From Stenotrophomonas sp. SAU14A_NAIMI4_5 (GTDB lineage: Bacteria; Pseudomonadota; Gammaproteobacteria; Xanthomonadales; Xanthomonadaceae): a stretch of 64,000 bases of DNA. The DNA lies in NCBI RefSeq assembly GCF_003086795.1, contig NZ_CP026003.1:514493-578492 (forward strand). Direction: 5' to 3'. The notes beneath the pieces are model-generated. The model made no database searches. It saw nothing but the letters and a program-made list of their open reading frames with translations, and was not told the DNA's origin. The position numbers and the translations under genes were made by a program. Positions 1 through 64,000 of this stretch are shown piece by piece. Numbering within the stretch: the first letter of the stretch is position 1; every line of letters begins with the position of its first letter.

Positions 1-2361
1 GACGACGGCCAGCCGATGCAGCTGGTGGTGTTCGGCCTGGGCAAGCTGGGCGGTGGCGAGCTCAACTTCAGTTCCGATATCGACCTGGTCTACGCCTACG
101 CGCAGGGCGGCGAATCCGACGGCCCGCGTCCGCTGGCCGCCGAGGAGTACTTCGCCCGCCTCGGCCAGCGCCTGGCCAAGCTGCTGGACGACACCACCGT
201 CGATGGCTTCAGCCACCGCGTCGACCTGCGCCTGCGCCCGTTCGGCAGCGCCGGCCGCGTCGCGCTGTCGTTCGCGGCGATGGACCAGTACTTCCAGCGC
301 GAGGGTCGCGACTGGGAACGCTATGCCTGGCTGAAGGCGCGCGCGGTGGCGGGCGACATCGCCGCCGGTGAAGCGTGGCTGCAGACGCTGCGCCCGTTCG
401 TCTACCGCCGCTATCTGGATTTCACCGCGCTCGATGGCCTGCGCGAGATGAAGGCAGCGATCACCGCCGAAGTCGCGCGCCGCGAACTGCACGAAGACAT
501 CAAGCGCGGCGCCGGTGGCATCCGCGAGATTGAATTCCTGTGCCAGGCCCTGCAGCTGATCCGCGCCGGGCGTGAACCGGTGCTGCGCGAGCGGCGCCTG
601 CTGGTCGCCCTGCAGGCGCTGGTCAACGCCGGCCAGATCGCGCCCGACGATGGTGCCGCGCTGCGCGAGGCCTACCTGTTCCTGCGCCGCCTGGAAAACC
701 GCCTGCAGATGCTGCGCGATGCACAGACCCACGTGCTGCCCAGCGACCCGCTGGATCGCCAGCGCATCGCGCTCGGCCTGGGCTACACCGACTGGGATGC
801 ACTGCGCGCGGCACTGAGCGAGCAGCAGCAGCGCGTCAGCACCGAATTCGCCGCGCTGCTGGCCCCGCGCAAGGGCCAGGCCGCGCCCGACGCGCTGGCC
901 AGCTACTGGCGCAGCCTGCCCGAAGGCAGCAATGCCGAACTGCTGGCCGAAGCCGGTTTCCTCGATGCCAGCGGCGCCGACCAGTCGCTGCGTGATTTCG
1001 CCCAGAGCACCGGCGTGAAGTCGCTGTCCGATGCAGCACGCGCGCGCCTGGACCGCGTGCTGCCGGCGCTGCTGCACGCCGCCACGCGCTCGCCGCAGCC
1101 GGATGCCGCGCTCAAGCGCGTGCTCGGCCTGCTGCAGGCGGTGCTGCGTCGAACGAGTTACCTCGCGCTGCTGGACGAGCAACCCAGCGCCTTGGCGCGG
1201 CTGGTGGACGTGCTGGCGCGCAGCGCGCTGCTGGCCGAGCGCCTGGCCGCGTACCCGCTGCTGCTGGACGAACTGCTGGACGTGCGCGTGTCCGGGCCGA
1301 TGCCCGCATTCGACGGCATGCTGGCCGAATGCCAGCAGGTGCTGCCGGTGGAGGATCCCGAATCGCAGCTGCGCTGGCTCAATGAAACGCGGCTTGCCCT
1401 GAGCTTCCGCATGGCGATGGCCACGCTGGATGGCCGCCAGGGTGCGGTGGACAGCACCCGCCAGCTGGCCGAGCTGGCGCAGGCGGTGGTCATCACCGTG
1501 CTGAAGCTGGCCGAGGCGGACATGCATGCCGCGCACGGCAACGTGCCCGGCGGACGCTTCGCCATCATCGGTTACGGCAGCCTGGGCGGGCTGGAGCTGG
1601 GCTTCGGTTCGGATCTGGATCTGGTGTTCCTGCACGACCATCCCGCTGGCGTGGAAGCCAGCGATGGCGCCCGCCCGCTGGAACCGGGCCGCTGGTACGC
1701 GCGCCTGGCGCAGAAGGTGATGGCCCTGCTGGGCGCAGTCACCGCCGCCGGACGCCTGTACGACATCGACGTGCGCCTGCGCCCGGATGGCGGCAAGGGC
1801 ACGCTGGTGTCCTCGCTGGCCAGCTACACCGAGTACCAGCGCGAACGCGCCTGGACCTGGGAACACCAGGCCCTGGTGCGTGCACGCGGCGTGGCCGGCG
1901 ATGCCAGCCTGCTGGCCGATTTCGAACAGGTGCGCGCGCAGACCCTGGGCCGCGAACGCGACCACGCCACGCTGTATGCCGACGTGCTGAAGATGCGTGG
2001 GCGCATGCGCACTGAACTGGACCGCAGCGATGCTGCGCGGCTGGACCTGAAGCAGGGCGCCGGCGGCGTGGTCGATCTGGAGTTCCTGCTGCAGACCGGC
2101 GTGCTGGCACGCAGCGCGCAGGTGCCGGCGCTGCTGGAACCGCGCGACACGCCGTCGTTGATCGACGCGCTGGCGGTTGCGGGGTTCCTGCCGGAGGCCA
2201 CTGCGCGCGCGCTGCATGGTGCACACGCCACGCTGCTGGATGTGGGCCTGGCCTGCACGCTGGACCGCCGCCCGCGGTTGGCACCGACGACCCCGGCAAT
2301 TGAAGAAGCGTGTGCCGCGATTAGTGCGGCGTGTGTGGCGGCGGAGCTGCCGTTTGCCTGA
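1..2361 (+). CDS. glnE: Bifunctional glutamine synthetase adenylyltransferase/adenylyl-removing enzyme, 5' part missing
   Basis: The reading frame is open from the first base, so the start lies upstream of the window; 786 codons are visible of a family length near 940. GlnE adds AMP to, or removes it from, glutamine synthetase in answer to PII and glutamine, setting nitrogen assimilation in the cytoplasm. Both nucleotidyltransferase halves show the family signature: [20 protein letters not shown] near the visible start (N-terminal adenylyl-removing half) and [20 protein letters not shown] about 510 residues later (C-terminal adenylyltransferase half). The C-terminus looks complete and ends in TGA. 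A GTAG palindrome array begins ten bases after the stop. Confidence 0.97.
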
Positions 2362-2370
2362 CCCGCTTTG

Positions 2371-3454
2371 GTAGCTGCCGACCGTTGGTCGGCACACTCT
2401 GTCGGCTGCGATGGACCCTGAAGGGGCGTGCCGACCAACGGTCGGCACCCACCAGAGCGGTGGGTCGGCACCCACCGGAGAGGTGGCTTGGCGTCGGCCC
2501 GGCAATGGCCTGCTGTTGGTAGGTGCCGACCGTTGGTCGGCACACTCTGTCGGCTGCGATGGACCCTGAAGGGGTGTGCCGACCAACGGTCGGCACCCAC
2601 CAGAGCGGTGGGTCAACACCCACCGGAGAGGCGGGTCGGCGTCGGCCCGGCAAAGGCCCGCAGTTGGTAGGTGCCGACCGTTGGTCGGCACAGTCTGTCA
2701 GCCGCGATGCACCCTGAAGGGGTGTGCCGACCAACGGTCGGCACCCACCAGAGCGGTGGGTCAACACCCACCGGAGAGGTGGCTTGGCGTCGGCCCGGCA
2801 ATGGCCTGCTGTTGGTAGGTGCCGACCGTTGGTCGGCACAGTCTGTCAGCTGCGATGCACCCTGAAGGGGTGTGCCGACCAACGGTCGGCACCCACCAGA
2901 GCGGTGGGTCGGCACCCACCGAAGATGTGGCTTGGCGTCGGCCCGGCAAAGGCCGCCGTTGGTAGGTGCCGACCGTTGGTCGGCACACTCTGTCGGCTGC
3001 GATGCACCCTGAAGGGGTGTGCCGACCAACGGTCGGCACCCACCAGAGCGGTGGGTCGGCACCCACCGGAGAGGCGGGTCGGCGTCGGCCCGGCAAGGGC
3101 TCGCCGTTGGTAGGTGCCGACCGTTGGTCGGCACACTCTGTCGGCTGCGATGGACCCTGAAGGAGCGTGCCGACCAACGGTCGGCACCCACCAGAGAGGT
3201 GGGTCGGCACCCATCGGAGAGGTGGCTTGGCGTCGGCCCGGCAATGGCCTGCTGTTGGTAGGTGCCGACCGTTGGTCGGCACACTCTGTCGGCTGCGATG
3301 GACCCTGAAGGAGCGTGCCGACCAACGGTCGGCACCCACCAGAGCGGTGGGTCGGCACCCATCGGAGCGATGGGTCGGCACCCATCGGAGCGATGGGTCG
3401 GCACCCACCGGACCGGTGGGTTGGCACCCACCGGACCGGTGGGTTGGCACCTAC
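2371..3454. repeat. Tandem array of about seven 148-bp units made of GTAG (SMAG/REP-type) palindromes
   Basis: The palindrome GCCGACCGTTGGTCGGC recurs at about 2377, 2525, 2673, 2821, 2968, 3116 and 3264, a steady period of 147-148 bases. Most copies are preceded by GTAG or GTAGGT. Each unit then carries an inverted partner (GTGCCGACCAACGGTCGGCA) and short GTGGGTCGGCACCCAC hairpins. The last unit runs into a nested run of about 23-base copies of GATGGGTCGGCACCCATCGG between about 3350 and 3450. Units differ by scattered substitutions. Open frames within the array on both strands are translations of the repeat and are not called as genes. The right end (CTAC at 3451-3454) supplies the stop codon of the next gene on the minus strand. 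Confidence 0.95.
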
Positions 3455-4005
3455 CGGGCGACCGGCGCCATCTTCCACAACAACGCGCGGAACGGGGCCA
3501 GCAGGCACACGCCGATGGCCAGCTTCACTGCCAGATCGCCTGCGGCCCAGCTCACCCACGGCAGCGTCGAACCGGCAAACGCGATCGACCAGAAGATGGT
3601 CGTATCCACCGTCGCGCTGCAGGTGGTGGCCACCATCGGTGCGCGCCACCAGCTGCCACGGCGCAGACGGTCGAACACGGTAATGTCCAGCAGCTGGGCC
3701 ACGATGAAGGCCGAGCACGAGGCGATCGCGATGCGCGGCGTCGCCACCCACACCGACAGCAGCACCGCCAGCAGGAAACCGATCCACGCCACGCGGCGGG
3801 CCGGGCCCGGGCCGAAGCGGCGGTTGATCAGGTTGCTCACCAGGAACGCCACCGGGTAGCTGAAGGCACCCCAGGTCAGCCAGTCGTTGATCGGGTACTG
3901 CACCAGCACGTTGGACAGCAGCACCACCGCGCCCATGGCCAGCACTGCCAGCACGAGCGCGCGCGGGGTCAGCGGGGCAAACACAGGGTCAGGACGCACG
4001 GACAT
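3451..4005 (-). CDS. yhhQ: Queuosine precursor transporter (YhhQ/QPTR, VUT family)
   Basis: A 184-residue inner-membrane protein with about six hydrophobic segments. The family takes up queuosine precursors (preQ0/preQ1 or queuine) for wobble-base modification of tRNA. Visible support is the family pattern in the middle and C-terminal half, including YPVAFLVSNLINRRFG, IASCSAFIVAQLLDITVFDRL and the polar TCSATVDTTIFWSIAFAG segment. I chose the ATG giving MSVRPDPVF; an ATG 33 bases upstream (MGDSLVL) is also possible and neither has a clear ribosome site. The TAG stop lies in the GTAG of the last unit of the neighbouring repeat array. Confidence 0.85.
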   Translation of the reverse strand: MSVRPDPVFAPLTPRALVLAVLAMGAVVLLSNVLVQYPINDWLTWGAFSYPVAFLVSNLINRRFGPGPARRVAWIGFLLAVLLSVWVATPRIAIASCSAFIVAQLLDITVFDRLRRGSWWRAPMVATTCSATVDTTIFWSIAFAGSTLPWVSWAAGDLAVKLAIGVCLLAPFRALLWKMAPVAR

Positions 4006-4081
4006 GGCGAGCCAGGGGAGGACGAGGGAATCGCCCATTATCCGCCCGGTGGCCGGCAAAGCCAAAACCGCCGGTAACCTG

Positions 4082-4143
4082 GTAGCGCCGGGCCATGCCC
4101 GGCGGTTCGCGGTAAGGGGCCGCCGGGCGTGGCCCGGCGCTAC
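4082..4143. repeat. SMAG/REP dimer with GTAG at both ends
   Basis: GTAGCGCCGGGCCATGCCCGGC is followed after a short spacer by its inverted partner ending GGCCCGGCGCTAC, so the pair can form a long hairpin. It lies between two minus-strand genes. The minus-strand GTAG at 4143-4140 contains the TAG stop codon of the upstream gene. Confidence 0.85.
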
Positions 4144-5105
4144 CCCAGCGACAGGCGCGCGTGTACCTCTGCCGCTACCCGCGCGGTTTCGCGCAGTGGC
4201 TCGATGCGGTCGTGCTGCCAGTCCAGCCAGTGCGTCTGCAGGCGGCCGCGTTCATGCAGCTGGCGCTGGAAGCGGGCCAGCCGTCCCTGCGCGGTGTCGG
4301 CCAGGGCCACCATCACCGGCAGGCGCGTGGCGCTGGCTTCAGAGAGCAGGTTTACCGAATCGGGCGATACCACCACCCGGTTGGCCCAGCCCAGCAGGCC
4401 GGCATAGGGGTTCACGCCGTCGCCGCCATCGCCCCAGATCACGTGCGGCAGGTGTGCGAACGTGGTGCGCAGTATCTCGGCCAGTGCCGGCGGCGTGCGT
4501 CGCGAGGTGGTGGCCAGCAGGCTGCCGCCTTCGCTGCGGATCTGCTCGGCCAGCGCAGTGAACACCGCCACCATCGCCGCCTCGTCCCACGGTGCCAGCG
4601 GCGTCGGGCCGCCCACCAGCAGCGCGGTGCGCGGGCCGGGCAGGGCACCGAAGTCGGCGAACGCGGCACGGCCCAGCGTCAGCCAGTCATCGTCCACCGG
4701 GTTCAGGCTGCCGATCAGCGTGAGGACGTTGCTGCCGCGCAGGGCATCGTGTTCGGGCACCACCACCAGATCCCAATGGCGGGAGGGCAGGCGCGGGTCG
4801 AGGATCTGCACCGTGCGGCTGCCACGGGCACGCAGCACGCGCAGCGCACCGGCGGCCTGGCGGCCACAGCCGATCGCCAGCGCAGGGGCCTGCGCGGCCA
4901 GTTCGGCGAAGTCGGGGCCGTAGCCGTTCACATCACCGGGCAGGCGCCGCGGCGACAGCCAGCGCCAGGGCGCACGGGGCCGCAGGACCAGCGGGCGATG
5001 GGTGCCCTGGCGCAGCGCCGAGGCCAGCGCGACCGCCTGGCGGACATTGCCGGCACGGCCGTCAGTGACCGTCCACGGCGCGCTCGATCGTTTCACCATT
5101 GGCAT
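4140..5105 (-). CDS. ELM1/GtrOC1-family protein (mitochondrial fission ELM1-like)
   Basis: A 321-residue soluble protein of the DUF1022/ELM1 family, which bacterial annotation links to putative nucleotide-sugar glycosyltransferases of the GT-B fold. Recognised from the N-terminal WTVTDGRAGNVRQAVALA segment, the central ALLVGGPTPLAPWD region, and the C-terminal sequence VVSPDSVNLLSEASATRLPV, which resembles a sugar-nucleotide binding loop. No substrate can be named. The start MPMVKRS could also be the ATG two codons later. The TAG stop is part of a GTAG repeat. The gene is divergent from the following nitroreductase gene, with 120 bases between them. Confidence 0.8.
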   Translation of the reverse strand: MPMVKRSSAPWTVTDGRAGNVRQAVALASALRQGTHRPLVLRPRAPWRWLSPRRLPGDVNGYGPDFAELAAQAPALAIGCGRQAAGALRVLRARGSRTVQILDPRLPSRHWDLVVVPEHDALRGSNVLTLIGSLNPVDDDWLTLGRAAFADFGALPGPRTALLVGGPTPLAPWDEAAMVAVFTALAEQIRSEGGSLLATTSRRTPPALAEILRTTFAHLPHVIWGDGGDGVNPYAGLLGWANRVVVSPDSVNLLSEASATRLPVMVALADTAQGRLARFQRQLHERGRLQTHWLDWQHDRIEPLRETARVAAEVHARLSLG

Positions 5106-5225
5106 TAATTCGTTTCAGCCCTGCTGGGTGTTGCAACAGTCGCGACACTCTACACTCCTGATCGTCCTTTCGCCCCGCGTCGCCCGCGGGCACTGACTCC
5201 CTTTTGCTGCCCTGGAGATCCACCG

Positions 5226-5816
5226 ATGTCCCACGCGCTCGACGCTGCTGCACTGGACCAGTTGTTCCGCACTGCCCGTACCCAGAACGCCTTCCTCGAC
5301 AAGCCGGTGGAAGACGCCCAGCTGCACGCCCTGTACGAGCTGGTGAAGTGGGGCCCGACCGCCGCCAATGGCAGCCCGGCGCGCTTCGTGTTCGTGAAGT
5401 CGGCCGAAGCCAAGGCCAAGCTGGCCCCGGCACTGTCCGAAGGCAACCACGACAAGACCCTGGCCGCACCGGTCACCGTCATTGTCGCCTTCGACCAGGA
5501 CTTCCACGAAAAGCTGCCGTACCTGTTCCCGCACACCGATGCCAAGGCCTGGTTCGACGGCCCGCGTGAAGGCCGCCACGAAGGCGCGTTCCGCAACGGC
5601 AGCCTGCAGGGCGCCTACCTGATCCTGGCCGCGCGCGCGCTGGGCCTGGATGCCGGCCCGATGTCCGGTTTCGACAATGCCAAGGTCGACGAAGCCTTCT
5701 TCGCCGGCACCAACATCAAGTCGAACTTCCTGGTCAACCTGGGTTACGGTGACCCCTCGGGCCTGTTCCCCCGTCTGCCGCGCCTGTCGTTCGACGAAGC
5801 GGCGCGCATCGCGTAA
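5226..5816 (+). CDS. rutE: Malonic semialdehyde reductase, RutE-type nitroreductase-fold flavoprotein
   Basis: At 196 residues it matches E. coli RutE in length and along most of its sequence ([57 protein letters not shown]). RutE is a cytoplasmic FMN enzyme that reduces malonic semialdehyde to 3-hydroxypropionate, the last toxic intermediate of the Rut pyrimidine pathway. No other rut genes are nearby, so here it may act as a general semialdehyde or quinone reductase. It stands alone, with 76 bases before the next gene. Confidence 0.88.
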
Positions 5817-5892
5817 GTCGCTGTATCGGTTTCGGGCCGTCACCTTGGCGGCCCCCGTTGTACCCACCCTACGATTCCGGAGAGTTCCTCAG

Positions 5893-6600
5893 ATGAGCGC
5901 CACCCGTAAACTGCTGCTGCCGCTGGCCCTGACCCTGGCCATTGCCGCCTGCTCCAAGCCGGCCGACACCGCTGCCCCGGCTGCCGATGCCGCCGCCCCG
6001 GCCACCACCGAGCAGGCTGCCACCCCGGCCGCTGACGCCGCTGCTGCCGCCCCGGCTGCCGAAGCGATCCAGATCGCCTCGGGCACCTACAAGCTCGACC
6101 CGAGCCACACCGACGTGCTGGCCCAGTGGAGCCACTTCGGCTTCTCGCACCCGAGCGCGCACTTCGGCAACGCCGAAGGCACCCTGGTGTACGACGCTGC
6201 CGACGTGACCAAGTCCACCGTGGAAGTGAAGCTGCCGCTGAGCGGCCTGAACAGCTTCACCGCCAAGTTCGACGAACACCTGAAGAGCGCCGATTTCTTC
6301 GACGCCGCCAAGTTTGCCGATGCCACCTTCAAGAGCACCAAGGTTGAAGCCGCCGGCACCAACAAGCTGACCGTCACCGGCGACCTGACCATCAAGGGCA
6401 TCACCAAGCCGGTCACCCTGGACGTCACCATCAACGGCGGTGGCGAGCACCCGATGGCCAAGGTTCCGGCCGCTGGCTTCGATGCGACCACCACCCTGAA
6501 GCGCAGCGATTTCGGCGTCGGCGCCTACGCCCCGAACGTCAGCGATGAAGTGAACATCCGCATCACCACCGAAGCCACCGGCGAAAAGCCGGCAGCTTGA
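5893..6600 (+). CDS. YceI-family lipoprotein
   Basis: A 235-residue lipoprotein. The signal peptide ends in a lipobox (LAIAAC, Cys about residue 20), then comes an Ala/Pro/Thr-rich linker to about residue 60, then a complete YceI domain (GTYKLDPSHTDVLAQWSHFG, LTVTGDLTIKGITKPVTLDV, FGVGAYAPNVSDEVNI). YceI proteins form a lipocalin-like barrel that binds polyprenoid molecules in the periplasm. I chose the ATG at 5893 because it starts directly with the signal peptide; upstream in-frame starts overlap the rutE-like gene. A strong terminator follows. Confidence 0.9.
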   Translation: MSATRKLLLPLALTLAIAACSKPADTAAPAADAAAPATTEQAATPAADAAAAAPAAEAIQIASGTYKLDPSHTDVLAQWSHFGFSHPSAHFGNAEGTLVYDAADVTKSTVEVKLPLSGLNSFTAKFDEHLKSADFFDAAKFADATFKSTKVEAAGTNKLTVTGDLTIKGITKPVTLDVTINGGGEHPMAKVPAAGFDATTTLKRSDFGVGAYAPNVSDEVNIRITTEATGEKPAA

Positions 6601-6629
6601 TGTAACCCGCTCACTCGTCGTGAGAAGGC

Positions 6630-6662
6630 AGAAGGCCCGCTGAAAAGCGGGCCTTCTTTTTT
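6630..6662 (+). terminator. Rho-independent terminator after the YceI gene
   Basis: GAAGGCCCGCTGAAAAGCGGGCCTTC followed by a T-run. The stem is about eleven base pairs, GC-rich, with a small AAAA-type loop. Confidence 0.9.
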
Positions 6663-6681
6663 GGGGCGGGGCGGCGACCGT

Positions 6682-6754
6682 GCGGGAACCTGCTTTGGGC
6701 TGGGCCTACGCGGGAACCCGCTTTCGGTTGGGCCTGCGCGGGCACCCGCTTTCG
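6682..6754. repeat. 28-bp direct repeat, about 2.6 copies
   Basis: GCGGGAACCTGCTTTGGGCT and variants begin at 6682, 6710 and 6738, each 28 bases apart, with a few substitutions. It runs directly into a GTAG palindrome. No coding role is evident. Confidence 0.75.
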
Positions 6755-6839
6755 GTAGAGTCGACTGTTAGTCGACTGCTCTTGGCGGAGACGCAAAACC
6801 CCGCGCTGCGCGCGATAGTCGACTAACAGTCGACTCTAC
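6755..6839. repeat. SMAG/REP dimer, GTAGAGTCGACTGTTAGTCGAC type
   Basis: GTAGAGTCGACTGTTAGTCG at the left and its near-perfect reverse complement ending CTCTAC at the right, 40-odd bases apart. Same subfamily as the dimer after the cycA gene at 57959. Confidence 0.85.
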
Positions 6840-6840
6840 C

Positions 6841-6922
6841 CCGTCGTTGTTTTCCCGAACGCCGTCGTCGTTCGTCCCAACGCCGTTGTTGTTTTTTCGA
6901 ACGCCGTCGTCGTTTTTCGAAT
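6841..6922. repeat. About four 20-21-bp tandem repeats, GCCGTCGTCG-plus-T-tract type
   Basis: GCCGTCGTCGTTCGTCCCAA, GCCGTTGTTGTTTTTTCGAA and GCCGTCGTCGTTTTTCGAAT follow each other from 6861, with a partial copy at 6841. The GTC/GTT triplets and T-tracts vary in length, as expected for slippage. It abuts the 3' end of the next minus-strand gene. Confidence 0.75.
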
Positions 6923-6932
6923 CCCAGCGGTT

Positions 6933-7334
6933 TCAGCGCTGCGCGATCAACCACGCGGCGCAGGCTTCGCTCGGGCTCTGCTTGGCCTTCACGGTCATCC
7001 CGCTCACGCGCACAAACGTCTGTGCGGCCTGGGCCACCACATTGCGGGCGATCAGGGCGGCCTGCTTGGTGGCGGCCTGCTGCTTGCGCAGCTGCACGAT
7101 ATGCACCGACGGGCGTCCCACCGGGGCGTACTTCTGGTCGCGGCGCAGGATGTCGGCCACCTGGGCCACTTCGAACTCGGCCTGCAGATAGCGATGCTCG
7201 GCCTCCAGCAGCTCGCGCAGCGGTGCACGTGCGGCGGCCGGGTCGGCGAAGGCAGCCAGGGCGGTGTCGCAGGCCGCGTCATCGGCGAAACGGGTGCGCA
7301 GCTTGTCGATGCCGGCCAGGGTCAGTTTGCCCAT
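6933..7334 (-). CDS. Conserved small protein of unknown function
   Basis: A 133-residue soluble protein, mostly predicted helix, rich in Ala, Gln and Arg, with no signal peptide or membrane segment. I do not recognise a family. The frame opens further upstream, but those codons translate a GTAG palindrome pair (7388-7441), so the ATG giving MGKLTLAGIDKLRTRF is taken as the start. The N-terminal half carries LRELLEAEHRYLQAEFEVAQVADILRRDQ-like helices that could form a coiled coil (inference). Confidence 0.6.
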   Translation of the reverse strand: MGKLTLAGIDKLRTRFADDAACDTALAAFADPAAARAPLRELLEAEHRYLQAEFEVAQVADILRRDQKYAPVGRPSVHIVQLRKQQAATKQAALIARNVVAQAAQTFVRVSGMTVKAKQSPSEACAAWLIAQR

Positions 7335-7387
7335 GGAGGGCCTCACAGGTGCGGGAAAGGAGCGCGATTGTGGCAGAGAACGTTGTG

Positions 7388-7441
7388 GTAGTGCCGGCCG
7401 CTGGCCGGCGGTTGCAGTTGCCGGCCAGCGGCCGGCACTAC
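7388..7441. repeat. SMAG/REP dimer, GTAGTGCCGGCCGCTGGCCGGC type
   Basis: A GTAG-led palindrome and its inverted partner ending GGCACTAC face each other across a short spacer. Same subfamily as the copies at 46374, 47775 and 54716. Confidence 0.88.
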
Positions 7442-7473
7442 CAGTAGCGTGCGCACCCACCGTCAACAGGCGC

Positions 7474-8271
7474 TCAATCGCCGTCGGTTTCGTCCGGGTG
7501 GGCCTTCCAGTAACCGGTCGAGCGGATCCAGTCGCGCGGCACGCCCAGGTGGCCTTCGATGAACTTGCGCATCATCCGCGCGCGGCGGGATTCGGTGGCG
7601 ATCCAATAGAACGTGTCGCCGTCCGGGGCCTCGAAGTCGGTCAGCATGTCTTCCAGCAGCGTGCTGCTGGCCGCCGGGAAGCCGTTGCGCTCCAGCCAGT
7701 GGATGCGCACGTTCTCGTACTGCGGCAGGTCCTGGCGCTCATCCTCGTCGCTCACTTCGATATACGCCTGCACCTCGGCGCCATCGGGCAGCACGTCCAG
7801 CCAGCGGGCGATGGCCGGCAGCGCGGTTTCATCGCCCATCAACACGTAGGCGTCGTAGTCGTCGGCCACCACGAACGAGCCGCGCGGCCCGCCGATGGAC
7901 AGGGTGTCGCCCGGCTGCGCGCGCTCGGCCCACGGCCCGGCAATGCCCTGGTCGTGCAGCACGAAGTCGATGGCCAGCTCGCCGGCCTCGTGGTCCCACC
8001 AGCGCGGGGTGTAATCGCGCGCCAACGAGTGCTCCTTGCCCTCGGGGTAGCGCGGGCCTTCGGCGGTCATCACCGGCAGCACCATCTCGCCGCTGCTGTT
8101 GGGGAAGAACAGCTTGATGTGGTCGTCCGGGCCGGGCGAATCGAAGCCGGCCAGGTCGGCGCCGCCCAGCACCACGCGGCGCATGTGCGGGGTCACGGTC
8201 TCGGTGCGCAGCACGGTCAGGTGGCGGAAGCGCACATCCAGGCGCAGGCGCGAATTTTCATGTTGGGTCAT
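7474..8271 (-). CDS. Siderophore-interacting protein / NADPH-dependent ferric-chelate reductase (YqjH/ViuB-like)
   Basis: A 265-residue cytoplasmic flavoenzyme. The N-terminal FAD-binding barrel includes RRVVLGGADLAGFDSPGPDDHIKLFF and GPWAERAQPGDTLSIGGPRG; the C-terminal SIP domain includes DETALPAIARWLDVLPDG and ends WKAHPDETDGD. The family reduces Fe(III) siderophores with NAD(P)H to release iron. The start MTQHENSRLRLDV lies 67 bases after the padR gene on the same strand, so the two probably form one transcript. The pairing recalls E. coli yqjH and yqjI, where the PadR protein represses the reductase gene. Confidence 0.9.
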   Translation of the reverse strand: MTQHENSRLRLDVRFRHLTVLRTETVTPHMRRVVLGGADLAGFDSPGPDDHIKLFFPNSSGEMVLPVMTAEGPRYPEGKEHSLARDYTPRWWDHEAGELAIDFVLHDQGIAGPWAERAQPGDTLSIGGPRGSFVVADDYDAYVLMGDETALPAIARWLDVLPDGAEVQAYIEVSDEDERQDLPQYENVRIHWLERNGFPAASSTLLEDMLTDFEAPDGDTFYWIATESRRARMMRKFIEGHLGVPRDWIRSTGYWKAHPDETDGD

Positions 8272-8338
8272 TGCAGTACCTGTGCAGGTAAGCGCGCGGC
8301 ATCGCGCGCGTGGAAGGGGGTAAACGACCTGGCGGGAT

Positions 8339-8905
8339 TCACTCTGGCTCGGTCGGGGTAACGCGGTAGGGCGCATCGGCCAGCGCACCGTTCAGCAGCG
8401 CCGAGGCGCGCGAGAGCTGTTCGGCCACCGCTTCGGCCTCGCCCTCGCTCCAGCGGCCGTGGTGCCGCACCAGCGCCTGCTTGAACTCGCGCAGCGCGGT
8501 GGCCAGCGGCGGCGGCAGCGAGGCCTTGGTGATCTCGCGGGCACGGTCGAAGGCGCGGCGCTGGGCCAGCCGCACCTGGGTGCGCTGCACCTTCAGCTCG
8601 AACTCGCCGGCCGCAGTGATGCGGAACACCCGGCGGCCGTCCTCTTCTTCCGAATCCACCCAGCCGGCCTGCTCGAAGCTGGCCAGCAGCGGGTACATCG
8701 TGCCGGCGCTGGGCGTGTAGGCCTGCATGAACAAGCCGCTGATGTGCTGGATCAGCTCGTAGCCGTGGCGCGGCTGTTCGCCGATCAGCGCCAGCACCAG
8801 CAGGCGCAGGTCGCCCCGGCTCAGCACGCGCGGCTGGCCGTTGCGGCGGGGGACGGCGGGCGCATCGTCTTCCTTGCGCGCCTTGGCAGTAGAGGTTCGG
8901 CTCAT
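8339..8905 (-). CDS. PadR-family transcriptional repressor (YqjI-like)
   Basis: A 188-residue winged-helix regulator. The DNA-binding half contains LSRGDLRLLVLALIGEQPRHGYELIQHI, then YTPSAGTMYPLLASFEQAGW and a wing with EEDGRRVFRITAAGEFEL; the C-terminal half is the helical PadR dimerisation region. The GDLRLLVLAL..QPRHGYELI segment is the YqjI variant of the family. E. coli YqjI has a His-rich nickel-binding N-terminal extension; here the N-terminus is short and lacks His and Cys, so the signal it senses may differ. A pair of CGATATATCG palindromes lies directly upstream of the ATG and is the likely autoregulatory operator. Confidence 0.9.
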   Translation of the reverse strand: MSRTSTAKARKEDDAPAVPRRNGQPRVLSRGDLRLLVLALIGEQPRHGYELIQHISGLFMQAYTPSAGTMYPLLASFEQAGWVDSEEEDGRRVFRITAAGEFELKVQRTQVRLAQRRAFDRAREITKASLPPPLATALREFKQALVRHHGRWSEGEAEAVAEQLSRASALLNGALADAPYRVTPTEPE

Positions 8906-8907
8906 TT

Positions 8908-8943
8908 CGATATATCGGTAACGAGTGTGCAAACGATATATCG
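8908..8943. promoter_or_regulatory. Twin CGATATATCG palindromes, likely PadR operator
   Basis: Two identical perfect 10-bp palindromes CGATATATCG at 8908-8917 and 8934-8943, spaced 26 bases start to start (about 2.5 helical turns), immediately 5' of the padR start. AT-rich palindromes stand out in GC-rich DNA. Operator function is inferred from position and PadR/YqjI autoregulation. Confidence 0.7.
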
Positions 8944-9053
8944 ATAAGCCGCACCGGACAAGTACGGTTTCGGCCACACCGATGTGCAGATCGGGCCACG
9001 GTCCAAGCAGGGGAAGGGGTTGGGGCAGGGCGTGCGCGCGCTGCAGGCCACCA

Positions 9054-9087
9054 TTGCGTGGCCCGGCATCCGTGCCAGGCCACGCAA
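9054..9087. repeat. Long imperfect hairpin in the padR-aceE intergenic region
   Basis: TTGCGTGGCC and GGCCACGCAA form a perfect 10-bp stem, with a further CGGCA/TGCC pairing in the loop. The surrounding 8945-9465 stretch shows no convincing gene. Confidence 0.55.
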
Positions 9088-9465
9088 CAGCAACCGCAGG
9101 TGCCCCGGTGGCCGGGGCCGGCAGACAGCGCGGTAAACCGCGGGAAGGGGCCTGCTCGCGGCCACGGTGCGTGGCGGGCGCGGCAGGGTCCAGAGCCATA
9201 CGCGACGGGTTGTAAGAGGTTCAGCCGCGCACCGTCAGACAAGCCTTACAGGGGCGCGCGCTGCCCCACTACAGTCATCCGTGGCGGTAACACTGCGTCC
9301 TGCACGTGGACGCAGCGGCCCGGAAACGACAGCCGGCGCAGGCCGATACGGCGGAAAAAACAGAGGCTTGCAGCCGCTTGTCCCGCCCCCCGCTGGCCCG
9401 GGACAGGCCTTGCGGACACTGGCCGCCTGCATCCATACGGCAGCGTAGCCAAACGACGAAAGCCC

Positions 9466-9494
9466 TTGGTGCGCTACACTTTGCGGTCTAGATA
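9466..9494 (+). promoter_or_regulatory. Candidate sigma-70 promoter of aceE
   Basis: TTGGTG at 9466 and TAGATA at 9489 are separated by 17 bases, 45 bases upstream of the aceE start. The stretch is AT-richer than its surroundings. Assignment is by pattern only. Confidence 0.4.
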
Positions 9495-9538
9495 TCTATA
9501 CAACAGTCGCGCGCGTGCGTGCGGTAATGGGAGCGCTA

Positions 9539-12226
9539 ATGAACTGGTTGAACGAAGTGCTGAACAACGACACCAATCCTGTGGAAACCCAGGAGTGGAT
9601 CGAGTCGTTGAAGGCCGTCATTGATGTCGAGGGCCCCGAGCGCGCGCATCAGCTGCTGGAAGGCATGGTGGAACTGACCCGTCGTTCGGGTGCGTACCTG
9701 CCGTTCTCTCCCACTACCGAATACGTCAACACCATCGATCCGCAGCTGGAGGCCAAGAGCCCGGGCAACGCGGAACTGGAATGGCGCATCCGTTCGATCA
9801 TCCGTTGGAACGCGATGGCGACCGTCGTGCGTGCCAACCGCAAGCCGGGCGACCTGGGCGGCCACATCGCCTCCTTCGCCTCCGGTGCCACCCTGTACGA
9901 CGTGGGCTTCAACCACTTCTGGCGCGCCCCGAGCGACAGCCATCCGGGCGACCTGCTGTTCATCCAGGGCCACAGCGCCCCGGGCATCTACGCGCGCGCC
10001 TTCCTGGAAGGCCGCATCAATGAAGAACAGCTCGACAAGTTCCGCATGGAAGTCGACGGCGGTGGCCTGTCGTCCTACCCGCACCCGTGGCTGATGCCGG
10101 ACTTCTGGCAGACCCCCACCGTGTCAATGGGCCTGGGCCCGCTGGCCGCCATCTACCAGGCGCAGTTCATGCGCTACCTGGAAAACCGTGGCCTGATCGA
10201 GAAGTCCGACCGCAAGGTGTGGTGCTTCATCGGCGACGGCGAGAGCGACGAGCCGGAAACCCTGGGTGCCATCGCCCTGGCCGGCCGTGAAGGCCTGGAC
10301 AACCTGATCTTCGTGGTGAACTGCAACCTGCAGCGCCTGGACGGTCCGGTGCGCGGCAACGGCAAGATCATCCAGGAACTGGAAGGCGTCTTCCGTGGCG
10401 GCGGCTGGAATGTCATCAAGCTGCTGTGGGGCGGTTACTGGGATGCCCTGCTGGCCAAGGACACCAATGGCGTCCTGAAGAAGCTGATGATGGAAACCGT
10501 CGACGGCGAATACCAGAACTGCAAGGCCTTCGGCGGCGCGTATACCCGCGAGCATTTCTTCGGCAAGTACCCGGAAACCGCTGCGATGGTCGCCGGCCTG
10601 TCCGACGACGACATCTGGCGCCTGAACCGTGGTGGCCACGACCCGCACAAGGTGTACGCCGCCTACCACCAGGCCGTGAACACCAAGGGCATGCCGACCG
10701 TCATCCTGGCCAAGACCGTGAAGGGTTACGGCATGGGCAGCGCCGGTGAGGCACTGAACCCGACCCACCAGACCAAGAAGCTGGACGACGAAGCAGTGCG
10801 CCACTTCCGCGACCGCTTCAACATTCCGGTGACCGACGCGCAGCTGGCCGATGGCCAGGTGCCGTTCTACCACCCGGGCCCGGATTCGCCGGAAGTGCAG
10901 TACCTGCAGGAGCGCCGCAGCGCCCTGGGCGGTTACCTGCCGCAGCGCCGCCGCAAGGCCGACAAGAGCTTCAACGCACCGAAGCTGGAAACCTACGAGC
11001 GCCTGCTGAAGAGCAGCGGCGAGCGCAGCTATTCCACCACCATGGCCTTCGTGCAGAGCCTCAACATCACCCTGCGCGACAAGGAACTGGGCCCGCACAT
11101 CGTGCCGATCGTGGCCGACGAAGCCCGTACCTTCGGCATGGAAGGCCTGTTCCGCCAGATCGGCATCTACGCGCCGTTCGGCCAGAAGTACAAGCCGGTC
11201 GACGCCGACCAGCTGATGTTCTACCGCGAAGACCAGAGCGGCCAGGTGCTGCAGCAGGGCATCAGCGAGCCGGGCGCCATCAGCTCGTGGATGGCTGCCG
11301 GTACCAGCTACTCGGTCAGCAACGTGCCGATGCTGCCGTTCTACATCTACTACTCGATGTTCGGCTTCCAGCGCGTGGGCGACATCGCCTGGCAGGCTGC
11401 CGACATGCGTACCCGCGGCTTCCTGCTGGGTGGCACCGCCGGCCGCACCACGCTGAACGGTGAAGGCCTGCAGCACGAAGATGGCTTCAGCCACCTGGTG
11501 GCTGGCGGCATCCCCAACGTGCGCAGCTACGACCCGACCTTCGGCTTCGAAGTGACGGTGATCCTGCAGCACGGCACCAAGGCCATGATGGAAGACCAGG
11601 TAGACGAGTACTACTACCTGACCCTGATGAACGAAAACTACACCCACCCGGAAATGCCGGAAGGTGCAGCCGAAGGCATCGTGAAGGGCATGTACCTGCT
11701 GACCGACGCCGGCAAGCCGAAGAAGGGCGACCTGCGCGTGCAGCTGCTGGGTTCGGGCACCATCCTGCGTGAAGTGATTGCCGCCGCCGAGCTGCTGGAC
11801 AAGGACTTCGGCGTGACCGCCGACATCTGGTCCTGCCCGAGCTTCAACGAGCTGCGCCGCGATGGCTTTGACGCCGAGCGTGCCAACCGCTTCCACCCGG
11901 AAGGCGACCAGCGCAAGGCCTACGTGACCGAGCTGCTGGAAGGCCGCCAGGGCCCGGCGATTGCCGCCACCGACTACGTGCGTGCGTATGCGGACCAGAT
12001 CCGCGCGTTCGTGCCGATGTCGTACACCGTGCTGGGTACGGATGGCTTCGGTCGTTCGGATACCCGTGCGAACCTGCGTCGCTTCTTCGAAGTTGACCGG
12101 TACTACATCGCGCATGCCGCGATTGCGGCGCTGGCTAAGGACGGGAAGATGACTGGGAAGGACGTGGCCCGGGCGATCAAGCAGTACAAGATTGATCCGG
12201 AGAAGGCTAACCCTGTTGGGGTTTGA
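9539..12226 (+). CDS. aceE: Pyruvate dehydrogenase E1 component, homodimeric type
   Basis: An 895-residue thiamine-diphosphate enzyme that decarboxylates pyruvate and acetylates lipoyl-E2 in the pyruvate dehydrogenase complex. The TPP motif is clear (GDGESDEPETLGAIALAGRE ... NCNLQ), as are the homodimeric-type segments SHPGDLLFIQGHSAPGIYAR and GLQHEDGFSHL. Length fits the family. The start MNWLNEVLNN is preceded by GGGAG at good spacing. The partners aceF and lpdA do not follow; a terminator and then foreign-looking DNA follow instead, so aceE forms the left edge of the variable region. Confidence 0.98.
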   Translation: MNWLNEVLNNDTNPVETQEWIESLKAVIDVEGPERAHQLLEGMVELTRRSGAYLPFSPTTEYVNTIDPQLEAKSPGNAELEWRIRSIIRWNAMATVVRANRKPGDLGGHIASFASGATLYDVGFNHFWRAPSDSHPGDLLFIQGHSAPGIYARAFLEGRINEEQLDKFRMEVDGGGLSSYPHPWLMPDFWQTPTVSMGLGPLAAIYQAQFMRYLENRGLIEKSDRKVWCFIGDGESDEPETLGAIALAGREGLDNLIFVVNCNLQRLDGPVRGNGKIIQELEGVFRGGGWNVIKLLWGGYWDALLAKDTNGVLKKLMMETVDGEYQNCKAFGGAYTREHFFGKYPETAAMVAGLSDDDIWRLNRGGHDPHKVYAAYHQAVNTKGMPTVILAKTVKGYGMGSAGEALNPTHQTKKLDDEAVRHFRDRFNIPVTDAQLADGQVPFYHPGPDSPEVQYLQERRSALGGYLPQRRRKADKSFNAPKLETYERLLKSSGERSYSTTMAFVQSLNITLRDKELGPHIVPIVADEARTFGMEGLFRQIGIYAPFGQKYKPVDADQLMFYREDQSGQVLQQGISEPGAISSWMAAGTSYSVSNVPMLPFYIYYSMFGFQRVGDIAWQAADMRTRGFLLGGTAGRTTLNGEGLQHEDGFSHLVAGGIPNVRSYDPTFGFEVTVILQHGTKAMMEDQVDEYYYLTLMNENYTHPEMPEGAAEGIVKGMYLLTDAGKPKKGDLRVQLLGSGTILREVIAAAELLDKDFGVTADIWSCPSFNELRRDGFDAERANRFHPEGDQRKAYVTELLEGRQGPAIAATDYVRAYADQIRAFVPMSYTVLGTDGFGRSDTRANLRRFFEVDRYYIAHAAIAALAKDGKMTGKDVARAIKQYKIDPEKANPVGV

Positions 12227-12236
12227 TTTCTAACAG

Positions 12237-12264
12237 AGGGGCGACTTTGGTCGCCCCTTTTTTT
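12237..12264 (+). terminator. Rho-independent terminator of aceE
   Basis: AGGGGCGAC, loop TTTG, GTCGCCCCT, then a seven-base T-run, starting 11 bases after the stop. Confidence 0.92.
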
Positions 12265-12308
12265 CAGGTATTTCCGCCAATCTGCAGTAGATACGGAGAT
12301 GGAGCTCT

Positions 12309-13649
12309 ATGGCCAAGGAGTCAGTTTCGCAGCGTGGTGTGAAACTTAGGTTGGAGAATCAGCGGTGGATTCACGACGTTGAGCGACGCAGGAAGCGGCG
12401 TGTTGTCAAAGCTAAGATTAATAATCAAGAAAAAGATGCTGAAAATAAGTCTAAGCGCTATCGCTCCAAGCCATTGGGGTTGATGGCAGGGAAGAGTCAC
12501 GAAGTGCTTGTGCGTGATTCCGTAATTGCGGGTAAGGTCATAGTTCCACGATCATTCTCGGTTCACCATAATCCTAGGGACACGTTGCTCAGTATCTTCC
12601 GTATTGCGAAGTATGCGAGGCAAAATAAGGGCTCGCTTAGAGTAAATATTGATCTTAGTCGAGTTACCGAGATGGATCTCGCTGCCGATAGCCTGCTCGC
12701 GATTGTGCTAAAAGAGATAAAGAACGAGTCATTCGGCCTGCGTAAAGTAAGTATTCGAGGTAGTTTTCCTCGGCAGCAAGAGCTGCAGAGGGAGATGGAG
12801 GAAGTGGGAACCGTCAAGGTGTTGATGTCGGATCGAGGTAAGGATAATGTCGAATTTTCGTTGAAAGGAGATGTCAAAGTCTTCCGACACCGGCAGGCTA
12901 GTCTTGAGCCAACCCGTACTATTGACGCGTCTGACTCTGTTGAAGCTGTCACCGAAAAATTTTCTGATCACGTTAACAATTGCCTCAATACAATCAACAA
13001 AGAGCTCACCGCGAATGGTCGCAGGAATTTGTGCGATTACGTTGGAGAGCTTTTAACCAACGCCCAGGATCATGCTGGGATGACCGATTGGACAATTGTT
13101 GGTTATCTGGATGTAGCTACGAAACTATTTAAGGTTGTCGTTGTTAATTTCGGCAGCAGTATTGAGGAAACCTTCACGGCGCTCGAAGATGGCTACACTC
13201 GAGATCAGGTCTATGGATACGTACAACGGCATAAGGATGCTGCTTTCCGTAAATATCGAATGCGTGAAGGGGCCCTTTATACCGTTGCAGCACTGCAGGG
13301 AAAGGTGAGTAGCAAAAATTTTGATGAAAGTGGCACTAGGGGGCAAGGAACCATTGCGATGATGGAGTTCTTTCAGCGCATTAGCGATGCCTGCTCCGAT
13401 GAAGGTACGGGTGATCCTGAAATGGTCCTGGTTTCCGGTGATACGCACATTAGATTTCACCGTAAATACAAGATGAAAAAAGATGAGGCGACTGGGAGGG
13501 AGATAATCGCGTTCAACAAGGAAAATAGTACTAGTGAACTTCCTGATGGTGAACTTGTCAGAACGATGGTGGGGGCATCGTTTCCCGGGACCTTGATTTC
13601 AATCAATTTCCCGCTCAGTGGCAAATTGCAAATAAGAGAAATTGAATGA
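12309..13649 (+). CDS. STAS plus GHKL (HATPase_c) ATPase, first gene of an AT-rich three-gene operon
   Basis: A 446-residue soluble protein. A very basic N-terminus (about 1-60) is followed by a STAS-like segment (about 110-175: LRVNIDLSRVTEMDLAADSL) and a GHKL ATP-binding domain (about 215-350). In the latter the N-box reads ELLTNAQDHAG, the G1 position VVNFGSSIEETF and the G2-like loop ESGTRGQGT. No phospho-acceptor His or transmembrane segment is seen, so it is not an ordinary sensor kinase. STAS with GHKL recalls SpoIIAA/SpoIIAB partner-switching, but in one chain. Base composition is far more AT-rich than the flanks, indicating transfer. GGAG lies ahead of the ATG. The function is unknown; defence is suggested only by position beside mcrBC. 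Confidence 0.8.
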   Translation: MAKESVSQRGVKLRLENQRWIHDVERRRKRRVVKAKINNQEKDAENKSKRYRSKPLGLMAGKSHEVLVRDSVIAGKVIVPRSFSVHHNPRDTLLSIFRIAKYARQNKGSLRVNIDLSRVTEMDLAADSLLAIVLKEIKNESFGLRKVSIRGSFPRQQELQREMEEVGTVKVLMSDRGKDNVEFSLKGDVKVFRHRQASLEPTRTIDASDSVEAVTEKFSDHVNNCLNTINKELTANGRRNLCDYVGELLTNAQDHAGMTDWTIVGYLDVATKLFKVVVVNFGSSIEETFTALEDGYTRDQVYGYVQRHKDAAFRKYRMREGALYTVAALQGKVSSKNFDESGTRGQGTIAMMEFFQRISDACSDEGTGDPEMVLVSGDTHIRFHRKYKMKKDEATGREIIAFNKENSTSELPDGELVRTMVGASFPGTLISINFPLSGKLQIREIE

Positions 13650-13957
13650 TGGAAACCATTGATTTTGACAAATTAGGCGGTCCTGTTTATGCCGGAAGAT
13701 CGAAAGGAGAGCGAGCGAGAGTGCAGCTTGGTTTGGATCGAATGGACAAATCCCAGGCCCCCGTGCAGATCAAGATTCCTGAGGATACTTACTCGTTGAA
13801 TAGTTCGTTTTTCTTAGGGCTTTTTGGGCCCAGTGTTGTAAATTTCAGGTCTAGAGATGCTTTCTTGAAGAAGTACGTATTTGAAGCTCCCGCAGTTATT
13901 CTTGAGGAAATCGAGAAAGGGATCGATAGGGCGCTGGCGGAAGTTCGGCCGCTTTAA
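13646..13957 (+). CDS. Small STAS-like (DUF4325-type) protein, second gene of the operon
   Basis: A 103-residue soluble protein whose ATG overlaps the previous stop (ATGA), implying translational coupling. The pattern VQIKIPEDTYSLNSSFFLGLFGPSVVNF resembles the STAS-like DUF4325 family, which is often encoded beside GHKL ATPases. By analogy it would be the anti-anti-sigma-like partner bound or modified by the upstream ATPase; this is inference. The conserved Ser pair in NSSFF is a candidate phosphorylation site. It shares the AT-rich composition of its neighbours. Confidence 0.65.
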   Translation: MMETIDFDKLGGPVYAGRSKGERARVQLGLDRMDKSQAPVQIKIPEDTYSLNSSFFLGLFGPSVVNFRSRDAFLKKYVFEAPAVILEEIEKGIDRALAEVRPL

Positions 13958-13973
13958 TGGATGAGGGCGAAGG

Positions 13974-14510
13974 ATGGAGCAGGTAAGCATTTCCATTGGA
14001 AGTTCATCGGTAAGTATTCAGCAATGGGTTGTTTTCGGTGTGGGAGCCCTTCTCACCATTCTAAATTTGGTTATAACGGTTGTTAATTACCGAATGTCGC
14101 GTCGGCGGTCGGTTGAAGATGAGTTTTGGTTTAGGCGTGTCGTAGCGCCTGCTGTTATTGATAGGGCGCAGGAGTTTGCGCTGAAGTGGTCAACGGAGAT
14201 TGCATCTTCAGTTTCGTTTCGCGGCAACGTTAAGGGGACTCAGGCGAAGGTGACTGAGTGCAAAAGTGAATGTTCTGCCCTTATTACAAGTTTTATGTGC
14301 CTAAAGATGTATGACTCTGCCCACTACATTTCAGCTACTCGGCGTGCCGATGAGATGGTTGATTCTGTGACAGAGTGTCTTTATATAATATCTAACAAGG
14401 CATTCGATGTTAATGAGGTTGGTAAGAAAATTGAGGAGAAGCGAGAGGAGCTTCATGCGTCGCTTTTGGGCATATTCGTTGACATGAAGAAAATGCAATC
14501 GAAATTCTGA
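13974..14510 (+). CDS. One-span membrane protein with cytoplasmic helical domain, third gene of the operon
   Basis: A 178-residue protein with one clear hydrophobic segment near the N-terminus (about 18-42, VFGVGALLTILNLVITVV) followed by a basic stop-transfer stretch (NYRMSRRRS), so the remaining 135 residues should lie in the cytoplasm. That part is mainly helical, with KIEEKREELHASLLGIF as a possible coiled coil at the end. I do not recognise a family. It starts 17 bases after the STAS-like gene. In defence systems a membrane-anchored last gene is often the effector; that role is conjecture here. Confidence 0.7.
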   Translation: MEQVSISIGSSSVSIQQWVVFGVGALLTILNLVITVVNYRMSRRRSVEDEFWFRRVVAPAVIDRAQEFALKWSTEIASSVSFRGNVKGTQAKVTECKSECSALITSFMCLKMYDSAHYISATRRADEMVDSVTECLYIISNKAFDVNEVGKKIEEKREELHASLLGIFVDMKKMQSKF

Positions 14511-14676
14511 GCTGTTCTCTATTTTATAGTTTGATCTTTGGGTGAGTTTTGTTTTGTCGAAGTTCGTGCTGCGAATGGTTCCTGCTGACGCGAGATGCCG
14601 GTCGATAGCGTCAATCGGTGTCGCAATTTGAAATTTTGCCTTACGATATAGCTGACGTGACTATCGATAAGTGCAC

Positions 14677-17316
14677 ATGGGACGTATCAACACTTCGGTC
14701 GAACTGAGCGGTTTTCAAATAGGCTCCGAATACTCCCGCCAGAACGTCGCCGAGCTCAGTGGATTGCCCGTCCCGGCTGAAATTTACGGAACTCCCTGGG
14801 CGGACGGAATCTTAGAACTCGAGAATGCCGTCTTGCTGTTCGTCACCCTCGAGAAGGAGGGCGAGGCCAGCTATCTCGACCTCTTCGACGGCACCGACTT
14901 CTACTGGGAAAGCCAGAATAGGAATAGCCAGAGCTCACCGATCATCCGCCGGATCTCAGGCGGTTCGCCCACCTATCTATTCGCTCGGATGCGGGCAAAG
15001 GTCCGCGGCGCCTCCAACGCGGTCCCGTTCGTCTACTGCGGAAAGCTCGACTTCGTGGCGATGGACGGGGAGCACCCTGTTACATGCCTGTTCGATGCGG
15101 TCGACATCGGAACCGGTCATAGAGATCGCCTGACCGAAATTCTGCGGTGGCGGCCTAGCGTATCCCCAACCGAATTCTCTGCGCGCCAGGTGCGGCTGAA
15201 GGGTTGCGGAAAGACTCTGCCGCCAGCAGCTGAAAATTCTTTCGCTCCCGCTGCGCCCGCTGTTTCGAGTGGCTCGCCCACCTACGAAGTCGTGCTCACA
15301 GACGGCGCCATACGCAATGGCTACATCACGGTGGACCCCAACTGGTCAGGCTTCGATGCAGCCATGCTCGGCCGCCCGGACGCAGCTTCAGGTCGAGAGG
15401 CGACTTTCACGTTTGCAGACGGCTATCAGATCACCTCCGATCTGCGGGCCAGCGGACCGGGCTCCGCTCGAATCCGCGCAAGGGTTGCGCCTGCTTTTAG
15501 GCGTCTAGGCGTCGTAGCCGGCGACTCGCTGCTCATTGTCCAAGAGAAGAGTGGGCAGTACCGAATTGAGGCGCGAAAGGGCGGTAGAGACACGTTTGAG
15601 CTCGGCTACGCACGCCTGCGTGAGCGCTTCCTTGCACGATTCCCTGACTTCAGCGGCTTCTCCGAGGACCAGCGCCTGCTGCGGGAAACCAGCTACAAGC
15701 GGCAGTTGGTAGAGCATTACCACGCGATCATGCTCCCAGCGCTCAGTAGCGAGCAGCCAGAAGAAGTCTGGTCTGCATTGATCAGCCTGCTGAAAGCCCG
15801 CGTCGGTGCTGAGAACCCGCAACCTCAGAACGTCGTCGGTTGGCGAATCGTTGCTCAGCTGGCCGAATTACCGGAGGGCGATCGCGCGGCGCTGGGTAGC
15901 GCTGTCCTTTCGCTGCTTTCAGGACAAGACGGCGACGCTGCGCTGGATGCCTTTAATGACTCCTCATCTAAGCTAAGTCCACCGCTGCAGCCTGCTGGCC
16001 AACGCTCGCTCTCAAGTCTGTTGCTGACTCTCAAAGATCCGACGCGCTACTTCTTCATCAAGACCGGTCAGATGCGCCGTGCCTTGGGTCTGCTCGATCC
16101 GACCTTCGACTTCCGCAAAGGTGGCATGACCGGTGAGGAGTGGGAGCGCATCCGTACGCTGTCCTCTCGACTGGCGGCACGTCTATCGGAAGACGGCTGG
16201 CCGCCCGCAGACATGATCGATGTTCAGTCCTTCCTCTGGGTGGCGATCGCCTATGAGCAAGGCGATGGTGCCGAGGCTGAGGAACAAGAAGATGAAGCTG
16301 TGGAACAGGACGACGACATGCCCGTGATTCACGCTCCCTCCAATACCATCCTCTTCGGCCCGCCCGGTACCGGTAAGACCTATGGTGTAGTGGACAAGGC
16401 ACTAGAGATCCTTGATCCGGAACTCCTGGCCGCGACAACGGGGCAGGGGGCTGCCGCGCGCGCCACGCTGAAGAGTCGGTTCGACGCGCTGCACGATGAA
16501 GGGCGCATCCGCTTTGTCACCTTCCATCAGAGCTTCGCCTACGAAGACTTCGTGGAAGGACTCAAGGCTCGTGCCGGCGAAAGCGGTGCGCTCGAGTACG
16601 GCGTCGAGAACGGTGTATTCCTCGAACTCTGCATTGATGCCCAGCACAGCGACCTGCCGTACGTCCTCATCATCGACGAGATCAACCGCGGCAATATTGC
16701 CCGCATCTTCGGTGAACTCATTACGCTCATCGAGCCGAGCAAGCGCCAGGGCATGGACGAGGCGCTGTCGGTTTGCTTGCCGTACTCCAAGCAGAAGTTT
16801 GCTGTGCCAGCCAACTTGCACCTCATCGGCACGATGAACACCGCGGACCGCTCCCTTGCTGCAATGGACGTGGCGCTGAGACGGCGCTTCCGCTTCATTG
16901 AGATGCCGCCCCAGCCGGAGCTGCTCGATTGGAGTGTCGAAGGCGTTCCTGTGGGCGAACTGTTAAGCACGCTAAACAGCCGCATCGAGGTTCTGCTGGG
17001 CCGGGATCATCTGATCGGTCATGCCTACTTGATGGGCGCCAAGGATCTACCCGCGCTTGCCGATGCGTTCCGCCTCCGTATCCTGCCTCTGCTGCAGGAG
17101 TACTTCTTCGAAGACTGGCGCCGCATTGCTTGGGTCCTGAACGACGACGCTAAGCCTCACGCTGAGCGTTTTCTGCGCCAGCGCGAACTTCAGTTGAACC
17201 GACTGTTCGCGCCCGAGGTCCAGCTTGCCCCGGACACGGCCAATTGGTACATCCATGAGGCGGCTTTCGAACAGGCGGCCAGCTACAAGGGAATCCTCGT
17301 CGGTCAGGCGGACTGA
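14677..17316 (+). CDS. mcrB: McrB-like AAA+ NTPase with DUF3427-like N-terminal domain (type IV restriction)
   Basis: An 879-residue restriction subunit. The AAA+ domain (about 560-800) has Walker A FGPPGTGKT, Walker B VLIIDEINRGNIARIFGEL and the McrB signature LIGTMNTADRSLAAMD with the Arg finger region LRRRFRF. McrB hydrolyses GTP and translocates DNA for the McrC nuclease, cutting modified DNA. The N-terminus (about 1-150) resembles DUF3427 (TYLFARMRAKVRG ... PFVYCGKLDF) and a second region (about 205-310) looks like a further DNA-binding domain (GYITVDPNWSGFD), so it probably reads a different modification from E. coli McrB. Start: ATG at 14677; a GTG two codons upstream is possible. Unlike the preceding operon it is GC-rich. 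Confidence 0.9.
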   Translation: MGRINTSVELSGFQIGSEYSRQNVAELSGLPVPAEIYGTPWADGILELENAVLLFVTLEKEGEASYLDLFDGTDFYWESQNRNSQSSPIIRRISGGSPTYLFARMRAKVRGASNAVPFVYCGKLDFVAMDGEHPVTCLFDAVDIGTGHRDRLTEILRWRPSVSPTEFSARQVRLKGCGKTLPPAAENSFAPAAPAVSSGSPTYEVVLTDGAIRNGYITVDPNWSGFDAAMLGRPDAASGREATFTFADGYQITSDLRASGPGSARIRARVAPAFRRLGVVAGDSLLIVQEKSGQYRIEARKGGRDTFELGYARLRERFLARFPDFSGFSEDQRLLRETSYKRQLVEHYHAIMLPALSSEQPEEVWSALISLLKARVGAENPQPQNVVGWRIVAQLAELPEGDRAALGSAVLSLLSGQDGDAALDAFNDSSSKLSPPLQPAGQRSLSSLLLTLKDPTRYFFIKTGQMRRALGLLDPTFDFRKGGMTGEEWERIRTLSSRLAARLSEDGWPPADMIDVQSFLWVAIAYEQGDGAEAEEQEDEAVEQDDDMPVIHAPSNTILFGPPGTGKTYGVVDKALEILDPELLAATTGQGAAARATLKSRFDALHDEGRIRFVTFHQSFAYEDFVEGLKARAGESGALEYGVENGVFLELCIDAQHSDLPYVLIIDEINRGNIARIFGELITLIEPSKRQGMDEALSVCLPYSKQKFAVPANLHLIGTMNTADRSLAAMDVALRRRFRFIEMPPQPELLDWSVEGVPVGELLSTLNSRIEVLLGRDHLIGHAYLMGAKDLPALADAFRLRILPLLQEYFFEDWRRIAWVLNDDAKPHAERFLRQRELQLNRLFAPEVQLAPDTANWYIHEAAFEQAASYKGILVGQAD

Positions 17317-17319
17317 CCC

Positions 17320-18648
17320 GTGGCCGTGCTGACCGTTCGCGAGTACGCACGCATTGGCGTCTCAGAAGGTGGCGCGCGGCAGGAGGGGCTAGATGCCGCC
17401 TTCCTGCCGCAGGCGTCCTTTGACTGGCTGTGCGGCGAGTTCGAGCGCTTGCGCGCTGGCGGAGCGGCGCTCATGCAGCGCGACGGTGCACGCTGGCTTC
17501 GTTTGGATCAGTACGTGGGCGTAATGGAATGTCCCGACGGCACCACGCTGGAGGTACTGCCGAAGCACGTTGCACATGCGGACGATGCGCTCGGCGCCCG
17601 ACGGCTGCTGCGGCGCATGCTGTGCACTGTCCTGGACATCCCGCCGAGGGAAGGCAGTCCGGCCGATGTGACCCTGTTCGACACGCCGTTGAATGAATGG
17701 GTCATGGGGCGATTCATCTCCGCGCTGGATGAGTTGCTGAAGCGGGGGCTTCGCTTCGACTACACCCGTGTTCGGGAGGAACAGCTGTTTTTGCGCGGCC
17801 GGTTGGATATGTCGCGCCAGCTTCGTCAGTCGCCTACCCGCGCCCACGTATTCAACATCGAGCACGATGTGTTTAGTGAGGACCGCCCGGAGAACCGACT
17901 TCTGCGTGTCGCCTTGGATCGGGTATGCGCGCGCACGCGTAATGCAGGAACCTGGCGGTTGGCGCAGGAACTGTCCACGCGCATGGCCAGCGTCCCACGA
18001 AGCACTCAGGTTGCTAGCGACTTGCGCGCCTGGGGCAGCGACCGGCTGATGGCCCACTATCGCGAAGTTCGCCCGCTGTGTGAGCTGGTTCTGTCGGGGC
18101 AAAGCCCGCTGGCGCTGGCAGGCGATTGGCGCAGCCCCAGCATGATGTTCCCTATGGAGCGGCTGTTTGAGCGCTACGTGGGCGTTTGCCTCTCTCGCCA
18201 GTTCGCACCGGAGTGGCGGGTTGGCGGCGCGGCGTCGGAATACCTATGTCGCCATGGTGAAGCGAGCTGGTTCAATCTGATCCCAGACTTCTTGCTACGC
18301 CGGGCCGACGAACTGCGTGTCCTGGACACGAAGTGGAAAGTCCTCGATGCGACGGCTGGCGACGCGCGGCAGAAGTACGGGCTCAAGCAATCCGACTTCT
18401 ACCAGATGTTTGCCTACGGACAACGCTACCTTGGTGGGGCGGGGCAGATGGCACTGGTCTATCCGCAGCACGCTGGCTTTGCGCAGCCGTTGCCGGCGTT
18501 CGACTTCAGCCCTGAGTTGCAGCTTTGGGTGCTGCCATTCGATCTGGAACGCGGTCTTCTGGTGATGCCCGGATCGTGGCAGTCACACGAAGCACATGAG
18601 CTGTCCAGTCAGCGTTTGGGTGAAATACGATTGACCGTCGCTATTTAG
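17320..18648 (+). CDS. mcrC: McrC-family restriction endonuclease subunit
   Basis: A 442-residue partner of the preceding McrB-like protein, beginning at GTG three bases after its stop. The C-terminal half has the PD-(D/E)XK core: PDFLLRRADELRVLDTKWK, with the Asp of PDF and the DTK motif. The family domain shows LDQYVGVMECPDGTTLEVLPK near the N-terminus and DVFSEDRPENRLLRVAL in the middle. Together with McrB it should form a type IV restriction complex. Its 3' end overlaps the 3' end of the next, opposite gene by four bases. Confidence 0.9.
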   Translation: MAVLTVREYARIGVSEGGARQEGLDAAFLPQASFDWLCGEFERLRAGGAALMQRDGARWLRLDQYVGVMECPDGTTLEVLPKHVAHADDALGARRLLRRMLCTVLDIPPREGSPADVTLFDTPLNEWVMGRFISALDELLKRGLRFDYTRVREEQLFLRGRLDMSRQLRQSPTRAHVFNIEHDVFSEDRPENRLLRVALDRVCARTRNAGTWRLAQELSTRMASVPRSTQVASDLRAWGSDRLMAHYREVRPLCELVLSGQSPLALAGDWRSPSMMFPMERLFERYVGVCLSRQFAPEWRVGGAASEYLCRHGEASWFNLIPDFLLRRADELRVLDTKWKVLDATAGDARQKYGLKQSDFYQMFAYGQRYLGGAGQMALVYPQHAGFAQPLPAFDFSPELQLWVLPFDLERGLLVMPGSWQSHEAHELSSQRLGEIRLTVAI

Positions 18649-18866
18649 CTCTGACGTTCCAGCCCAAGTCGGGGCCACAAAGCATCATCCCGGTCTAGGT
18701 CGTATTCATCGCCAAACGCTAGCGCCGCCTCTCGCGGCGGCAAGTCCGCATAGCAGCCCAGCAGGAACTCATCCATGCCGGCGTCGCTATGGTCGATGGC
18801 GAACAGGCCTAGCATCGCCTCGTCAAAGGCCTTCAGCCATTCCCTGTCGATCTTGGTCACGGTCAT
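18645..18866 (-). CDS. Small acidic protein, copy A of a three-member local family
   Basis: A 73-residue acidic protein of unknown role with the family core EWL..FD.A.L.LFA..H..AGMD..LLG.YADL.PREAA.A. Related copies lie at 20552 and 25637. The AGGAGG ribosome site touches the first ATG, while the third codon is GTG at proper six-base spacing, so translation may begin there (MTKIDREW). Copy A is the most divergent of the three. The family could be an antitoxin, immunity or adaptor protein; nothing in the sequence decides. Confidence 0.7.
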   Translation of the reverse strand: MTVTKIDREWLKAFDEAMLGLFAIDHSDAGMDEFLLGCYADLPPREAALAFGDEYDLDRDDALWPRLGLERQS

Positions 18867-18886
18867 CCTCCTCCGGGCCAACGACC

Positions 18887-19654
18887 TCACCGTCGCGCTT
18901 CGTACTGCCGCACCACTCTGCGAGTGGTCGCCTCCAGCCGTTGCCAGTCGACCAAAAGCACCCGCGCATAGCTCATCTCCACCCCCACGCCATCCTCCAC
19001 ATCCACCATCGAATGCCAGCACATCGCCACCCGATCCCCACTAGACCTCACAAGCCTCCCACCCTCCATCAGCACCCCATCCGGCATGTACTCCCAAGGG
19101 TCACAGCTGATGAACGTCTTCACCCGTCCATCCCCATCCCGCGCCACGTACCAATCCGGCGTCACCTCCCGCACATCGCGCGCCACCTTCGACCGATCCA
19201 CCGCATAAGGCGTCAGCCCCCAGCGCGGCGTCAGCGCCACACGCTCGCTCAGATCCTGCGCCAGGTAATCCGCCGCCCCCGCGCTACCCACATACCGCAG
19301 CTCAATCGAAACCTGTCGATACCCATCTTCCACCGACCGCACCGGATGATCCCCCGGCGGCGCGGCATCGAAGTCCGGCCAGAACACCGCCAGCATCACG
19401 CCGCCACCGGCAAACGGGCCGATCTGGTTGTAGTAGAGATTGGCCGGGAACATGAAACGGTGCGGGCCCAAGCTGGCCTCCACCGGCTGCGCCGTGTAGG
19501 TGCGGCCGCCCACGGTGCGGGGGCTGTTGGTGCCCTTGAGCGTGGCGGTGATGTCGTCATCCAACGCCGTGGATGGCGGCCGCGCGCAGCCGCTGGCAGC
19601 CAGTACGGCCACCAGCGCGGCGCAGGCCAGCCGGCGTGCCGGTGTGCTGGTCAT
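18887..19654 (-). CDS. Predicted lipoprotein of unknown function, possible immunity protein
   Basis: A 255-residue protein with a lipoprotein signal peptide ending LAASGC. The mature part is predicted mainly beta (VEASLGPHRFMFPANLYYNQIGP, PVRSVEDGYRQVSIELRYVG) with two Cys in the C-terminal half (FISCDPWEY, AMCWHSM). I do not recognise a named family. Lipoproteins beside XVIPCD effectors are commonly the periplasmic immunity proteins (X-Tfi) and this gene lies near one, but its own toxin is not visible. It follows the 19700-20068 gene by 45 bases on the same strand, so the two may be an operon. Confidence 0.7.
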   Translation of the reverse strand: MTSTPARRLACAALVAVLAASGCARPPSTALDDDITATLKGTNSPRTVGGRTYTAQPVEASLGPHRFMFPANLYYNQIGPFAGGGVMLAVFWPDFDAAPPGDHPVRSVEDGYRQVSIELRYVGSAGAADYLAQDLSERVALTPRWGLTPYAVDRSKVARDVREVTPDWYVARDGDGRVKTFISCDPWEYMPDGVLMEGGRLVRSSGDRVAMCWHSMVDVEDGVGVEMSYARVLLVDWQRLEATTRRVVRQYEARR

Positions 19655-19699
19655 GGTGAAACTCCTTGCGCGTGATCGAGGGGATGCCGGAGCAGGGGC

Positions 19700-20068
19700 C
19701 TACCGCTGCCCCTGCACCCGCTCGCTGGCCATCACCGTCAGCGACAGCACCGCCATCAGCAGGCCCTCCATCTGCCGGTCGCCCAGGCGCTGCTCGGGCG
19801 CGCCGTTCTGCCGCGTGCGCTCCTCGGCCAGGGCCATTTCAGCCACGGCGCGCAGGCCGCCCAGGGTGCAGTCGGCGTCGGCCAACTGCATGCGTCGGCC
19901 GAGGCTCAGGTTGCGCTCGTGCCACGGCTGGCCATCGGCGCCGGCGCCTGCCGCAATGCGGCGCAGGGTGGCGACAAACCCGTTGGGATCGGTCGCGGGG
20001 TCATCCTCGTGATCGGCGTTGGCCGGATCGCGCTGGGTGTGCAGATCAGGGAGTTTCGTTGCGCTCAT
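19700..20068 (-). CDS. Small soluble protein of unknown function, upstream partner of the lipoprotein gene
   Basis: A 122-residue hydrophilic protein with a disordered, Asp-rich N-terminus (DPANADHEDDPATDP) and a helical C-terminal half (LGGLRAVAEMALAEERTR, MEGLLMAVLSLTVMASERV). No signal peptide and no family recognised. The frame is open further upstream, but the ATG giving MSATKLPDLHTQ is the first that makes a plausible protein. It is first in a likely two-gene transcript with the lipoprotein at 18887-19654. Confidence 0.6.
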   Translation of the reverse strand: MSATKLPDLHTQRDPANADHEDDPATDPNGFVATLRRIAAGAGADGQPWHERNLSLGRRMQLADADCTLGGLRAVAEMALAEERTRQNGAPEQRLGDRQMEGLLMAVLSLTVMASERVQGQR

Positions 20069-20551
20069 GGCAGTGCTCCGTGCAGGAAGACAGCAGCCAC
20101 CGATGAAGGTGGCGGGACGATGCGTGGCTCGAAAACCGATTAGAGTCAGTCGGCGGACCCGAAGGTCCCCACGCACCGCCCGCCATGGAACGCGAACGGA
20201 TTGCCAGCCGGCGCCACGCAAAGGTGACGCCGGCTGACAAGCGTAAACACACGACTCTAAAAACGGGTTTTCGACGCCCGCGCCACCCGTGTCAGGTGGC
20301 AATGCCAAGGTGTACTCGCACGGTTGCGAGATGCCAAGAAACCGTAGCCCTGAGAGGCCGCAAGTGTTGACGCTTACGGCATTGTTGCATGCAGGCCACA
20401 GCGCGAATCCTTTGCGGCGCGGTGGTTTCGGCCGGTGTTAAGTTACTGCCCGAACGCGCCTGAAAATGCACGGTTTGCAGCAGCGCGTGGCTCCGATTGC
20501 GACAGACGATTTGCGTCGCCTGTGTGGGAAGCGGGGCGATTGCGTCACTGC
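20069..20551. other. Intergenic stretch without a recognised gene
   Basis: About 480 bases separate the 122-residue gene from copy B of the small protein family. Frames here are short and lack coding character. The part next to 20069 should hold the promoter of the 20068-to-18887 transcript. I see no repeat or RNA signal. Confidence 0.5.
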
Positions 20552-20767
20552 TTAACTGTGCAGCACCAATCCCGGCATCGGCCACAGCAACGGCGTGCGC
20601 GCCAGGTCGTAGTCATTGCCGTAGGCCATGGCCGCCTCACGCGGCTCCAGATCGGCATAGCAGCCCAGCAGGTAGGCATCCATGCCGGCCTCGCGGTGGT
20701 TGGTGGCAAACAGGCTCAGCAGGGCGTGGTCAAAGTCTTCCAGCCACTCGGCGTCGATCGGGGTCAT
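20552..20767 (-). CDS. Small acidic protein, copy B of the local family
   Basis: A 71-residue protein, MTPIDAEWLEDFDHALLSLF at the start, closely similar to copy C (25637) and more distantly to copy A (18645). Two ATGs lie six bases apart; AGGAGG abuts the first and has a six-base spacer to the second (20767), which I take as the start. Function unknown. Its DNA, including about 50 bases of upstream sequence, is duplicated at copy C. Confidence 0.72.
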   Translation of the reverse strand: MTPIDAEWLEDFDHALLSLFATNHREAGMDAYLLGCYADLEPREAAMAYGNDYDLARTPLLWPMPGLVLHS

Positions 20768-20822
20768 GGTCATCCTCCTGGGGGGAGGGGAGGATGCCGT
20801 GGGGCGCTCATGGGCTGGGACG
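20595..20822. repeat. Left copy of a ~230-bp direct repeat flanking the nuclease-effector/Imm11 cluster
   Basis: This stretch, holding most of the copy B gene and its leader (including CATCCTCCTGGGGGG and CTCATGGGCTGGG), recurs in the same orientation at about 25698-25930 with roughly nine in ten bases identical by eye. The two copies bracket the 4.9-kb cluster. Confidence 0.8.
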
Positions 20823-20929
20823 GAACTCCAAACCTGTGAGGCAATTCACAGGGTTCTGATTGCCCGTAGGCGCGGACCGGCGTAGAACTTACCGCAACGG
20901 ATGCATCACACCCACAGCGAGGGAACGCC

Positions 20930-21310
20930 ATGGCTGCCAATGAAGACAACGACGGGCTGTTTGACCTGCAGCTGATCATCGATCCCACGATCTTTTCGCA
21001 GAGTGGCCTGCTACAGCAGCTCCACGCGGTGGGCGAGTTCGAGATCAATGCTCCCGAGAACAGGCTCTATCTTCCGCTCGACAGGGAGCTGGCGGCCAAG
21101 CTGGGCTGTTCGCAGTACGCTGCCAAGCCGCTTGAGTCCTACACGATGGGGATGGTGGAGCAGCTGTCCATGATCGAGCTGTCGCCTGACGGTCAAGGCG
21201 CGATGCGGGGTGATCCTGCTGCAACGGCCCGTGCTCTGGAAGCGGTGCTCAGGCTGCGGGATACCGTGAAGGTTGCACTGATCAATGGGGATCTGGTGCT
21301 GGCTGTGTAG
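20930..21310 (+). CDS. Stand-alone AHH-nuclease-like domain lacking the catalytic histidines
   Basis: A 126-residue protein that aligns over its whole length with the N-terminal domain of the effector at 22988. Shared blocks are ENRLYLP against ANRIYLP, ESYTMGMVEQL against SSYTDGVTSFL, the GQGAMRGDPAATAR-type helix, and VKVALINGDLVLA against LKLGLINGDALAT. The AHH signature is missing: the effector's His-His (residues 11-12) and His60 have no counterpart here. So it keeps the fold but should not cut DNA. It heads the plus-strand cluster, ahead of an Imm11-like gene. It could be a decayed toxin, a decoy that occupies the immunity protein, or a regulator; the sequence does not decide. Confidence 0.72.
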   Translation: MAANEDNDGLFDLQLIIDPTIFSQSGLLQQLHAVGEFEINAPENRLYLPLDRELAAKLGCSQYAAKPLESYTMGMVEQLSMIELSPDGQGAMRGDPAATARALEAVLRLRDTVKVALINGDLVLAV

Positions 21311-21381
21311 GGCTGCCGTACGCGGGTTGCCTTTTAGCCTGTTTGATATTCGTCCAAGAATACAAAGAAGGGTTTTTAACT

Positions 21382-22023
21382 ATGCCGCAATCAAGCGACG
21401 ATCTGCCCAGGCCAGGGGAGTTCTTTCAGTTGGAGCCTGACGCGCGACGTGGAGGCAAGGGGCATGGAGTCGTCTTCGAGAACGTCACGAACCTGCTGAC
21501 ACCGCCACGAGTAATACTGCGCCCCCGCTCGGGCGGATTCCCCGTGCTTAGGGAAACACCCAGGCTGGTCTATCGTCCTGAGCGAGGCTCTCCGCCCCAG
21601 GATCTAGACGGCGGCATGAGTGGCTACTGGTTGGTCTCCGACCGTCTGCGACGCGTAATGGAGAAGGTGGACGCAGGTGCGTTTTCGTTCGCGGACGTGA
21701 CCTACGAGGCCTCAGATGGAAGCCAGTCCGGAGGATACTCCCTCTGCGATGTGACGCGCACTCTGGATGCCTTGAATGAAGAAACATCAGTACTCCACAT
21801 CGGGCTAAGTGACGAATTCGAAGCGGGGAAGTTCTATGACTTGACCGGAGAGGTTCGCTTGGCTTTCCGCCCCGAAGCTCTGCAGGGCGCGCATGTTTTC
21901 CGTCTGGCTTTTCACGGCGGAGTGTTCTGCGACAGAGCGTTCCGGGCCGCCGTTGAGGAAGCAGGGATCTTTTCGCCCGGCCAGTCAAACGGTCTCTGGT
22001 TCTACGATGTCGTGAATCGTTGA
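21382..22023 (+). CDS. Imm11-like (DUF1629) immunity protein, copy A
   Basis: A 213-residue cytoplasmic protein (no signal peptide), similar to the 22325-22957 protein through its length. Shared features are the N-terminal PG.F..L..D.RRGG.G.GV, the central GYWLVSD.L.R.....D, and the C-terminal FYDLTGEVRLAF ... VFCDRAFRAA. The layout fits the Imm11 family of polymorphic-toxin immunity proteins. Start: ATG at 21382 behind AAGAAGGG; a TTG 39 bases upstream is less likely. It lies between the degenerate AHH-like gene and a truncated toxin start, so its original toxin may be the truncated one. Confidence 0.7.
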   Translation: MPQSSDDLPRPGEFFQLEPDARRGGKGHGVVFENVTNLLTPPRVILRPRSGGFPVLRETPRLVYRPERGSPPQDLDGGMSGYWLVSDRLRRVMEKVDAGAFSFADVTYEASDGSQSGGYSLCDVTRTLDALNEETSVLHIGLSDEFEAGKFYDLTGEVRLAFRPEALQGAHVFRLAFHGGVFCDRAFRAAVEEAGIFSPGQSNGLWFYDVVNR

Positions 22024-22052
22024 AGGTCCATGCCAAGGAAGGAGAATGATCC

Positions 22053-22253
22053 ATGGCGGGCTACAGTACGATCTTTCAGGACCATCACAGCATCGAGCAG
22101 CAGACGCTGAAGAACAGCCAGATTCTGTCCTACCTTCTAGTGCCCGTTTCGTTCATGCTTACTCTGGCCTGGGTCCATTGTCTGTGTGATGAGTTGCGCA
22201 TTAGTGCGGCGCTGCCGCGGTGTAAAATCATGTCGTCGAGAATTGCATATTAG
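22053..22253 (+). pseudogene. Truncated start of an AHH-type toxin gene
   Basis: The first 30 or so residues (MAGYSTIFQDHHSIEQQTLK...) match the first residues of the effector at 22988 (MAAGQVILQSHHVLEQNLFR), including the His-His pair at positions 11-12. After about residue 30 the frame continues with unrelated sequence and stops at 66 codons. A purine-rich ribosome site (AAGGAG) precedes the ATG. The remainder of the nuclease and any secretion signal are gone, so it is read as a deletion remnant. Confidence 0.7.
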
Positions 22254-22324
22254 AAGTAAGTGTGACTTGGCGATTACTTGTTACCAGTAATGTCGTGAAA
22301 CATGTTCTTGTATAGAGTTCGAAT

Positions 22325-22957
22325 ATGAAAAATGAAAGCGGACCAAAATCGGGACAGTTCTACATCCTTCGCGCTGACATGCGCGGTGGTGGGAGGGGGC
22401 AGGGCGTTTCGGTGGAGAATGAAGACGACATTCCCTTCCCCGCCAGCCTGAGCGTTCCTCCTGAGGTTGGAGGGCTTGCGAATTTGAAAGTGAAACCACG
22501 CCTTCGGCATGAACGCCGGCTGGGGGACATGCCAAAGGATCTGCAGAGCGGCATCACCGACTATTGGCTCGTGTCAGAGCCGCTGAAGCGACTGCTTGCG
22601 TCAGTGGATCCTGAAGGTTTTGCATTCGTCGAGTGCGAGTTTTCTCTGGAGGATGGCACCACGGCTGCGCCCCACTACTTCTGCGAAGTAACGAGGGTGC
22701 TTGATGCAGTTGATCTAGCGTCGTCCAAGGTCAAGGTACTGACCGAGGGCTATCGGAATGGCAAGTACTACAGTGTCGCGGGAGGCGCCCGATTGGCGTT
22801 TGACTTGAAAGTGGTAGGGGCGGCGCATGTGTTCGTAACGCCCTACACCGCCGATGTCTTCTGCGACAGGACTCTGCGAGATGCGCTTCTGGAGGGCGGC
22901 TTTGGAATAGAGCCCAAGACCCGCGGCGTGCGGCTGATCGACGCTTCGGATATCTGA
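22325..22957 (+). CDS. Imm11-like (DUF1629) immunity protein, copy B, probable partner of the XVIPCD effector
   Basis: A 210-residue cytoplasmic protein homologous to the 21382 gene (DYWLVSEPLKRLLASVDPEG, GKYYSVAGGARLAFDL, DVFCDRTLRDALLEGG, ending RLIDASDI). The effector begins about 30 bases downstream on the same strand, which is the usual immunity-toxin order for Xanthomonadales type IV effectors. Most such immunity proteins are lipoproteins against periplasmic toxins; a cytosolic one fits a nuclease toxin. No strong ribosome site is visible before the ATG. Confidence 0.75.
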   Translation: MKNESGPKSGQFYILRADMRGGGRGQGVSVENEDDIPFPASLSVPPEVGGLANLKVKPRLRHERRLGDMPKDLQSGITDYWLVSEPLKRLLASVDPEGFAFVECEFSLEDGTTAAPHYFCEVTRVLDAVDLASSKVKVLTEGYRNGKYYSVAGGARLAFDLKVVGAAHVFVTPYTADVFCDRTLRDALLEGGFGIEPKTRGVRLIDASDI

Positions 22958-22987
22958 TAGTGCCCGTGTATGCCGGAAGGGAATCTT

Positions 22988-25591
22988 ATGGCTGCTGGTC
23001 AAGTAATACTGCAAAGCCACCATGTACTGGAGCAGAACCTCTTTAGAGATCATCCGCTGCTGAAACGGCTGGATGAGCTCAAGCTCATTGAGAAAGATTC
23101 TTCGGCGAATCGCATCTACTTGCCTGTAGAGGGGGAGCTTGCCGAGGATATTGAGGCGTCTCCCCACCGTGGGCGAACAAGAAGTTCGTACACGGACGGT
23201 GTTACCAGCTTTCTCGATGACCTGCGCAGGACTGACGATGGTATGGCCGCAATGAGAAAAGAGCCTGCTGCTGCAGCTCGCATTGCGGCACGGGTGACTG
23301 AGTTCCAAGAGACATTGAAGCTTGGTCTAATCAATGGAGATGCTCTTGCCACCACGCCAGATGCGTTGACCAAGGATCAAGCCAACGCTCGAAACGTAAG
23401 GTTCTACTCCGACCCGCAAACGTATCGTGCGGAACATGCAGTGCAGCTCAGGATGCTGCGATCAATGGGGCCAGTGGAGTCAGAGTGGGCAGCAGTCACT
23501 CACTCAGACGCCAGGATCGGGCGGATCATTGACGAAATCCACAGTAGCCCCAGGAATCTGGTTGCCGGCCCGGGTGAGCGGGACGCGTTTGCACGCGAAG
23601 TGGCAGGCAGAATGGAGATGCGTCTGGCGATATCGCAGGCGGAACAGGCGGGGCGCCTAACATTGTCGGATGCGACCAACGCGCGCGTCCGGCACGCCTT
23701 AGTGGATGATCTGCCATCCATCGGGCCCGCGCGGGGAGGAATCTACGATCTGACTGCGCCATCTCCAACGCAGTACAAGCCCGTCTCGCAGCGCGGCTTC
23801 GTAACCATGGACCTCCTCATCGGCGAAGCCTCCGCCAGCCAACTGGTCCGTTCCGGCGGTCTGCTCGCCTCCGGCGCGGATGCCATCCTCACCACGCGCC
23901 GCATATCCGAGCACCTGCAGCAGGGCAACGGCACGGCCGCCCAGTCCGAGTTCAACCACGCGGTTGCACGCAGTGGCGGTGGCTGGCTCGGAGGCATGGC
24001 AACCGCCTCCGTGATCGGCACGTCCAGCTTCGTGCCGGCGGCGGTGGTCGCGGCCGATGCGTTGTTCATGAGCAAGGCATTCGACAAGGGCGCCGACCTG
24101 CTCGACAACCGCGCGGTGTATCACCAGAAAGACAATGCCGGCGTGCAGTGGAAATTTGACGGCAACAACTGGCAGCGCCAGGCCAGGATGGAGGACTCGG
24201 CTGCCAGCCCTGGGGTTGCCACCGAGCACAGTGTGGGCGCGAGCTATGAAAAGGCGCGCGAACTGGGTGCCAAGGCAAGCGTGAGCGCGGTTGAGCTGGC
24301 GCTGGGCAAGGCCTCGCCGCCGCAGAACCCCTTCAGCATTCCTGCCCGAGCCGACGAGGGAAGCGGCTTCGGCAACCCTGACTGGCACCGCGATGCCCAG
24401 ACCGAACAATGGACCCGCGTAATCAAGACGGGTGTGGCCGGTGCCAATGATCGTGGCATCTATGAAGCCCAGACGGCGACACCCGAACGCGCTGCTGAGC
24501 TGAACCAGCAGGCCGTGCAGCGCATCGAGGACAACATCGCCCATGGCAAGGCGGCGATCGCAGCAAGTTACCTGGAGAATCGCGCTGCCACGCGTGCAAG
24601 CGATTTTGTGCCCGTGGTGCCCGAAGCTGTAGAGGCGGCGCGCGCCCGGCCGGACGCCATTCTTGGTTCGGACAACGTGCTCTACCAGCGCGACGAAGCG
24701 GGAACATGGTCCCACGAGGGGCGCGTAGCACAGGGCAACATGGCGCTGGAGCTGGAGGCAACGCGTACGATCCAGCAGCCGTCGATTGATGTGCTCGACC
24801 AGACCATTGCTGCGCTGTCGGCGCGCCCGGCGCTCACCAATGCAGAAATGAACCAGAACGAGCTGCGCCACACCTACGCGGCTGCGGGCATCACGCCTTC
24901 GTCGCAATGGATGGAGGCCATTGAGCTGGCCACGGCGCGCACGCGTGCCCAGCACAGCATCACCGGCGCGACAATGCAGCAGCTTGCGCCGCCGACCGAG
25001 GGCAATGCGGGTGAGTCGCGCGCTATTACCCACTACCAGACGGGTGCCGATGGTGTCGCCCGCCCGGTGGCGACGACAACGACCGAGGAGCTGCGGGCGG
25101 CGTGGCAAGAGGTGCGTGCACTCGCTGCGCAGCCCACCCAGCAGCCTGGTCCTCAGCAGCCTGATCCTCTGCAGCCTGATCCTCTGCAGCCAGGGGGGGC
25201 CGACTACGCACTCCACCAACAGATACGCGCGGGCGTTGCTGCGCTGGACGCTCAGCATGGGCGGGCGCCGGATGCCGTGAGCGACAGAATGACCGCCAGC
25301 CTGCTGGTGCTGGCGAAGCAAAACGACCTGTCCCGCGTGGACCAGGTGGCGTTGAGCGCCGCCACCGGCCACCAGCCGGCCGGGCATACGGTGTTTCTGG
25401 TGAAGGGCGATGTGAGCAGTCCTCCGTTCACCTTGGCCACCATGACGACCGACCGCGCTGTGACGACGCCGGTGGAGGTGTCGATGCAGCGCTACCAGCA
25501 GATGAACCAGGAGGCACAGCAGCAGAGTGCTGCGCGGCAAGTGGAACAGCAGGCGCAGGATGGACGGGTGCAGGGGGTGGGCAGGGAATAG
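22988..25591 (+). CDS. Type IV secretion effector (X-Tfe): N-terminal AHH-type nuclease, C-terminal XVIPCD
   Basis: An 867-residue predicted interbacterial toxin. N-terminal domain (about 1-115) carries an AHH/HNH-like arrangement: SHH at 10-12, ANRIYLP at about 40-46, PHRGRTRSSYTD from 59. The middle is long, with a hydrophobic Gly/Ala-rich stretch (about 325-360) and repeated acid-rich helices. A Pro/Gln linker with QPDPLQPDPLQP leads to the XVIPCD (about 735-850): YALHQQIRAGVAALDAQHGR, SRVDQVALSA, GHTVFLVKGD, TTPVEVSMQRYQQ, then a Gln-rich tail. The XVIPCD binds VirD4 for export into rival cells. I chose ATG 22988 because GGAAGGG lies seven bases before it. No secretion-machine genes are in the window. 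Confidence 0.88.
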   Translation: MAAGQVILQSHHVLEQNLFRDHPLLKRLDELKLIEKDSSANRIYLPVEGELAEDIEASPHRGRTRSSYTDGVTSFLDDLRRTDDGMAAMRKEPAAAARIAARVTEFQETLKLGLINGDALATTPDALTKDQANARNVRFYSDPQTYRAEHAVQLRMLRSMGPVESEWAAVTHSDARIGRIIDEIHSSPRNLVAGPGERDAFAREVAGRMEMRLAISQAEQAGRLTLSDATNARVRHALVDDLPSIGPARGGIYDLTAPSPTQYKPVSQRGFVTMDLLIGEASASQLVRSGGLLASGADAILTTRRISEHLQQGNGTAAQSEFNHAVARSGGGWLGGMATASVIGTSSFVPAAVVAADALFMSKAFDKGADLLDNRAVYHQKDNAGVQWKFDGNNWQRQARMEDSAASPGVATEHSVGASYEKARELGAKASVSAVELALGKASPPQNPFSIPARADEGSGFGNPDWHRDAQTEQWTRVIKTGVAGANDRGIYEAQTATPERAAELNQQAVQRIEDNIAHGKAAIAASYLENRAATRASDFVPVVPEAVEAARARPDAILGSDNVLYQRDEAGTWSHEGRVAQGNMALELEATRTIQQPSIDVLDQTIAALSARPALTNAEMNQNELRHTYAAAGITPSSQWMEAIELATARTRAQHSITGATMQQLAPPTEGNAGESRAITHYQTGADGVARPVATTTTEELRAAWQEVRALAAQPTQQPGPQQPDPLQPDPLQPGGADYALHQQIRAGVAALDAQHGRAPDAVSDRMTASLLVLAKQNDLSRVDQVALSAATGHQPAGHTVFLVKGDVSSPPFTLATMTTDRAVTTPVEVSMQRYQQMNQEAQQQSAARQVEQQAQDGRVQGVGRE

Positions 25592-25611
25592 CCCTATGGC
25601 GCGCCCTGCAG

Positions 25612-25702
25612 AACGTGGCGTGGCCATTGCCGATGATCAGACGGAGCGCTCCCCCCCGGAAGGCGTTCCCACATCATGGTCAGCCGGCAGCGCAACCGGT
25701 GT
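25612..25702. repeat. Copy of the 3' end of the dehydrogenase gene at 34231, joined to copy C
   Basis: About 90 bases here (for example GATCAGACGGAGCGCT and CATCATGGTCAGCCGGCAGC) match 34190-34283, which covers the last codons of the lipoamide-dehydrogenase-like gene and the sequence after its stop. Differences include small indels, one of which removes the original stop codon. Confidence 0.8.
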
Positions 25703-25879
25703 GCGCGCCAGGTCGTAGTCGTTGCCGTAGGCCATCGCTGCCTCGCGCGGTTCCAGATCGGCATACCAGCCCAGCAGGTAGGCATCCATGCCGGCCTCAC
25801 GGTGGTTGGTGGCAAACAGGCTCAGCAGGGCGTGGTCAAAGTCTTCCAGCCACTCGGCGTCGACCGGGATCGTGGTCAT
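25637..25879 (-). CDS. Small acidic protein, copy C, with a chimeric C-terminus
   Basis: An 80-residue protein nearly identical to copy B up to DYDLARTP, after which it continues VALPADHDVGTPSGG, which matches the C-terminus of the dehydrogenase at 34231 (IALPADHDAGAPSGG), plus five more residues. The junction points to recombination between the two genes. The AGGAGG site abuts the only ATG, and the codon used as start in copies A and B is ACG here, so expression may be weak. Function unknown. Confidence 0.65.
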   Translation of the reverse strand: MTTIPVDAEWLEDFDHALLSLFATNHREAGMDAYLLGWYADLEPREAAMAYGNDYDLARTPVALPADHDVGTPSGGERSV

Positions 25880-25930
25880 CCTCCTGGGGGGCAGGGGAGG
25901 ATGACGTGGAGGTGTCTCATGGGCTGGGGC
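25698..25930. repeat. Right copy of the ~230-bp direct repeat
   Basis: Direct repeat of 20595-20822, covering most of the copy C gene and its leader (CCTCCTGGGGGGCAGGGGAG). Together the two copies frame the effector/immunity cluster. Confidence 0.8.
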
Positions 25931-26149
25931 GGGGTACATGCGATATGAGAATACGCCCCCAGTGTCGCAATCGGGCCGCTAGCAGTTCATTCCAGACGTT
26001 GTTCGTTGGTTGCTCTGGCCAGTGAATGGGCTTGCGCACACGCGTACGTGCGCGAGGTGACCGACATCGCGGAACGCTACCAGTCTGCGGTGTGTAAGGG
26101 GACGCTTGGCAGAACAAAGCCTCAACGGCCGTAGGGGCGGTGAAAGACG

Positions 26150-26788
26150 ATGCGTCGACAGGGACGGCTATCACTGAGCGGTAGACTTTGTTTGGCCGCC
26201 CTTCTGCTGAGCGCCTGCCAAGCGCAGACCGAGGCACCATGGGAGACTTCTGTACCCGCGGTCCAGCAAGATCGCGTTCCGATCGTAAGACCGCTGGCCT
26301 TGGTGCCGATGGCCGAGCCGCTGGTGGTCACGTTCCATCTGGATCCGCCGGGCAAGAGCGGAACATCTACCTTGCTTGTTGCGGTCCGTGTCAGCGGGGC
26401 TGATGGTGCCGTCTCGCGGGGTCTCGCATCTTCGATTCAGAATGCCGGCTTGCCTGCACGTGTCCTGCTCATTCGCGAGGGAGATGACGGTGGCGTTCCC
26501 GTCCCTCTGGTTCGGGTCGAGGAGCACCAAGACGGCTCCGGCACAACCCTGCCTGTCGCAGCCGATGGCCAGGTATCCCGCGTCTGGCTGGACGATGCGG
26601 ATGACTTGGCTCTGGAGCGTGTCGGCATGGATGAGCAATAACGCGACTACAGGCAACTGGCGCTTGCTTGGGTCGAAGACCTGCCGCCTGGGAGGTACCG
26701 CTTGAGTTTCCCGATACTCGACCCGAAACCGGACCTTTCCACGATCCCGGCGGAACTGCTGGTCGCGTATCACCACAAATCCAAGTAG
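26150..26788 (+). pseudogene. Lipoprotein gene (possible X-Tfi immunity protein) interrupted by an in-frame TAA
   Basis: The frame opens with a lipoprotein signal peptide (LCLAALLLSAC) and a beta-rich mature part, and stops at TAA 26639-26641 after 163 codons. The same frame then continues without a shift as RDYRQLALAWVEDLPPGRYR... to a TAG at 26786, giving 212 codons. The downstream piece reads like the natural C-terminus (PPGRYRLSFPILDP, AELLVAY). A single nonsense change is the simplest explanation. It could still yield a shortened lipoprotein. Its place after the effector and its lipobox fit an immunity protein, but the cognate toxin is not visible. Confidence 0.7.
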
Positions 26789-26836
26789 CGATCTTTCATG
26801 GAAGACAATACAGCTACCGTGCCAAGGAGACAGGAA

Positions 26837-27061
26837 ATGGAGTCTAAGAAGGCAGCGGGACCTGCGGCAGGCGAGCTCGCCGGGGGGGCAAGCCTCACGT
26901 TCAAGCGGAACGCTCTTGGCACAGCCGAGGTGTTTCGCACGCCGTACTCCGGTGGACTCGTATTCTGCAGCCGACGTCTGAAGGACGAGGTGCTCCAGAG
27001 AGGCATCGGCGGGTCAGGTAGTTCGCGAGGCCTGCGGTTCACTGATGGTGCAGATATCTAG
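26837..27061 (+). pseudogene. C-terminal fragment of an Imm11-like immunity gene
   Basis: From GGASLTFKRNALGTAEVFRT to the stop, the product matches the last 55 residues of the 22325 protein (GGARLAFDLKVVGAAHVFVT), including the closing RFTDGADI against RLIDASDI. The N-terminal two thirds are missing. An ATG at 26837 follows AAGGAG at good spacing, so a 74-residue protein could still be made. Confidence 0.7.
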
Positions 27062-27100
27062 TGGTGCTGGTTTGAAGAGGTACGCTTCGTTGCTTGGAGC

Positions 27101-27313
27101 GTGCAAAGTTCCGTGACTCCGAAGGTTCCAGAACGAGGCGATTTCGTCGAGTTGGGCGGAAGCTACGCGCCTGGATCGTTGGGTTCTGCGACTGATGGGC
27201 GAAATTTGCAGTTGTCCCGCGAACCTGGTCGCCGGATGAGGAGCAGGGTGTTGCCTGCTTCATGTGTGCTCAGCCGCGTTGGGTACTGCGGTTCTGGCTG
27301 GATGCCGGCATAG
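27101..27313 (+). pseudogene. Possible N-terminal fragment of another Imm11-like gene
   Basis: The first 20 or so residues (QSSVTPKVPERGDFVEL) resemble the N-terminus of the 21382 protein (PQSSDDLPRPGEFFQL). After that the similarity fades and the frame ends at 70 codons. It begins with GTG and has no clear ribosome site. The region 27314-27516 holds nothing else I can support. Confidence 0.35.
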
Positions 27314-27516
27314 GCGGGGTGAGGGGCAGGTGGGAAGGAGTGCTAGGCTTTGGGCAATCGCTGAATGTGTGAGCCAGTGAACATTCCTGCGTTCGTACAC
27401 AAGACGGGATTGGTGCGCCGAGCGAGGGAATCGTATAGTCATGCGGGCATTAGCAATGGAAATGCTGATGAACGAGCGGCCGTCGCACGTCCCTCATTCC
27501 GACACAGGAAAATGAA

Positions 27517-28032
27517 ATGCCCTTCTTATTCCAGGCCAAGCCCTACTCCTCCCTCGACCCAATAAGCGAAACGACAATTCCTCGTCCAAGAGTTGGGCCT
27601 ACTGTCCTGGCGAACGGTGTGCGTGGCACCGAGTACCAGTTTGCGATATATCGTGGAGACGTACGTGTCGGCGGTGTAGGTTTTGACGGGTGGGATGAAA
27701 CATCACAGGACAATGCCCAACCTGTACACGTTTTCTTCTTTGATCTCAGACAAGTGGCAGCCATCCGCGCCACGCTGTCCTGCAAGGAAGTGCTGGGCAA
27801 TGTCGATGACGATTTCACCTATCTCCAAGGACTCGCACAGGGCTTTGTGCTGTCATTTGCAGGCCGGACTGACAACAACGAATCGCTGCGCTACGTAGCG
27901 ATTACTTCAAGACAGGCACTGATCGAGTTGCAGGTCGTAGTGCCCGCAGACTTCCCGCTACGTCCAGACGGGACCCTTGTACTGGCGAACGTCGATGTCC
28001 CGCCATCCGGCGGGCAGGGCACTCGGTTATGA
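27517..28032 (+). CDS. Hypothetical protein, first of an overlapping pair
   Basis: A 171-residue soluble protein, predicted mainly beta (TEYQFAIYRGDVRVGGVGFDGW, PVHVFFFDLRQVAAIRATLS, LRYVAITSRQALIELQVVVP), with no signal peptide. I recognise no family. AGGAA lies upstream of the ATG. The next gene starts on its stop codon (ATGA), a toxin-immunity-like or operon arrangement. Position in the decayed part of the competition island suggests, but does not show, a role there. Confidence 0.6.
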   Translation: MPFLFQAKPYSSLDPISETTIPRPRVGPTVLANGVRGTEYQFAIYRGDVRVGGVGFDGWDETSQDNAQPVHVFFFDLRQVAAIRATLSCKEVLGNVDDDFTYLQGLAQGFVLSFAGRTDNNESLRYVAITSRQALIELQVVVPADFPLRPDGTLVLANVDVPPSGGQGTRL

Positions 28033-28457
28033 GCGCATTCGTGTTCGATGACTCTGTGAGGACGATGCTTGGCGCTGCTACCCCGGCAGGAACTTGAGAG
28101 GCGCTTTCGCCACAGCAGGTCGCTGAAATCATTGCCTACTTGAAATCGCCAGGATCCGGCACTTTCGCGAGTGTCACCTTCAAGCAGAATGTAACCAGCA
28201 GAATGCAGGCTCATCCGCCCTTTCTGCCGGAAGAAGCGGATTACCTCGAATTCTCGGGAAGGGGCCGTACTGGCATTTCCAACTTCAACAATGCAGAGGC
28301 CTATGCAAAGGACGTCAACGGAAAGACGGGGATAATTGGCGACACACCCTGGGGAAAGTTTTTTGATGGGCTGACGAAGGATCCGCCGGTCGCATTCAAA
28401 GATGGAGCGCCTTCGAAGCGAGTCTTCAGCGAGGTTCGAGTTGCGAACCGCCCTTGA
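28029..28457 (+). pseudogene. Second gene of the overlapping pair, interrupted by an in-frame TGA
   Basis: The ATG overlaps the previous stop. The frame reads MSAFVFDDSVRTMLGAATPAGT, meets TGA at 28095-28097, and continues unshifted as EALSPQQVAEIIAYLKSPGS... to the stop at 28455-28457, about 142 codons. The part after the TGA has no good start codon (only TTG at 28140), so the unit is best read as one gene with a nonsense mutation. No family recognised; GRGRTGISNFNNAEAYAKDV and TPWGKFFDGL are its most distinctive segments. Confidence 0.6.
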
Positions 28458-28584
28458 CCATCCAAGCACACGCATCAATGGCTATCCAATCAGGGCCTTC
28501 GGGCCCGACTTCGAATCTGCCCCGAGGTGCCAGCAAGTGCATGTCGAGCGCAGGAAATAGGGGTAATTGCATGAGCTGGGAGCG

Positions 28585-29142
28585 TCAGGGACCAAATCCC
28601 ACCGCCATGGCAACTACTTGATTGTTACGGCCATAGAAGCATATGGCCGAGCCGCCATCTGAGAAAGCACAGATTCGCTCAACCTTAAATTTGCCTATTG
28701 TCGTCTGCGAAGTCTCGATCTGGCCATATCGCCTTGCCGGGCCGAGAGTCTGTGAAAATGGATCTCCAATTCTTACGCCCTTGAGACTCAGATTGCCAAG
28801 ATTTTCAGCCTTTTTAGGTGCGCGCGCCGCCTCGGCAATGGAAGAAACTCTAATATCGTCCACCGTCCGGAATCTTGATGCGACATCAGGATTGGAGGTG
28901 ATAGTCACCTCCAATCCTGTCACTTCGTCTCTATATCGACGCCGTATCAGTCCCTCCTCATCCAAGTGCTTTTCGCCCTCGCCATAACGACGTAACAGAT
29001 CGACCTCTTGATAAACATGAGGGACGTACGCGCCATCATGAAAAACCTTAGATACATAATCAATCCCAGGCGACTGTCCGCTCGAACTGGCAGCAGCGAC
29101 CATGCTGATAGCAATGGCCGCTAATTTTTCCATGATCTTCAT
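28585..29142 (-). CDS. Exported protein, candidate immunity protein for the RHS toxin
   Basis: A 185-residue protein with a short Sec-type signal peptide (MKIMEKLAAIAISMVAAASS). The mature part is of mixed structure, with two Cys near the C-terminus (ERICAFSDGGSAICFYGRN) that could form a disulfide. It begins 14 bases after the stop of the RHS gene on the same strand, the standard place for the immunity gene. A periplasmic location fits a toxin domain of the YkuD fold acting on peptidoglycan. No family recognised, so the immunity role rests on position and export signal. GC is lower than in core genes. Confidence 0.65.
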   Translation of the reverse strand: MKIMEKLAAIAISMVAAASSSGQSPGIDYVSKVFHDGAYVPHVYQEVDLLRRYGEGEKHLDEEGLIRRRYRDEVTGLEVTITSNPDVASRFRTVDDIRVSSIAEAARAPKKAENLGNLSLKGVRIGDPFSQTLGPARRYGQIETSQTTIGKFKVERICAFSDGGSAICFYGRNNQVVAMAVGFGP

Positions 29143-29156
29143 ATGTATATTATTTT

Positions 29157-32100
29157 CTAGAAAAAAGGGATGATCAATGGTCGTTCGTAATTCAGTCGCT
29201 GATATGGTATCGACTTCGAGGGCTCACGGTCCTTCGCCTCACGAACCATATCAACCAATTCCTGGATATCTTCGTTCTGCATTCGAGTGCAGCCTACTGC
29301 GGGAGTCCACCCCTGCCTAGGCGCCAAGGGATCTTTGAGCCGGGAACCACCTCCATGCAGCCATCTCCCACGAGCGTCATCTGTTTTCAGAATGTCGTTT
29401 GGCCCATACGCACGGCTGTTCATCTTGTAGGGACCGCGGACTGGATAGACGTTGGCCGACTGGTAAGGACCTGCGGCGCCAGGCAAAGCATTGCCGGCAA
29501 CAGTACTAAGAGAAGGCCATGATTTGACGACGTTGCCGTTACTGTCAAAATAGACAGTGATTCCGAGATTTTGATACGTCACGATTGAGTCCAAGCCCAA
29601 AGGATCAACCTGAATCAGTGGACGTCCTTCTACATATCCGTAAGTACTGATCCCTCCCATCAACCCAATCGGATCACTCTGCGAAAACCGCCCTACCGCC
29701 GGGTCATACTCCCGCTGGTAGTTGTAGAACATCCCACTTGCATCCGTCGCCTGCTGGCCCGGGAAGCGCAACGCCAATTCGAACGCCACACCATCCCCAT
29801 CGGGATCATTGGCCGGCGCTTGATCGCCGAACACCTCGCTCTTGTTGCTCCACTCCCAGATTGCAACATCCCGCACCGGATCGATCACCACGCGCGGCGT
29901 ACCCAGGTGATCGGGCTGGATGTAAGCAAGCTCAGGCACGCCAGCTGCCACCACATTGATCAGCGCCACCGGGTAGTTGTCTAGCCAGATCGCCTGCTGC
30001 TGGGCTTGACCCGCTGCCGAGTAGTTGCCCAGCCATTGCCCGGCTTCGTCGTAGACCGTGATCTGGGCATTTCCGCCTTCAGGGGCACGCAGTACCCGCT
30101 CGCCCCGGTGGTTGTAGCCGTAGCGCTCAGCCACCGCCCCGCCCAACTTGACCGCACTCATGCGATTGGCGTTGTTGTAGGTGAACGCTTTGCTACCAAT
30201 GCTGGTTGTGTTGCCTGCAGCATCGTAGCCACGCGCTTCGCCGCCCACCGCCACCAGATGATGGCTGTCAGCCGGGTAACTGTAGGTCGAAGTACCCGCT
30301 GACGTGGTCAGCGAGGTGCGATTGCCCGTGGCGTCATAGCCATAGGTTTCAATCGGCGTGCCCGTCGTACCGTCCTGGGTCTGGGTCAGGCGACCCAGCG
30401 TGTCATAGGCGTACTTCGCAAGCACGGCTGAACCGGTGCCGTTCTTCAACTCGGTGATCGAGCCCACCGCGTCATAGCCAAAGCCCAGGGACAGGCCGCC
30501 GGTAGCCGGGTCGTGCACGGCCTGAGGGCGGTAGTCCAGATCCAGCGGGCGCTGCAGCTGCCGGCCGTTGCCGTAGGTCCAGCCGGTGGCCGGGCCGAAT
30601 GCCGCATAGGTCACGTCGTTGACCACGACCTGTCGCGCCTGCCCCGGCCGGGTCAGGCCGATCTGGCTGATGCGGCCCAGCGTGTCGCGCACGTAGTCCG
30701 CCACGCTGCCATCCGGATAAGTCAGCGATGCGAGGCGACCGGACTTGTTGTAGGTGTAGCGCAGGGTGCTGCTGACGCCGTTCACGGTCTGCACCTTGCG
30801 GGTGATCTGCCCGAAGCGGTCATGGCAGTACTGAGTGCTGCCATTGGCATGCAGCACCTGACCCAGGCGCCCCTTGGCGAAGCGCTCGTTGGCGGCACAG
30901 GCAGCCGGGGCCACGTCGTAGCTGTAGCCGATATCCAGATTGGGGTCCGGGTAAGCCACGCCCACCAGACGATTGAGCGCGTCATAGCTGTAGGTGGCGG
31001 TAATGCCACGCGCATCGGTGCGCGTCTTGCGGTTGCCCGCCGCGTCCACGGTAAAGCTGCTGGTGCCGCTGTCCGGGCTCACCTGCCCGGTCAGGTCACC
31101 AAAGCCGTTGTAGGCATAGGTGGTGTGCAGGCCCTTCGGGTCAGTCACCTGGGTCACCTGGTCCAAGGCGTTGTACTGGCTGCCGATCTCCGCCTCCACG
31201 CCACCGACATCCTGTAGGGTCTGCGCCAGACGGTTCAACGGGTCGTACTGCTGGCGGGTCACGCGCTGCAGGGCGTCGGTGACCGTCTGCGGATTGCCGT
31301 TGGCATCGTAGGTAAAGCCGGTGGCGTGGCCGCTGGCATCCTTCAAGGCGGTCAGCTGGCCCAGGGTGTTGTAGGTCCGCGCCAGTGTGCGCCGCAGCGT
31401 GCCGCCCGCATCCACGGTGTTTTCGCCGAGGCGATTGCCGGCGTTGTCCAGCGTGTAATGGATCGTGTTGCCGGCACTGTCACCGACGTCGGTCAGCCGC
31501 TGCGCGGCGTCGTAGACATAGGTCACGCTGCTGCCATCTGGCTCGGTGATCTGCTGCACCTGGCCGGTGGGCCAATAGTTGATCTGTGTGACACGATCCT
31601 CCGCCGTGGTGGTGCCACGCACGGTGACCGAGGTTGGCCAGCCGCGGGCATGGTAGGTGTAGTCGGTGACCACACCATTGGCATCCTTCACTGACAGCGG
31701 CCGCCCGTAGGTGTCGTAGGCCAGCGTCTCCACCGTCTGCCCGAGTGCATTGGTGACGCTGCGCACGTCGCCCTTGCGATGGGTGCAGGCACCATTGGTC
31801 GCGCATCCGGCGTCGTCTCCGGCGTAGTAGGCGTACGTGGCGGTGTCGGCCACGTCGGTGCGGGGGCCGTCCACACGCTTCAACAGGCCCTCCACCGGGC
31901 AGTCGCCCGCGGCGGCTACATCCGCAGCGTCGCAGTAGCTGTAGAGGGTTGTGCGCGCTTGGCCGGTAGCCGTGTCGGTTACGGTGGTAGCGGTGGGCTG
32001 GCGGCGGGCGTTATAGGTCGTGCCGACGTTGCGGTTGCCTACCTGGGTGGCCAGCACCACGTTGGTCTGCACATCGCGCGTGATCCGCGTCGTGCGCTGT

Positions 32101-33836
32101 TCAGGCGTACCGACGGCTTCGTTCATCGTGTGGATGCTCACCGGGCGGCCACTCGCCGGCTCGGTGGTTTCGGCATAGGTGTGCTTGGTCTGGACGCCGC
32201 GCTGGTCGGTGTAGGTGTCGAGACGGCGACGGAAATCAATGCTCTGGTCGTAGTACGTGCGGCTTACCGCACCCTGGGAATCGCTCACACCTGCCACCTT
32301 GCGCGGCGGTTCCGTGGCGCCACCCGGTGTCAGGGTGTAGTCGGTCTGGCGACCGAGTGCGTCGGTCACCACCGCACCACCTGCGGGGCTGTAGGCGAGG
32401 GTTACGCCATCGGCTCCGCCTGCGTGTTGGCTGGAGATGACGCGACCGATCGAATCGTAGATGAAGGTGCTGTAGCGTCGGCCATCCTCAGCGGTGATGC
32501 CGGTCAGGTGCTGGGGGAAACTGCTGTTTTCGTAGTGGTACGTCCGCACACCTCCTCCCGCGTACGTCACCGTGGCCACCTGGTTCTGCGGGGTATAGGT
32601 GTATGTGGTGAGCGGCACGCCTTCCACCAGCACCGCGCTGATCAACGCATCGTAGTCGTTCGATGCGTAGACAAACTCCAGCCTGCGGCCACTGCTGTGC
32701 ACAACGGCCGCGATGCGATCGCTGTCGTCGTAGAGATAGGTCAGCGAGGTGCCGTCCACGAATCGTTTCGCGGTCAGGCGGCCGTTTGCACCAAAGGTGG
32801 AGATCGCGTCGGCCGAGTACAGGGTCCAGTTGCCGTTCTGGACAAGACGATCACCGCTGCCATCAGCAGCTTCGAATGCCTGCCCCACTCGCTTGAAGGG
32901 ACGCTGGTAGCCTGTGCCTTCGATAAGGCCGACGTTGTCGTTGCCATCCAACGCCAACTGCACATCCAATGAGTGCGTCCAGCCGTGGCCAAAACCCCCG
33001 ATGCTGGTGGATACGCCGGAGTGATAGTGACGTGTCAGATTGATCCAGCCAAGGTCGAAGTCTTCGGCGATTTCATACTTTTCGCCGGTTTTCACATCGC
33101 AGGGGTTGCCGACACTTCCATCGCACCTTGCACGGCCGCCGCCTTGGCCGCACAGACCGCCACCGCCACTGGCATCGCATTCCACTGTCTTGGAAGTGAT
33201 GGTGGCGACGAAGTCTTCGTTGACACACGCTTCGTACTTGTCGGACCACCCGGTTGCTTCAACGGGACAGTTGAGGCGGCGCATGCGAGAGATCGCAATC
33301 TCGCTTTCGAATGCCTCACAGGGATAGTCGATGTTGTCTCCGTACATGACGGTTGACCGGTAGTGCCGCAACTCGACGCGACCCTCCATCCCTGGATAGA
33401 TCTCCTGCCAGGCCCCCAGAGGTGTCAACGCTCTTCCAGGGCAGGAAGGGTTCTGATCGTACTGCAGGAAATCAGCGATCAACTCCGCTTCAGTCTCAAA
33501 GCGCACGTTGTAAGTCCACTCGGGATCAGTAGGCTCGCTCATCCCTATCCAATAGGTGATGGCCACACTTCCGCCAAAGGCAACAGACTTCGACTTGATC
33601 GTCTTTACGTTCGCCCAAACATGTTGGTATTCAGCAGGCACACCAGGCGGCACAGGCAGCGTCTTGAAGGCCTCAACTGCCTCCTGCTGTGTACTGAATT
33701 CCGAGGCATTGCCGGCAGGCTGGGAAATGCGCCAGGTAATTTTACTTTCCTGGCCCTGCGCCGCCAGCGGAGCCATGCAGCTGAGCATCAGCATTGCCAC
33801 TGCGGCACGCGATAGCGTCTTGAGTCGATTCAACAT
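29157..33836 (-). CDS. Secreted RHS-repeat polymorphic toxin with C-terminal YkuD-like (L,D-transpeptidase fold) domain
   Basis: A 1559-residue protein. Residues 1-28 are a Sec signal peptide; a unique region follows, then a DUF6531-type segment (CDVKTGEKYEIAEDFDLGWI), a long run of YD/RHS repeats (YDxxGR, YDALNRL) forming the toxin-enclosing shell, and the RHS core end YNYQREYDPAVGRFSQSDPIGL and DPLGLD near 1416. The last 143 residues are the variable toxin: RWLHGGGS (His about 1494) and TPAVGCTRMQNEDI (Cys about 1516) match the catalytic His and Cys of YkuD L,D-transpeptidases and related carboxypeptidases. No PAAR or VgrG is present, so export by Sec and surface or outer-membrane display is likelier than type VI secretion. 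The repeats make it GC-rich; the toxin end is less so. Confidence 0.9.
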   Translation of the reverse strand: MLNRLKTLSRAAVAMLMLSCMAPLAAQGQESKITWRISQPAGNASEFSTQQEAVEAFKTLPVPPGVPAEYQHVWANVKTIKSKSVAFGGSVAITYWIGMSEPTDPEWTYNVRFETEAELIADFLQYDQNPSCPGRALTPLGAWQEIYPGMEGRVELRHYRSTVMYGDNIDYPCEAFESEIAISRMRRLNCPVEATGWSDKYEACVNEDFVATITSKTVECDASGGGGLCGQGGGRARCDGSVGNPCDVKTGEKYEIAEDFDLGWINLTRHYHSGVSTSIGGFGHGWTHSLDVQLALDGNDNVGLIEGTGYQRPFKRVGQAFEAADGSGDRLVQNGNWTLYSADAISTFGANGRLTAKRFVDGTSLTYLYDDSDRIAAVVHSSGRRLEFVYASNDYDALISAVLVEGVPLTTYTYTPQNQVATVTYAGGGVRTYHYENSSFPQHLTGITAEDGRRYSTFIYDSIGRVISSQHAGGADGVTLAYSPAGGAVVTDALGRQTDYTLTPGGATEPPRKVAGVSDSQGAVSRTYYDQSIDFRRRLDTYTDQRGVQTKHTYAETTEPASGRPVSIHTMNEAVGTPEQRTTRITRDVQTNVVLATQVGNRNVGTTYNARRQPTATTVTDTATGQARTTLYSYCDAADVAAAGDCPVEGLLKRVDGPRTDVADTATYAYYAGDDAGCATNGACTHRKGDVRSVTNALGQTVETLAYDTYGRPLSVKDANGVVTDYTYHARGWPTSVTVRGTTTAEDRVTQINYWPTGQVQQITEPDGSSVTYVYDAAQRLTDVGDSAGNTIHYTLDNAGNRLGENTVDAGGTLRRTLARTYNTLGQLTALKDASGHATGFTYDANGNPQTVTDALQRVTRQQYDPLNRLAQTLQDVGGVEAEIGSQYNALDQVTQVTDPKGLHTTYAYNGFGDLTGQVSPDSGTSSFTVDAAGNRKTRTDARGITATYSYDALNRLVGVAYPDPNLDIGYSYDVAPAACAANERFAKGRLGQVLHANGSTQYCHDRFGQITRKVQTVNGVSSTLRYTYNKSGRLASLTYPDGSVADYVRDTLGRISQIGLTRPGQARQVVVNDVTYAAFGPATGWTYGNGRQLQRPLDLDYRPQAVHDPATGGLSLGFGYDAVGSITELKNGTGSAVLAKYAYDTLGRLTQTQDGTTGTPIETYGYDATGNRTSLTTSAGTSTYSYPADSHHLVAVGGEARGYDAAGNTTSIGSKAFTYNNANRMSAVKLGGAVAERYGYNHRGERVLRAPEGGNAQITVYDEAGQWLGNYSAAGQAQQQAIWLDNYPVALINVVAAGVPELAYIQPDHLGTPRVVIDPVRDVAIWEWSNKSEVFGDQAPANDPDGDGVAFELALRFPGQQATDASGMFYNYQREYDPAVGRFSQSDPIGLMGGISTYGYVEGRPLIQVDPLGLDSIVTYQNLGITVYFDSNGNVVKSWPSLSTVAGNALPGAAGPYQSANVYPVRGPYKMNSRAYGPNDILKTDDARGRWLHGGGSRLKDPLAPRQGWTPAVGCTRMQNEDIQELVDMVREAKDREPSKSIPYQRLNYERPLIIPFF

Positions 33837-34230
33837 CCCTGTTTTCCCTCACCGGTCGAACGCAGCGTCGGCGGGGACGAGAACGTGGGCACCACGTCAT
33901 CTTCCGGATCGTCCCTGAGCCGATGTTCGGTGGAGCTGAACGGGGTCTTTATCTCTCAGATGCTGTGGGGTTGCAAGTCGGAGCTGTCTGATTTCGGACG
34001 ATTCCTAATGACGCGCTTGCCGAGGGGCTGGCGACATCGCCCTCACAGGGGCGGCCATACATGGATCGGAACGGCAGGTGTGGGAAGGAAGGATGCAGGG
34101 GCTGGGGTGGGGGTGGCCATACGGCGCTGGTTCGGGCCACCCCACATGGTAAACAGCAAAGACCACCCTGCGAGGAGGCGACGGCAGGCAGAACGCAGGG
34201 TGGCCATAGCCGTTGATCAGACGGAGCGCT
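33837..34230. other. Intergenic stretch with a hairpin, no gene
   Basis: Nearly 400 bases between the RHS start and the dehydrogenase stop. It contains GGGTGGCC/GGCCACCC pairing at about 34112-34143 and ends in the sequence duplicated at 25612. The side next to 33837 should carry the RHS promoter. No coding frame is convincing. Confidence 0.5.
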
Positions 34231-35649
34231 TCACCCCCCGGAAGGCGCCCCGGCATCATGGTCAGCCGGCAGCGCAATCGGCGTTGCCGCGCAGATGCTG
34301 CGCAGGGCCTGCTTCAACCCTTCCTCCATGGTCGGGTGGTAGAACGGCAGCTCCAGCAACCGGCTCGCGGTGCAGCCCGTCTCAATCGCCCACGCCAGCA
34401 GGTGGGCCAGGTGCTCGCCTGCAGGCGCCACCAGGTCTGCACCAATCAGCTTGCCCTCCGGTGCCGCCGCATACAGGGTCAGGGTGCCCTCGTTGATGCC
34501 CTCCACCCGTGCCCGGCCTTGGTCGTCAAAATCGGAGGTTCCCGTTACGGCGCCTTCTTCTTCAGACTGGCCGATGCTGGCAACCGGCGGATCGGTAAAG
34601 GTGATGCTCAGCGGCACGTGGCGTTTTACCGTGATCTTGGCTGGCATCGCCGCGGCGTTGCGTCCGGCAATGGCACCATCGCTCGATGCCTCATGCAGCA
34701 GGGGCAGGTCGGCGGCAGCGTCGCCCGCCAGGAACACCGCGCTGTCACCGCAGCGCATCGTCTCGCGGTCGTGGCAGGGCACGCCGTGTTTGTCCAACGC
34801 CAGTTGTGCCTTGTCCAGGGCCAGGTCGTCCAGGTTGGGCGGACGGCCCAGTGCGGCAACGACGTAGTCCACCTGCACGCTGCCATCGGCCTGGTCTTTG
34901 CTGCTCCAGCGCACCTTCACGCCCTCATCGGACCGTTCGGGATGCACGTCCACGCCGAGGTGGACCGCCATATCGCGCTTCAGCACGGCCAGCAGTGCAT
35001 CGTGCACGCGCGGGCAACGCACCTTGGCCAGCGTCGTCTCCTTGCCCAGCAGCGTGACCTGCACGCCCAGCCGGGCCAGGGCCTGGGCAAATTCCAGCCC
35101 CAGTGAGCCGGTGCCCACTACCGCTACGCGCTTGGGGAGCTGCTTCAGTTCGAACAGGCTTTCGTTGGTCAGCACGCGCTCGCCCAGTGCTTCAAAGGGC
35201 GGTGGCAGGGCAGGCGCGGAACCAGTGGCAATGACAATGGCGCGTGCCTCGATGCGTCGGCCGTCCTCCAGTTCCAGCGTGGTCGGCCCGGCAAACCGCG
35301 CACGACCGGTCAGCCGCGTGGCAGGGTCGAGCTTGTCGATCTGCTTGCGGGTCAGCGCTGCAAAGCGATCGCGCTCCTCGCGCACGCGGCGCATCACCGC
35401 CGCGTCATCAATGGTCATGCCGTCCACGTGGATGCCGAACAGGTCTGAACGGCGCACGCGCTCGGCCTGCTTGGCGGCTGCCAGCAACAGCTTGGAGGGC
35501 ATGCAACCGACGTTGGCGCAGGTGGTGCCGCTGAAGTGCGGATCGATCAGCAACGTGGACGCGCCATTACGGCGCGCGGCCCGCTCTGCTGCCAAGCCAG
35601 CCGTGCCGGCGCCGATCACCGCCACATCACAGTGCAGGGGCGTGCTCAT
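34231..35649 (-). CDS. Dihydrolipoamide-dehydrogenase-like flavoprotein (class I pyridine nucleotide-disulfide oxidoreductase)
   Basis: A 472-residue FAD enzyme. It has the FAD GxGxxG motif (VAVIGAGTAGLAAERAARR), the redox disulfide TTCANVGCMPSK, the NAD-binding VAVVGTGSLGLEFAQALARLG, the second FAD motif AVFLAGDAA, and the C-terminal His-Glu pair in YHPTMEEGLKQAL. The start MSTPLHCDV overlaps the stop of the upstream dehydrogenase gene by four bases, so they are cotranslated. No E1/E2 genes lie nearby; it may serve a different acceptor (soluble quinone or pyridine nucleotide transfer). Its 3' end is duplicated at 25612. Confidence 0.9.
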   Translation of the reverse strand: MSTPLHCDVAVIGAGTAGLAAERAARRNGASTLLIDPHFSGTTCANVGCMPSKLLLAAAKQAERVRRSDLFGIHVDGMTIDDAAVMRRVREERDRFAALTRKQIDKLDPATRLTGRARFAGPTTLELEDGRRIEARAIVIATGSAPALPPPFEALGERVLTNESLFELKQLPKRVAVVGTGSLGLEFAQALARLGVQVTLLGKETTLAKVRCPRVHDALLAVLKRDMAVHLGVDVHPERSDEGVKVRWSSKDQADGSVQVDYVVAALGRPPNLDDLALDKAQLALDKHGVPCHDRETMRCGDSAVFLAGDAAADLPLLHEASSDGAIAGRNAAAMPAKITVKRHVPLSITFTDPPVASIGQSEEEGAVTGTSDFDDQGRARVEGINEGTLTLYAAAPEGKLIGADLVAPAGEHLAHLLAWAIETGCTASRLLELPFYHPTMEEGLKQALRSICAATPIALPADHDAGAPSGG

Positions 35650-37031
35650 GGGGCCGCCGGCAGGGTGATGGATTTGACGTTGACGAATTCCTTCAAGCCC
35701 TCGGGGCCATGCTCGCGGCCGTAGCCGGAGGCCTTCACGCCGCCAAAGGGCAGGGCGGGGCTGGCCACGTTGAAGGTGTTGATGCACACCATGCCGGTAT
35801 CGAAGTAGGTGGTCGCCAGCTCGCGGGCGCGCTTCACATCGCGGCTGAAGATGCCGCCGCCCAGGCCGTAGCGGCTGTCGTTGGCGATGCGCAGGGCGTC
35901 ATCATCGTCCTTGGCCTTGATGATGGCTGCGGCGGGGCCGAACAGCTCGTCCTCATAGGCAACCTGGCCCGGGGTAACGTCGGCCAGCACCGTAGCCGGG
36001 TAGAAAGCGCCGGTGCGGTCAGGGATCTCGCCGCCGACCACCAGGCGGGCGCCCTGGGCCACGCTCTTGCTGACCTGCTCGTGCAGGGTGTCACGCTGGG
36101 CCTTGGACACCATTGGGCCCAGCTGGGTGTTCGCATCGTTGGGATCGCCCATGCGGATCGCTGCAAACTGCTTTGCATACGCCTCGACGAAGGCGTCGTA
36201 GTTCTTTTCGGTCACGATGAAGCGCTTGGCATTGACGCAGGTCTGGCCGTTGTTGAACAGGCGACCCTTGACGCAGGTCTTTACTGCCAGCTCCAGATCG
36301 GCGTCGTCCAGCACGAGGTAGGCATCGTTGGAGCCAAGTTCGAGCATGGTCTTCTTCAGTGCCTTGCCGGCCTTTTCGGCCACGGTGCGCCCTGCCTTTT
36401 CGCTGCCGGTGAGGGTGACCGCGCGCACCAGGTCGTGATCGATGATGGCATCGGACTGCTCGTGGCTGATCAGCAGCACGCCGAACAGACCCTTCGGCAG
36501 GCCGGCCTCCTCGTACAGGTCGCGCAGGAACAGGCCGCTGCCGGTGCAGCTTTCGGCGTGCTTCAGCAGGACGCCGTTACCGGCCATCAGGCTGGCGATG
36601 GAATAGCGCACGGCCTGGTAGGCCGGGAAGTTCCACGGCTGGATGCCGTACACCACGCCGATGGGCTGGTGGGTGACGATGCCGGTGCCATTGGCCGAGG
36701 GGCGCTCTTCATCGGCGAGCACCTTCGGGCCCTGCTCGGCGGTGTACTTGCAGATGGCCGCGCACAGGTCCACTTCGTCGCGGCTGTCACCGATCAACTT
36801 GCCGACCTCGTTGGTCATCAGCTGCGCGAAGGCTTCCTTCTTCTCTTCCAGCGTGCGGGCGATGGCGGAAATCACTTCAGCACGCTCTTCCAGGCTGCGC
36901 AGGCGCCACTGCAGGAACGCTTCGTGGCAGGCCTTTACGGTGTCTTCCGCCTCGGCGTCGGACATGTACGCGTAGGTGTGCAGCACCTGTTCGGTCAGCG
37001 GGTTGATCGTCTTGATCGGGTGGTCGCTCAT
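35646..37031 (-). CDS. NAD(P)-dependent succinate-semialdehyde-type aldehyde dehydrogenase
   Basis: A 461-residue ALDH. The catalytic Cys lies in NNGQTCVNAKRFIV, the general-base Glu in LELGSNDAYLVLDDAD, the cofactor loop in TLTGSEKAGRTVAEKAG, and the oxyanion region in WNFPAYQAVRYSIASL. The short form and sequence match the Sad/GabD-like succinate-semialdehyde dehydrogenases. It lies 42 bases after the MBL-like gene and overlaps the next gene, forming a three-gene operon. Confidence 0.9.
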   Translation of the reverse strand: MSDHPIKTINPLTEQVLHTYAYMSDAEAEDTVKACHEAFLQWRLRSLEERAEVISAIARTLEEKKEAFAQLMTNEVGKLIGDSRDEVDLCAAICKYTAEQGPKVLADEERPSANGTGIVTHQPIGVVYGIQPWNFPAYQAVRYSIASLMAGNGVLLKHAESCTGSGLFLRDLYEEAGLPKGLFGVLLISHEQSDAIIDHDLVRAVTLTGSEKAGRTVAEKAGKALKKTMLELGSNDAYLVLDDADLELAVKTCVKGRLFNNGQTCVNAKRFIVTEKNYDAFVEAYAKQFAAIRMGDPNDANTQLGPMVSKAQRDTLHEQVSKSVAQGARLVVGGEIPDRTGAFYPATVLADVTPGQVAYEDELFGPAAAIIKAKDDDDALRIANDSRYGLGGGIFSRDVKRARELATTYFDTGMVCINTFNVASPALPFGGVKASGYGREHGPEGLKEFVNVKSITLPAAP

Positions 37032-37073
37032 GGGGGGAGGTTTCCTTGGGGGGAGAGAATGGAAGGGGCGGTT

Positions 37074-37835
37074 TCAGCCGTAGCGGCGACGATGACGACG
37101 CAACTTGCCCTGCACGTTGTGCAAGGCCTTGAGCACTTCATCGCGCCAGCCATCGGCCGGCAGTTCGCGAACGGCCGAATGGGCGGCGCAGACAAAGGGG
37201 GTGCCGGCCCAGCGCTCGGCCAATGCGAGCGCCCAGCGCTCGAATGCGTCTGCAGCACCGGCGCGGGGCTGCAGCGCACGCGACAGCGTGGGGTGGAACT
37301 TCAAACCGGACTGCGGCAGCCACTTGCCAAGGGCGCCTGGTGCGGCCAGCACGCTGAGGGTGTCGTCAACATGGACGATCCCGCTGCGGCGGTGACGCAC
37401 CAGGACCGAGCTGGCGTGCACGTTGTCGTCGGCCGGTACCAGTTCCACGCCGGCGGGCACGGTGAAATCCAGGTCATCGGCGAAGTCGGCCTGGGTCTCC
37501 ACGTCTTCGATCACGTGCGGGTCCCACGGCAGGTGCGGTGCCTGTTGCAGATGACGACGCGTGCCGATCAGGCGCGCGGCGGGCAGCAGCTGGTGCAGGG
37601 GCTCGCAGTGCAGGGTGTGGAACGGATGCACGTTGATGATGGCGTCCACCAGCGTGCCGCCGGCGGTCAGGCCCAGCAGGGCCTGGCGGTGGGTCTCGTT
37701 GGGGGTGTAGCTGTCCAGGACGAGGAAGCGGCCGTTGGTACGACGCACGACGGAAAGCTGCGTGCCTACGTCGAGCAGGCCGGCCACCTTGAAGGTGCCG
37801 CGCAGGTTCCAGAAATCATTGGCGAGTTGCTGCAT
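37074..37835 (-). CDS. Metallo-beta-lactamase-fold-like protein, first gene of the operon
   Basis: A 253-residue soluble protein. The order VDAIINVHPFHTLHCEPLHQLLP, then a GTRRH turn, HVHASS-like segment DDNVHASSVLVRHRRSGIVHVDDTLSVL and C-terminal FVCAAHSAV recalls the His/Asp layout of the metallo-beta-lactamase fold, although the classic HxHxDH motif is replaced by HPFHTLH. I infer a degenerate or divergent member. Start MQQLANDFWN; the longer frame upstream is Pro/Arg-rich and implausible. It heads a transcript with the semialdehyde dehydrogenase and the flavoprotein. Confidence 0.6.
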   Translation of the reverse strand: MQQLANDFWNLRGTFKVAGLLDVGTQLSVVRRTNGRFLVLDSYTPNETHRQALLGLTAGGTLVDAIINVHPFHTLHCEPLHQLLPAARLIGTRRHLQQAPHLPWDPHVIEDVETQADFADDLDFTVPAGVELVPADDNVHASSVLVRHRRSGIVHVDDTLSVLAAPGALGKWLPQSGLKFHPTLSRALQPRAGAADAFERWALALAERWAGTPFVCAAHSAVRELPADGWRDEVLKALHNVQGKLRRHRRRYG

Positions 37836-38116
37836 CGGGATCAGAGGGCGCGGCTGCGGTGGCCGTCGCGGGCGGTTGGCTGGGGGCTTCTGATCCTGCG
37901 CAGGCCGCGATTCCAACGGTGTGAACGCGGGTGATGGGCACGTCAGGGTTGCAAGGGCAGCAGCCACGCACGCGTGGGCGGACGCCACGCCCCCCAGCTG
38001 CTACCATTGCCCAGCTACCCAGCCAGCCCACCCCGCGCAGACAGTTGCGGGGCGGGCCGTCGCAGAACGGCCCAGCGAGCCAGGACACCCTCCCGTGCCC
38101 TTTCAAGGATGCTCGC

Positions 38117-39259
38117 ATGACCCGTCTTTCCGTTTTCCGCTCGGCCGCCCTGGCCGTTGCCATCTCGCTCAGCGTCGGCGCCCCGGCGGCATTTGCCGAT
38201 AACGCGACCGCTGCTACCGCGGCCAGCACCTCGGTGCAGCGCCAGGCCATCGCCCAGGGCCTGTACGAGCTGGCCTACAGCCCCACCCAGAACGCCGTGT
38301 TCGTGGCCTCGTCCGGTGGCTTCGGCGACAACGCCGGCCCGGCCCAGGTGTTGCGCCTGGACCCTGCCACGCTGGCCGTGCAGACCCGCATTCCGTTGGA
38401 GCGCAAGGGCTTCGGCGTGGTGCTGGATGACGCGCACAACCGCCTGTACGTCGGCAACACCGTGGACACCTCGGTGACCGTGGTCGACACCGCGAACAAC
38501 AAGGCCATCGGCATCGTGCAGCTGATGGAAAAGAAGGTGGGCAAGGACGGCAAGGCCGGCTATACCCATGACCTGCGTGAGCTGGTGGTCGACAGCGCCG
38601 CCAACCGTCTGTACGTCACCGGCCATTCCGGCGAGGGCAGCGTGCTGTTCGTGGTGGATACCACCACGCTGAAGCTGATCGACACCATCCCTGGCCTGGG
38701 CAAGGCCAAGGCGCCGGGCCTGGCGCTGGATGCGGCCAACAAGCGCGTCTACACCAGCAACCTGCTGGCCGACCTGGTGGTGGTGGGCACCGATTCGAAG
38801 AAGGTGGTGGCCCAGCACAAGATCGCCGCCGAGCAGCCGATGAACATCGCGCTGGACCCGGGCGGCAAGCGCCTGTTCGTGACCGACCAGGGCTCGGAGA
38901 TGATCCGCAACTACGTGACCAAGAGCAGCGAGGGCTTCGTCAGCAAGCATCCGGGCCAGCGCGTGCTGGTGCTCGACCGCAGCACCGGCAAGGAACTGGC
39001 GAGCATCCCCACCGATGCCGGCCCGCTGGGCATCCTGCTGGATGCACCGCGCAAGCGCCTGTACGTGACCAACCGCGAAGGCGGCACGGTGACCGCGTAT
39101 GACAGCGCCAGCTACAAGAAGGTGGCCACTTATGCGGTGCCGACCCACCCGAACAGCCTGGCCCTGGATGCGAAGAACAACGTGCTGTTCGTGAGCATCA
39201 AGAACGGCGAGAAGGATGCCAAGGGCTCGGAAGAGAGCGTGGCGCGCATCCAGCTGTGA
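38117..39259 (+). CDS. YncE-family periplasmic beta-propeller protein
   Basis: A 380-residue protein with a Sec signal peptide (about 1-27, ending AAFADN). The mature part is built of repeated strands of the type DDAHNRLYVGNTVDTSVTVVD and LDAPRKRLYVTNREGGTVTAYD, seven or so blades in all, as in YncE. YncE-like proteins are periplasmic propellers, sometimes iron-regulated and able to bind DNA. AAGGAT precedes the ATG. A GTAG palindrome and a terminator follow. Confidence 0.88.
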   Translation: MTRLSVFRSAALAVAISLSVGAPAAFADNATAATAASTSVQRQAIAQGLYELAYSPTQNAVFVASSGGFGDNAGPAQVLRLDPATLAVQTRIPLERKGFGVVLDDAHNRLYVGNTVDTSVTVVDTANNKAIGIVQLMEKKVGKDGKAGYTHDLRELVVDSAANRLYVTGHSGEGSVLFVVDTTTLKLIDTIPGLGKAKAPGLALDAANKRVYTSNLLADLVVVGTDSKKVVAQHKIAAEQPMNIALDPGGKRLFVTDQGSEMIRNYVTKSSEGFVSKHPGQRVLVLDRSTGKELASIPTDAGPLGILLDAPRKRLYVTNREGGTVTAYDSASYKKVATYAVPTHPNSLALDAKNNVLFVSIKNGEKDAKGSEESVARIQL

Positions 39260-39267
39260 TGTGACCG

Positions 39268-39290
39268 GTAGCGCCGGGCCATGCCCGGCG
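39268..39290. repeat. SMAG/REP monomer, GTAGCGCCGGGCCATGCCCGGCG type
   Basis: A single GTAG-led palindrome eight bases after the YncE-family stop, same subfamily as the dimer at 4082. Confidence 0.8.
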
Positions 39291-39305
39291 GATTTCCGGA
39301 TGAGA

Positions 39306-39335
39306 AGGCAGGGTGCAGACCCTGCCTTTTTTTTT
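39306..39335 (+). terminator. Rho-independent terminator of the YncE-family gene
   Basis: AGGCAGGGT, loop GCAG, ACCCTGCCT, followed by nine or ten T. Confidence 0.92.
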
Positions 39336-39530
39336 GTCCGGCCGGCCCGCTGCCGCGTCCAACTGCGCTGAACAGGGCGGGGCGGGTGGTCGACCTGGAA
39401 TGCGAGCTGCCGCCGGTGGCAAAGGACGAGCGCCCACTGGCTGCGGGATGCTGACCCGGGTGCGCATCCCGCAGCGCTGATGCTACTGTGCGGCCATCGC
39501 AACCTCACCATGACGGATATGGGGTACTGG

Positions 39531-40016
39531 ATGGACAAGGAACGGTCTCTTCCCGCGATGGCGCGCGGCCTGCGTATCAGCGTGGTCCTGGCTGCCGCGC
39601 TGGTCCTGCCAGGATGTGGCCCGGTGCTGCAGTTCATCGACTGCCACCACCTCTACCCCTATCTGAGCCACACCGAGCGCAGGGAGGACGTGCTGCGCTG
39701 GGCCGACCAGTATGTGCTGGGCCATCCGTCCAGCGAATTCCGGCGTGGCATCGGCAAGTGGGGCGGCCCGGGCAGAAACTCGCTGCGGGGCCTGCCTTCG
39801 TTGCCAAAGGATCTTTGGGGCAACGAAATACGCTTGGTGGCGGAGGGGCCCGACGGGATTTCGATCATCTTCATTGGCAGGGGTTCCTACCAGGGCCTGT
39901 GGATCAGTCGCGACCCGATGCCGGGTGCCGTGGAGTCGGTGCCGGGCTTGTCGGAGCAGTTCACACAATCCATGTACGCGGGACGCGTGGCGGTGCAGTG
40001 TTACCAGGAGCGCTGA
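39531..40016 (+). CDS. Predicted lipoprotein of unknown function
   Basis: A 161-residue protein with an N-terminal hydrophobic segment ending in a lipobox (LVLPGC, Cys about residue 33). Mature part: HTERREDVLRWADQYVLGHP, then GISIIFIGRGSYQGLWISRDP. No family recognised. Several in-frame ATGs occur (39510, 39519, 39531, 39558); I chose MDKERSLPAMARGLR, but the signal peptide could equally begin at MARGLRISVV. Confidence 0.6.
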   Translation: MDKERSLPAMARGLRISVVLAAALVLPGCGPVLQFIDCHHLYPYLSHTERREDVLRWADQYVLGHPSSEFRRGIGKWGGPGRNSLRGLPSLPKDLWGNEIRLVAEGPDGISIIFIGRGSYQGLWISRDPMPGAVESVPGLSEQFTQSMYAGRVAVQCYQER

Positions 40017-40127
40017 CGGCGCAGGCGTGCGGCGTGCACGCGGTGTCACGGCCGGGGCCGATTCCCTCACGGCAGCTATCGGTGGCCCTGCCTAGCGTAG
40101 GTACCTCCTTCCCCCACAGGAGCTGCC

Positions 40128-40940
40128 ATGACTGCCTCTTCCATCCGTCTGCACGTTGAAGACACCGGCGGTACCGGCCGCCCGGTCATCCTCATCCATG
40201 GCTGGCCGCTGTCGGCCGAAGCATGGAAGGCCCAGGTGCCGATCCTGCGTGATGCCGGCTACCGGGTGATCAGCTACGACCGGCGCGGGTTCGGCCGCTC
40301 GGAAAAGCCGTCGTCCGGCTATGACTACGACACCCTGGCCGCCGATCTGGCCGCGGTGATCGAAGAGCGCGACCTGAAGGACGTGACCCTGGTTGGTTTC
40401 TCGATGGGCGGTGGCGAAGTGGCGCGCTACGTGGCCAACCATGGCGAGGGCCGCCTGCACAGCGTGGTGTTCGCGGCCGCCGTGCCGCCGTATCTGCTGC
40501 AGAGCCTGGATAACCCCGAAGGCCCGCTTACCCAGGACAAGGCCGACGAGATGCGCGGCGGCCTGGAAAAGGACCGCGAAACGTTCTTCGATGGCTTCAC
40601 CCGAGATTTCTTCAGCGCCAACGGCAAGCTGATGGTGACCGAGGACGAGCGCCAGGCAGCCATCGCGCTGTGCCACCAGTCCGACCAGACCGCCGCGCTG
40701 GGCTGCATGAAGGCCTTTGCCACGACGGATTTCCGCGGTGACCTGAAGAAGGTGAGCGTGCCGACCCTGGTGCTGCATGGCGACAGCGATGCCATCGTGC
40801 CGTTCGAAGGCTCGGGTGAGCGCACCCATCGCGCGGTAGCCGGCAGCGAGGTGGTGACCCTGAAGGGCGCGCCGCATGGCTGCAACACCAGCCACGCCGA
40901 TGACTTCAACCTGGCGCTGCTGAACTTCCTGAAGAAGTGA
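40128..40940 (+). CDS. Alpha/beta hydrolase, non-heme chloroperoxidase/esterase type
   Basis: A 270-residue soluble hydrolase close to cofactor-free haloperoxidases. The oxyanion HGWPLS, nucleophile elbow VGFSMGGGEVARY (Ser), acid LHGDSDAIVPFEGS (Asp) and base GAPHGCNTSHADDFN (His) are all present. Such enzymes hydrolyse esters and make peracids; the natural substrate is not evident. AGGAG precedes the ATG. A small basic gene follows within about 25 bases. Confidence 0.9.
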   Translation: MTASSIRLHVEDTGGTGRPVILIHGWPLSAEAWKAQVPILRDAGYRVISYDRRGFGRSEKPSSGYDYDTLAADLAAVIEERDLKDVTLVGFSMGGGEVARYVANHGEGRLHSVVFAAAVPPYLLQSLDNPEGPLTQDKADEMRGGLEKDRETFFDGFTRDFFSANGKLMVTEDERQAAIALCHQSDQTAALGCMKAFATTDFRGDLKKVSVPTLVLHGDSDAIVPFEGSGERTHRAVAGSEVVTLKGAPHGCNTSHADDFNLALLNFLKK

Positions 40941-40963
40941 GCCGGCACGGGCATACTGCCGCC

Positions 40964-41134
40964 ATGGCCACCGTACGCACGCCCCCGTGGAAGAAGCCCA
41001 ACCCGAAGGGGCAGAAGAAGCAGCCGCTCTCGGATGCGCAGAAGGCCGCCGCGCGGCAACGCGCGGAGGAGAACGGGCGGCGCTACCCGAACCTGGTCGA
41101 CAACATGTGGGCGGCGAAACTGCCGCGCGGCTGA
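40964..41134 (+). CDS. Small basic conserved protein
   Basis: A 56-residue Lys/Arg/Pro-rich protein (TVRTPPWKKPNPKGQKKQPL, then a helix DAQKAAARQRAEENGRRYPN). It probably shares a transcript with the hydrolase. An alternative GTG start overlapping the hydrolase stop would add nine residues. Function unknown; the composition suggests nucleic-acid contact (inference). Confidence 0.6.
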   Translation: MATVRTPPWKKPNPKGQKKQPLSDAQKAAARQRAEENGRRYPNLVDNMWAAKLPRG

Positions 41135-41138
41135 GCCA

Positions 41139-41858
41139 TCACTCAGCCGCGTGCGGTGCCGCCATGGGGTGCCAATCGGCTTCTCGCCAAGGCGCCACCG
41201 TGCGTTCGTGCAGGCGGATCAACGCCGGTGGCAGCGGCATGCAGTCCTGCAGGGCGTCGCGCAGTGCGCGTGCGTCCACCGGTTGCGCGGTGGCGATCTG
41301 CAGCACTGGCCCGCGCCGTCGCACCTGCACTGGCAGTACGTCATTTACCTCGGTCATGCCCGCCATGCGCGCCACCCGGTAGCGCATGACGATGGGCCGT
41401 GCGGTCTGCTGCAGCACCGGTGCCCACGCCTGCAGCAGCGCGTCCTGCTGGTCGGCCGGTACCTGCACGTCGATGATGGTGGACGGGTAGCCGCGCAGGC
41501 TTTCCACGATGACCTGGAAACGCGCGCCGTTGGGCATCAGCAGTATGCAGGCGGCCACGCTGCCGATGAGCACCACGGCGGCAACAGCGGCCCAGCTGCG
41601 CGGAATCCTGGGCTGCAGCGTGATGCTGCGCAGGTTGGGGCGGCGCTTGCGCAGGCGCCGGTAGCGGCGCTGCGCCGCGGGACTGGGCAACAGGCTGTGC
41701 TCGGGCAGCGGCACTTCGCGCGGCGGTAGACGCGAAAGCCCCCTGTTGATGGCGCGGGCGACCAGCCAGCCCACACCTGCAGCCACCAGCAGTGGCAGAA
41801 CAAGGCGCACGAACAGGTACAGATCCAGCACTGGCGGCACTCCTGTGCACGTTTCCAT
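41139..41858 (-). CDS. Membrane protein of unknown function with two N-terminal spans
   Basis: A 239-residue protein. Hydrophobic segments lie at about 10-35 (LYLFVRLVLPLLVAAGVGWL) and 88-106 (AAVAAVVLIGSVAACILLM), with a basic loop between (RRYRRLRKRRP). The C-terminal 130 residues should be periplasmic. No family recognised. Start METCTG chosen; an ATG seven codons upstream exists. It is tail-to-tail with the small basic gene. Confidence 0.6.
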   Translation of the reverse strand: METCTGVPPVLDLYLFVRLVLPLLVAAGVGWLVARAINRGLSRLPPREVPLPEHSLLPSPAAQRRYRRLRKRRPNLRSITLQPRIPRSWAAVAAVVLIGSVAACILLMPNGARFQVIVESLRGYPSTIIDVQVPADQQDALLQAWAPVLQQTARPIVMRYRVARMAGMTEVNDVLPVQVRRRGPVLQIATAQPVDARALRDALQDCMPLPPALIRLHERTVAPWREADWHPMAAPHAAE

Positions 41859-41960
41859 GGGCCGCTCATGATCGCGCATCCACCCGGCGATGTCGCATCT
41901 GCCAGCCGACAGCGCGGCGACGCCTCGCTAGGATGCGCAACCTTTGCCGGGATGCACTGC

Positions 41961-42617
41961 ATGACGCCCACGACCGCCCGCCTCCGGCGCTTCTTTGGCG
42001 CGGGACTGATGCTGTTCCTGCTGCACGTTCTGGCGCTGGCATCGGTGGCGCTGGCGGTGGGCTACTTCCACCACCGCCTGGACCTGCTGCTGGAGCCCAT
42101 CGAAGTGCCGCTGCTGCTGTCCTGTGGTGGCGGCGACCCGATGGCGCGCATGCAGGTGGCCGAGCATCTGCTGGCCCGCGCCGGTGCGCTGGATGACTGG
42201 CAGCCGGTGTGCTGGGTGGTGGTGAGTGCGCTGCTGTGCGCGCTGCTGGGCACGGTGGTTGTCAGCCTGCATTGGCTGCAGCAGGTGCAGGACCTGCATC
42301 GGCGCAGTGTCTGGGGGCTGCTGGGCCTGCATCTGCTGGCCAGTGCGCTGGCCGTGCTGCTGCTGGGGCTGTATGAGCAGGTGTGGAGGGGGCTGGTCAA
42401 CGTGCTGCCGACGGTGTGCATGGCCGAGCCAACGGTGCAGGAGGCGACGGCGATGCTGCCCGCGTACCGCACGCTGCCGCAGATGCTGTCCGATGCCGGC
42501 CTGCTGGTACCACAGGTGCCGGATGCACTGGCCATCGTGCTGTGTGGTGTGCTGCTGGCCGCGACGGTGATCGGCGTGTGGTTGTGGCGCGCGCTGCCGA
42601 TGCCTGCGCCGGAGTAA
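41961..42617 (+). CDS. Four-span membrane protein of unknown function
   Basis: A 218-residue protein with hydrophobic segments near residues 12-35, 82-104, 120-142 and 188-212. A polar periplasmic loop between spans one and two contains CGGGDPMARMQVAEHLL. No family recognised. The ATG giving MTPTTARLRRFFG is chosen; an ATG three codons upstream is possible. Divergent from the preceding membrane-protein gene. Confidence 0.6.
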   Translation: MTPTTARLRRFFGAGLMLFLLHVLALASVALAVGYFHHRLDLLLEPIEVPLLLSCGGGDPMARMQVAEHLLARAGALDDWQPVCWVVVSALLCALLGTVVVSLHWLQQVQDLHRRSVWGLLGLHLLASALAVLLLGLYEQVWRGLVNVLPTVCMAEPTVQEATAMLPAYRTLPQMLSDAGLLVPQVPDALAIVLCGVLLAATVIGVWLWRALPMPAPE

Positions 42618-42668
42618 GCACATGCGTGGGCGCTGGCGTAAGTGGCCCGCGTGCGTCACGCTATGCCG

Positions 42669-43214
42669 ATGGAAAAGGATATTTCATTCGTACGGGCCAG
42701 CAGGTTCCTGAGCCTGGTACTGCGGCATGAACCGCAGAAGATCGGCCTGCCGCTGGATGCGCAGGGATGGGCCGGCATCGATGACCTGCTGGCGCGGTTG
42801 CCCGCGCATGGTGTGCGGCTGGACCGCGATGGTCTGCAGCAGTTGGTGCGCGACAACGACAAGCAGCGCTTTGCGATCAGCGATGACGGCCAGCGTATCC
42901 GCGCCAGCCAGGGCCACTCGATCAAGGTGGACCTTGGCCTGGCGGCGCTTGAGCCGCCGCCGTGGCTGTACCACGGCACCGTGCCGCGCTTCCTCGAAGC
43001 GATTGCCAGCGAGGGCCTGCGCCCGGGTGAGCGCCAACATGTGCACTTGTCGCCGGACCGCGCCACCGCCTTCCAGGTGGGCTCGCGCCGCGGTACGCCG
43101 GTGATCCTCAGCGTGGATGCGGGGCGCATGCATGCCGATGGCCACAGCTTCTACCAGTCGGCCAACGGTGTGTGGCTGACCGCGCACGTGCCGCCGCGTT
43201 ACATAGCGGGTTGA
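42669..43214 (+). CDS. kptA: RNA 2'-phosphotransferase, Tpt1/KptA family
   Basis: A 181-residue enzyme matching E. coli KptA in length. It removes an internal 2'-phosphate from RNA using NAD+, giving ADP-ribose 1'',2''-cyclic phosphate. Conserved features: [20 protein letters not shown] at the start, [18 protein letters not shown] (NAD pocket), HVHLSPD, and the late Ser/Arg region [16 protein letters not shown]. Bacteria with KptA lack fungal-type tRNA splicing, so its natural substrate is open. The start could also be the ATG two codons earlier. Confidence 0.92.
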
Positions 43215-43295
43215 AGCAGCGCTGGTCGAGGCGACTGGCTGCACCGTGCCGCGCGCAGGTAGAGTGGCCGTTCCTGCCGGAACAAGGATCTGCCG

Positions 43296-44264
43296 ATGCG
43301 TTCGTTGCTGCGTGCCGTGCCCCTGCTGCTGCTCTCGCTGGTGGCGCAGGCGGGTGAAGTCGACCGCCGTATTGCGGTGACCATCGATGACCTGCCGTGG
43401 GCGCGCCTGGACGAGATCGTGCCGGCGGACCTGCAGGCGCGGCACGAGGCGCTGATGGCGCAGCTGCACCAGGCCGGTGTGCCGGTGGTCGGCTTCGTCA
43501 ACGGCAACAAGCTGGAAGTGGACGGCGTGGTGCAGCCGGCGCGCGTGCAGATGCTGCGCGACTGGCGCGATGCCGGCTATGAGCTGGGCAACCACACCTG
43601 GTCGCACATGGATCTGAACGCCAAGGGCGTGGCCGCCTTCCAGCAGGATTTCCTGCGCGGCGAAGAAGTGCTGAAGCCGTTGCTGGCCGAGCGTGGCCAG
43701 GTGCCGCAGTGGATGCGCCACCCCTACCTGCGTGCCGGCCGCACGCCGCAGGATCGCGCGGTGATGGAGACGTTCTTCGACGAGCACGGCTACCGCATTG
43801 CGCCGGTGACCGTCGACAACGGCGAGTGGGTGTGGGCCTTCGCCTATGCCAACGTGATGAACGAGCAGCCGGATTCACCCGAACGCGATGCGACGCTGGC
43901 GCGCCTGCGCAAGGGCTATGTGCCGTACATGCTGAACAAGCTGGACTACTACGAACAGCAGTCGCAGGCGCTGCTGGGCTACGCGCTGCCGCAGGTGTGG
44001 CTGATGCATGCCAACGAACTGAATGCAGCAACCTTCGCCGAGCTGGTGGCCGCGACCAAGCGGCGTGGCTACCGCTTTGTATCGCTGGAAGAGGCCGTGC
44101 GTGACCCGGCGTATGCGCGTGGTACCGAGGGCTATGACGGGCGCTATGGCCCCAGCTGGCTGCACCGTTGGGCGATGGCCGAGAAGAAGCCGAAGGACTA
44201 CTACGGCACGGAACCGGTCGTGCCGCAGTGGGTGAAGACGCTGGCCAAGGTCAATTACGAATGA
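43296..44264 (+). CDS. Exported polysaccharide deacetylase (NodB-homology) family protein
   Basis: A 322-residue protein with a Sec signal peptide (about 1-19). The NodB motifs are visible: IAVTIDDLPWAR (Asp-Asp), GNHTWSHMDLN (metal His pair), RHPYLRAGRT (motif 3), and LMHANELNAATFAELV (final His). These are metal-dependent de-N-acetylases of cell-wall or surface glycans. AAGGAT precedes the ATG. Confidence 0.9.
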   Translation: MRSLLRAVPLLLLSLVAQAGEVDRRIAVTIDDLPWARLDEIVPADLQARHEALMAQLHQAGVPVVGFVNGNKLEVDGVVQPARVQMLRDWRDAGYELGNHTWSHMDLNAKGVAAFQQDFLRGEEVLKPLLAERGQVPQWMRHPYLRAGRTPQDRAVMETFFDEHGYRIAPVTVDNGEWVWAFAYANVMNEQPDSPERDATLARLRKGYVPYMLNKLDYYEQQSQALLGYALPQVWLMHANELNAATFAELVAATKRRGYRFVSLEEAVRDPAYARGTEGYDGRYGPSWLHRWAMAEKKPKDYYGTEPVVPQWVKTLAKVNYE

Positions 44265-44281
44265 TGGCCAGCAGATAAGGA

Positions 44282-45124
44282 TCAGCGCTTGACGGCCAGT
44301 ACGCCGTCCAGCGCCAGCTCGGCCTTGAAGCCGGCCTTTTCCAGGCGCTTGGCCACTTCGCGCGGCACGTCGCGGCCGCTGGTCAGTTTGTTCGGCGCGC
44401 CGGTGTAGTGGAACAGGCGGCCGCCCTTGCGGATGACGCGGGCCAGGTGATCGTAGAACGCCTGCGAATACAGTTCACCAGCGATGCCGAAGCGCGGCGG
44501 GTCGTGCAGGATGGCATCGACGCTGTTGCTGGCGACCTGCTCGATCTGCTGCGAGACATCGCCCTGGCCGAAGTGCAGGCGACCACCGGCGGCCGCGGAG
44601 TCTGGATCAGGCGACCACGGATTGAGCGTGCGCAGCCACATCACGTCGGCGTTCTTTTCGAACGAACGGATCTGGCCGACGCCGGCTTCCAGCGCGCACG
44701 CGGCGAAGTAGCCGAGGCCACCACAGGTATCGAGGATGGACTTGCCAGCCGGGGCGACCAGTTCGACCTTGCGGCGCGCGTCTTCGAACGGCGACAGCTT
44801 GGAGGTCGGCAGCATCTTGATGCCGTCGATCTCGAAGGTGGGCGCGCCCCATTCGGTGGGCACCAGCTTGATGAGCGAGCCGCTGAACCGCGAGATCGAG
44901 GCGAAGTCCTCGCCGTCCCAGTAGTACAGCGTGCGGTCCTTCAGCTTGCCCGGCCACGGGTAGTGCTGGCCGCGGAAGCTGAAGCCCTCGGCGTCCAGAC
45001 CGACCGTTTCCTCGCTGCGGCCCAGGTCGAGCGAGCCCTGCCAGTCGGCAGCGCCCTTGTCGTGCGCGCGGCGCAGGGTGTCGGCGCTGTCGCGGGTGAG
45101 CAGGGGGCCGGTGTAATGGGGCAC
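44282..45124 (-). CDS. Class I SAM-dependent methyltransferase, spermidine-synthase-like region
   Basis: A 280-residue soluble protein starting at GTG (MPHYTGPLL). The SAM site is ILDTCGGLGYFAACALEAGVG, the acidic loop IRSFEKNADVMWLRTLNPWSP, and the catalytic-type motif VDAILHDPPRFGIAGELYSQAF. A late RKGGRLFHYTGAPNK segment is the usual beta-strand after the active site. The DPP motif suggests methylation of a nucleobase or amine, but the substrate is unknown. Confidence 0.85.
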   Translation of the reverse strand: MPHYTGPLLTRDSADTLRRAHDKGAADWQGSLDLGRSEETVGLDAEGFSFRGQHYPWPGKLKDRTLYYWDGEDFASISRFSGSLIKLVPTEWGAPTFEIDGIKMLPTSKLSPFEDARRKVELVAPAGKSILDTCGGLGYFAACALEAGVGQIRSFEKNADVMWLRTLNPWSPDPDSAAAGGRLHFGQGDVSQQIEQVASNSVDAILHDPPRFGIAGELYSQAFYDHLARVIRKGGRLFHYTGAPNKLTSGRDVPREVAKRLEKAGFKAELALDGVLAVKR

Positions 45125-45199
45125 GGCGGGTACCGGGGCTGGGCGGGGGAGGGCATGGTACCCGACCGGCCGTGAGCCCTGCAGGGGGGCGGGCCTGCG

Positions 45200-45523
45200 C
45201 TATGGGGTGCTGGTGCAGGCAAAACCGTGGGTGGTGCCCTCACCGGCCAGGAAGCTGACGCCGCTGGAGGGCTCGGCGTCCCGCAGTGTGCAGGCGCGGC
45301 GATGCACGGCCTGCGTCGCTGGCGGCTGCCGCGAGTACTCATACAGCATGCTGCCGTCGTCCAGCAGCTGCCAGTGCACCGTGACCCGGGTGCGCTCCCC
45401 ATCGTCGGTGTCCCAATCGATGGTGCGCAGTACCAGGGTGCGGCCATCGTTGGCCTGGCGTACCTCGTCATAGGCACCGGTGGTGATGACCTGCACCACG
45501 GCGAGCAGCAGCGACAAAAGCAT
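45200..45523 (-). CDS. Small exported protein of unknown function
   Basis: A 107-residue protein with a short hydrophobic N-terminus (MLLSLLLAVVQVITTG) and a beta-rich mature part (RTLVLRTIDWDTDDGERTRV, VHWQLLDDGSMLYEYSR) with two Cys (RRACTLRD, GFACTSTP) that may pair. Upstream of the methyltransferase gene on the same strand. No family recognised. Confidence 0.6.
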   Translation of the reverse strand: MLLSLLLAVVQVITTGAYDEVRQANDGRTLVLRTIDWDTDDGERTRVTVHWQLLDDGSMLYEYSRQPPATQAVHRRACTLRDAEPSSGVSFLAGEGTTHGFACTSTP

Positions 45524-45589
45524 GGTGAGGCCCCCAAAGTGGCCAGCCTCGGATGTGCTGCGGCGCTACGCCATCAGGAAAGTTGCAGA

Positions 45590-46006
45590 TCAGTCGCACT
45601 TCACCGCATACACCGGCCCGGCGCCGATCAGCAGCAGGGCCATGTAGTCGCTGTCACTGGCCTTTGCCTTCATCGAGGCACCGCGCGTGGTGTGGAACAG
45701 GCCGAAGCCCCCGGCGCGGCGGAGGAGCGCGCTGTCGATCTGCTCGGCATCGTCGCGGAAGTAGCGGGCGATGTCGCTGCGGCTGGCCTGGCTGAGGGCG
45801 TTGGGTTCGCGCTGCCAGTGGCCGTCGCGCTCGAAGGAGACGAAGTACTGGCCGCCTTCCTTGTCGATGCGGAACTCGGCGGGCTTGCGCGTGCTGGTGG
45901 TGAAGCAGCCCTGCAGGGGATCGGAGGAGAACGGCAGCTGGGTGCCGCCGGAACAGGCGGCCAGCAGCAGGAGGACACCGGGCAACAGCGGGCGCAGCGC
46001 GTGCAT
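45590..46006 (-). CDS. Small predicted lipoprotein of unknown function
   Basis: A 138-residue protein with lipobox LLLLAACS, then LQGCFTTSTRKPAEFRIDKE and VSFERDGHWQREPNALSQ. C-terminus ends GPVYAVKCD. The longer open frame upstream is not plausible as protein, so MHALRPLLPG is the start. Divergent from a small membrane-protein gene. Confidence 0.65.
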   Translation of the reverse strand: MHALRPLLPGVLLLLAACSGGTQLPFSSDPLQGCFTTSTRKPAEFRIDKEGGQYFVSFERDGHWQREPNALSQASRSDIARYFRDDAEQIDSALLRRAGGFGLFHTTRGASMKAKASDSDYMALLLIGAGPVYAVKCD

Positions 46007-46094
46007 GGGATGTCCCGACGGGGCAGGTGCGGCTAGTGTAGGGCGGGGGCGGGGCCTGCCCGTACCGATAATCGGCAAGAACCAGGGAACTGCG

Positions 46095-46370
46095 ATGGCA
46101 CAGGGCAAGGCACCGTGGTGCGGGTTGGCGAGCTGGCTGGGACTGCTGGCCGGGTGGGGCGCAGGCTGGCTGGCGGCGCTGGCCTTCGGTGGGAGCGCAC
46201 CGGCGGCCGGGCTGAGCGTGGGCGTGCTGGCCTCGGCCGTGGTCGGGCTGGGCCTGGCCGTGGCGGCACGGGCACGCGACGAGCGCTACGCGTGGCTGGG
46301 CATCGGCGGCGCGGTGCTGAGCGCGCTGCCGTTGAAGCTGTACCTGCTGCGGATGCTGTTGAAGCTCTGA
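46095..46370 (+). CDS. Small hydrophobic membrane protein
   Basis: A 91-residue protein, largely hydrophobic, with three predicted spans (GLASWLGLLAGWGAGWLAAL, LSVGVLASAVVGLGLAVA, WLGIGGAVLSALPLKLYLL). No family recognised. The ATG at 46095 is preferred over longer frames, which run antisense through the lipoprotein gene. Confidence 0.55.
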   Translation: MAQGKAPWCGLASWLGLLAGWGAGWLAALAFGGSAPAAGLSVGVLASAVVGLGLAVAARARDERYAWLGIGGAVLSALPLKLYLLRMLLKL

Positions 46371-46373
46371 ACG

Positions 46374-46395
46374 GTAGTGCCGGCCGCTGGCCGGC
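46374..46395. repeat. SMAG/REP monomer, GTAGTGCCGGCCGCTGGCCGGC type
   Basis: A GTAG-led palindrome between the small membrane-protein gene and dmeF, three bases after the former's stop. Confidence 0.85.
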
Positions 46396-46407
46396 AAACC
46401 CGCACCC

Positions 46408-47394
46408 TCACGCCGTGCGATGGATCTCCAACGTCACATGCACCAGTTCCTCGTGCACGGCCAGCGCCCTGCGCAGCTGGTCGGCATCCAGGTCGGCATC
46501 GCTGGTAACCACGCTGGCAGCCACCGCGTACTTGCCGCGGCCCACCTGCCAAACGTGCAGATCGGCCAGGCGCACCGGCCACGGGCCCTGTTCGATCACT
46601 TCGCGTACTTCAGCCACCACCGGCGCATCCATCTGCGCATCCAGCAGCACGCGACCGCTGTCGCGCAGCAGGCCGACCGCCCAGACCGTCACCAGCACCG
46701 CACCGACCAGGCCCATTACCGGGTCCAGCCAGGCGGCACCCCACAGCTTGCCGCCCAGCAGGGCGACGATGGCCAGCACCGAGGTCGCGGCGTCGGCCAG
46801 CACGTGCATGTAGGCCGAGCGCAGGTTGAGGTCATGCCCGTGCGCGTGGCCATGCGCATGCCCATGGGAGTGATCGTGGTCATGGTGATCATGGCCGTGC
46901 CCGTGCCCGTGCCCGTGATGAGGGTGGGCGTGGCCCGGGCTGTCGTGCAGCCACCAGGCGCACAGCAGGTTCACGCCCAGGCCGACCACGGCGATGAGGA
47001 TGGCCTCGTCGTAGTGGATGGGCGCCGGTACCCACAGGCGCTGCAGCGACTGCACGGCCATCAGCGCGGCCACGCCGAGCAGGGCGATGGCACTGGTGTA
47101 GCCGGCCAGGATCTCGATCTTCCAGGTGCCGAAGGCAAAGCGCGGATCGTGCGCATAGCGCCGCGCGCAGCGGTAGGCGAACACCGAGAGGCCGAGCGCC
47201 AGGGCGTGCGAGCTCATGTGCCAGCCATCGGCCAGCACGGCCATGGAGTTGAACCACCAGCCACCGAAGATCTCGATGAACATCATGCTGACGGTGAGCC
47301 ACATGGCGCGGCGGGTGTTGCGTTCGGCCAGCGGATTGCCGTCGTCGAACCGGTGGTCGTGGCGGCGGGAGGCGGCGAGGGCGTCCAGGTGCAT
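46408..47394 (-). CDS. dmeF: Cobalt/nickel efflux transporter, cation diffusion facilitator family (DmeF type)
   Basis: A 328-residue CDF antiporter that pumps divalent metal out of the cytoplasm. Six spans are apparent; the metal site includes ADGWHMSSHA (span II: D-H-x3-H context) and HVLADAATSVLA (span V). A long His-rich loop between spans IV and V (about 155-190, runs of HGHGHGHD) binds metal, as in DmeF. The N-terminus RRHDHRFDDGNPLAERNTRRAMW is also DmeF-like. It is divergent from an RcnR/DmeR-type repressor gene 50 bases away, with a palindrome between. Confidence 0.9.
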   Translation of the reverse strand: MHLDALAASRRHDHRFDDGNPLAERNTRRAMWLTVSMMFIEIFGGWWFNSMAVLADGWHMSSHALALGLSVFAYRCARRYAHDPRFAFGTWKIEILAGYTSAIALLGVAALMAVQSLQRLWVPAPIHYDEAILIAVVGLGVNLLCAWWLHDSPGHAHPHHGHGHGHGHDHHDHDHSHGHAHGHAHGHDLNLRSAYMHVLADAATSVLAIVALLGGKLWGAAWLDPVMGLVGAVLVTVWAVGLLRDSGRVLLDAQMDAPVVAEVREVIEQGPWPVRLADLHVWQVGRGKYAVAASVVTSDADLDADQLRRALAVHEELVHVTLEIHRTA

Positions 47395-47416
47395 GGGGGC
47401 ATTCGTGAGTGGAAGG

Positions 47417-47433
47417 ATACCCCCGTAGGGTAT
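47417..47433. promoter_or_regulatory. Palindromic operator ATACCCCCGTAGGGTAT between dmeF and its regulator
   Basis: ATACCC and GGGTAT flank a five-base centre in the middle of the 50-base divergent intergenic region. C/G tracts flanked by TA are typical of RcnR/CsoR-family sites, so it probably controls both genes. Confidence 0.75.
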
Positions 47434-47444
47434 ACGATACGGCC

Positions 47445-47729
47445 ATGGCACATGTACACAAGAACCGGAAACAACTGCTGACCCGGGTGCGCCGCATCGG
47501 CGGCCAGGTGGCAGCGCTGGAACAGGCACTGGACCGCCCCGAGGGGGCCGCGGGCGACTGCGCGGACGTGCTGGTGCAGGTGGCGGCCGTGCGCGGCGCT
47601 GCCCACAGCCTGCTGATGGAGCTGCTGCACGAGCACCTGCAGGAACACGTGGTGGCCGCCGAGGACCCGCAGCAGCGGGCGGCCGAGGCGGAAGTGCTGG
47701 TGGAGCTGCTGCGCCGCTACGGCAAATAG
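47445..47729 (+). CDS. dmeR: RcnR/DmeR-type metal-sensing transcriptional repressor (CsoR superfamily)
   Basis: A 94-residue all-helical repressor. His3, Cys39, His64 and His68 fall at the spacing of the E. coli RcnR nickel/cobalt ligands (His3, Cys35, His60, His64), which separates it from the formaldehyde sensor FrmR, where the last position is not His. DNA contact is through the basic helix [17 protein letters not shown]. On binding Co or Ni it should release the operator at 47417 and allow dmeF expression. Confidence 0.88.
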
Positions 47730-47740
47730 CCCGGGCGGGG

Positions 47741-47797
47741 CAGTCGAGCAAGCTCGACTCTACGCTTCAGCCCGGTAGTGCCGTCCGCTGGCCGGCA
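47741..47797. repeat. Two SMAG/REP-type palindromes of different subfamilies
   Basis: CAGTCGAGCAAGCTCGACTCTAC (a minus-strand GTAG element) at about 47741-47763, then GTAGTGCCGTCCGCTGGCCGGC at about 47775-47797. Confidence 0.7.
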
Positions 47798-47826
47798 ACC
47801 CCACCGCAGCGTCGTCGTGCCCGTTT

Positions 47827-47845
47827 AATGTTATATAGTAACATT
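47827..47845. promoter_or_regulatory. Zur-type box upstream of the COG0523 GTPase
   Basis: AATGTTATATAGTAACATT: perfect 7-bp inverted arms around TATAG, 24 bases before the start codon. It fits the TGTTATA-centred Zur (zinc uptake regulator) palindrome and is a striking AT island in GC-rich DNA. A repressor here would block transcription when zinc is plentiful. Confidence 0.82.
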
Positions 47846-47869
47846 TCCATCCGCAGCCCTCCGCCCCGC

Positions 47870-49195
47870 ATGAACCCTGTTTCCCGCGCCGACCGCCGCC
47901 TGCCGGTCACCGTGCTGTCCGGCTTCCTTGGCGCCGGCAAGACCACCCTGCTCAACCAGATCCTGCGCAACCGCGACGGCCTGCGCGTGGCGGTCATCGT
48001 CAACGACATGAGCGAAGTGAACATCGATGCGCAGCTGCTGCGCGACGGGGGCGCCGAGCTGCGCCGTACCGAGGAAACGCTGGTTGAGTTCAGCAATGGC
48101 TGCATCTGCTGCACCCTGCGCGACGACCTGCTGCAGGAAGTACGACGCCTGGCCGACGCCGGCCGCTATGACTACCTGCTGATCGAATCGACCGGCATCG
48201 GCGAGCCCATGCCGGTGGCCGCCACTTTCGCCGTGCGCGACGAACACGGCTTCAGCCTGAGCGACATCGCGCGGCTGGACACGATGGTGACCGTGGTCGA
48301 TGGCAGCGCATTCCTGGCCGACTTCGGCTCGACCCTGCGCCTGGCCGAGCGCGGCCAGCAGGCCGGCCCGGACGATGACCGCGGCGTGGTCGACCTGCTG
48401 TGCGAGCAGGTGGAGTTTGCCGACGTGATCGTGGTGAGCAAGGTCGAGCAGACCGATGAGGACGTGCTGCAGGACACGCTGGCGGTGCTGCGTGGCCTGA
48501 ACCGCGATGCCAAGCTGCTGCTGTCGTCGTTTGGCGATGTGCCGCTGCGCGAGCTGCTGGACACCGGTCGCTTCGATTTCGACCGTGCGCAGCAGGCGCC
48601 GGGCTGGGTGAAGGAACTGCGTGGCGAGCACACGCCGGAGACCGAGGAATACGGCATCGACAGTTTCGTCTATCGATCGCACCGGCCGTTCCATCCGGGC
48701 CGTTTCGCCCGCGCGCTGCAGGAGGGCATGCCCGGGGTGATCCGCAGCAAGGGCTGGTTCTGGCTGGCCAACCGCATGGACTGGGTGGGCGAACTGAGCA
48801 GCGTGGGCGCGGCGACGCGCACGCAGGCGGCTGGCTTCTGGTACGCGGCGCGCGAGCGTGTGCGTGCCGGCGATGAGGACACCACGCCGCTGCTGCCGCC
48901 GACGCCGCTGCCCTACAGCGACCTGGGCTGGGCGCGGCAGCAGGCGGACTGCTGGAGCGCGCCGTTGCCCGGGGTGGAGGAATTCCCCGATGGGGATGCG
49001 CATGCGGCGATGGCGCGTCTGTGGCACCCACTGTGGGGTGACCGTCGGCAGGAGCTGGTGGTGATTGGCGTGCACATGGATGAGCGCGCGGTGCGTGCGA
49101 CGTTGGATGCGTGCCTGCTCAATGACAGTGAGCTGCGCGCGGGACCGTTGTTGTGGCAGCAGTTGCCGCAGGCGTTCCCGGTGTGGAAGCGCTGA
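47870..49195 (+). CDS. COG0523 (CobW/ZigA-like) GTP-dependent metallochaperone, likely zinc-starvation induced
   Basis: A 441-residue G3E GTPase. Walker [17 protein letters not shown], the metal motif [13 protein letters not shown] (CxCC), and [12 protein letters not shown] mark the N-terminal GTPase; a CobW C-terminal domain follows ([26 protein letters not shown]). Zur-controlled members of this family deliver scarce zinc to client enzymes. The Zur-type palindrome directly upstream supports that role here. Length matches the ZigA/YciC group. Confidence 0.88.
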
Positions 49196-49203
49196 GGGCA
49201 GAA

Positions 49204-49345
49204 GCATCCACGCGTGGCGTGGCTCTACTGGTAGATCCACGCCATGCGTGGATGGCGGGGCACAACCAGACCAGTAGATCCACGCCATGCGTGGATGGCG
49301 GGGCACAACCAGACCAGTAGATCCACGCCATGCGTGGATGGCGGG
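49204..49345. repeat. Tandem 43-bp repeat carrying GTAGATCCACGCCATGCGTGGAT palindromes
   Basis: GTAGATCCACGCCATGCGTG starts at 49231, 49274 and 49317, exactly 43 bases apart, each followed by GGCGGGGCACAACCAGACCA or a partial copy. A more divergent inverted copy ends at 49230. Confidence 0.9.
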
Positions 49346-49356
49346 GTCATCGGGCC

Positions 49357-49397
49357 GGGGTCAGAGCCCTTTTGCTTCGCAAAAGGGATCCGACCCC
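49357..49397. repeat. Palindromic repeat GGGGTCAGAGCCC...GGGATCCGACCCC overlapping the ABC-F stop codon
   Basis: GGGGTCAGAGCCCTTTTGC pairs with GCAAAAGGGATCCGACCCC around a TTC loop. On the minus strand it encodes the last residues of the ABC-F protein (PGSDPFCEAKGL) and the TGA stop. Confidence 0.75.
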
Positions 49398-51004
49398 GGG
49401 TCTGCATCGCGCCATTGCCAGCCCTCGGCTCCCACCTGCAGCACCTGCGTCGGCCGCAATGCGCGCAGCAGGTGGGTGTCATGGCTCACCATCACCAGGC
49501 CGCCTTCCCATGCACCCAACAGTGACTCCAGCGCCTGCAGCGCGTTCAGGTCCAGTGCGTTGCCGGGCTCGTCCAGCAGCAACAGCTGTGGTGCCGGTTG
49601 CGCATAGAGCACGCTGGCCAGCGCGCCCTTCACCCGCTCGCCATCGCTGAGGCTGCTGGCCGGCCGCTGGATGCGCTGTGCGTCCAGCCCGAGCAGGGCA
49701 AGCCGCGTGCGCAGCTCGGCGGGGTCGGTCGTGGGATTGGCCGACTGCACCGTATCGAGGATGCTGCGATCGCCAGCCAGTGCCAGCAGCTGCTGGTCCA
49801 GCAGGGCGAGCGGTGCATGCCGCTGCACCTCGCCCGCGCGCGCATCCCTCTGGCCCGCCAGCACGCGCAGCAGAGTGGACTTGCCGCTGCCGTTGTCACC
49901 GACCACGGCAATGCGCTGGCCACGGCGGATATCCAGCTGCAACGGTGCGCTGCAGCCATGCGGCAACACCAGGTCGTGGGCCTGCAGCAGCCGCGCGCTG
50001 CCACGCTCGCCCTCGCTGGCAAACAGTGCAAGTTCGGGGGCTGCCTGCACGGCTGCGGCGGCACTGCGCAGCTGCTGCGCGCTGGCCTGCAGGCGGTCGC
50101 CCTGGATCTGCTGCGCACGGCCCTGGGTGGCCTCGGCACGCTGCTTCTGACCGCCCAGCAGGATCGGCGCCTGGTTGGCCTGTTTCGCATCGCGGTTGCC
50201 GCGCGCCTGCCGCTGTTGCTGGCGCTCGTGCTGCTCGCGCGCGCTGCGCTGCTGCTGGCGGTGCTGGGCGCGGGCATGGTCGAGCTGGGCGGCCGCAGCT
50301 TCGCGCTCGGCAGCGCGTGCATCGGCGTAGTGCTGCCACGGCCCGCCATAGCGATGCAGCCCGTGCGCGTCCAGTTCAACGATCTGCTGCATGTGGGCCA
50401 GCAGCTCGCGGTCGTGGCTGATCACCAGCAGCCCGCCCGGCCACTGCTGCAATTGCTGGTACAGCTGCTGGCGGTTGCGTGCATCCAGGTGGTTGCTGGG
50501 CTCGTCGAGGATGAGCCAGTCGGCGCCGCTGGCCCATGCGCCGGACAATGCAACGCGCATGGCCTGGCCACCGCTGAGGCGCGCGGCCGGCTGTGTGGGC
50601 TGCAGATCCTCGGGCAGGCCGAGGGCACGCCATTGCTGCTGCAGGCGTTCGCGCAGGTCCCAGCGATCACCGATGCAGGCGAAATCGGCTTCGTCGATGC
50701 TGCCGGCTTCGATGCGTTCCAGTGCCGCCAGCTCAGCGCCGACGCCGGCCAGTTCGCCCACGGTGCCGCGTGGCGGGTAGCCCGGCGTGGGCAGCAGGAA
50801 GACCCGGCCGCTGCCGCGTACCTGGCCGCTGTCGGGCGTCAGTTGCCCGGCCAGCAGGCGCGTGAGCACGCTCTTGCCGGTGCCATTGGCACCGACCAGG
50901 CCGGTAGCCACCGGTTCAAAGGAAAACGAGAGTTCGGAAAACAGCGATCGGCCATCGGCCAACCGATAGGACACGCGATCGAGCGCGAGGGAATGCGTGG
51001 TCAT
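49361..51004 (-). CDS. ABC-F family ATPase (ribosome-associated type)
   Basis: A 547-residue protein with two nucleotide-binding domains and no membrane spans. First domain: Walker A GANGTGKS, signature LSGGQAMRVAL, Walker B DWLILDEPSNHLD. A long Gln/Arg/Ala-rich linker follows (about 230-310), then the second domain: GDNGSGKSTLL, SLSDGERVKGAL, LLLLDEPGNALD. ABC-F proteins act on the ribosome, in translation quality control or antibiotic protection; this one resembles the Uup/YheS side in general layout, but no drug phenotype can be inferred. The C-terminal dozen residues come from a repeat element. Confidence 0.88.
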   Translation of the reverse strand: MTTHSLALDRVSYRLADGRSLFSELSFSFEPVATGLVGANGTGKSVLTRLLAGQLTPDSGQVRGSGRVFLLPTPGYPPRGTVGELAGVGAELAALERIEAGSIDEADFACIGDRWDLRERLQQQWRALGLPEDLQPTQPAARLSGGQAMRVALSGAWASGADWLILDEPSNHLDARNRQQLYQQLQQWPGGLLVISHDRELLAHMQQIVELDAHGLHRYGGPWQHYADARAAEREAAAAQLDHARAQHRQQQRSAREQHERQQQRQARGNRDAKQANQAPILLGGQKQRAEATQGRAQQIQGDRLQASAQQLRSAAAAVQAAPELALFASEGERGSARLLQAHDLVLPHGCSAPLQLDIRRGQRIAVVGDNGSGKSTLLRVLAGQRDARAGEVQRHAPLALLDQQLLALAGDRSILDTVQSANPTTDPAELRTRLALLGLDAQRIQRPASSLSDGERVKGALASVLYAQPAPQLLLLDEPGNALDLNALQALESLLGAWEGGLVMVSHDTHLLRALRPTQVLQVGAEGWQWRDADPGSDPFCEAKGL

Positions 51005-51173
51005 GCGACCTCCATGGGATGCCTGGTTCTCCCCTGCGCACAGGGGCGGGAAGAGTCGGGCCGTCTAGTGGAAAGACGGCGGCATCACTGGCGCATTGGT
51101 CGCGAGCCTCTTGGAGAAATGAGCGGGCAGTATAGCGCGGGTGGCTGAATGGTCGCGGTGGCGACGGTCACGT

Positions 51174-51197
51174 CATCCACGCATGGCGTGGATCTAC
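51174..51197. repeat. SMAG/REP monomer, GTAGATCCACGCCATGCGTGGAT type, minus orientation
   Basis: CATCCACGCATGGCGTGGATCTAC between the LysR gene and the ABC-F leader. Same subfamily as the tandem copies at 49231 and the copy at 54750. Confidence 0.85.
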
Positions 51198-51224
51198 TGG
51201 GCTACGCGACGGTGTGCGGCCGGG

Positions 51225-52124
51225 TTACGGGACGGTATCCAGCCGCGCGCCGATGAAATCGATGAACACCCGCAGCTTCGGCAGCACATGGCGGCCGGAG
51301 GGCCACAGCAGGTGGAAGGTGCCGCAGGAATGCACGTGCTCGTCCAGCACGGTGACCAGGCGGCCATCGGCGATGGCATCGCGCACGGAGTGCACCGGCA
51401 CGAAGGCCAGGCCGATATCGCGCAGGGCCAGTTCCACCCGCGCTTCGATGGTGTTGGCGACCATGTGCACGGGCAGTTCCTGCGCGGCCTCTTCATGCGG
51501 CCACTGGATCGGCCACGGTTCCAGCTTGCCGCTGCTGGGGAATTTGTAGTGCAGCAGCGTGTGCTGCAACAGGTCGGACGGCGCCTTGGGCACGCCGCGC
51601 CGCTGCAGGTAGGCCGGTGAGGCGACGATGCGCCGCGGGAACACGCCCAGGCGCCGGGCGTTCATCCGCGAATCGCTGGGTTCGCCCACGCGCAGCACGG
51701 CATCGAAGCCTTCTTCGATGACATCGACCAGGCGGTCGCTGAAATCCAAGTCAAGGCGGATGTCCGGGTAGGCGGCCATGAAATCGGCCAGCAGCGGCAG
51801 GGTCAGGTCGCCCACCAGCGGCAGGCTGATGCGCAGGGTGCCGCTGGGTGCGGCGTGCGGCTGGGCCAGTTCGGTGCGCGCGGCATCGCGCTCGGCGAGG
51901 ATGCGGCGGCAGCGCGCCAGGAACAGCTGACCCTCGGCAGTGAGGGTGATGCTGCGCGTGCTGCGGTGGAACAGGCGCACGCCCAGCGCGTGTTCCAGCC
52001 GCGCCACGCACTTGCCGGCAGCCGAGGCGGAGATGCCCTGCAGGCGGCCGGTCTCGACGAAGCTGCGGGTGTCGGCTGCATGCACGAAGGTCTGCAGGTT
52101 GGCGAGATTGTCGAGGACGGACAT
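51225..52124 (-). CDS. LysR-family transcriptional regulator
   Basis: A 299-residue regulator. The N-terminal winged helix-turn-helix reads LQTFVHAADTRSFVETGRLQ ... ASAAGKCVARLEHALGVRLF; the effector-binding domain follows (LRISLPLVGDLTLPLLADFM). It is divergent from the serine hydrolase and MFS exporter genes with 214 bases between, so it probably controls them. Confidence 0.92.
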   Translation of the reverse strand: MSVLDNLANLQTFVHAADTRSFVETGRLQGISASAAGKCVARLEHALGVRLFHRSTRSITLTAEGQLFLARCRRILAERDAARTELAQPHAAPSGTLRISLPLVGDLTLPLLADFMAAYPDIRLDLDFSDRLVDVIEEGFDAVLRVGEPSDSRMNARRLGVFPRRIVASPAYLQRRGVPKAPSDLLQHTLLHYKFPSSGKLEPWPIQWPHEEAAQELPVHMVANTIEARVELALRDIGLAFVPVHSVRDAIADGRLVTVLDEHVHSCGTFHLLWPSGRHVLPKLRVFIDFIGARLDTVP

Positions 52125-52338
52125 GCGGAAGTGCGGCGGGAAAACCGCAGGGTAGGGCCAGTTGCCGCGGGCGGCCAGCGGGCCGTTGCAACACTGCGGT
52201 GCAGGGCCGGTGCGCCGTGGCAGTCCGCGCAGTCCGCCGATTGCGGACCTGGGGGTCCACGAAGCACGGAGCGCTGACCCGCTTTTTGCGGCGGCGCAGG
52301 CTGCCTAACGTGGCGACCCTCCCCCAAAGGATTGCCCC

Positions 52339-53517
52339 ATGAACGCTCTTCCTCTCGACGAACCCATGCCCACATTGCCCGGCGTGGCCCACGTGCTGCA
52401 GCAGGCCCACCCGCAGCGCCTGGTGGGCGCGGTGGTGCTGGTGCGCGAGCACGGTGTGCTGCGCCACGCCAGCGCCACCGGCCTGGCCGACCGCGAGGCA
52501 GCCACGCCGATGCAGCGCGACCAGCTGTTCCGCCTGGCCTCGGTGAGCAAGCCGCTGCTGACCGCTGTGATCCTGCGCCTGGTGGCCGACGGCGTGCTGG
52601 ACCTCGATGTACCCGTGCAGCGCTGGCTGCCGACCTTCCGCCCGGCATTGGACGATGGCAGCGTGCCGCCGATCAGCCTGCGGCAGCTGCTGAGCCACAC
52701 CAGCGGTCTCGGCTATCGCTTCCTGGAAGCGGATGCGCAGGGGCCGTATGCGCGTGCGGGTGTAAGCGATGGCATGGATGCGAACCCGCTGAGCCTGCAG
52801 GACAACGTGCAGCGCATCGGCCAGGTGCCGCTGCTGTTCGCGCCGGGCAGCCAGTGGCTGTATTCGCTGGGCGTGGATGTGGCCGGTGCCGTGGCCGAAG
52901 CCGCGAGCGGGCAGACGCTGCAGCAGTTGTTCGATCGCCTGCTGGCACAGCCGCTGGGCCTGCGCGATACCGGCTTAAGCACCACGCAGGGCGCGCGCCT
53001 GGCGACGCCCTATGTGAGCGATGCGCCTGTGCCGCACCGGCTGCAGGAAGGCGAAGTCGTCGCGCCCTTCGACGGCACGGTGGGCATCGAATACAGCCTG
53101 GCGCGCGCCACCGACCCCAGTCGCTATGCCTCGGCCGGTGCCGGGCTGATCGGCAGCGCCGATGAGGTGATGACCGTGCTCGAAGCGCTGCGCGATGTGC
53201 AGGCCTCTGCGTTGCTGCCGCCGGAGCTGGCTGCAGAGATGGGGGCTTTGCAGGCGGGCGAAGACGGACCGCCCGATCCGCCGGGCTGGGGCTTCGGCCT
53301 GGGCTTTGCGGTGCTGCGTGATGCGGCCGCTTCGGGCACGCCGCAGGGCGTGGGCACGTGGCGCTGGGGCGGTGCCTATGGCCACAGCTGGTTTGTCGAT
53401 CCCGCGCGTGGCCTCAGCGTGGTGGCCCTCACCAACACGCTGTACGAAGGCATGCACGGGGCCTTCGTCGATGAGTTGCGCGATGCGGTGTACCGCGATC
53501 TGGAGGCGGTGCGATGA
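52339..53517 (+). CDS. Serine hydrolase of the class C beta-lactamase/DD-peptidase fold
   Basis: A 392-residue protein. The catalytic SxxK is LASVSKPLL; the second motif is LYSLGVDVAGAV (Tyr), and the third region GGAYGHSWFVDPARGLSVV takes the place of KTG. No signal peptide is seen, so it is likely a cytoplasmic esterase of the beta-lactamase family rather than a resistance enzyme. It overlaps the MFS gene (ATGA) and forms an operon controlled by the divergent LysR protein (inference). Confidence 0.88.
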   Translation: MNALPLDEPMPTLPGVAHVLQQAHPQRLVGAVVLVREHGVLRHASATGLADREAATPMQRDQLFRLASVSKPLLTAVILRLVADGVLDLDVPVQRWLPTFRPALDDGSVPPISLRQLLSHTSGLGYRFLEADAQGPYARAGVSDGMDANPLSLQDNVQRIGQVPLLFAPGSQWLYSLGVDVAGAVAEAASGQTLQQLFDRLLAQPLGLRDTGLSTTQGARLATPYVSDAPVPHRLQEGEVVAPFDGTVGIEYSLARATDPSRYASAGAGLIGSADEVMTVLEALRDVQASALLPPELAAEMGALQAGEDGPPDPPGWGFGLGFAVLRDAAASGTPQGVGTWRWGGAYGHSWFVDPARGLSVVALTNTLYEGMHGAFVDELRDAVYRDLEAVR

Positions 53518-54698
53518 GCGGGCATGCCGTCGATGCATCGTCGCCTGCGGGCGAGGCCACGCGTCTGCCATGGAATGGCCTGCTGGCACTGGCCGGTGCC
53601 AGCTTCATCACCCTGCTGACCGAAACCCTGCCGGCCGGCGTGCTGCGGCCGATGGGGCAGAGCCTGGGCGTGAGCGATGCGGCAGTGGGGCAGTTGGTGA
53701 GCGTGTATGCACTGGGCTCGGTGCTGGCGGCGTTGCCGATGACCGCGCTGACCCAGCGGCTGCCGCGTCGGCCTTTGCTGCTGGCGGCGATTGCTGGCTT
53801 CGTGGTGGTCAATGCGCTGACCGCGTTGACCAGCAACTACACACTGCTGCTGGTGGTGCGGTTCCTGGCCGGCGTGGGTGCCGGCCTGCTGTGGTCGCTG
53901 GTGGCCGGCTATGCCGCGCGCCTGGTGGTGCCCGAACTGCAGGGGCGGGCGATCGCGGTGGCGATGGTCGGTTCACCGTTGGCGCTGTCGCTGGGTGTGC
54001 CGGCGGGCACGCTGCTGGGCCAGCAGATCGGCTGGCGCTGGGCCTTCGGGCTGATGGCCCTGCTGGCGGTGCTGCTGCTGGGCTGGGTGCGCTGGGCGGT
54101 GCCTGCGCTGCCGGCGGCCGGTGGCCGCCAGCGCACGCCGCTGGGCCGCGTCTGGCGGCTGCCCGGGGTACGCAGCACGCTGCTGGTGATGGCGCTGTAC
54201 GTGCTGGCGCACAACGTGCTCTACACCTACATCGAGCCGCTGGCGATCCTGGCCAACGCGCAGCATTGGCTGGACCGCGTGCTGCTGGCGTTTGGCGTGG
54301 CGGCCGTCGCCGGCATCGGCATTGCCGGCTGGGGCGTGGATCGCCATCTGCGCGCGCTGGTGTGGGCGGCCGTGGCCGGCTTCGTGCTGGCGGTGCTGGC
54401 CCTGCTGCTGTGGCCGGGCGTGCCGCAGGTGCTGCTGCTGGCCAGCGTGCTGTGGGGCGTAGCGTTTGGCGCGGTGCCGACGCTGTTCCAGACCGCGGTG
54501 GCGCGGCGTGCGGGCGCGGCGGCGGACCTGGCGCAGTCGATGCTGGTGACCGGCTGGAACCTGGCGATTGCCGCCGGTGGCATGGCCGGCGGCGTGGTGC
54601 TGCAGTCGGTGGGGGCCGGGCAGCTGGCGTGGTTGCCGTTGCTGCTGCTGGCGGTGTGTGCGGCGTGGTTGTGGGCGCGGCCGAAGGCCTGGGGGTAG
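53514..54698 (+). CDS. MFS exporter (AraJ/sugar-efflux-like)
   Basis: A 394-residue, 12-span transporter whose ATG overlaps the hydrolase stop. N-terminal segments (ASFITLLTETLPAGVLRPMG, SLGVSDAAVGQLVSVYALGS) match the DHA1 sugar-efflux/arabinose-polymer group. The loop after span II, TQRLPRRPLLLAA, is the usual MFS motif A region. The substrate may be the product of the partner hydrolase. Confidence 0.88.
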   Translation: MSGHAVDASSPAGEATRLPWNGLLALAGASFITLLTETLPAGVLRPMGQSLGVSDAAVGQLVSVYALGSVLAALPMTALTQRLPRRPLLLAAIAGFVVVNALTALTSNYTLLLVVRFLAGVGAGLLWSLVAGYAARLVVPELQGRAIAVAMVGSPLALSLGVPAGTLLGQQIGWRWAFGLMALLAVLLLGWVRWAVPALPAAGGRQRTPLGRVWRLPGVRSTLLVMALYVLAHNVLYTYIEPLAILANAQHWLDRVLLAFGVAAVAGIGIAGWGVDRHLRALVWAAVAGFVLAVLALLLWPGVPQVLLLASVLWGVAFGAVPTLFQTAVARRAGAAADLAQSMLVTGWNLAIAAGGMAGGVVLQSVGAGQLAWLPLLLLAVCAAWLWARPKAWG

Positions 54699-54715
54699 CG
54701 GCTGTTGCATGGGAA

Positions 54716-54773
54716 TGCCGGCCAGCGGCTGGCACTACCAGGGCTGCGTCATCCACGCATGGCGTGGATCTAC
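54716..54773. repeat. Two SMAG/REP monomers of different subfamilies
   Basis: TGCCGGCCAGCGGCTGGCACTAC (minus-strand GTAG element) ends at 54738, and ATCCACGCATGGCGTGGATCTAC ends at 54773. The CTAC of the second contains the reverse complement of the EAL gene's stop codon. Confidence 0.85.
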
Positions 54774-56386
54774 TCCGCGGCGGCCCGCTCGATCGGCACG
54801 CTGCGCGGGTTCTGCATGTCCTCCCGCGCGGTGCCGTAGCGCTGCTGGCGCTGGTGGTGGAAGGCGATGAACGCATCGCGCGGCAGCGGCCGCGAGAACA
54901 GCCAGCCCTGGCCGAACTGCACCTGCTGGCTGTGCAGGTAGGCCAGCTGCGGTTCGGTCTCCACGCCCTCGGCCACCACCCACAGGCCCAGCTCCTTGGC
55001 CATGTCGATGATGTGCGGGGTAACCGGGCTGGTCGCGCTCTCGGTGCCGATGGCATCGACGAACGACTTGTCGATCTTCAGCGCGTCCAGCGGCAGCTGC
55101 TCCAGGTACTGCAGGCTGGAATAGCCCACGCCGAAATCGTCGATGGCGATGCTGTGGCCGGCACGGCGTGCGGCGGCCAGCATGGTGCGGGCGCGGTCGG
55201 CATCGAGGAAACCGCGCTCGGTGGCTTCCAGCCAGATCTGCTGCGGCAGGATGCCGCTGCCGGCCATGCGCTGGGTGATCGACTTCAACGCGCGACCGCT
55301 GATGATGTCCTCGGCCGCAAGGTTGATGGCGATGTGCGCGCTGCGGTCATGCACCAGCAGTTCGCGCATGTCCGACACCACGTTCTCGATCACCAGGTCG
55401 GTGAGTGCGGCGATCAGGCCGTGCTCCTCGGCCAGCGGCACGAAGATGTCCGGGCGCACCTGGGTGCCATCCGGACGCTGCCAGCGCACCAGCGCCTCGG
55501 CACCGACGCAGATGCCGGTCTCCAGTTCGATGATGGGCTGGTAGTGCAGGTACAGCTCGCGGCGGCGGATGGCGATGGACAGTTCGCCGCGCAGCGACAG
55601 GCGACGGCGCGACAGCCAGATCACCACGCCGGCGCCGGCAGCGGCCAGCAGCAGGCCCACCGGCACGAACAGCCAGGCCTGCTGGCGGAAGGTGGCGGCC
55701 AGGGCGGTACGCGGGCCGGTGGCAATGGCCAGCCACTCGTTGTTGCGGGCCGTGGCGTACAGGGTGTCGTCGTCCAGGCCCTCGCCGGGCTGGCGCAGCT
55801 GCTGCAGCAGCAGGTCCGGGTTGATGCCGTCCTGCTTGGACAGCAGGCGGCCGTCGGGGCTGGCCAGGGCCAGGCGCACCTGTGGATCGGCGATGACATC
55901 GACGAAGCGGCGCGGATCGACCAGGGTGTCGTAGGAGCCGTAGAGAATGGACAGCACCTTGCGCTGCTCGGTGGCCTGCGGGCGCACGTCCACCTTGATG
56001 CCCGCGCCATCGCTGGTGACGTGGTCGGGCGTGGGCGTGTCGACGTCGCCCTCGAACATGCCCCAGGAGGTGCAGCGCAGCTTGCCCGCCTCGAAGTAGC
56101 CCATCTGGTCGACCGAGGGCGTGGTCATCACCAGCGTCTGCATGCGCCGCACGTGCTCGGGGCTGCAGGGCGGCAGGCGCGAGGCTTCGGCGGCCTTCAG
56201 CACGGCCAGCGATTCCTGGTAGGAGACGTCAGCGCGGCGCAGGGCACGCTCGGCGATCTCGTGCAGGCGCTCCTGTTCCAGGCCGACCGCGCTGTTCCAG
56301 GTGGCGTAGACCATCGCGGTGATCGGCACGACGGCCGCCAGGATCGCCAGCAGGGTCGCGGCGATGATGACGCCCAGGCGGCTCAT
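54770..56386 (-). CDS. Cyclic-di-GMP phosphodiesterase with periplasmic CSS-motif domain and EAL domain
   Basis: A 538-residue inner-membrane protein. Span one (about 4-26) and span two (about 238-258) bracket a periplasmic CSS-type domain with the redox Cys pair (PPCSPEHVRR and LRCTSWGMFEG). The C-terminal EAL domain has all catalytic motifs: GAEALVRWQ, INLAAEDI, LEATERGF, IDDFGVGYSSLQYL, LKIDKSFV, VAEGVET. It should lower c-di-GMP in response to periplasmic redox state. Start MSRLGVIIAATLLA. The TAG stop lies in a GTAG repeat. Confidence 0.93.
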   Translation of the reverse strand: MSRLGVIIAATLLAILAAVVPITAMVYATWNSAVGLEQERLHEIAERALRRADVSYQESLAVLKAAEASRLPPCSPEHVRRMQTLVMTTPSVDQMGYFEAGKLRCTSWGMFEGDVDTPTPDHVTSDGAGIKVDVRPQATEQRKVLSILYGSYDTLVDPRRFVDVIADPQVRLALASPDGRLLSKQDGINPDLLLQQLRQPGEGLDDDTLYATARNNEWLAIATGPRTALAATFRQQAWLFVPVGLLLAAAGAGVVIWLSRRRLSLRGELSIAIRRRELYLHYQPIIELETGICVGAEALVRWQRPDGTQVRPDIFVPLAEEHGLIAALTDLVIENVVSDMRELLVHDRSAHIAINLAAEDIISGRALKSITQRMAGSGILPQQIWLEATERGFLDADRARTMLAAARRAGHSIAIDDFGVGYSSLQYLEQLPLDALKIDKSFVDAIGTESATSPVTPHIIDMAKELGLWVVAEGVETEPQLAYLHSQQVQFGQGWLFSRPLPRDAFIAFHHQRQQRYGTAREDMQNPRSVPIERAAAE

Positions 56387-56591
56387 GGCAGGTTTTCCAG
56401 GGGGCGGGGCAGGGCGCTGCGCATGGCGGGCCAGTCCTTGGTCGGATGCGCTATCTGAGCATGTTGCGGCCCCGGGGGGAAATGGTTGGGACGCGTGCGC
56501 CTCCAATTTGACGCTTTCAGCCCTTCCAGCGCTGGCGCTCGGCGCCGCAGAGGACTACCGTCGGAGGCTTCACCCGCCCCTTCCCGCGCCC

Positions 56592-57962
56592 ATGACCGAG
56601 CCCGCCACGCCCCCCGAACACCTGCGCCGCAGCCTGTCCAACCGCCACCTGCAACTGATCGCCATCGGCGGTGCCATCGGTACCGGCCTGTTCATGGGAT
56701 CGGGCAAGACCATCAGCCTGGCCGGTCCGTCCATCCTGTTCGTCTACCTCATCATCGGCGCGATGCTGTTCTTCGTGATGCGCGCGATGGGCGAGCTGCT
56801 GCTGTCCAACCTGCAGTACAAGTCCTTCATCGACTTCTCCACCGACCTGCTCGGCCCCTGGGCCGGGTTCTTCTGCGGGTGGACGTACTGGTTCTGCTGG
56901 ATCGTCACCGCCATCGCCGATGTCATCGCCATCGCCGCCTACGCGCAGTTCTGGTTCCCCGAACTGCAGGCGTGGATACCGGCACTGCTGTGCGTGATGC
57001 TGCTGCTGGGTCTGAACCTGGTGACGGTGAAGCTGTTCGGCGAGATGGAGTTCTGGTTCGCGCTGATCAAGATCGTGGCCATCTGCGCGCTGATCATCAC
57101 CGGTGCCGGCCTGGTGGCCTGGGGCTTCACCTCGCCCAGCGGCCATACCGCCTCGCTGTCCAACCTGTGGAATGACGGCGGCATGTTCCCGATGGGCCTG
57201 GTCGGCTTCTTCGCCGGCTTCCAGATCGCGGTGTTCGCCTTCGTCGGCATCGAGCTGGTGGGCACCACCGCCGCCGAAACCGCCGACCCGGAGCGCAACC
57301 TGCCCAAGGCGATCAACTCTATCCCGGTGCGCATCATCATCTTCTACGTGCTGGCCCTGGTCGCGATCATGGCGGTGACGCCGTGGCGCCAGGTGGTGCC
57401 GGACAAGAGCCCGTTCGTGCAGCTGTTCGTGCTGGCCGGAATCCCCGCCGCGGCCAGTCTGATCAACTTCGTGGTGCTGACCTCGGCCACGTCGTCGGCC
57501 AACAGCGGCATCTTCTCCACCAGCCGCATGCTGTACGGCCTGGCCGAAGAGGGCCACGCCCCGCGCGGTCTGTCGCGCCTGTCACGCGCGGCGGTGCCGG
57601 CCCGCGGCCTGCTGTTCTCGTGCCTGTGCCTGCTGGGTGGCACCCTGCTGATCTACCTGATCCCGAACCTGGTGACCGCCTTCACCCTGGTGACGACGCT
57701 GGCGACGGTGCTCTTCATCTTCGTCTGGTCGCTGATCCTGGTGGCCTACATGGTCTACCGCCGCCGCTACCCGGAGCGCCACGCCGCCTCGATCTTCAAG
57801 ATGCCCGGTGGCGTTGCCATGTGCTGGGCCTGCCTGGTGTTCTTCGCCGGCGTGCTGGTACTGCTGAGCCTGCAGGCCGACACCCGCCAGGCGCTGGTAG
57901 CCAGCCCGGTGTGGTTCGTGCTGCTGGGCGCGGGGTACTGGCTGCGGAGCAGGAATGGGTAG
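56592..57962 (+). CDS. cycA: D-serine/D-alanine/glycine permease
   Basis: A 456-residue, 12-span APC-family transporter extremely close to E. coli CycA, for example AIGGAIGTGLFMGSGKTISL, MGELLLSNLQYKSF, FWFALIKIVAI, FVGIELVGTTAAETADPERN and ATSSANSGIFSTSRML. It imports glycine, D-alanine, D-serine and D-cycloserine with protons. The TAG stop is contributed by the adjoining GTAG repeat. Confidence 0.93.
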   Translation: MTEPATPPEHLRRSLSNRHLQLIAIGGAIGTGLFMGSGKTISLAGPSILFVYLIIGAMLFFVMRAMGELLLSNLQYKSFIDFSTDLLGPWAGFFCGWTYWFCWIVTAIADVIAIAAYAQFWFPELQAWIPALLCVMLLLGLNLVTVKLFGEMEFWFALIKIVAICALIITGAGLVAWGFTSPSGHTASLSNLWNDGGMFPMGLVGFFAGFQIAVFAFVGIELVGTTAAETADPERNLPKAINSIPVRIIIFYVLALVAIMAVTPWRQVVPDKSPFVQLFVLAGIPAAASLINFVVLTSATSSANSGIFSTSRMLYGLAEEGHAPRGLSRLSRAAVPARGLLFSCLCLLGGTLLIYLIPNLVTAFTLVTTLATVLFIFVWSLILVAYMVYRRRYPERHAASIFKMPGGVAMCWACLVFFAGVLVLLSLQADTRQALVASPVWFVLLGAGYWLRSRNG

Positions 57963-58046
57963 AGTCGACCGTTGGTCGACTACCGCGCGCAGCGCGATGT
58001 TTTTCGCATTCTGAACGGGGGAGCAGTCGACCAACGGTCGACTCTA
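57959..58046. repeat. SMAG/REP dimer, GTAGAGTCGACCGTTGGTCGAC type
   Basis: GTAGAGTCGACCGTTGGTCG at the left, its inverted partner ending CGACTCTAC at the right. The first GTAG holds the stop codon of cycA. Confidence 0.88.
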
Positions 58047-58108
58047 CCGTGTCGCCTCCCACCCCATTCACCCGGAATTAGCGGGCGCAGCCGGATCATC
58101 CGGCCGCC

Positions 58109-58873
58109 ATGACCCTCCGCCTCGCCCTCGTTGCGCTGTTGCTGCTGCCGGGCCTGGCCAGCGCCCGCACGGTCTACCGCTGCGTGCAGGGCAACACGGT
58201 CAGCCTCGCCACCGCACCAGAGCCCGGCTCGCGCTGTACGCCGAAGGAGATCGACGACAACGCCATCCAGGCCCCCAACCTGTGGGGCAACATGGGCGTG
58301 TTCAGCGGCGTGCTGTACGAACGCGAGCAGGACGGGAAGCTGGTCTACTCCACCCGCAACCTGCCGGGCTCACGGGTGTTCCTGAAGTTCACCGTCGCCA
58401 CCCCGCCCGGTGAGCCCGCCCACGAGGGCCTGGGCAAGGTCGGAAAGCCGCAGCTGGCCCAGCACGCCAGGCAGTTCAAGGCAGCCGCCAAGGCCACCGG
58501 CGTCGACGACGCTTGGCTGCGCGCGATCGCCCACGCCGAAAGCAACTTCGATGCGCTGGCCGTCTCCAGCAAGGGCGCGCAGGGCGTGATGCAGCTGATG
58601 CCCGAGACCGCGCTGGAATACGGCGTGCGTGATCCGTTCTCGCCACAGCAGTCCATCGACGGCGGGGCGCGCTACATGCGTGCGCTGCTGCGCCGCTACA
58701 ACGGCGACCGCGCGCTGTCAGCGGCCGCCTACAACGCCGGCATCGGCGCGGTCACCCGCTACAAGGGCGTGCCGCCGTATGCCGAAACCCTGGCCTACGT
58801 GGACAAGGTGATGGCGCTGTACACGCGCTATCGCGAGGCGATGGGCATCCGCAGCGAAGTACCGGCGAAGTAG
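58109..58873 (+). CDS. Exported lytic transglycosylase (SLT domain)
   Basis: A 254-residue protein with a Sec signal peptide (about 1-19), a short DUF4124-like N-terminal segment (RTVYRCVQGNTVSLA) and a C-terminal Slt domain (about 125-245). The catalytic Glu is in AIAHAESNFDALAVSSKGA; other motifs are GVMQLMPETA, GGARYMRALL and AYNAGIGAVTRYKGVPPYAE. It cleaves peptidoglycan between MurNAc and GlcNAc to form 1,6-anhydro ends. Convergent with the next gene, two bases between the stops. Confidence 0.92.
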   Translation: MTLRLALVALLLLPGLASARTVYRCVQGNTVSLATAPEPGSRCTPKEIDDNAIQAPNLWGNMGVFSGVLYEREQDGKLVYSTRNLPGSRVFLKFTVATPPGEPAHEGLGKVGKPQLAQHARQFKAAAKATGVDDAWLRAIAHAESNFDALAVSSKGAQGVMQLMPETALEYGVRDPFSPQQSIDGGARYMRALLRRYNGDRALSAAAYNAGIGAVTRYKGVPPYAETLAYVDKVMALYTRYREAMGIRSEVPAK

Positions 58874-58875
58874 GC

Positions 58876-60387
58876 TCAGCGGATGCGATCGCTGGCGAAC
58901 AGGTCATAGCGATCAATGCGCCCCACCTCGGCGAGGGCGGCCTGCACTTCGGGCCGGGCCACCAGTTCGCGCCAGCGCGCCTGCAGGGCAGCGTCGGCGG
59001 GCAGCGTCGGCGCGTTGCGCATCTCCTGCAACGCCAGCAACGCGCTGCTGCGCAGCTTCACCGATTCCAGCTGCACGATCAGCATGACCGTCGCTTCGTT
59101 CATCCGTCCTGCCGCCAGTGGCAGTTGGTAGAGCAGGTCGGCGGCCGCCGGTCCCTGCTCGGACACGCCGCGTGCGGCGTCAGCGGCTGCGGTCTTGTCG
59201 CCCCTCTGCTGCGCGGCGATGAAGCGGATGTAATGCCGTTGGGCGGTGGCGTAGCCAGTCAGCGGCGCGGTTGTGGCCACGGCGGCCTGTGCCTCCTCGT
59301 AGCGGCCGAGTGCTGTAAGCAGCAGACCGAGATTCAGCTGCTGCACCGAGGCATGGGGCGTGCCTTCGGTCATCCGTACGGCAATGCGCAGGGTATCCAC
59401 TGCGGCATCGGGCTGGCCCAGCCGGTGCTGGGCGGTGGCGCGGCTGGCCAGCAGCGCCGGCCCCCACTTCAGCTGCGGGCCGACGAAGTGCAGGCCTTCG
59501 GCAACGGCCTTGGCGGTGTCATCGGTGATGGCCATTACCTGCGCGTTGTCGCCCAGCATCAGCGCGGCAGCGGCGAGGCGGGCGAGGCTCGCATCCACGT
59601 CCTGGTTGAGCGAGGCGCGCACGCGCTGCGCATCGAGCTGGCGCTGTGCGGCCATGCGCGGGTTGAAACGCGGATCGGCACGATCGATGTAGGCATCGAA
59701 GCGCTTGTCGCTGCGTAGCTGGATCAGTTCCATCGGGCCATCAATGCGCGCAATCGTCGCGCGCACTGCATCGCCGTTGCCGGCGTCGTGCTGCAGTCCC
59801 GCCAGGATCAGCCACAGGTCGGACGGTTCGTCGCCATCGCTCAGCCAGTGGTTGTCGAACAGGGCCTGCAGCAGCTCGCGACGTTCCGTAGGTGCCTGGA
59901 TGAGGCCGCGTTGCATCTGGTCGACATGATCCAGCGGAATCCGCAGCGGTCCCACCGCATGGCCGATGGCCCGCACCATGAGCATGGCGGCTGGCTTTGC
60001 GTGGCCCTGTGCGCTTTCGATCGAGCTCAGGGTGAACAGCGGCAGCACGGCATCCGGGGCCAGGGCGATGGCCCGCTGCGCGCGCTCGGTGGCCAGCGGG
60101 TACTGGCGCAGGGCACCGGCGGCATACGCGGCGGCGCTCAGCGCCTGTACCCGCACATCGACTGGCGCCGAGTCCAGGCGTGGGTCCGCGAGCAGGGTAT
60201 CCAGGGCCAGCGACGCCTCCAGGACACGGCCATCGTCCATCAGCCGCTCAGCGTGCGCAGCCTGGGCCTCGATGGAGGTCCCGGTGTCTGCTGCGGGAAG
60301 CGGGGCTGCGCTCCCGCGTGCCCACGAGGTGGCCGCCGGGGCCAGCAGTACAGCGGCGAACAGCACAGCGAGCGCAGGACGGGACAT
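58876..60387 (-). CDS. Large exported helical-repeat (TPR-like) protein of unknown function
   Basis: A 503-residue protein with a Sec signal peptide (SRPALAVLFAAVLLAPAA). The body is helix-turn-helix repeat, rich in Ala/Leu, for example AAHAERLMDDGRVLEASLAL, AYAAGALRQYPLATERAQRA and LGLLLTALGRYEEAQAAVAT, which look like tetratricopeptide units. No enzymatic motif. Probably a periplasmic scaffold (inference). Start taken at MSRPAL; an ATG three codons upstream exists. Confidence 0.75.
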   Translation of the reverse strand: MSRPALAVLFAAVLLAPAATSWARGSAAPLPAADTGTSIEAQAAHAERLMDDGRVLEASLALDTLLADPRLDSAPVDVRVQALSAAAYAAGALRQYPLATERAQRAIALAPDAVLPLFTLSSIESAQGHAKPAAMLMVRAIGHAVGPLRIPLDHVDQMQRGLIQAPTERRELLQALFDNHWLSDGDEPSDLWLILAGLQHDAGNGDAVRATIARIDGPMELIQLRSDKRFDAYIDRADPRFNPRMAAQRQLDAQRVRASLNQDVDASLARLAAAALMLGDNAQVMAITDDTAKAVAEGLHFVGPQLKWGPALLASRATAQHRLGQPDAAVDTLRIAVRMTEGTPHASVQQLNLGLLLTALGRYEEAQAAVATTAPLTGYATAQRHYIRFIAAQQRGDKTAAADAARGVSEQGPAAADLLYQLPLAAGRMNEATVMLIVQLESVKLRSSALLALQEMRNAPTLPADAALQARWRELVARPEVQAALAEVGRIDRYDLFASDRIR

Positions 60388-60515
60388 GCAGGCCACCTTC
60401 CATGGAGTGCGCCGATTGAAGCCCGATTGCAGCAGCGTTACAAGTGCCGCGCTCGACGCCGTTGCAGCCAGCGTCTATCGTCGTGGCCTCTTTCAGGGCA
60501 GGGCGAACGCGAGCG

Positions 60516-62600
60516 ATGGCACGGCGGCAATGGATGGCGGTAGGGGTAGTGGTGGTGGCAACGGCAACCGCGCTTGCGGCCACCTGGTGGGAACGCCCCG
60601 CGCAGGCACCGGATGCATCCGTTGGCCCGCAGCCCACGCCGCTGGCCTGGACCGCGCAGATCGAGCCGCTGGCCGGTGATGGCCACCCCGGCGACCGCGA
60701 CGGCGCCTCGGCCCAGGCGCGCTTCGCCGAACCCTATGCGCTGCTGCGCACCGCCGATGGCAGCGTGTATTTCACCGATGCCGGCGACAACAACCGCATC
60801 CGCCGCCGCCTTCCCGATGGACGCGTTGAAACGGTGGCCGGGCAGGGCGAAGGCCTGGCCGATGGGCCGGGCCCGCAGGCGCGCTTCAATACGCCGTCGG
60901 GCATCGCCGCCGACGCGCACGGCAACCTGTACGTGGCCGACACCGGCAACCATGCGATCCGCCGCATCGACACCGATGGCCAGGTGACCACCGTGGCCGG
61001 CGGCACGCAGGGCTTTGCCGATGGCCCGGCCGCGCAGGCGCGCTTCGATGGCCCGATGGGCATTGCCGTGGACGCGCAGGGCCAGGTGTTCGTGGCTGAT
61101 ACCTGGAACGACCGCATCCGGGTGATCGGTACCGATGGCAACGTGCGCACCCTGGCCGGTGGCGATCGCCCCGGCTTCGCCGATGCGGTGGGTGGCGAGG
61201 CCCGCTTCGATACACCGGTGGCACTGGCCTTCGATGCGCACGGTGCGCTGCTGGTGGCCGACTTCTTCAACAACGCGGTGCGCCGCGTCGGTGCCGATGG
61301 CACGGTGAGCACCGTGGTCGGCAACGATGGCGTCATCAATGGGCCGCTGTCGCTGGCCACGACCCACGACGGCGTGCTGTACGTGGGCGACTTCGGCGGG
61401 CGCATCGTGCAGGTAACCCCGCAGGGCCACCAGATCGCGCTGCTCGGCAATGACCGGTTGCCGCGCCTGGCCCGCCCCAGCGGCTTGGCCGTGGAGGATG
61501 ACGGCAGCCTGCTGGTGGCCGACGCCGCCGGTTACCGCGTGCACCGCGTGCGGCCGCTGGCGGTGGGCGCGCTGCCGGCACCGGCGCTGGTCGGGCCCGC
61601 CGCGGACGCCGCGCTGCCCGATACCGGCGGGCGCTGGCCGCTGGCCCCGCAGCAGGGTTGGCATGAAGTGGTCGGCACGCTGGGCGAAGTGCGCGGCACC
61701 TTTACCGGCGAGAGTCGCCACCACCTGCACGCCGGCTTCGATGTGCGCGGCGACGTGGGGCAGACCGTGCTGGCCATCGCCGACGGCAAGATCAGCAGCC
61801 CGATTGCGGCCTGGAGTCTGGGCGGCCAGGCCGAAGGGCTGGCCGTGGGGCGCCTGAACTACATCCACATGCGGGTGGGCCGCACCCCGGCCGGTGAGCC
61901 GTTCGATGCGCGCTGGCAGCCGCTGTACGGCGAGGACGGCAAGCTGGAGCGCATCCGCGTGCGGCGCGGCACGCGCATCCACGTTGGCGACCGTCTGGGC
62001 AGCATCAACAGCCAGGCGCACGTGCACTTGCAGGTGGGCACCAGCGGTTTCGAGACCAATGCGGTGGCACTGGGCTTCACCGGCTACGCCGACCACTTCG
62101 CGCCGCGCATCACAGATGTCGGCCTGCTGGATGACAACGACCAGCCGCTGTCCGCAGGCAGCGATGGCGTGGTGATGCTGGCCCGGCAGGGGCGTGGCGT
62201 GCAGATCGTGGTGGAGGCGTGGGACCAGGTGGACAACAACCTGCCGCGCCGCCGGTTGGGGCCCTACCAGGTGGGTTACCAGATCCTCGACGCGGCCGGG
62301 CAGCCGCTGCAGGGTTACGAACAGCCACGCTGGAACATCGTGTTCAACCGCATGCCGCCGCAGAAGCAGGCAGTGAAGGTGGCCTATGCGCCGGACAGCG
62401 GCATCACCGTACATGGCAGTGCGGTGACCCGCTTCCGCTACCTGGCGACCAACACCGTGCGCGATGGCCTGATGGAAACCGGGCGCTGGCAGCCGGCGGC
62501 GCTGCCGCCGGGCGAGTACATCATCCGCGGCAGTGCACGCGATTACAGCGGCAATGAAGGCATCGGCAAGCGCGAGATCAGGGTACGGCTGCTGCCATAG
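60516..62600 (+). CDS. NHL-repeat beta-propeller fused to an M23-like peptidase domain
   Basis: A 694-residue protein with an N-terminal hydrophobic anchor or signal (about 6-24). Residues about 50-350 are six or so NHL blades (ADAHGNLYVADTGNHAIRRI, VDAQGQVFVADTWNDRIRVI). From about 390, WHEVVGTLGEVRGTF leads to SRHHLHAGFDVRGDVGQTVLAIADG and later QAHVHLQVGTSGFETN, the LytM/M23 layout with HxxxD and HxH. A C-terminal beta-sandwich ends in SARDYSGNEGIGKREIRV. It overlaps the convergent YciI-family gene by 23 bases. Cell-wall binding or remodelling in the periplasm is likely. Confidence 0.85.
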   Translation: MARRQWMAVGVVVVATATALAATWWERPAQAPDASVGPQPTPLAWTAQIEPLAGDGHPGDRDGASAQARFAEPYALLRTADGSVYFTDAGDNNRIRRRLPDGRVETVAGQGEGLADGPGPQARFNTPSGIAADAHGNLYVADTGNHAIRRIDTDGQVTTVAGGTQGFADGPAAQARFDGPMGIAVDAQGQVFVADTWNDRIRVIGTDGNVRTLAGGDRPGFADAVGGEARFDTPVALAFDAHGALLVADFFNNAVRRVGADGTVSTVVGNDGVINGPLSLATTHDGVLYVGDFGGRIVQVTPQGHQIALLGNDRLPRLARPSGLAVEDDGSLLVADAAGYRVHRVRPLAVGALPAPALVGPAADAALPDTGGRWPLAPQQGWHEVVGTLGEVRGTFTGESRHHLHAGFDVRGDVGQTVLAIADGKISSPIAAWSLGGQAEGLAVGRLNYIHMRVGRTPAGEPFDARWQPLYGEDGKLERIRVRRGTRIHVGDRLGSINSQAHVHLQVGTSGFETNAVALGFTGYADHFAPRITDVGLLDDNDQPLSAGSDGVVMLARQGRGVQIVVEAWDQVDNNLPRRRLGPYQVGYQILDAAGQPLQGYEQPRWNIVFNRMPPQKQAVKVAYAPDSGITVHGSAVTRFRYLATNTVRDGLMETGRWQPAALPPGEYIIRGSARDYSGNEGIGKREIRVRLLP

Positions 62601-62985
62601 CCGCGGCCGGCGCACCGCAGCGCACGCGCTCGGCGTCCATGTCTTCCAGCGGCCGCACTTCGATGCTGCCAAAGCGCGCCCAGGGGAATTCGCGGGCGAT
62701 GCGCATGGCTTCGTCGCGGTCGCGTGCGCGGATGAGGTTGAAGCCGGCCAGCAGTTCGCGGGTTTCAGCGAAGGGGCCATCAAGCACGCGGCTGTGGCCA
62801 TCGCGCACGCGCAGGGTCTGCGCGGTGTCGACCGGCTGCAGTTTTTGTGCGGCCAGCAGGGTGCCTTCGGCCTGCAGTTGATCGGCGTGGGCGAGGCAGT
62901 CGCGCATCAGTGCATTGAACGCGTCGCTGGGCAGGGCCTGCAGCAGGGCGGGTTCGATGTAGATGAGGAGCAGGTACTGCTGCAT
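62578..62985 (-). CDS. YciI-related DGPF-domain protein
   Basis: A 135-residue protein of the PhnB/YciI-associated DGPF group: MQQYLLLIYIEPALLQALPS at the start and RVLDGPFAETRELLAGFNLI, which contains the DGPF motif. These small proteins often come in clusters with VOC proteins and an ECF sigma factor. The start MQQYLLLIY is chosen because the open frame upstream is out of character. Its 3' end overlaps that of the propeller-peptidase gene. Confidence 0.85.
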   Translation of the reverse strand: MQQYLLLIYIEPALLQALPSDAFNALMRDCLAHADQLQAEGTLLAAQKLQPVDTAQTLRVRDGHSRVLDGPFAETRELLAGFNLIRARDRDEAMRIAREFPWARFGSIEVRPLEDMDAERVRCGAPAAAMAAAVP

Positions 62986-63164
62986 GGCACGGTCCTGGCG
63001 GGGGCGGGGTTCCATGATGGCGCAGGTTTGCGTGGTGGCATGTTGCAGCGCGAAAGGCCGCCTGCGGCGCAGGAAAAAAAATTCCACCAGACCTGTCGAT
63101 TCCCGTCCCCCCGGTTCGTCGTACCCATGAAGGGCACGCAAACCGCCGCCCACGGGAGACCGAC

Positions 63165-63578
63165 ATGAAAGTCATGGTGATCGTCAAAGCCAACGCCGAT
63201 TCCGAAGCCGGGCGCCTGCCCAGCGAAGCGGAACTGGCCGAAATGGGAGCCTACAACGAACAACTCGTCGCCGCCGGCATCATGCTCGCCGGTGAGGGCC
63301 TGCACGCCACTGCCCGTGGCCGCCGCATTCATTTTGGCGCCGCCGCGCCGCAGGTGCAGGCCGGACCGTTCGGCCCGCCCAGCGAGCAGATCGCCGGGTT
63401 CTGGCTGTGGAACGTGCGCTCGCTGGACGAGGCCATCGAATGGGCCAGCCGTGCCCCGTTCGGCGCTGGCGGCACCCTCGAGCTGCGTCCGCTGATCACC
63501 GCCGAGGATTTCGGCGAAGCCTTCACCCCCGAATTACAGCAGCAGGAACAGCGTCTGCGGGAACAGCTGGAAAACTGA
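63165..63578 (+). CDS. YciI-family protein
   Basis: A 137-residue protein beginning MKVMVIVKANADSEAGRLPS, with QAGPFGPPSEQIAGFWLWNV in place of the DGPF core and APFGAGGTLELRPLIT. Same superfamily as the divergent 62578 gene, and 62 bases ahead of a VOC gene. Function of such proteins is not settled. Confidence 0.85.
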   Translation: MKVMVIVKANADSEAGRLPSEAELAEMGAYNEQLVAAGIMLAGEGLHATARGRRIHFGAAAPQVQAGPFGPPSEQIAGFWLWNVRSLDEAIEWASRAPFGAGGTLELRPLITAEDFGEAFTPELQQQEQRLREQLEN

Positions 63579-63639
63579 TCGATCTTCCCTGTCACATCCG
63601 CCGGTACGCCCCGGCACCACCACCCAACGGAGCATTGCC

Positions 63640-64000
63640 ATGAAACTGATTCCCTTCCTTGGCTTCAGCGGCCAGGCCCACGATGCGATGGCCTTCTATG
63701 CCAAGGCCCTCGGTGGCCAGGTCACCTCGGAGATGAAGTACCGCGACATGCCGCCGTCCGATGGTTCGCCGGGCTGCAACGAGATGCCTGCCGAAACCCT
63801 CGACCACGTGGCGCACAGCCAGCTGGAGATCGAGGGCGCGATCCTGATGGCCGCCGATGGCCCGGGCGGCGGCGAGGGCGGTTCGACCACCATCAATGTC
63901 GACGTCGACAGCATCGAGGAAGCCGAGCGCGTGTTCGCCGCGCTGGCCGAAGGCGGCCAGGTGCAGATGCCGATCGCCGAGACGTTCTGGGCGCATCGCT
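63640..64000 (+). CDS. VOC-family (PhnB-like) protein, 3' end outside the window
   Basis: The frame starts at ATG 63640 behind ACGGAG and is still open at the window edge after 120 codons; about 20-40 more are expected. MKLIPFLGFSGQAHDAMAFY and GQVTSEMKYRDMP are typical of PhnB-like glyoxalase-fold proteins, and GAILMAADGPGGGE matches the metal-site strand. Third member of the YciI/DGPF/VOC cluster. Confidence 0.85.
   Translation, partial: MKLIPFLGFSGQAHDAMAFYAKALGGQVTSEMKYRDMPPSDGSPGCNEMPAETLDHVAHSQLEIEGAILMAADGPGGGEGGSTTINVDVDSIEEAERVFAALAEGGQVQMPIAETFWAHR

Follow-up and report, generated by a model that had tools for sequence, protein, structure and literature searches.

A three-gene operon encoding a predicted STAS–GHKL kinase, a STAS-like protein and a membrane protein, a candidate phage-defence cassette found in Stenotrophomonas

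Within a 64,000-nucleotide chromosomal window of Stenotrophomonas sp. SAU14A_NAIMI4_5 (the whole stretch of DNA analysed here), three consecutive plus-strand genes were found to form an operon that we judge, with somewhat better than an even chance, to be a mobile phage-defence cassette built as a phospho-switch. Gene 1 (12309–13649, 446 aa) is predicted to combine a STAS domain and a SpoIIAB-type GHKL kinase fold with a basic N-terminal helix; gene 2 (13646–13957, 103 aa) encodes a minimal STAS-like protein, the presumed phospho-acceptor and inhibitor; gene 3 (13974–14510, 178 aa) encodes a membrane protein, the presumed effector. This reading starts from three linked genes with a predicted kinase fold, a weak STAS match for gene 2, catalytic and acceptor residues that do not vary, a hydrophobic segment in gene 3 and copies located at defence hotspots.

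Operon Layout and Borders

The left border of the insertion is the intrinsic terminator of aceE, a plus-strand stem-loop at 12238–12257 (GGGGCGAC-TTTG-GTCGCCCC) followed by a T run, and homology with six relatives breaks at this terminator, between 12226 and 12264. Downstream of the operon lies a McrB/McrC-like pair (14671–18648), with the start of mcrB at 14671; McrC was called from Pfam McrBC (E 5.6e-95), McrB from AAA_5 together with an NCBIfam McrB match below its cut-off. The operon had been predicted from the DNA letters to be of foreign composition and to sit between the aceE terminator and mcrB, and both points were borne out. GC content was 0.465 in the operon vs 0.660 in the remaining window, and just 2 of 618 sliding 2202-bp stretches were as GC-poor, both of them overlapping the operon.

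Genes 1 and 2 share 4 nt (ATGA), which makes their translational coupling likely; 16 nt separate genes 2 and 3, where an SD-like stretch was noted by eye. The expected tight packing of three coupled genes was seen as regards packing, with coupling likely for genes 1 and 2 and possible for genes 2 and 3. A search of the operon's plus strand for sigma70-like promoters gave none.

Library searches returned little. None of the three proteins matched a Pfam or NCBIfam 20.0 model over its cut-off, each matched 0 families of PADLOC-DB 2.0.0 (2023) at E<=1, and sequence and profile searches of the PDB gave chance-looking matches alone. The single BFVD match at E<=0.001 was the unnamed J7KH07 (E 1.9e-5). 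Two PHROGs of unknown function matched genes 1 and 2, a first sign of phage carriage.

Two other parts of the window were noted in passing. At 21343–25591, two Imm11 immunity genes precede a gene for an 873 aa protein bearing an X-Tfe XVIPCD domain, an arrangement that resembles an interbacterial T4SS effector together with immunity genes. An RHS-repeat protein of 1559 aa is encoded on the minus strand at 29157–33836, within the same variable region as the operon.

Predicted Properties of the Three Proteins

For gene 1, both of the domains first proposed, STAS and GHKL, were supported by the predicted fold. The STAS domain spans residues of about 67–173 (12507–12827, plus strand), according to VIA-align ranges to RsbS, TM1442 and SulP STAS domains, and the sub-threshold Pfam match was STAS_2 at E 0.066. 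The GHKL domain spans residues of about 188–437 (12870–13619, plus strand; VIA-align range to SpoIIAB), and the model places a long helix at residues 4–50. The nearest kinase folds were SpoIIAB and RsbW, and the protein is a putative kinase of the SpoIIAB type. The N-box E247-x3-N251-x3-H255 (13047–13073, plus strand), of which E and N have a catalytic role, was invariant at each of these residues in 50/50 distinct operons.

Gene 2 comprises one STAS-like domain spanning its full length. Foldseek ranked macro domains at the top (E 0.8), while a second structure comparison placed STAS domains in positions 1–3 with low Z; the STAS ranking was preferred and a macro-domain identity set aside, leaving gene 2 as a weak match to STAS-like proteins on its modelled structure. 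The model has a helix at residues 53–67 (helix 2), at the start of which lies Ser54 (codon 13805–13807, plus strand), the presumed phosphorylation site. This residue was Ser in 50/50 operons, and the adjacent Ser53 was Ser in 40/50.

The original prediction that gene 2 resembles DUF4325 (PF14213) held weakly, and the Pfam gathering cut-off was not reached. The window protein had no Pfam match at E<=1, and DUF4325 matched nowhere in the whole genome; the homologue in locus L028 gave a DUF4325 match at E 0.15 (12.3 bits vs a cut-off of 23). When a gene-2 profile was run against 20 DUF4325-bearing loci, the best four matches were DUF4325 proteins (E 0.011–0.78), and comparing profiles of gene 2 and of five DUF4325 proteins gave a weak result (probability 14%, E 0.0019).

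A DUF4325 search gave matches in 15 of 114 genomes of the class. In four of these loci (L049, L053, L054 and L055) the DUF4325 protein stands, by eye, beside a small membrane-looking protein, and alignment revealed a GHKL-like gene in L049, L054 and L055, among which Pfam gave one HATPase match, in L055, below cut-off. An acceptor-like GSSFL motif is also present in L049, L053 and L054, and L055 has GPSWA; L049 and L054 are mutually related. The gene-1 profile matched L054 at E 1e-4, in a basic N-terminal part of high composition bias, and profile comparison of gene 1 with three DUF4325-linked genes gave 78%. These operons are alike in layout to that of the window, with no significant similarity that would place them in the same family. 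They are possibly parallel families, which suggests that the kinase–STAS–membrane layout is broader than the family described here.

In gene 3, the top hydrophobic 19-residue segment lies at residues 12–30 (14007–14063, plus strand). A single membrane span had been expected, and one segment was indeed found, its Kyte–Doolittle mean of 1.62 lying barely above the threshold of 1.6. The segment is followed by an Arg-rich stretch, and the C-terminal part is therefore probably cytoplasmic. Just past the segment, a W52-x-R54-x-V56-x-x-P59 motif (14127–14150, plus strand) is conserved (W 39/39, R 38/39, V 32/39, P 36/39). Gene 3 had no Pfam family at E<=1 and hence no PIN match. Of the three genes it changes fastest. 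In a Kluyvera copy (L033:11482–12067) gene 3 is broken into two ORFs, intact copies being present elsewhere; this split gene was kept in its two-ORF form and excluded from the gene-3 alignment.

The N-terminus of gene 3 is frequently variable: of 24 aligned members, 11 carry two hydrophobic segments, and some start, by eye, like lipoproteins. Such sensor-like features would fit a protein that signals an envelope event, such as phage injection, inward as a sensor or anchor, the kinase or phospho-STAS protein then acting on some other target. The operon, however, contains no other output gene, the membrane gene is the most variable of the set, and the third place is that of the effector in VapKSC. 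We regard such a sensor or anchor role as improbable, and gene 3 is treated below as the putative effector.

Distribution and Co-inheritance

Whether the three genes travel together in other genomes had been set beforehand as a test of the predicted system. By tblastn against plasmids, seven records were retrieved, and 5/5 that were opened carried the three genes in order; tblastn in plasmids with the window's genes 2 and 3 gave nothing. One plasmid copy comes from Spirosoma, a bacteroidete, and the family spans at least two phyla. Scans yielded 14 viral-contig loci and 13 genome loci, and further viral scans gave 10 (gene 2) and 33 (gene 1), many of the viral loci lying on the same contigs. 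In total, 79 loci were assembled (the window, 5 plasmid, 57 viral, 13 genome-scan, 2 further genome-search and 1 E. coli), which collapse to 50 distinct gene-1/gene-2 pairs, gene 3 being present in 39. Locus L022, a weak partial gene-1 match (E about 1e-4) with neither gene 2 nor gene 3, was excluded from these counts.

Searches with profiles made for this analysis found genes 1 and 2 together in 79/79 loci and gene 3 in 66/79, and the genes do travel together. A gene-3 profile match was missing from 12 of 43 loci, one of which is a contig end; the other 11 have an ORF of 179–253 aa with a hydrophobic segment directly 3′ of gene 2, above 1.6 in 9/11. Genes 1 and 2 overlap in 35/50 operons, counted from ORF starts at the first possible start codon, and the gap is <=24 nt in 50/50. 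Across 39 operons, the three proteins show correlated pairwise distances (r 0.88, 0.77 and 0.74; 0/1000 permutations reached any of these values), as is expected for genes inherited as a unit.

Occurrence was sporadic: 1/297 genomes of the family (the source genome alone), 3/398 of the order (the source genome and one weak match included) and 2/369 of the class (the source genome included). SpoIIAB and RsbW, the nearest kinase folds to gene 1, act in stress-type partner switches, and the operon might on that ground be a general stress partner-switch with no link to phage. Its mobile, sporadic occurrence argues against this, as does the absence of a sigma factor from the operon, and we consider it very unlikely.

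The smallest carrier was a mobilizable Providencia plasmid of 6778 bp (L006), on which the operon is cargo; about 2 kb therefore seems to be a self-contained unit. Carriage on plasmids down to 6.8 kb would also suit an addiction module of toxin–antitoxin style, retaining plasmids or prophages, with phage defence a side effect or absent. A dedicated kinase would presumably not be needed for addiction, however, and the window and P2 copies are located at defence hotspots, which makes addiction alone quite an unlikely role.

Genomic Sites

In P2-like prophages L007, L013, L015 and L017, the portal gene and gpA flank the operon, and this interval is described in the accessible text of PMC9122126 as an antiviral hotspot. 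The E. coli L008-type operon was covered to >=80% in 31 of 5426 complete genomes, with any match in 33; three hypothetical proteins are annotated beneath it, and in the one E. coli region examined it has a portal gene on one side and a replication endonuclease gene on the other. The tables of PMC9122126 may already include this E. coli cassette as an untested entry. Neither gene 1 of the window nor gene 1 of the E. coli type matched any INPHARED phage. Carriage by P2-like and other viral contigs would be in keeping with superinfection exclusion or lysogenic conversion, whereby gene 3, under kinase–STAS control, stops DNA entry of related phages without cell death. Copies are also found on plasmids, however, and the window copy is chromosomal and beside McrBC; we hold this role to be unlikely.

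For the aceE site, DNA 3′ of aceE was compared in 20 genomes of the same genus (L069–L072 and L074–L089; in the window, 12265–34230). Most had a low-GC insert at this position, one (G937, 0.636) having none. The inserts were mostly different, with some sharing: an insert common to G940 and G267, Mza genes common to G941 and G565, and a methylase common to G071 and G944. Genes of defence type, defined by PADLOC or Pfam at E<=1e-20 or by >=66% identity to a gene so matched, were present at this flank in 15/20 genomes, 13 by direct matches and 2 by identity. The types comprised HNH, McrBC in two genomes (one by 87–91% identity), Mza, NsnA, HEC-01A, RT_UG5-nitrilase, MTase_II in two (one by 66% identity), Dazbog plus Mza, PDC-M62A, PDC-M01A/Septu-like, RmrA, DndC and AriA. 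Weak matches were seen in G938 (4.6e-11) and G936 (7e-9), and the ORFs scanned in G946, G947 and G937 gave no defence match; in G946, a gene outside the scan is 49% identical to the HNH gene. On these sequence matches, from a scan at the aceE flank alone that covered up to four ORFs in each genome and none in G267, which was judged by identity, the 3′ flank of aceE is likely a defence hotspot in the genus. Pyruvate dehydrogenase is not mentioned in the accessible passages of PMC11680222, which deals with defence islands of S. maltophilia.

Several other genes at this flank were noted. The first protein after aceE in two species (L070:794–2911 and L071:795–2915; 705–706 aa, 95% identical), beside McrBC, had no Pfam match at E<=0.001 (L070 scanned) and is weakly PDC-M36A-like; it is a candidate defence gene. 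At the position of the operon, L069:821–4371 carries a 1026 aa HD-CE plus GHKL ATPase (HATPase_c_3) with a 165 aa neighbour. Low-GC genes at L079:6519–8900 (793 aa) and L084:6228–8163 (312 aa, with a 342 aa neighbour outside the scan) had no PADLOC match at E<=1e-5 and are further candidates. Around 12 chromosomal homologues of the operon, a few of 76 flanking ORFs matched PADLOC at E<=1e-15; these were PifA, PDC-S35, MTase_II and mads.

Proposed Mechanism and Implications

In its predicted kinase fold, invariant Ser and gene order the operon agrees with CapKS/VapKSC, here with a membrane protein as the third gene. For this reason it is proposed that gene 3 is kept in check by gene 2 and released when gene 1 phosphorylates Ser54. 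At rest, the gene 2 protein would bind the cytoplasmic part of gene 3 and keep it inactive. On infection, the STAS–GHKL kinase would be turned on, perhaps by single-stranded DNA, by analogy with CapK/VapK, and would phosphorylate Ser54 of gene 2, which would then dissociate from gene 3. Freed gene 3 might damage or depolarise the inner membrane, so that the infected cell would halt before phage production. Kinase activity, binding of gene 2 to gene 3, the trigger, harm to the membrane and protection against phage are all inferred. The earlier suggestion that phosphorylation of gene 2 frees gene 3 gains indirect support from the predicted SpoIIAB fold and the invariant Ser54, and has a precedent in VapKSC, where a PIN toxin is involved.

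Whether the phospho-switch of GHKL kinase and STAS protein serves immunity as a general chassis whose outputs can be exchanged, a repressor in CapKS, a PIN RNase in VapKSC and membrane effectors here and perhaps in the DUF4325 operons (L049/L054, L055 and L053), seems to us evenly balanced. The present operon would then be the first described membrane-acting branch; its family occurs in two phyla or more and escaped the Pfam, PADLOC and NCBIfam models applied here. If true, a partner switch of the sporulation type arms membrane killers against phage. The operon would supply an acceptor residue, Ser54, and catalytic residues that are open to test; defence catalogues would gain a family in E. 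coli P2-like prophages, where it is annotated as hypothetical proteins; and the 3′ flank of aceE, as a likely hotspot, would be a source of more candidate systems in the genus.

Comparison with Known Systems

No named system with the whole gene set, which would have spoken against novelty, was found in Pfam, PADLOC, NCBIfam or the literature searched, which covered few subscription papers and preprints and no supplements. Within that literature, PMC13373217 was the sole work with kinase–STAS logic, and a membrane output is absent from its accessible text; neither STAS nor DUF4325 appears in that of PMC9519451. WonAB, an ABC ATPase plus nuclease, and the GHKL-Shedu VcSduA, a GHKL domain fused to a nuclease according to the accessible part of PMC12137116, were set aside. 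The proposed switch logic is preceded by the kinase–STAS switch of VapKSC in the accessible text of PMC13373217, and the membrane protein in third place sets the operon apart.

Gene 1 shares with SpoIIAB and RsbW the GHKL serine kinase fold and the E-x3-N N-box. Unlike the SpoIIAB/SpoIIAA and RsbW/RsbV pairs, its kinase carries a STAS domain of its own, and the three genes include a membrane protein and no sigma factor, although a sigma-factor target encoded elsewhere is conceivable. As far as the accessible text of PMC13373217 (EMBO J 2026) describes them, the CapKS and VapKSC kinases are STAS–GHKL proteins that phosphorylate a conserved Ser of a STAS protein; phosphorylated CapS, a transcriptional repressor, lets go of DNA, and phosphorylated VapS frees a PIN toxin. 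CapK and CapS resemble the operon in pairing a STAS–GHKL kinase with a STAS substrate. CapK, however, has an N-terminal HTH, whereas gene 1 has no Pfam HTH at E<=1 and the long helix at 4–50 instead; CapS is a STAS domain fused to a winged helix, for which the 103 aa of gene 2 leave no room.

VapKSC is alike in the order kinase, STAS protein, third protein, in having a STAS–GHKL kinase as gene one (here by predicted fold) and a STAS protein with an invariant Ser (here Ser54), and in lying near defence genes; this likeness of the kinase and STAS proteins is drawn from description, fold and gene order. The third gene differs, being a VapC/PIN-domain RNase in VapKSC and a membrane protein with no PIN match here. 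The operon is thus neither VapKSC, as it has no PIN gene, nor CapKS, as it has no HTH or winged helix, and by analogy it may well work like them.
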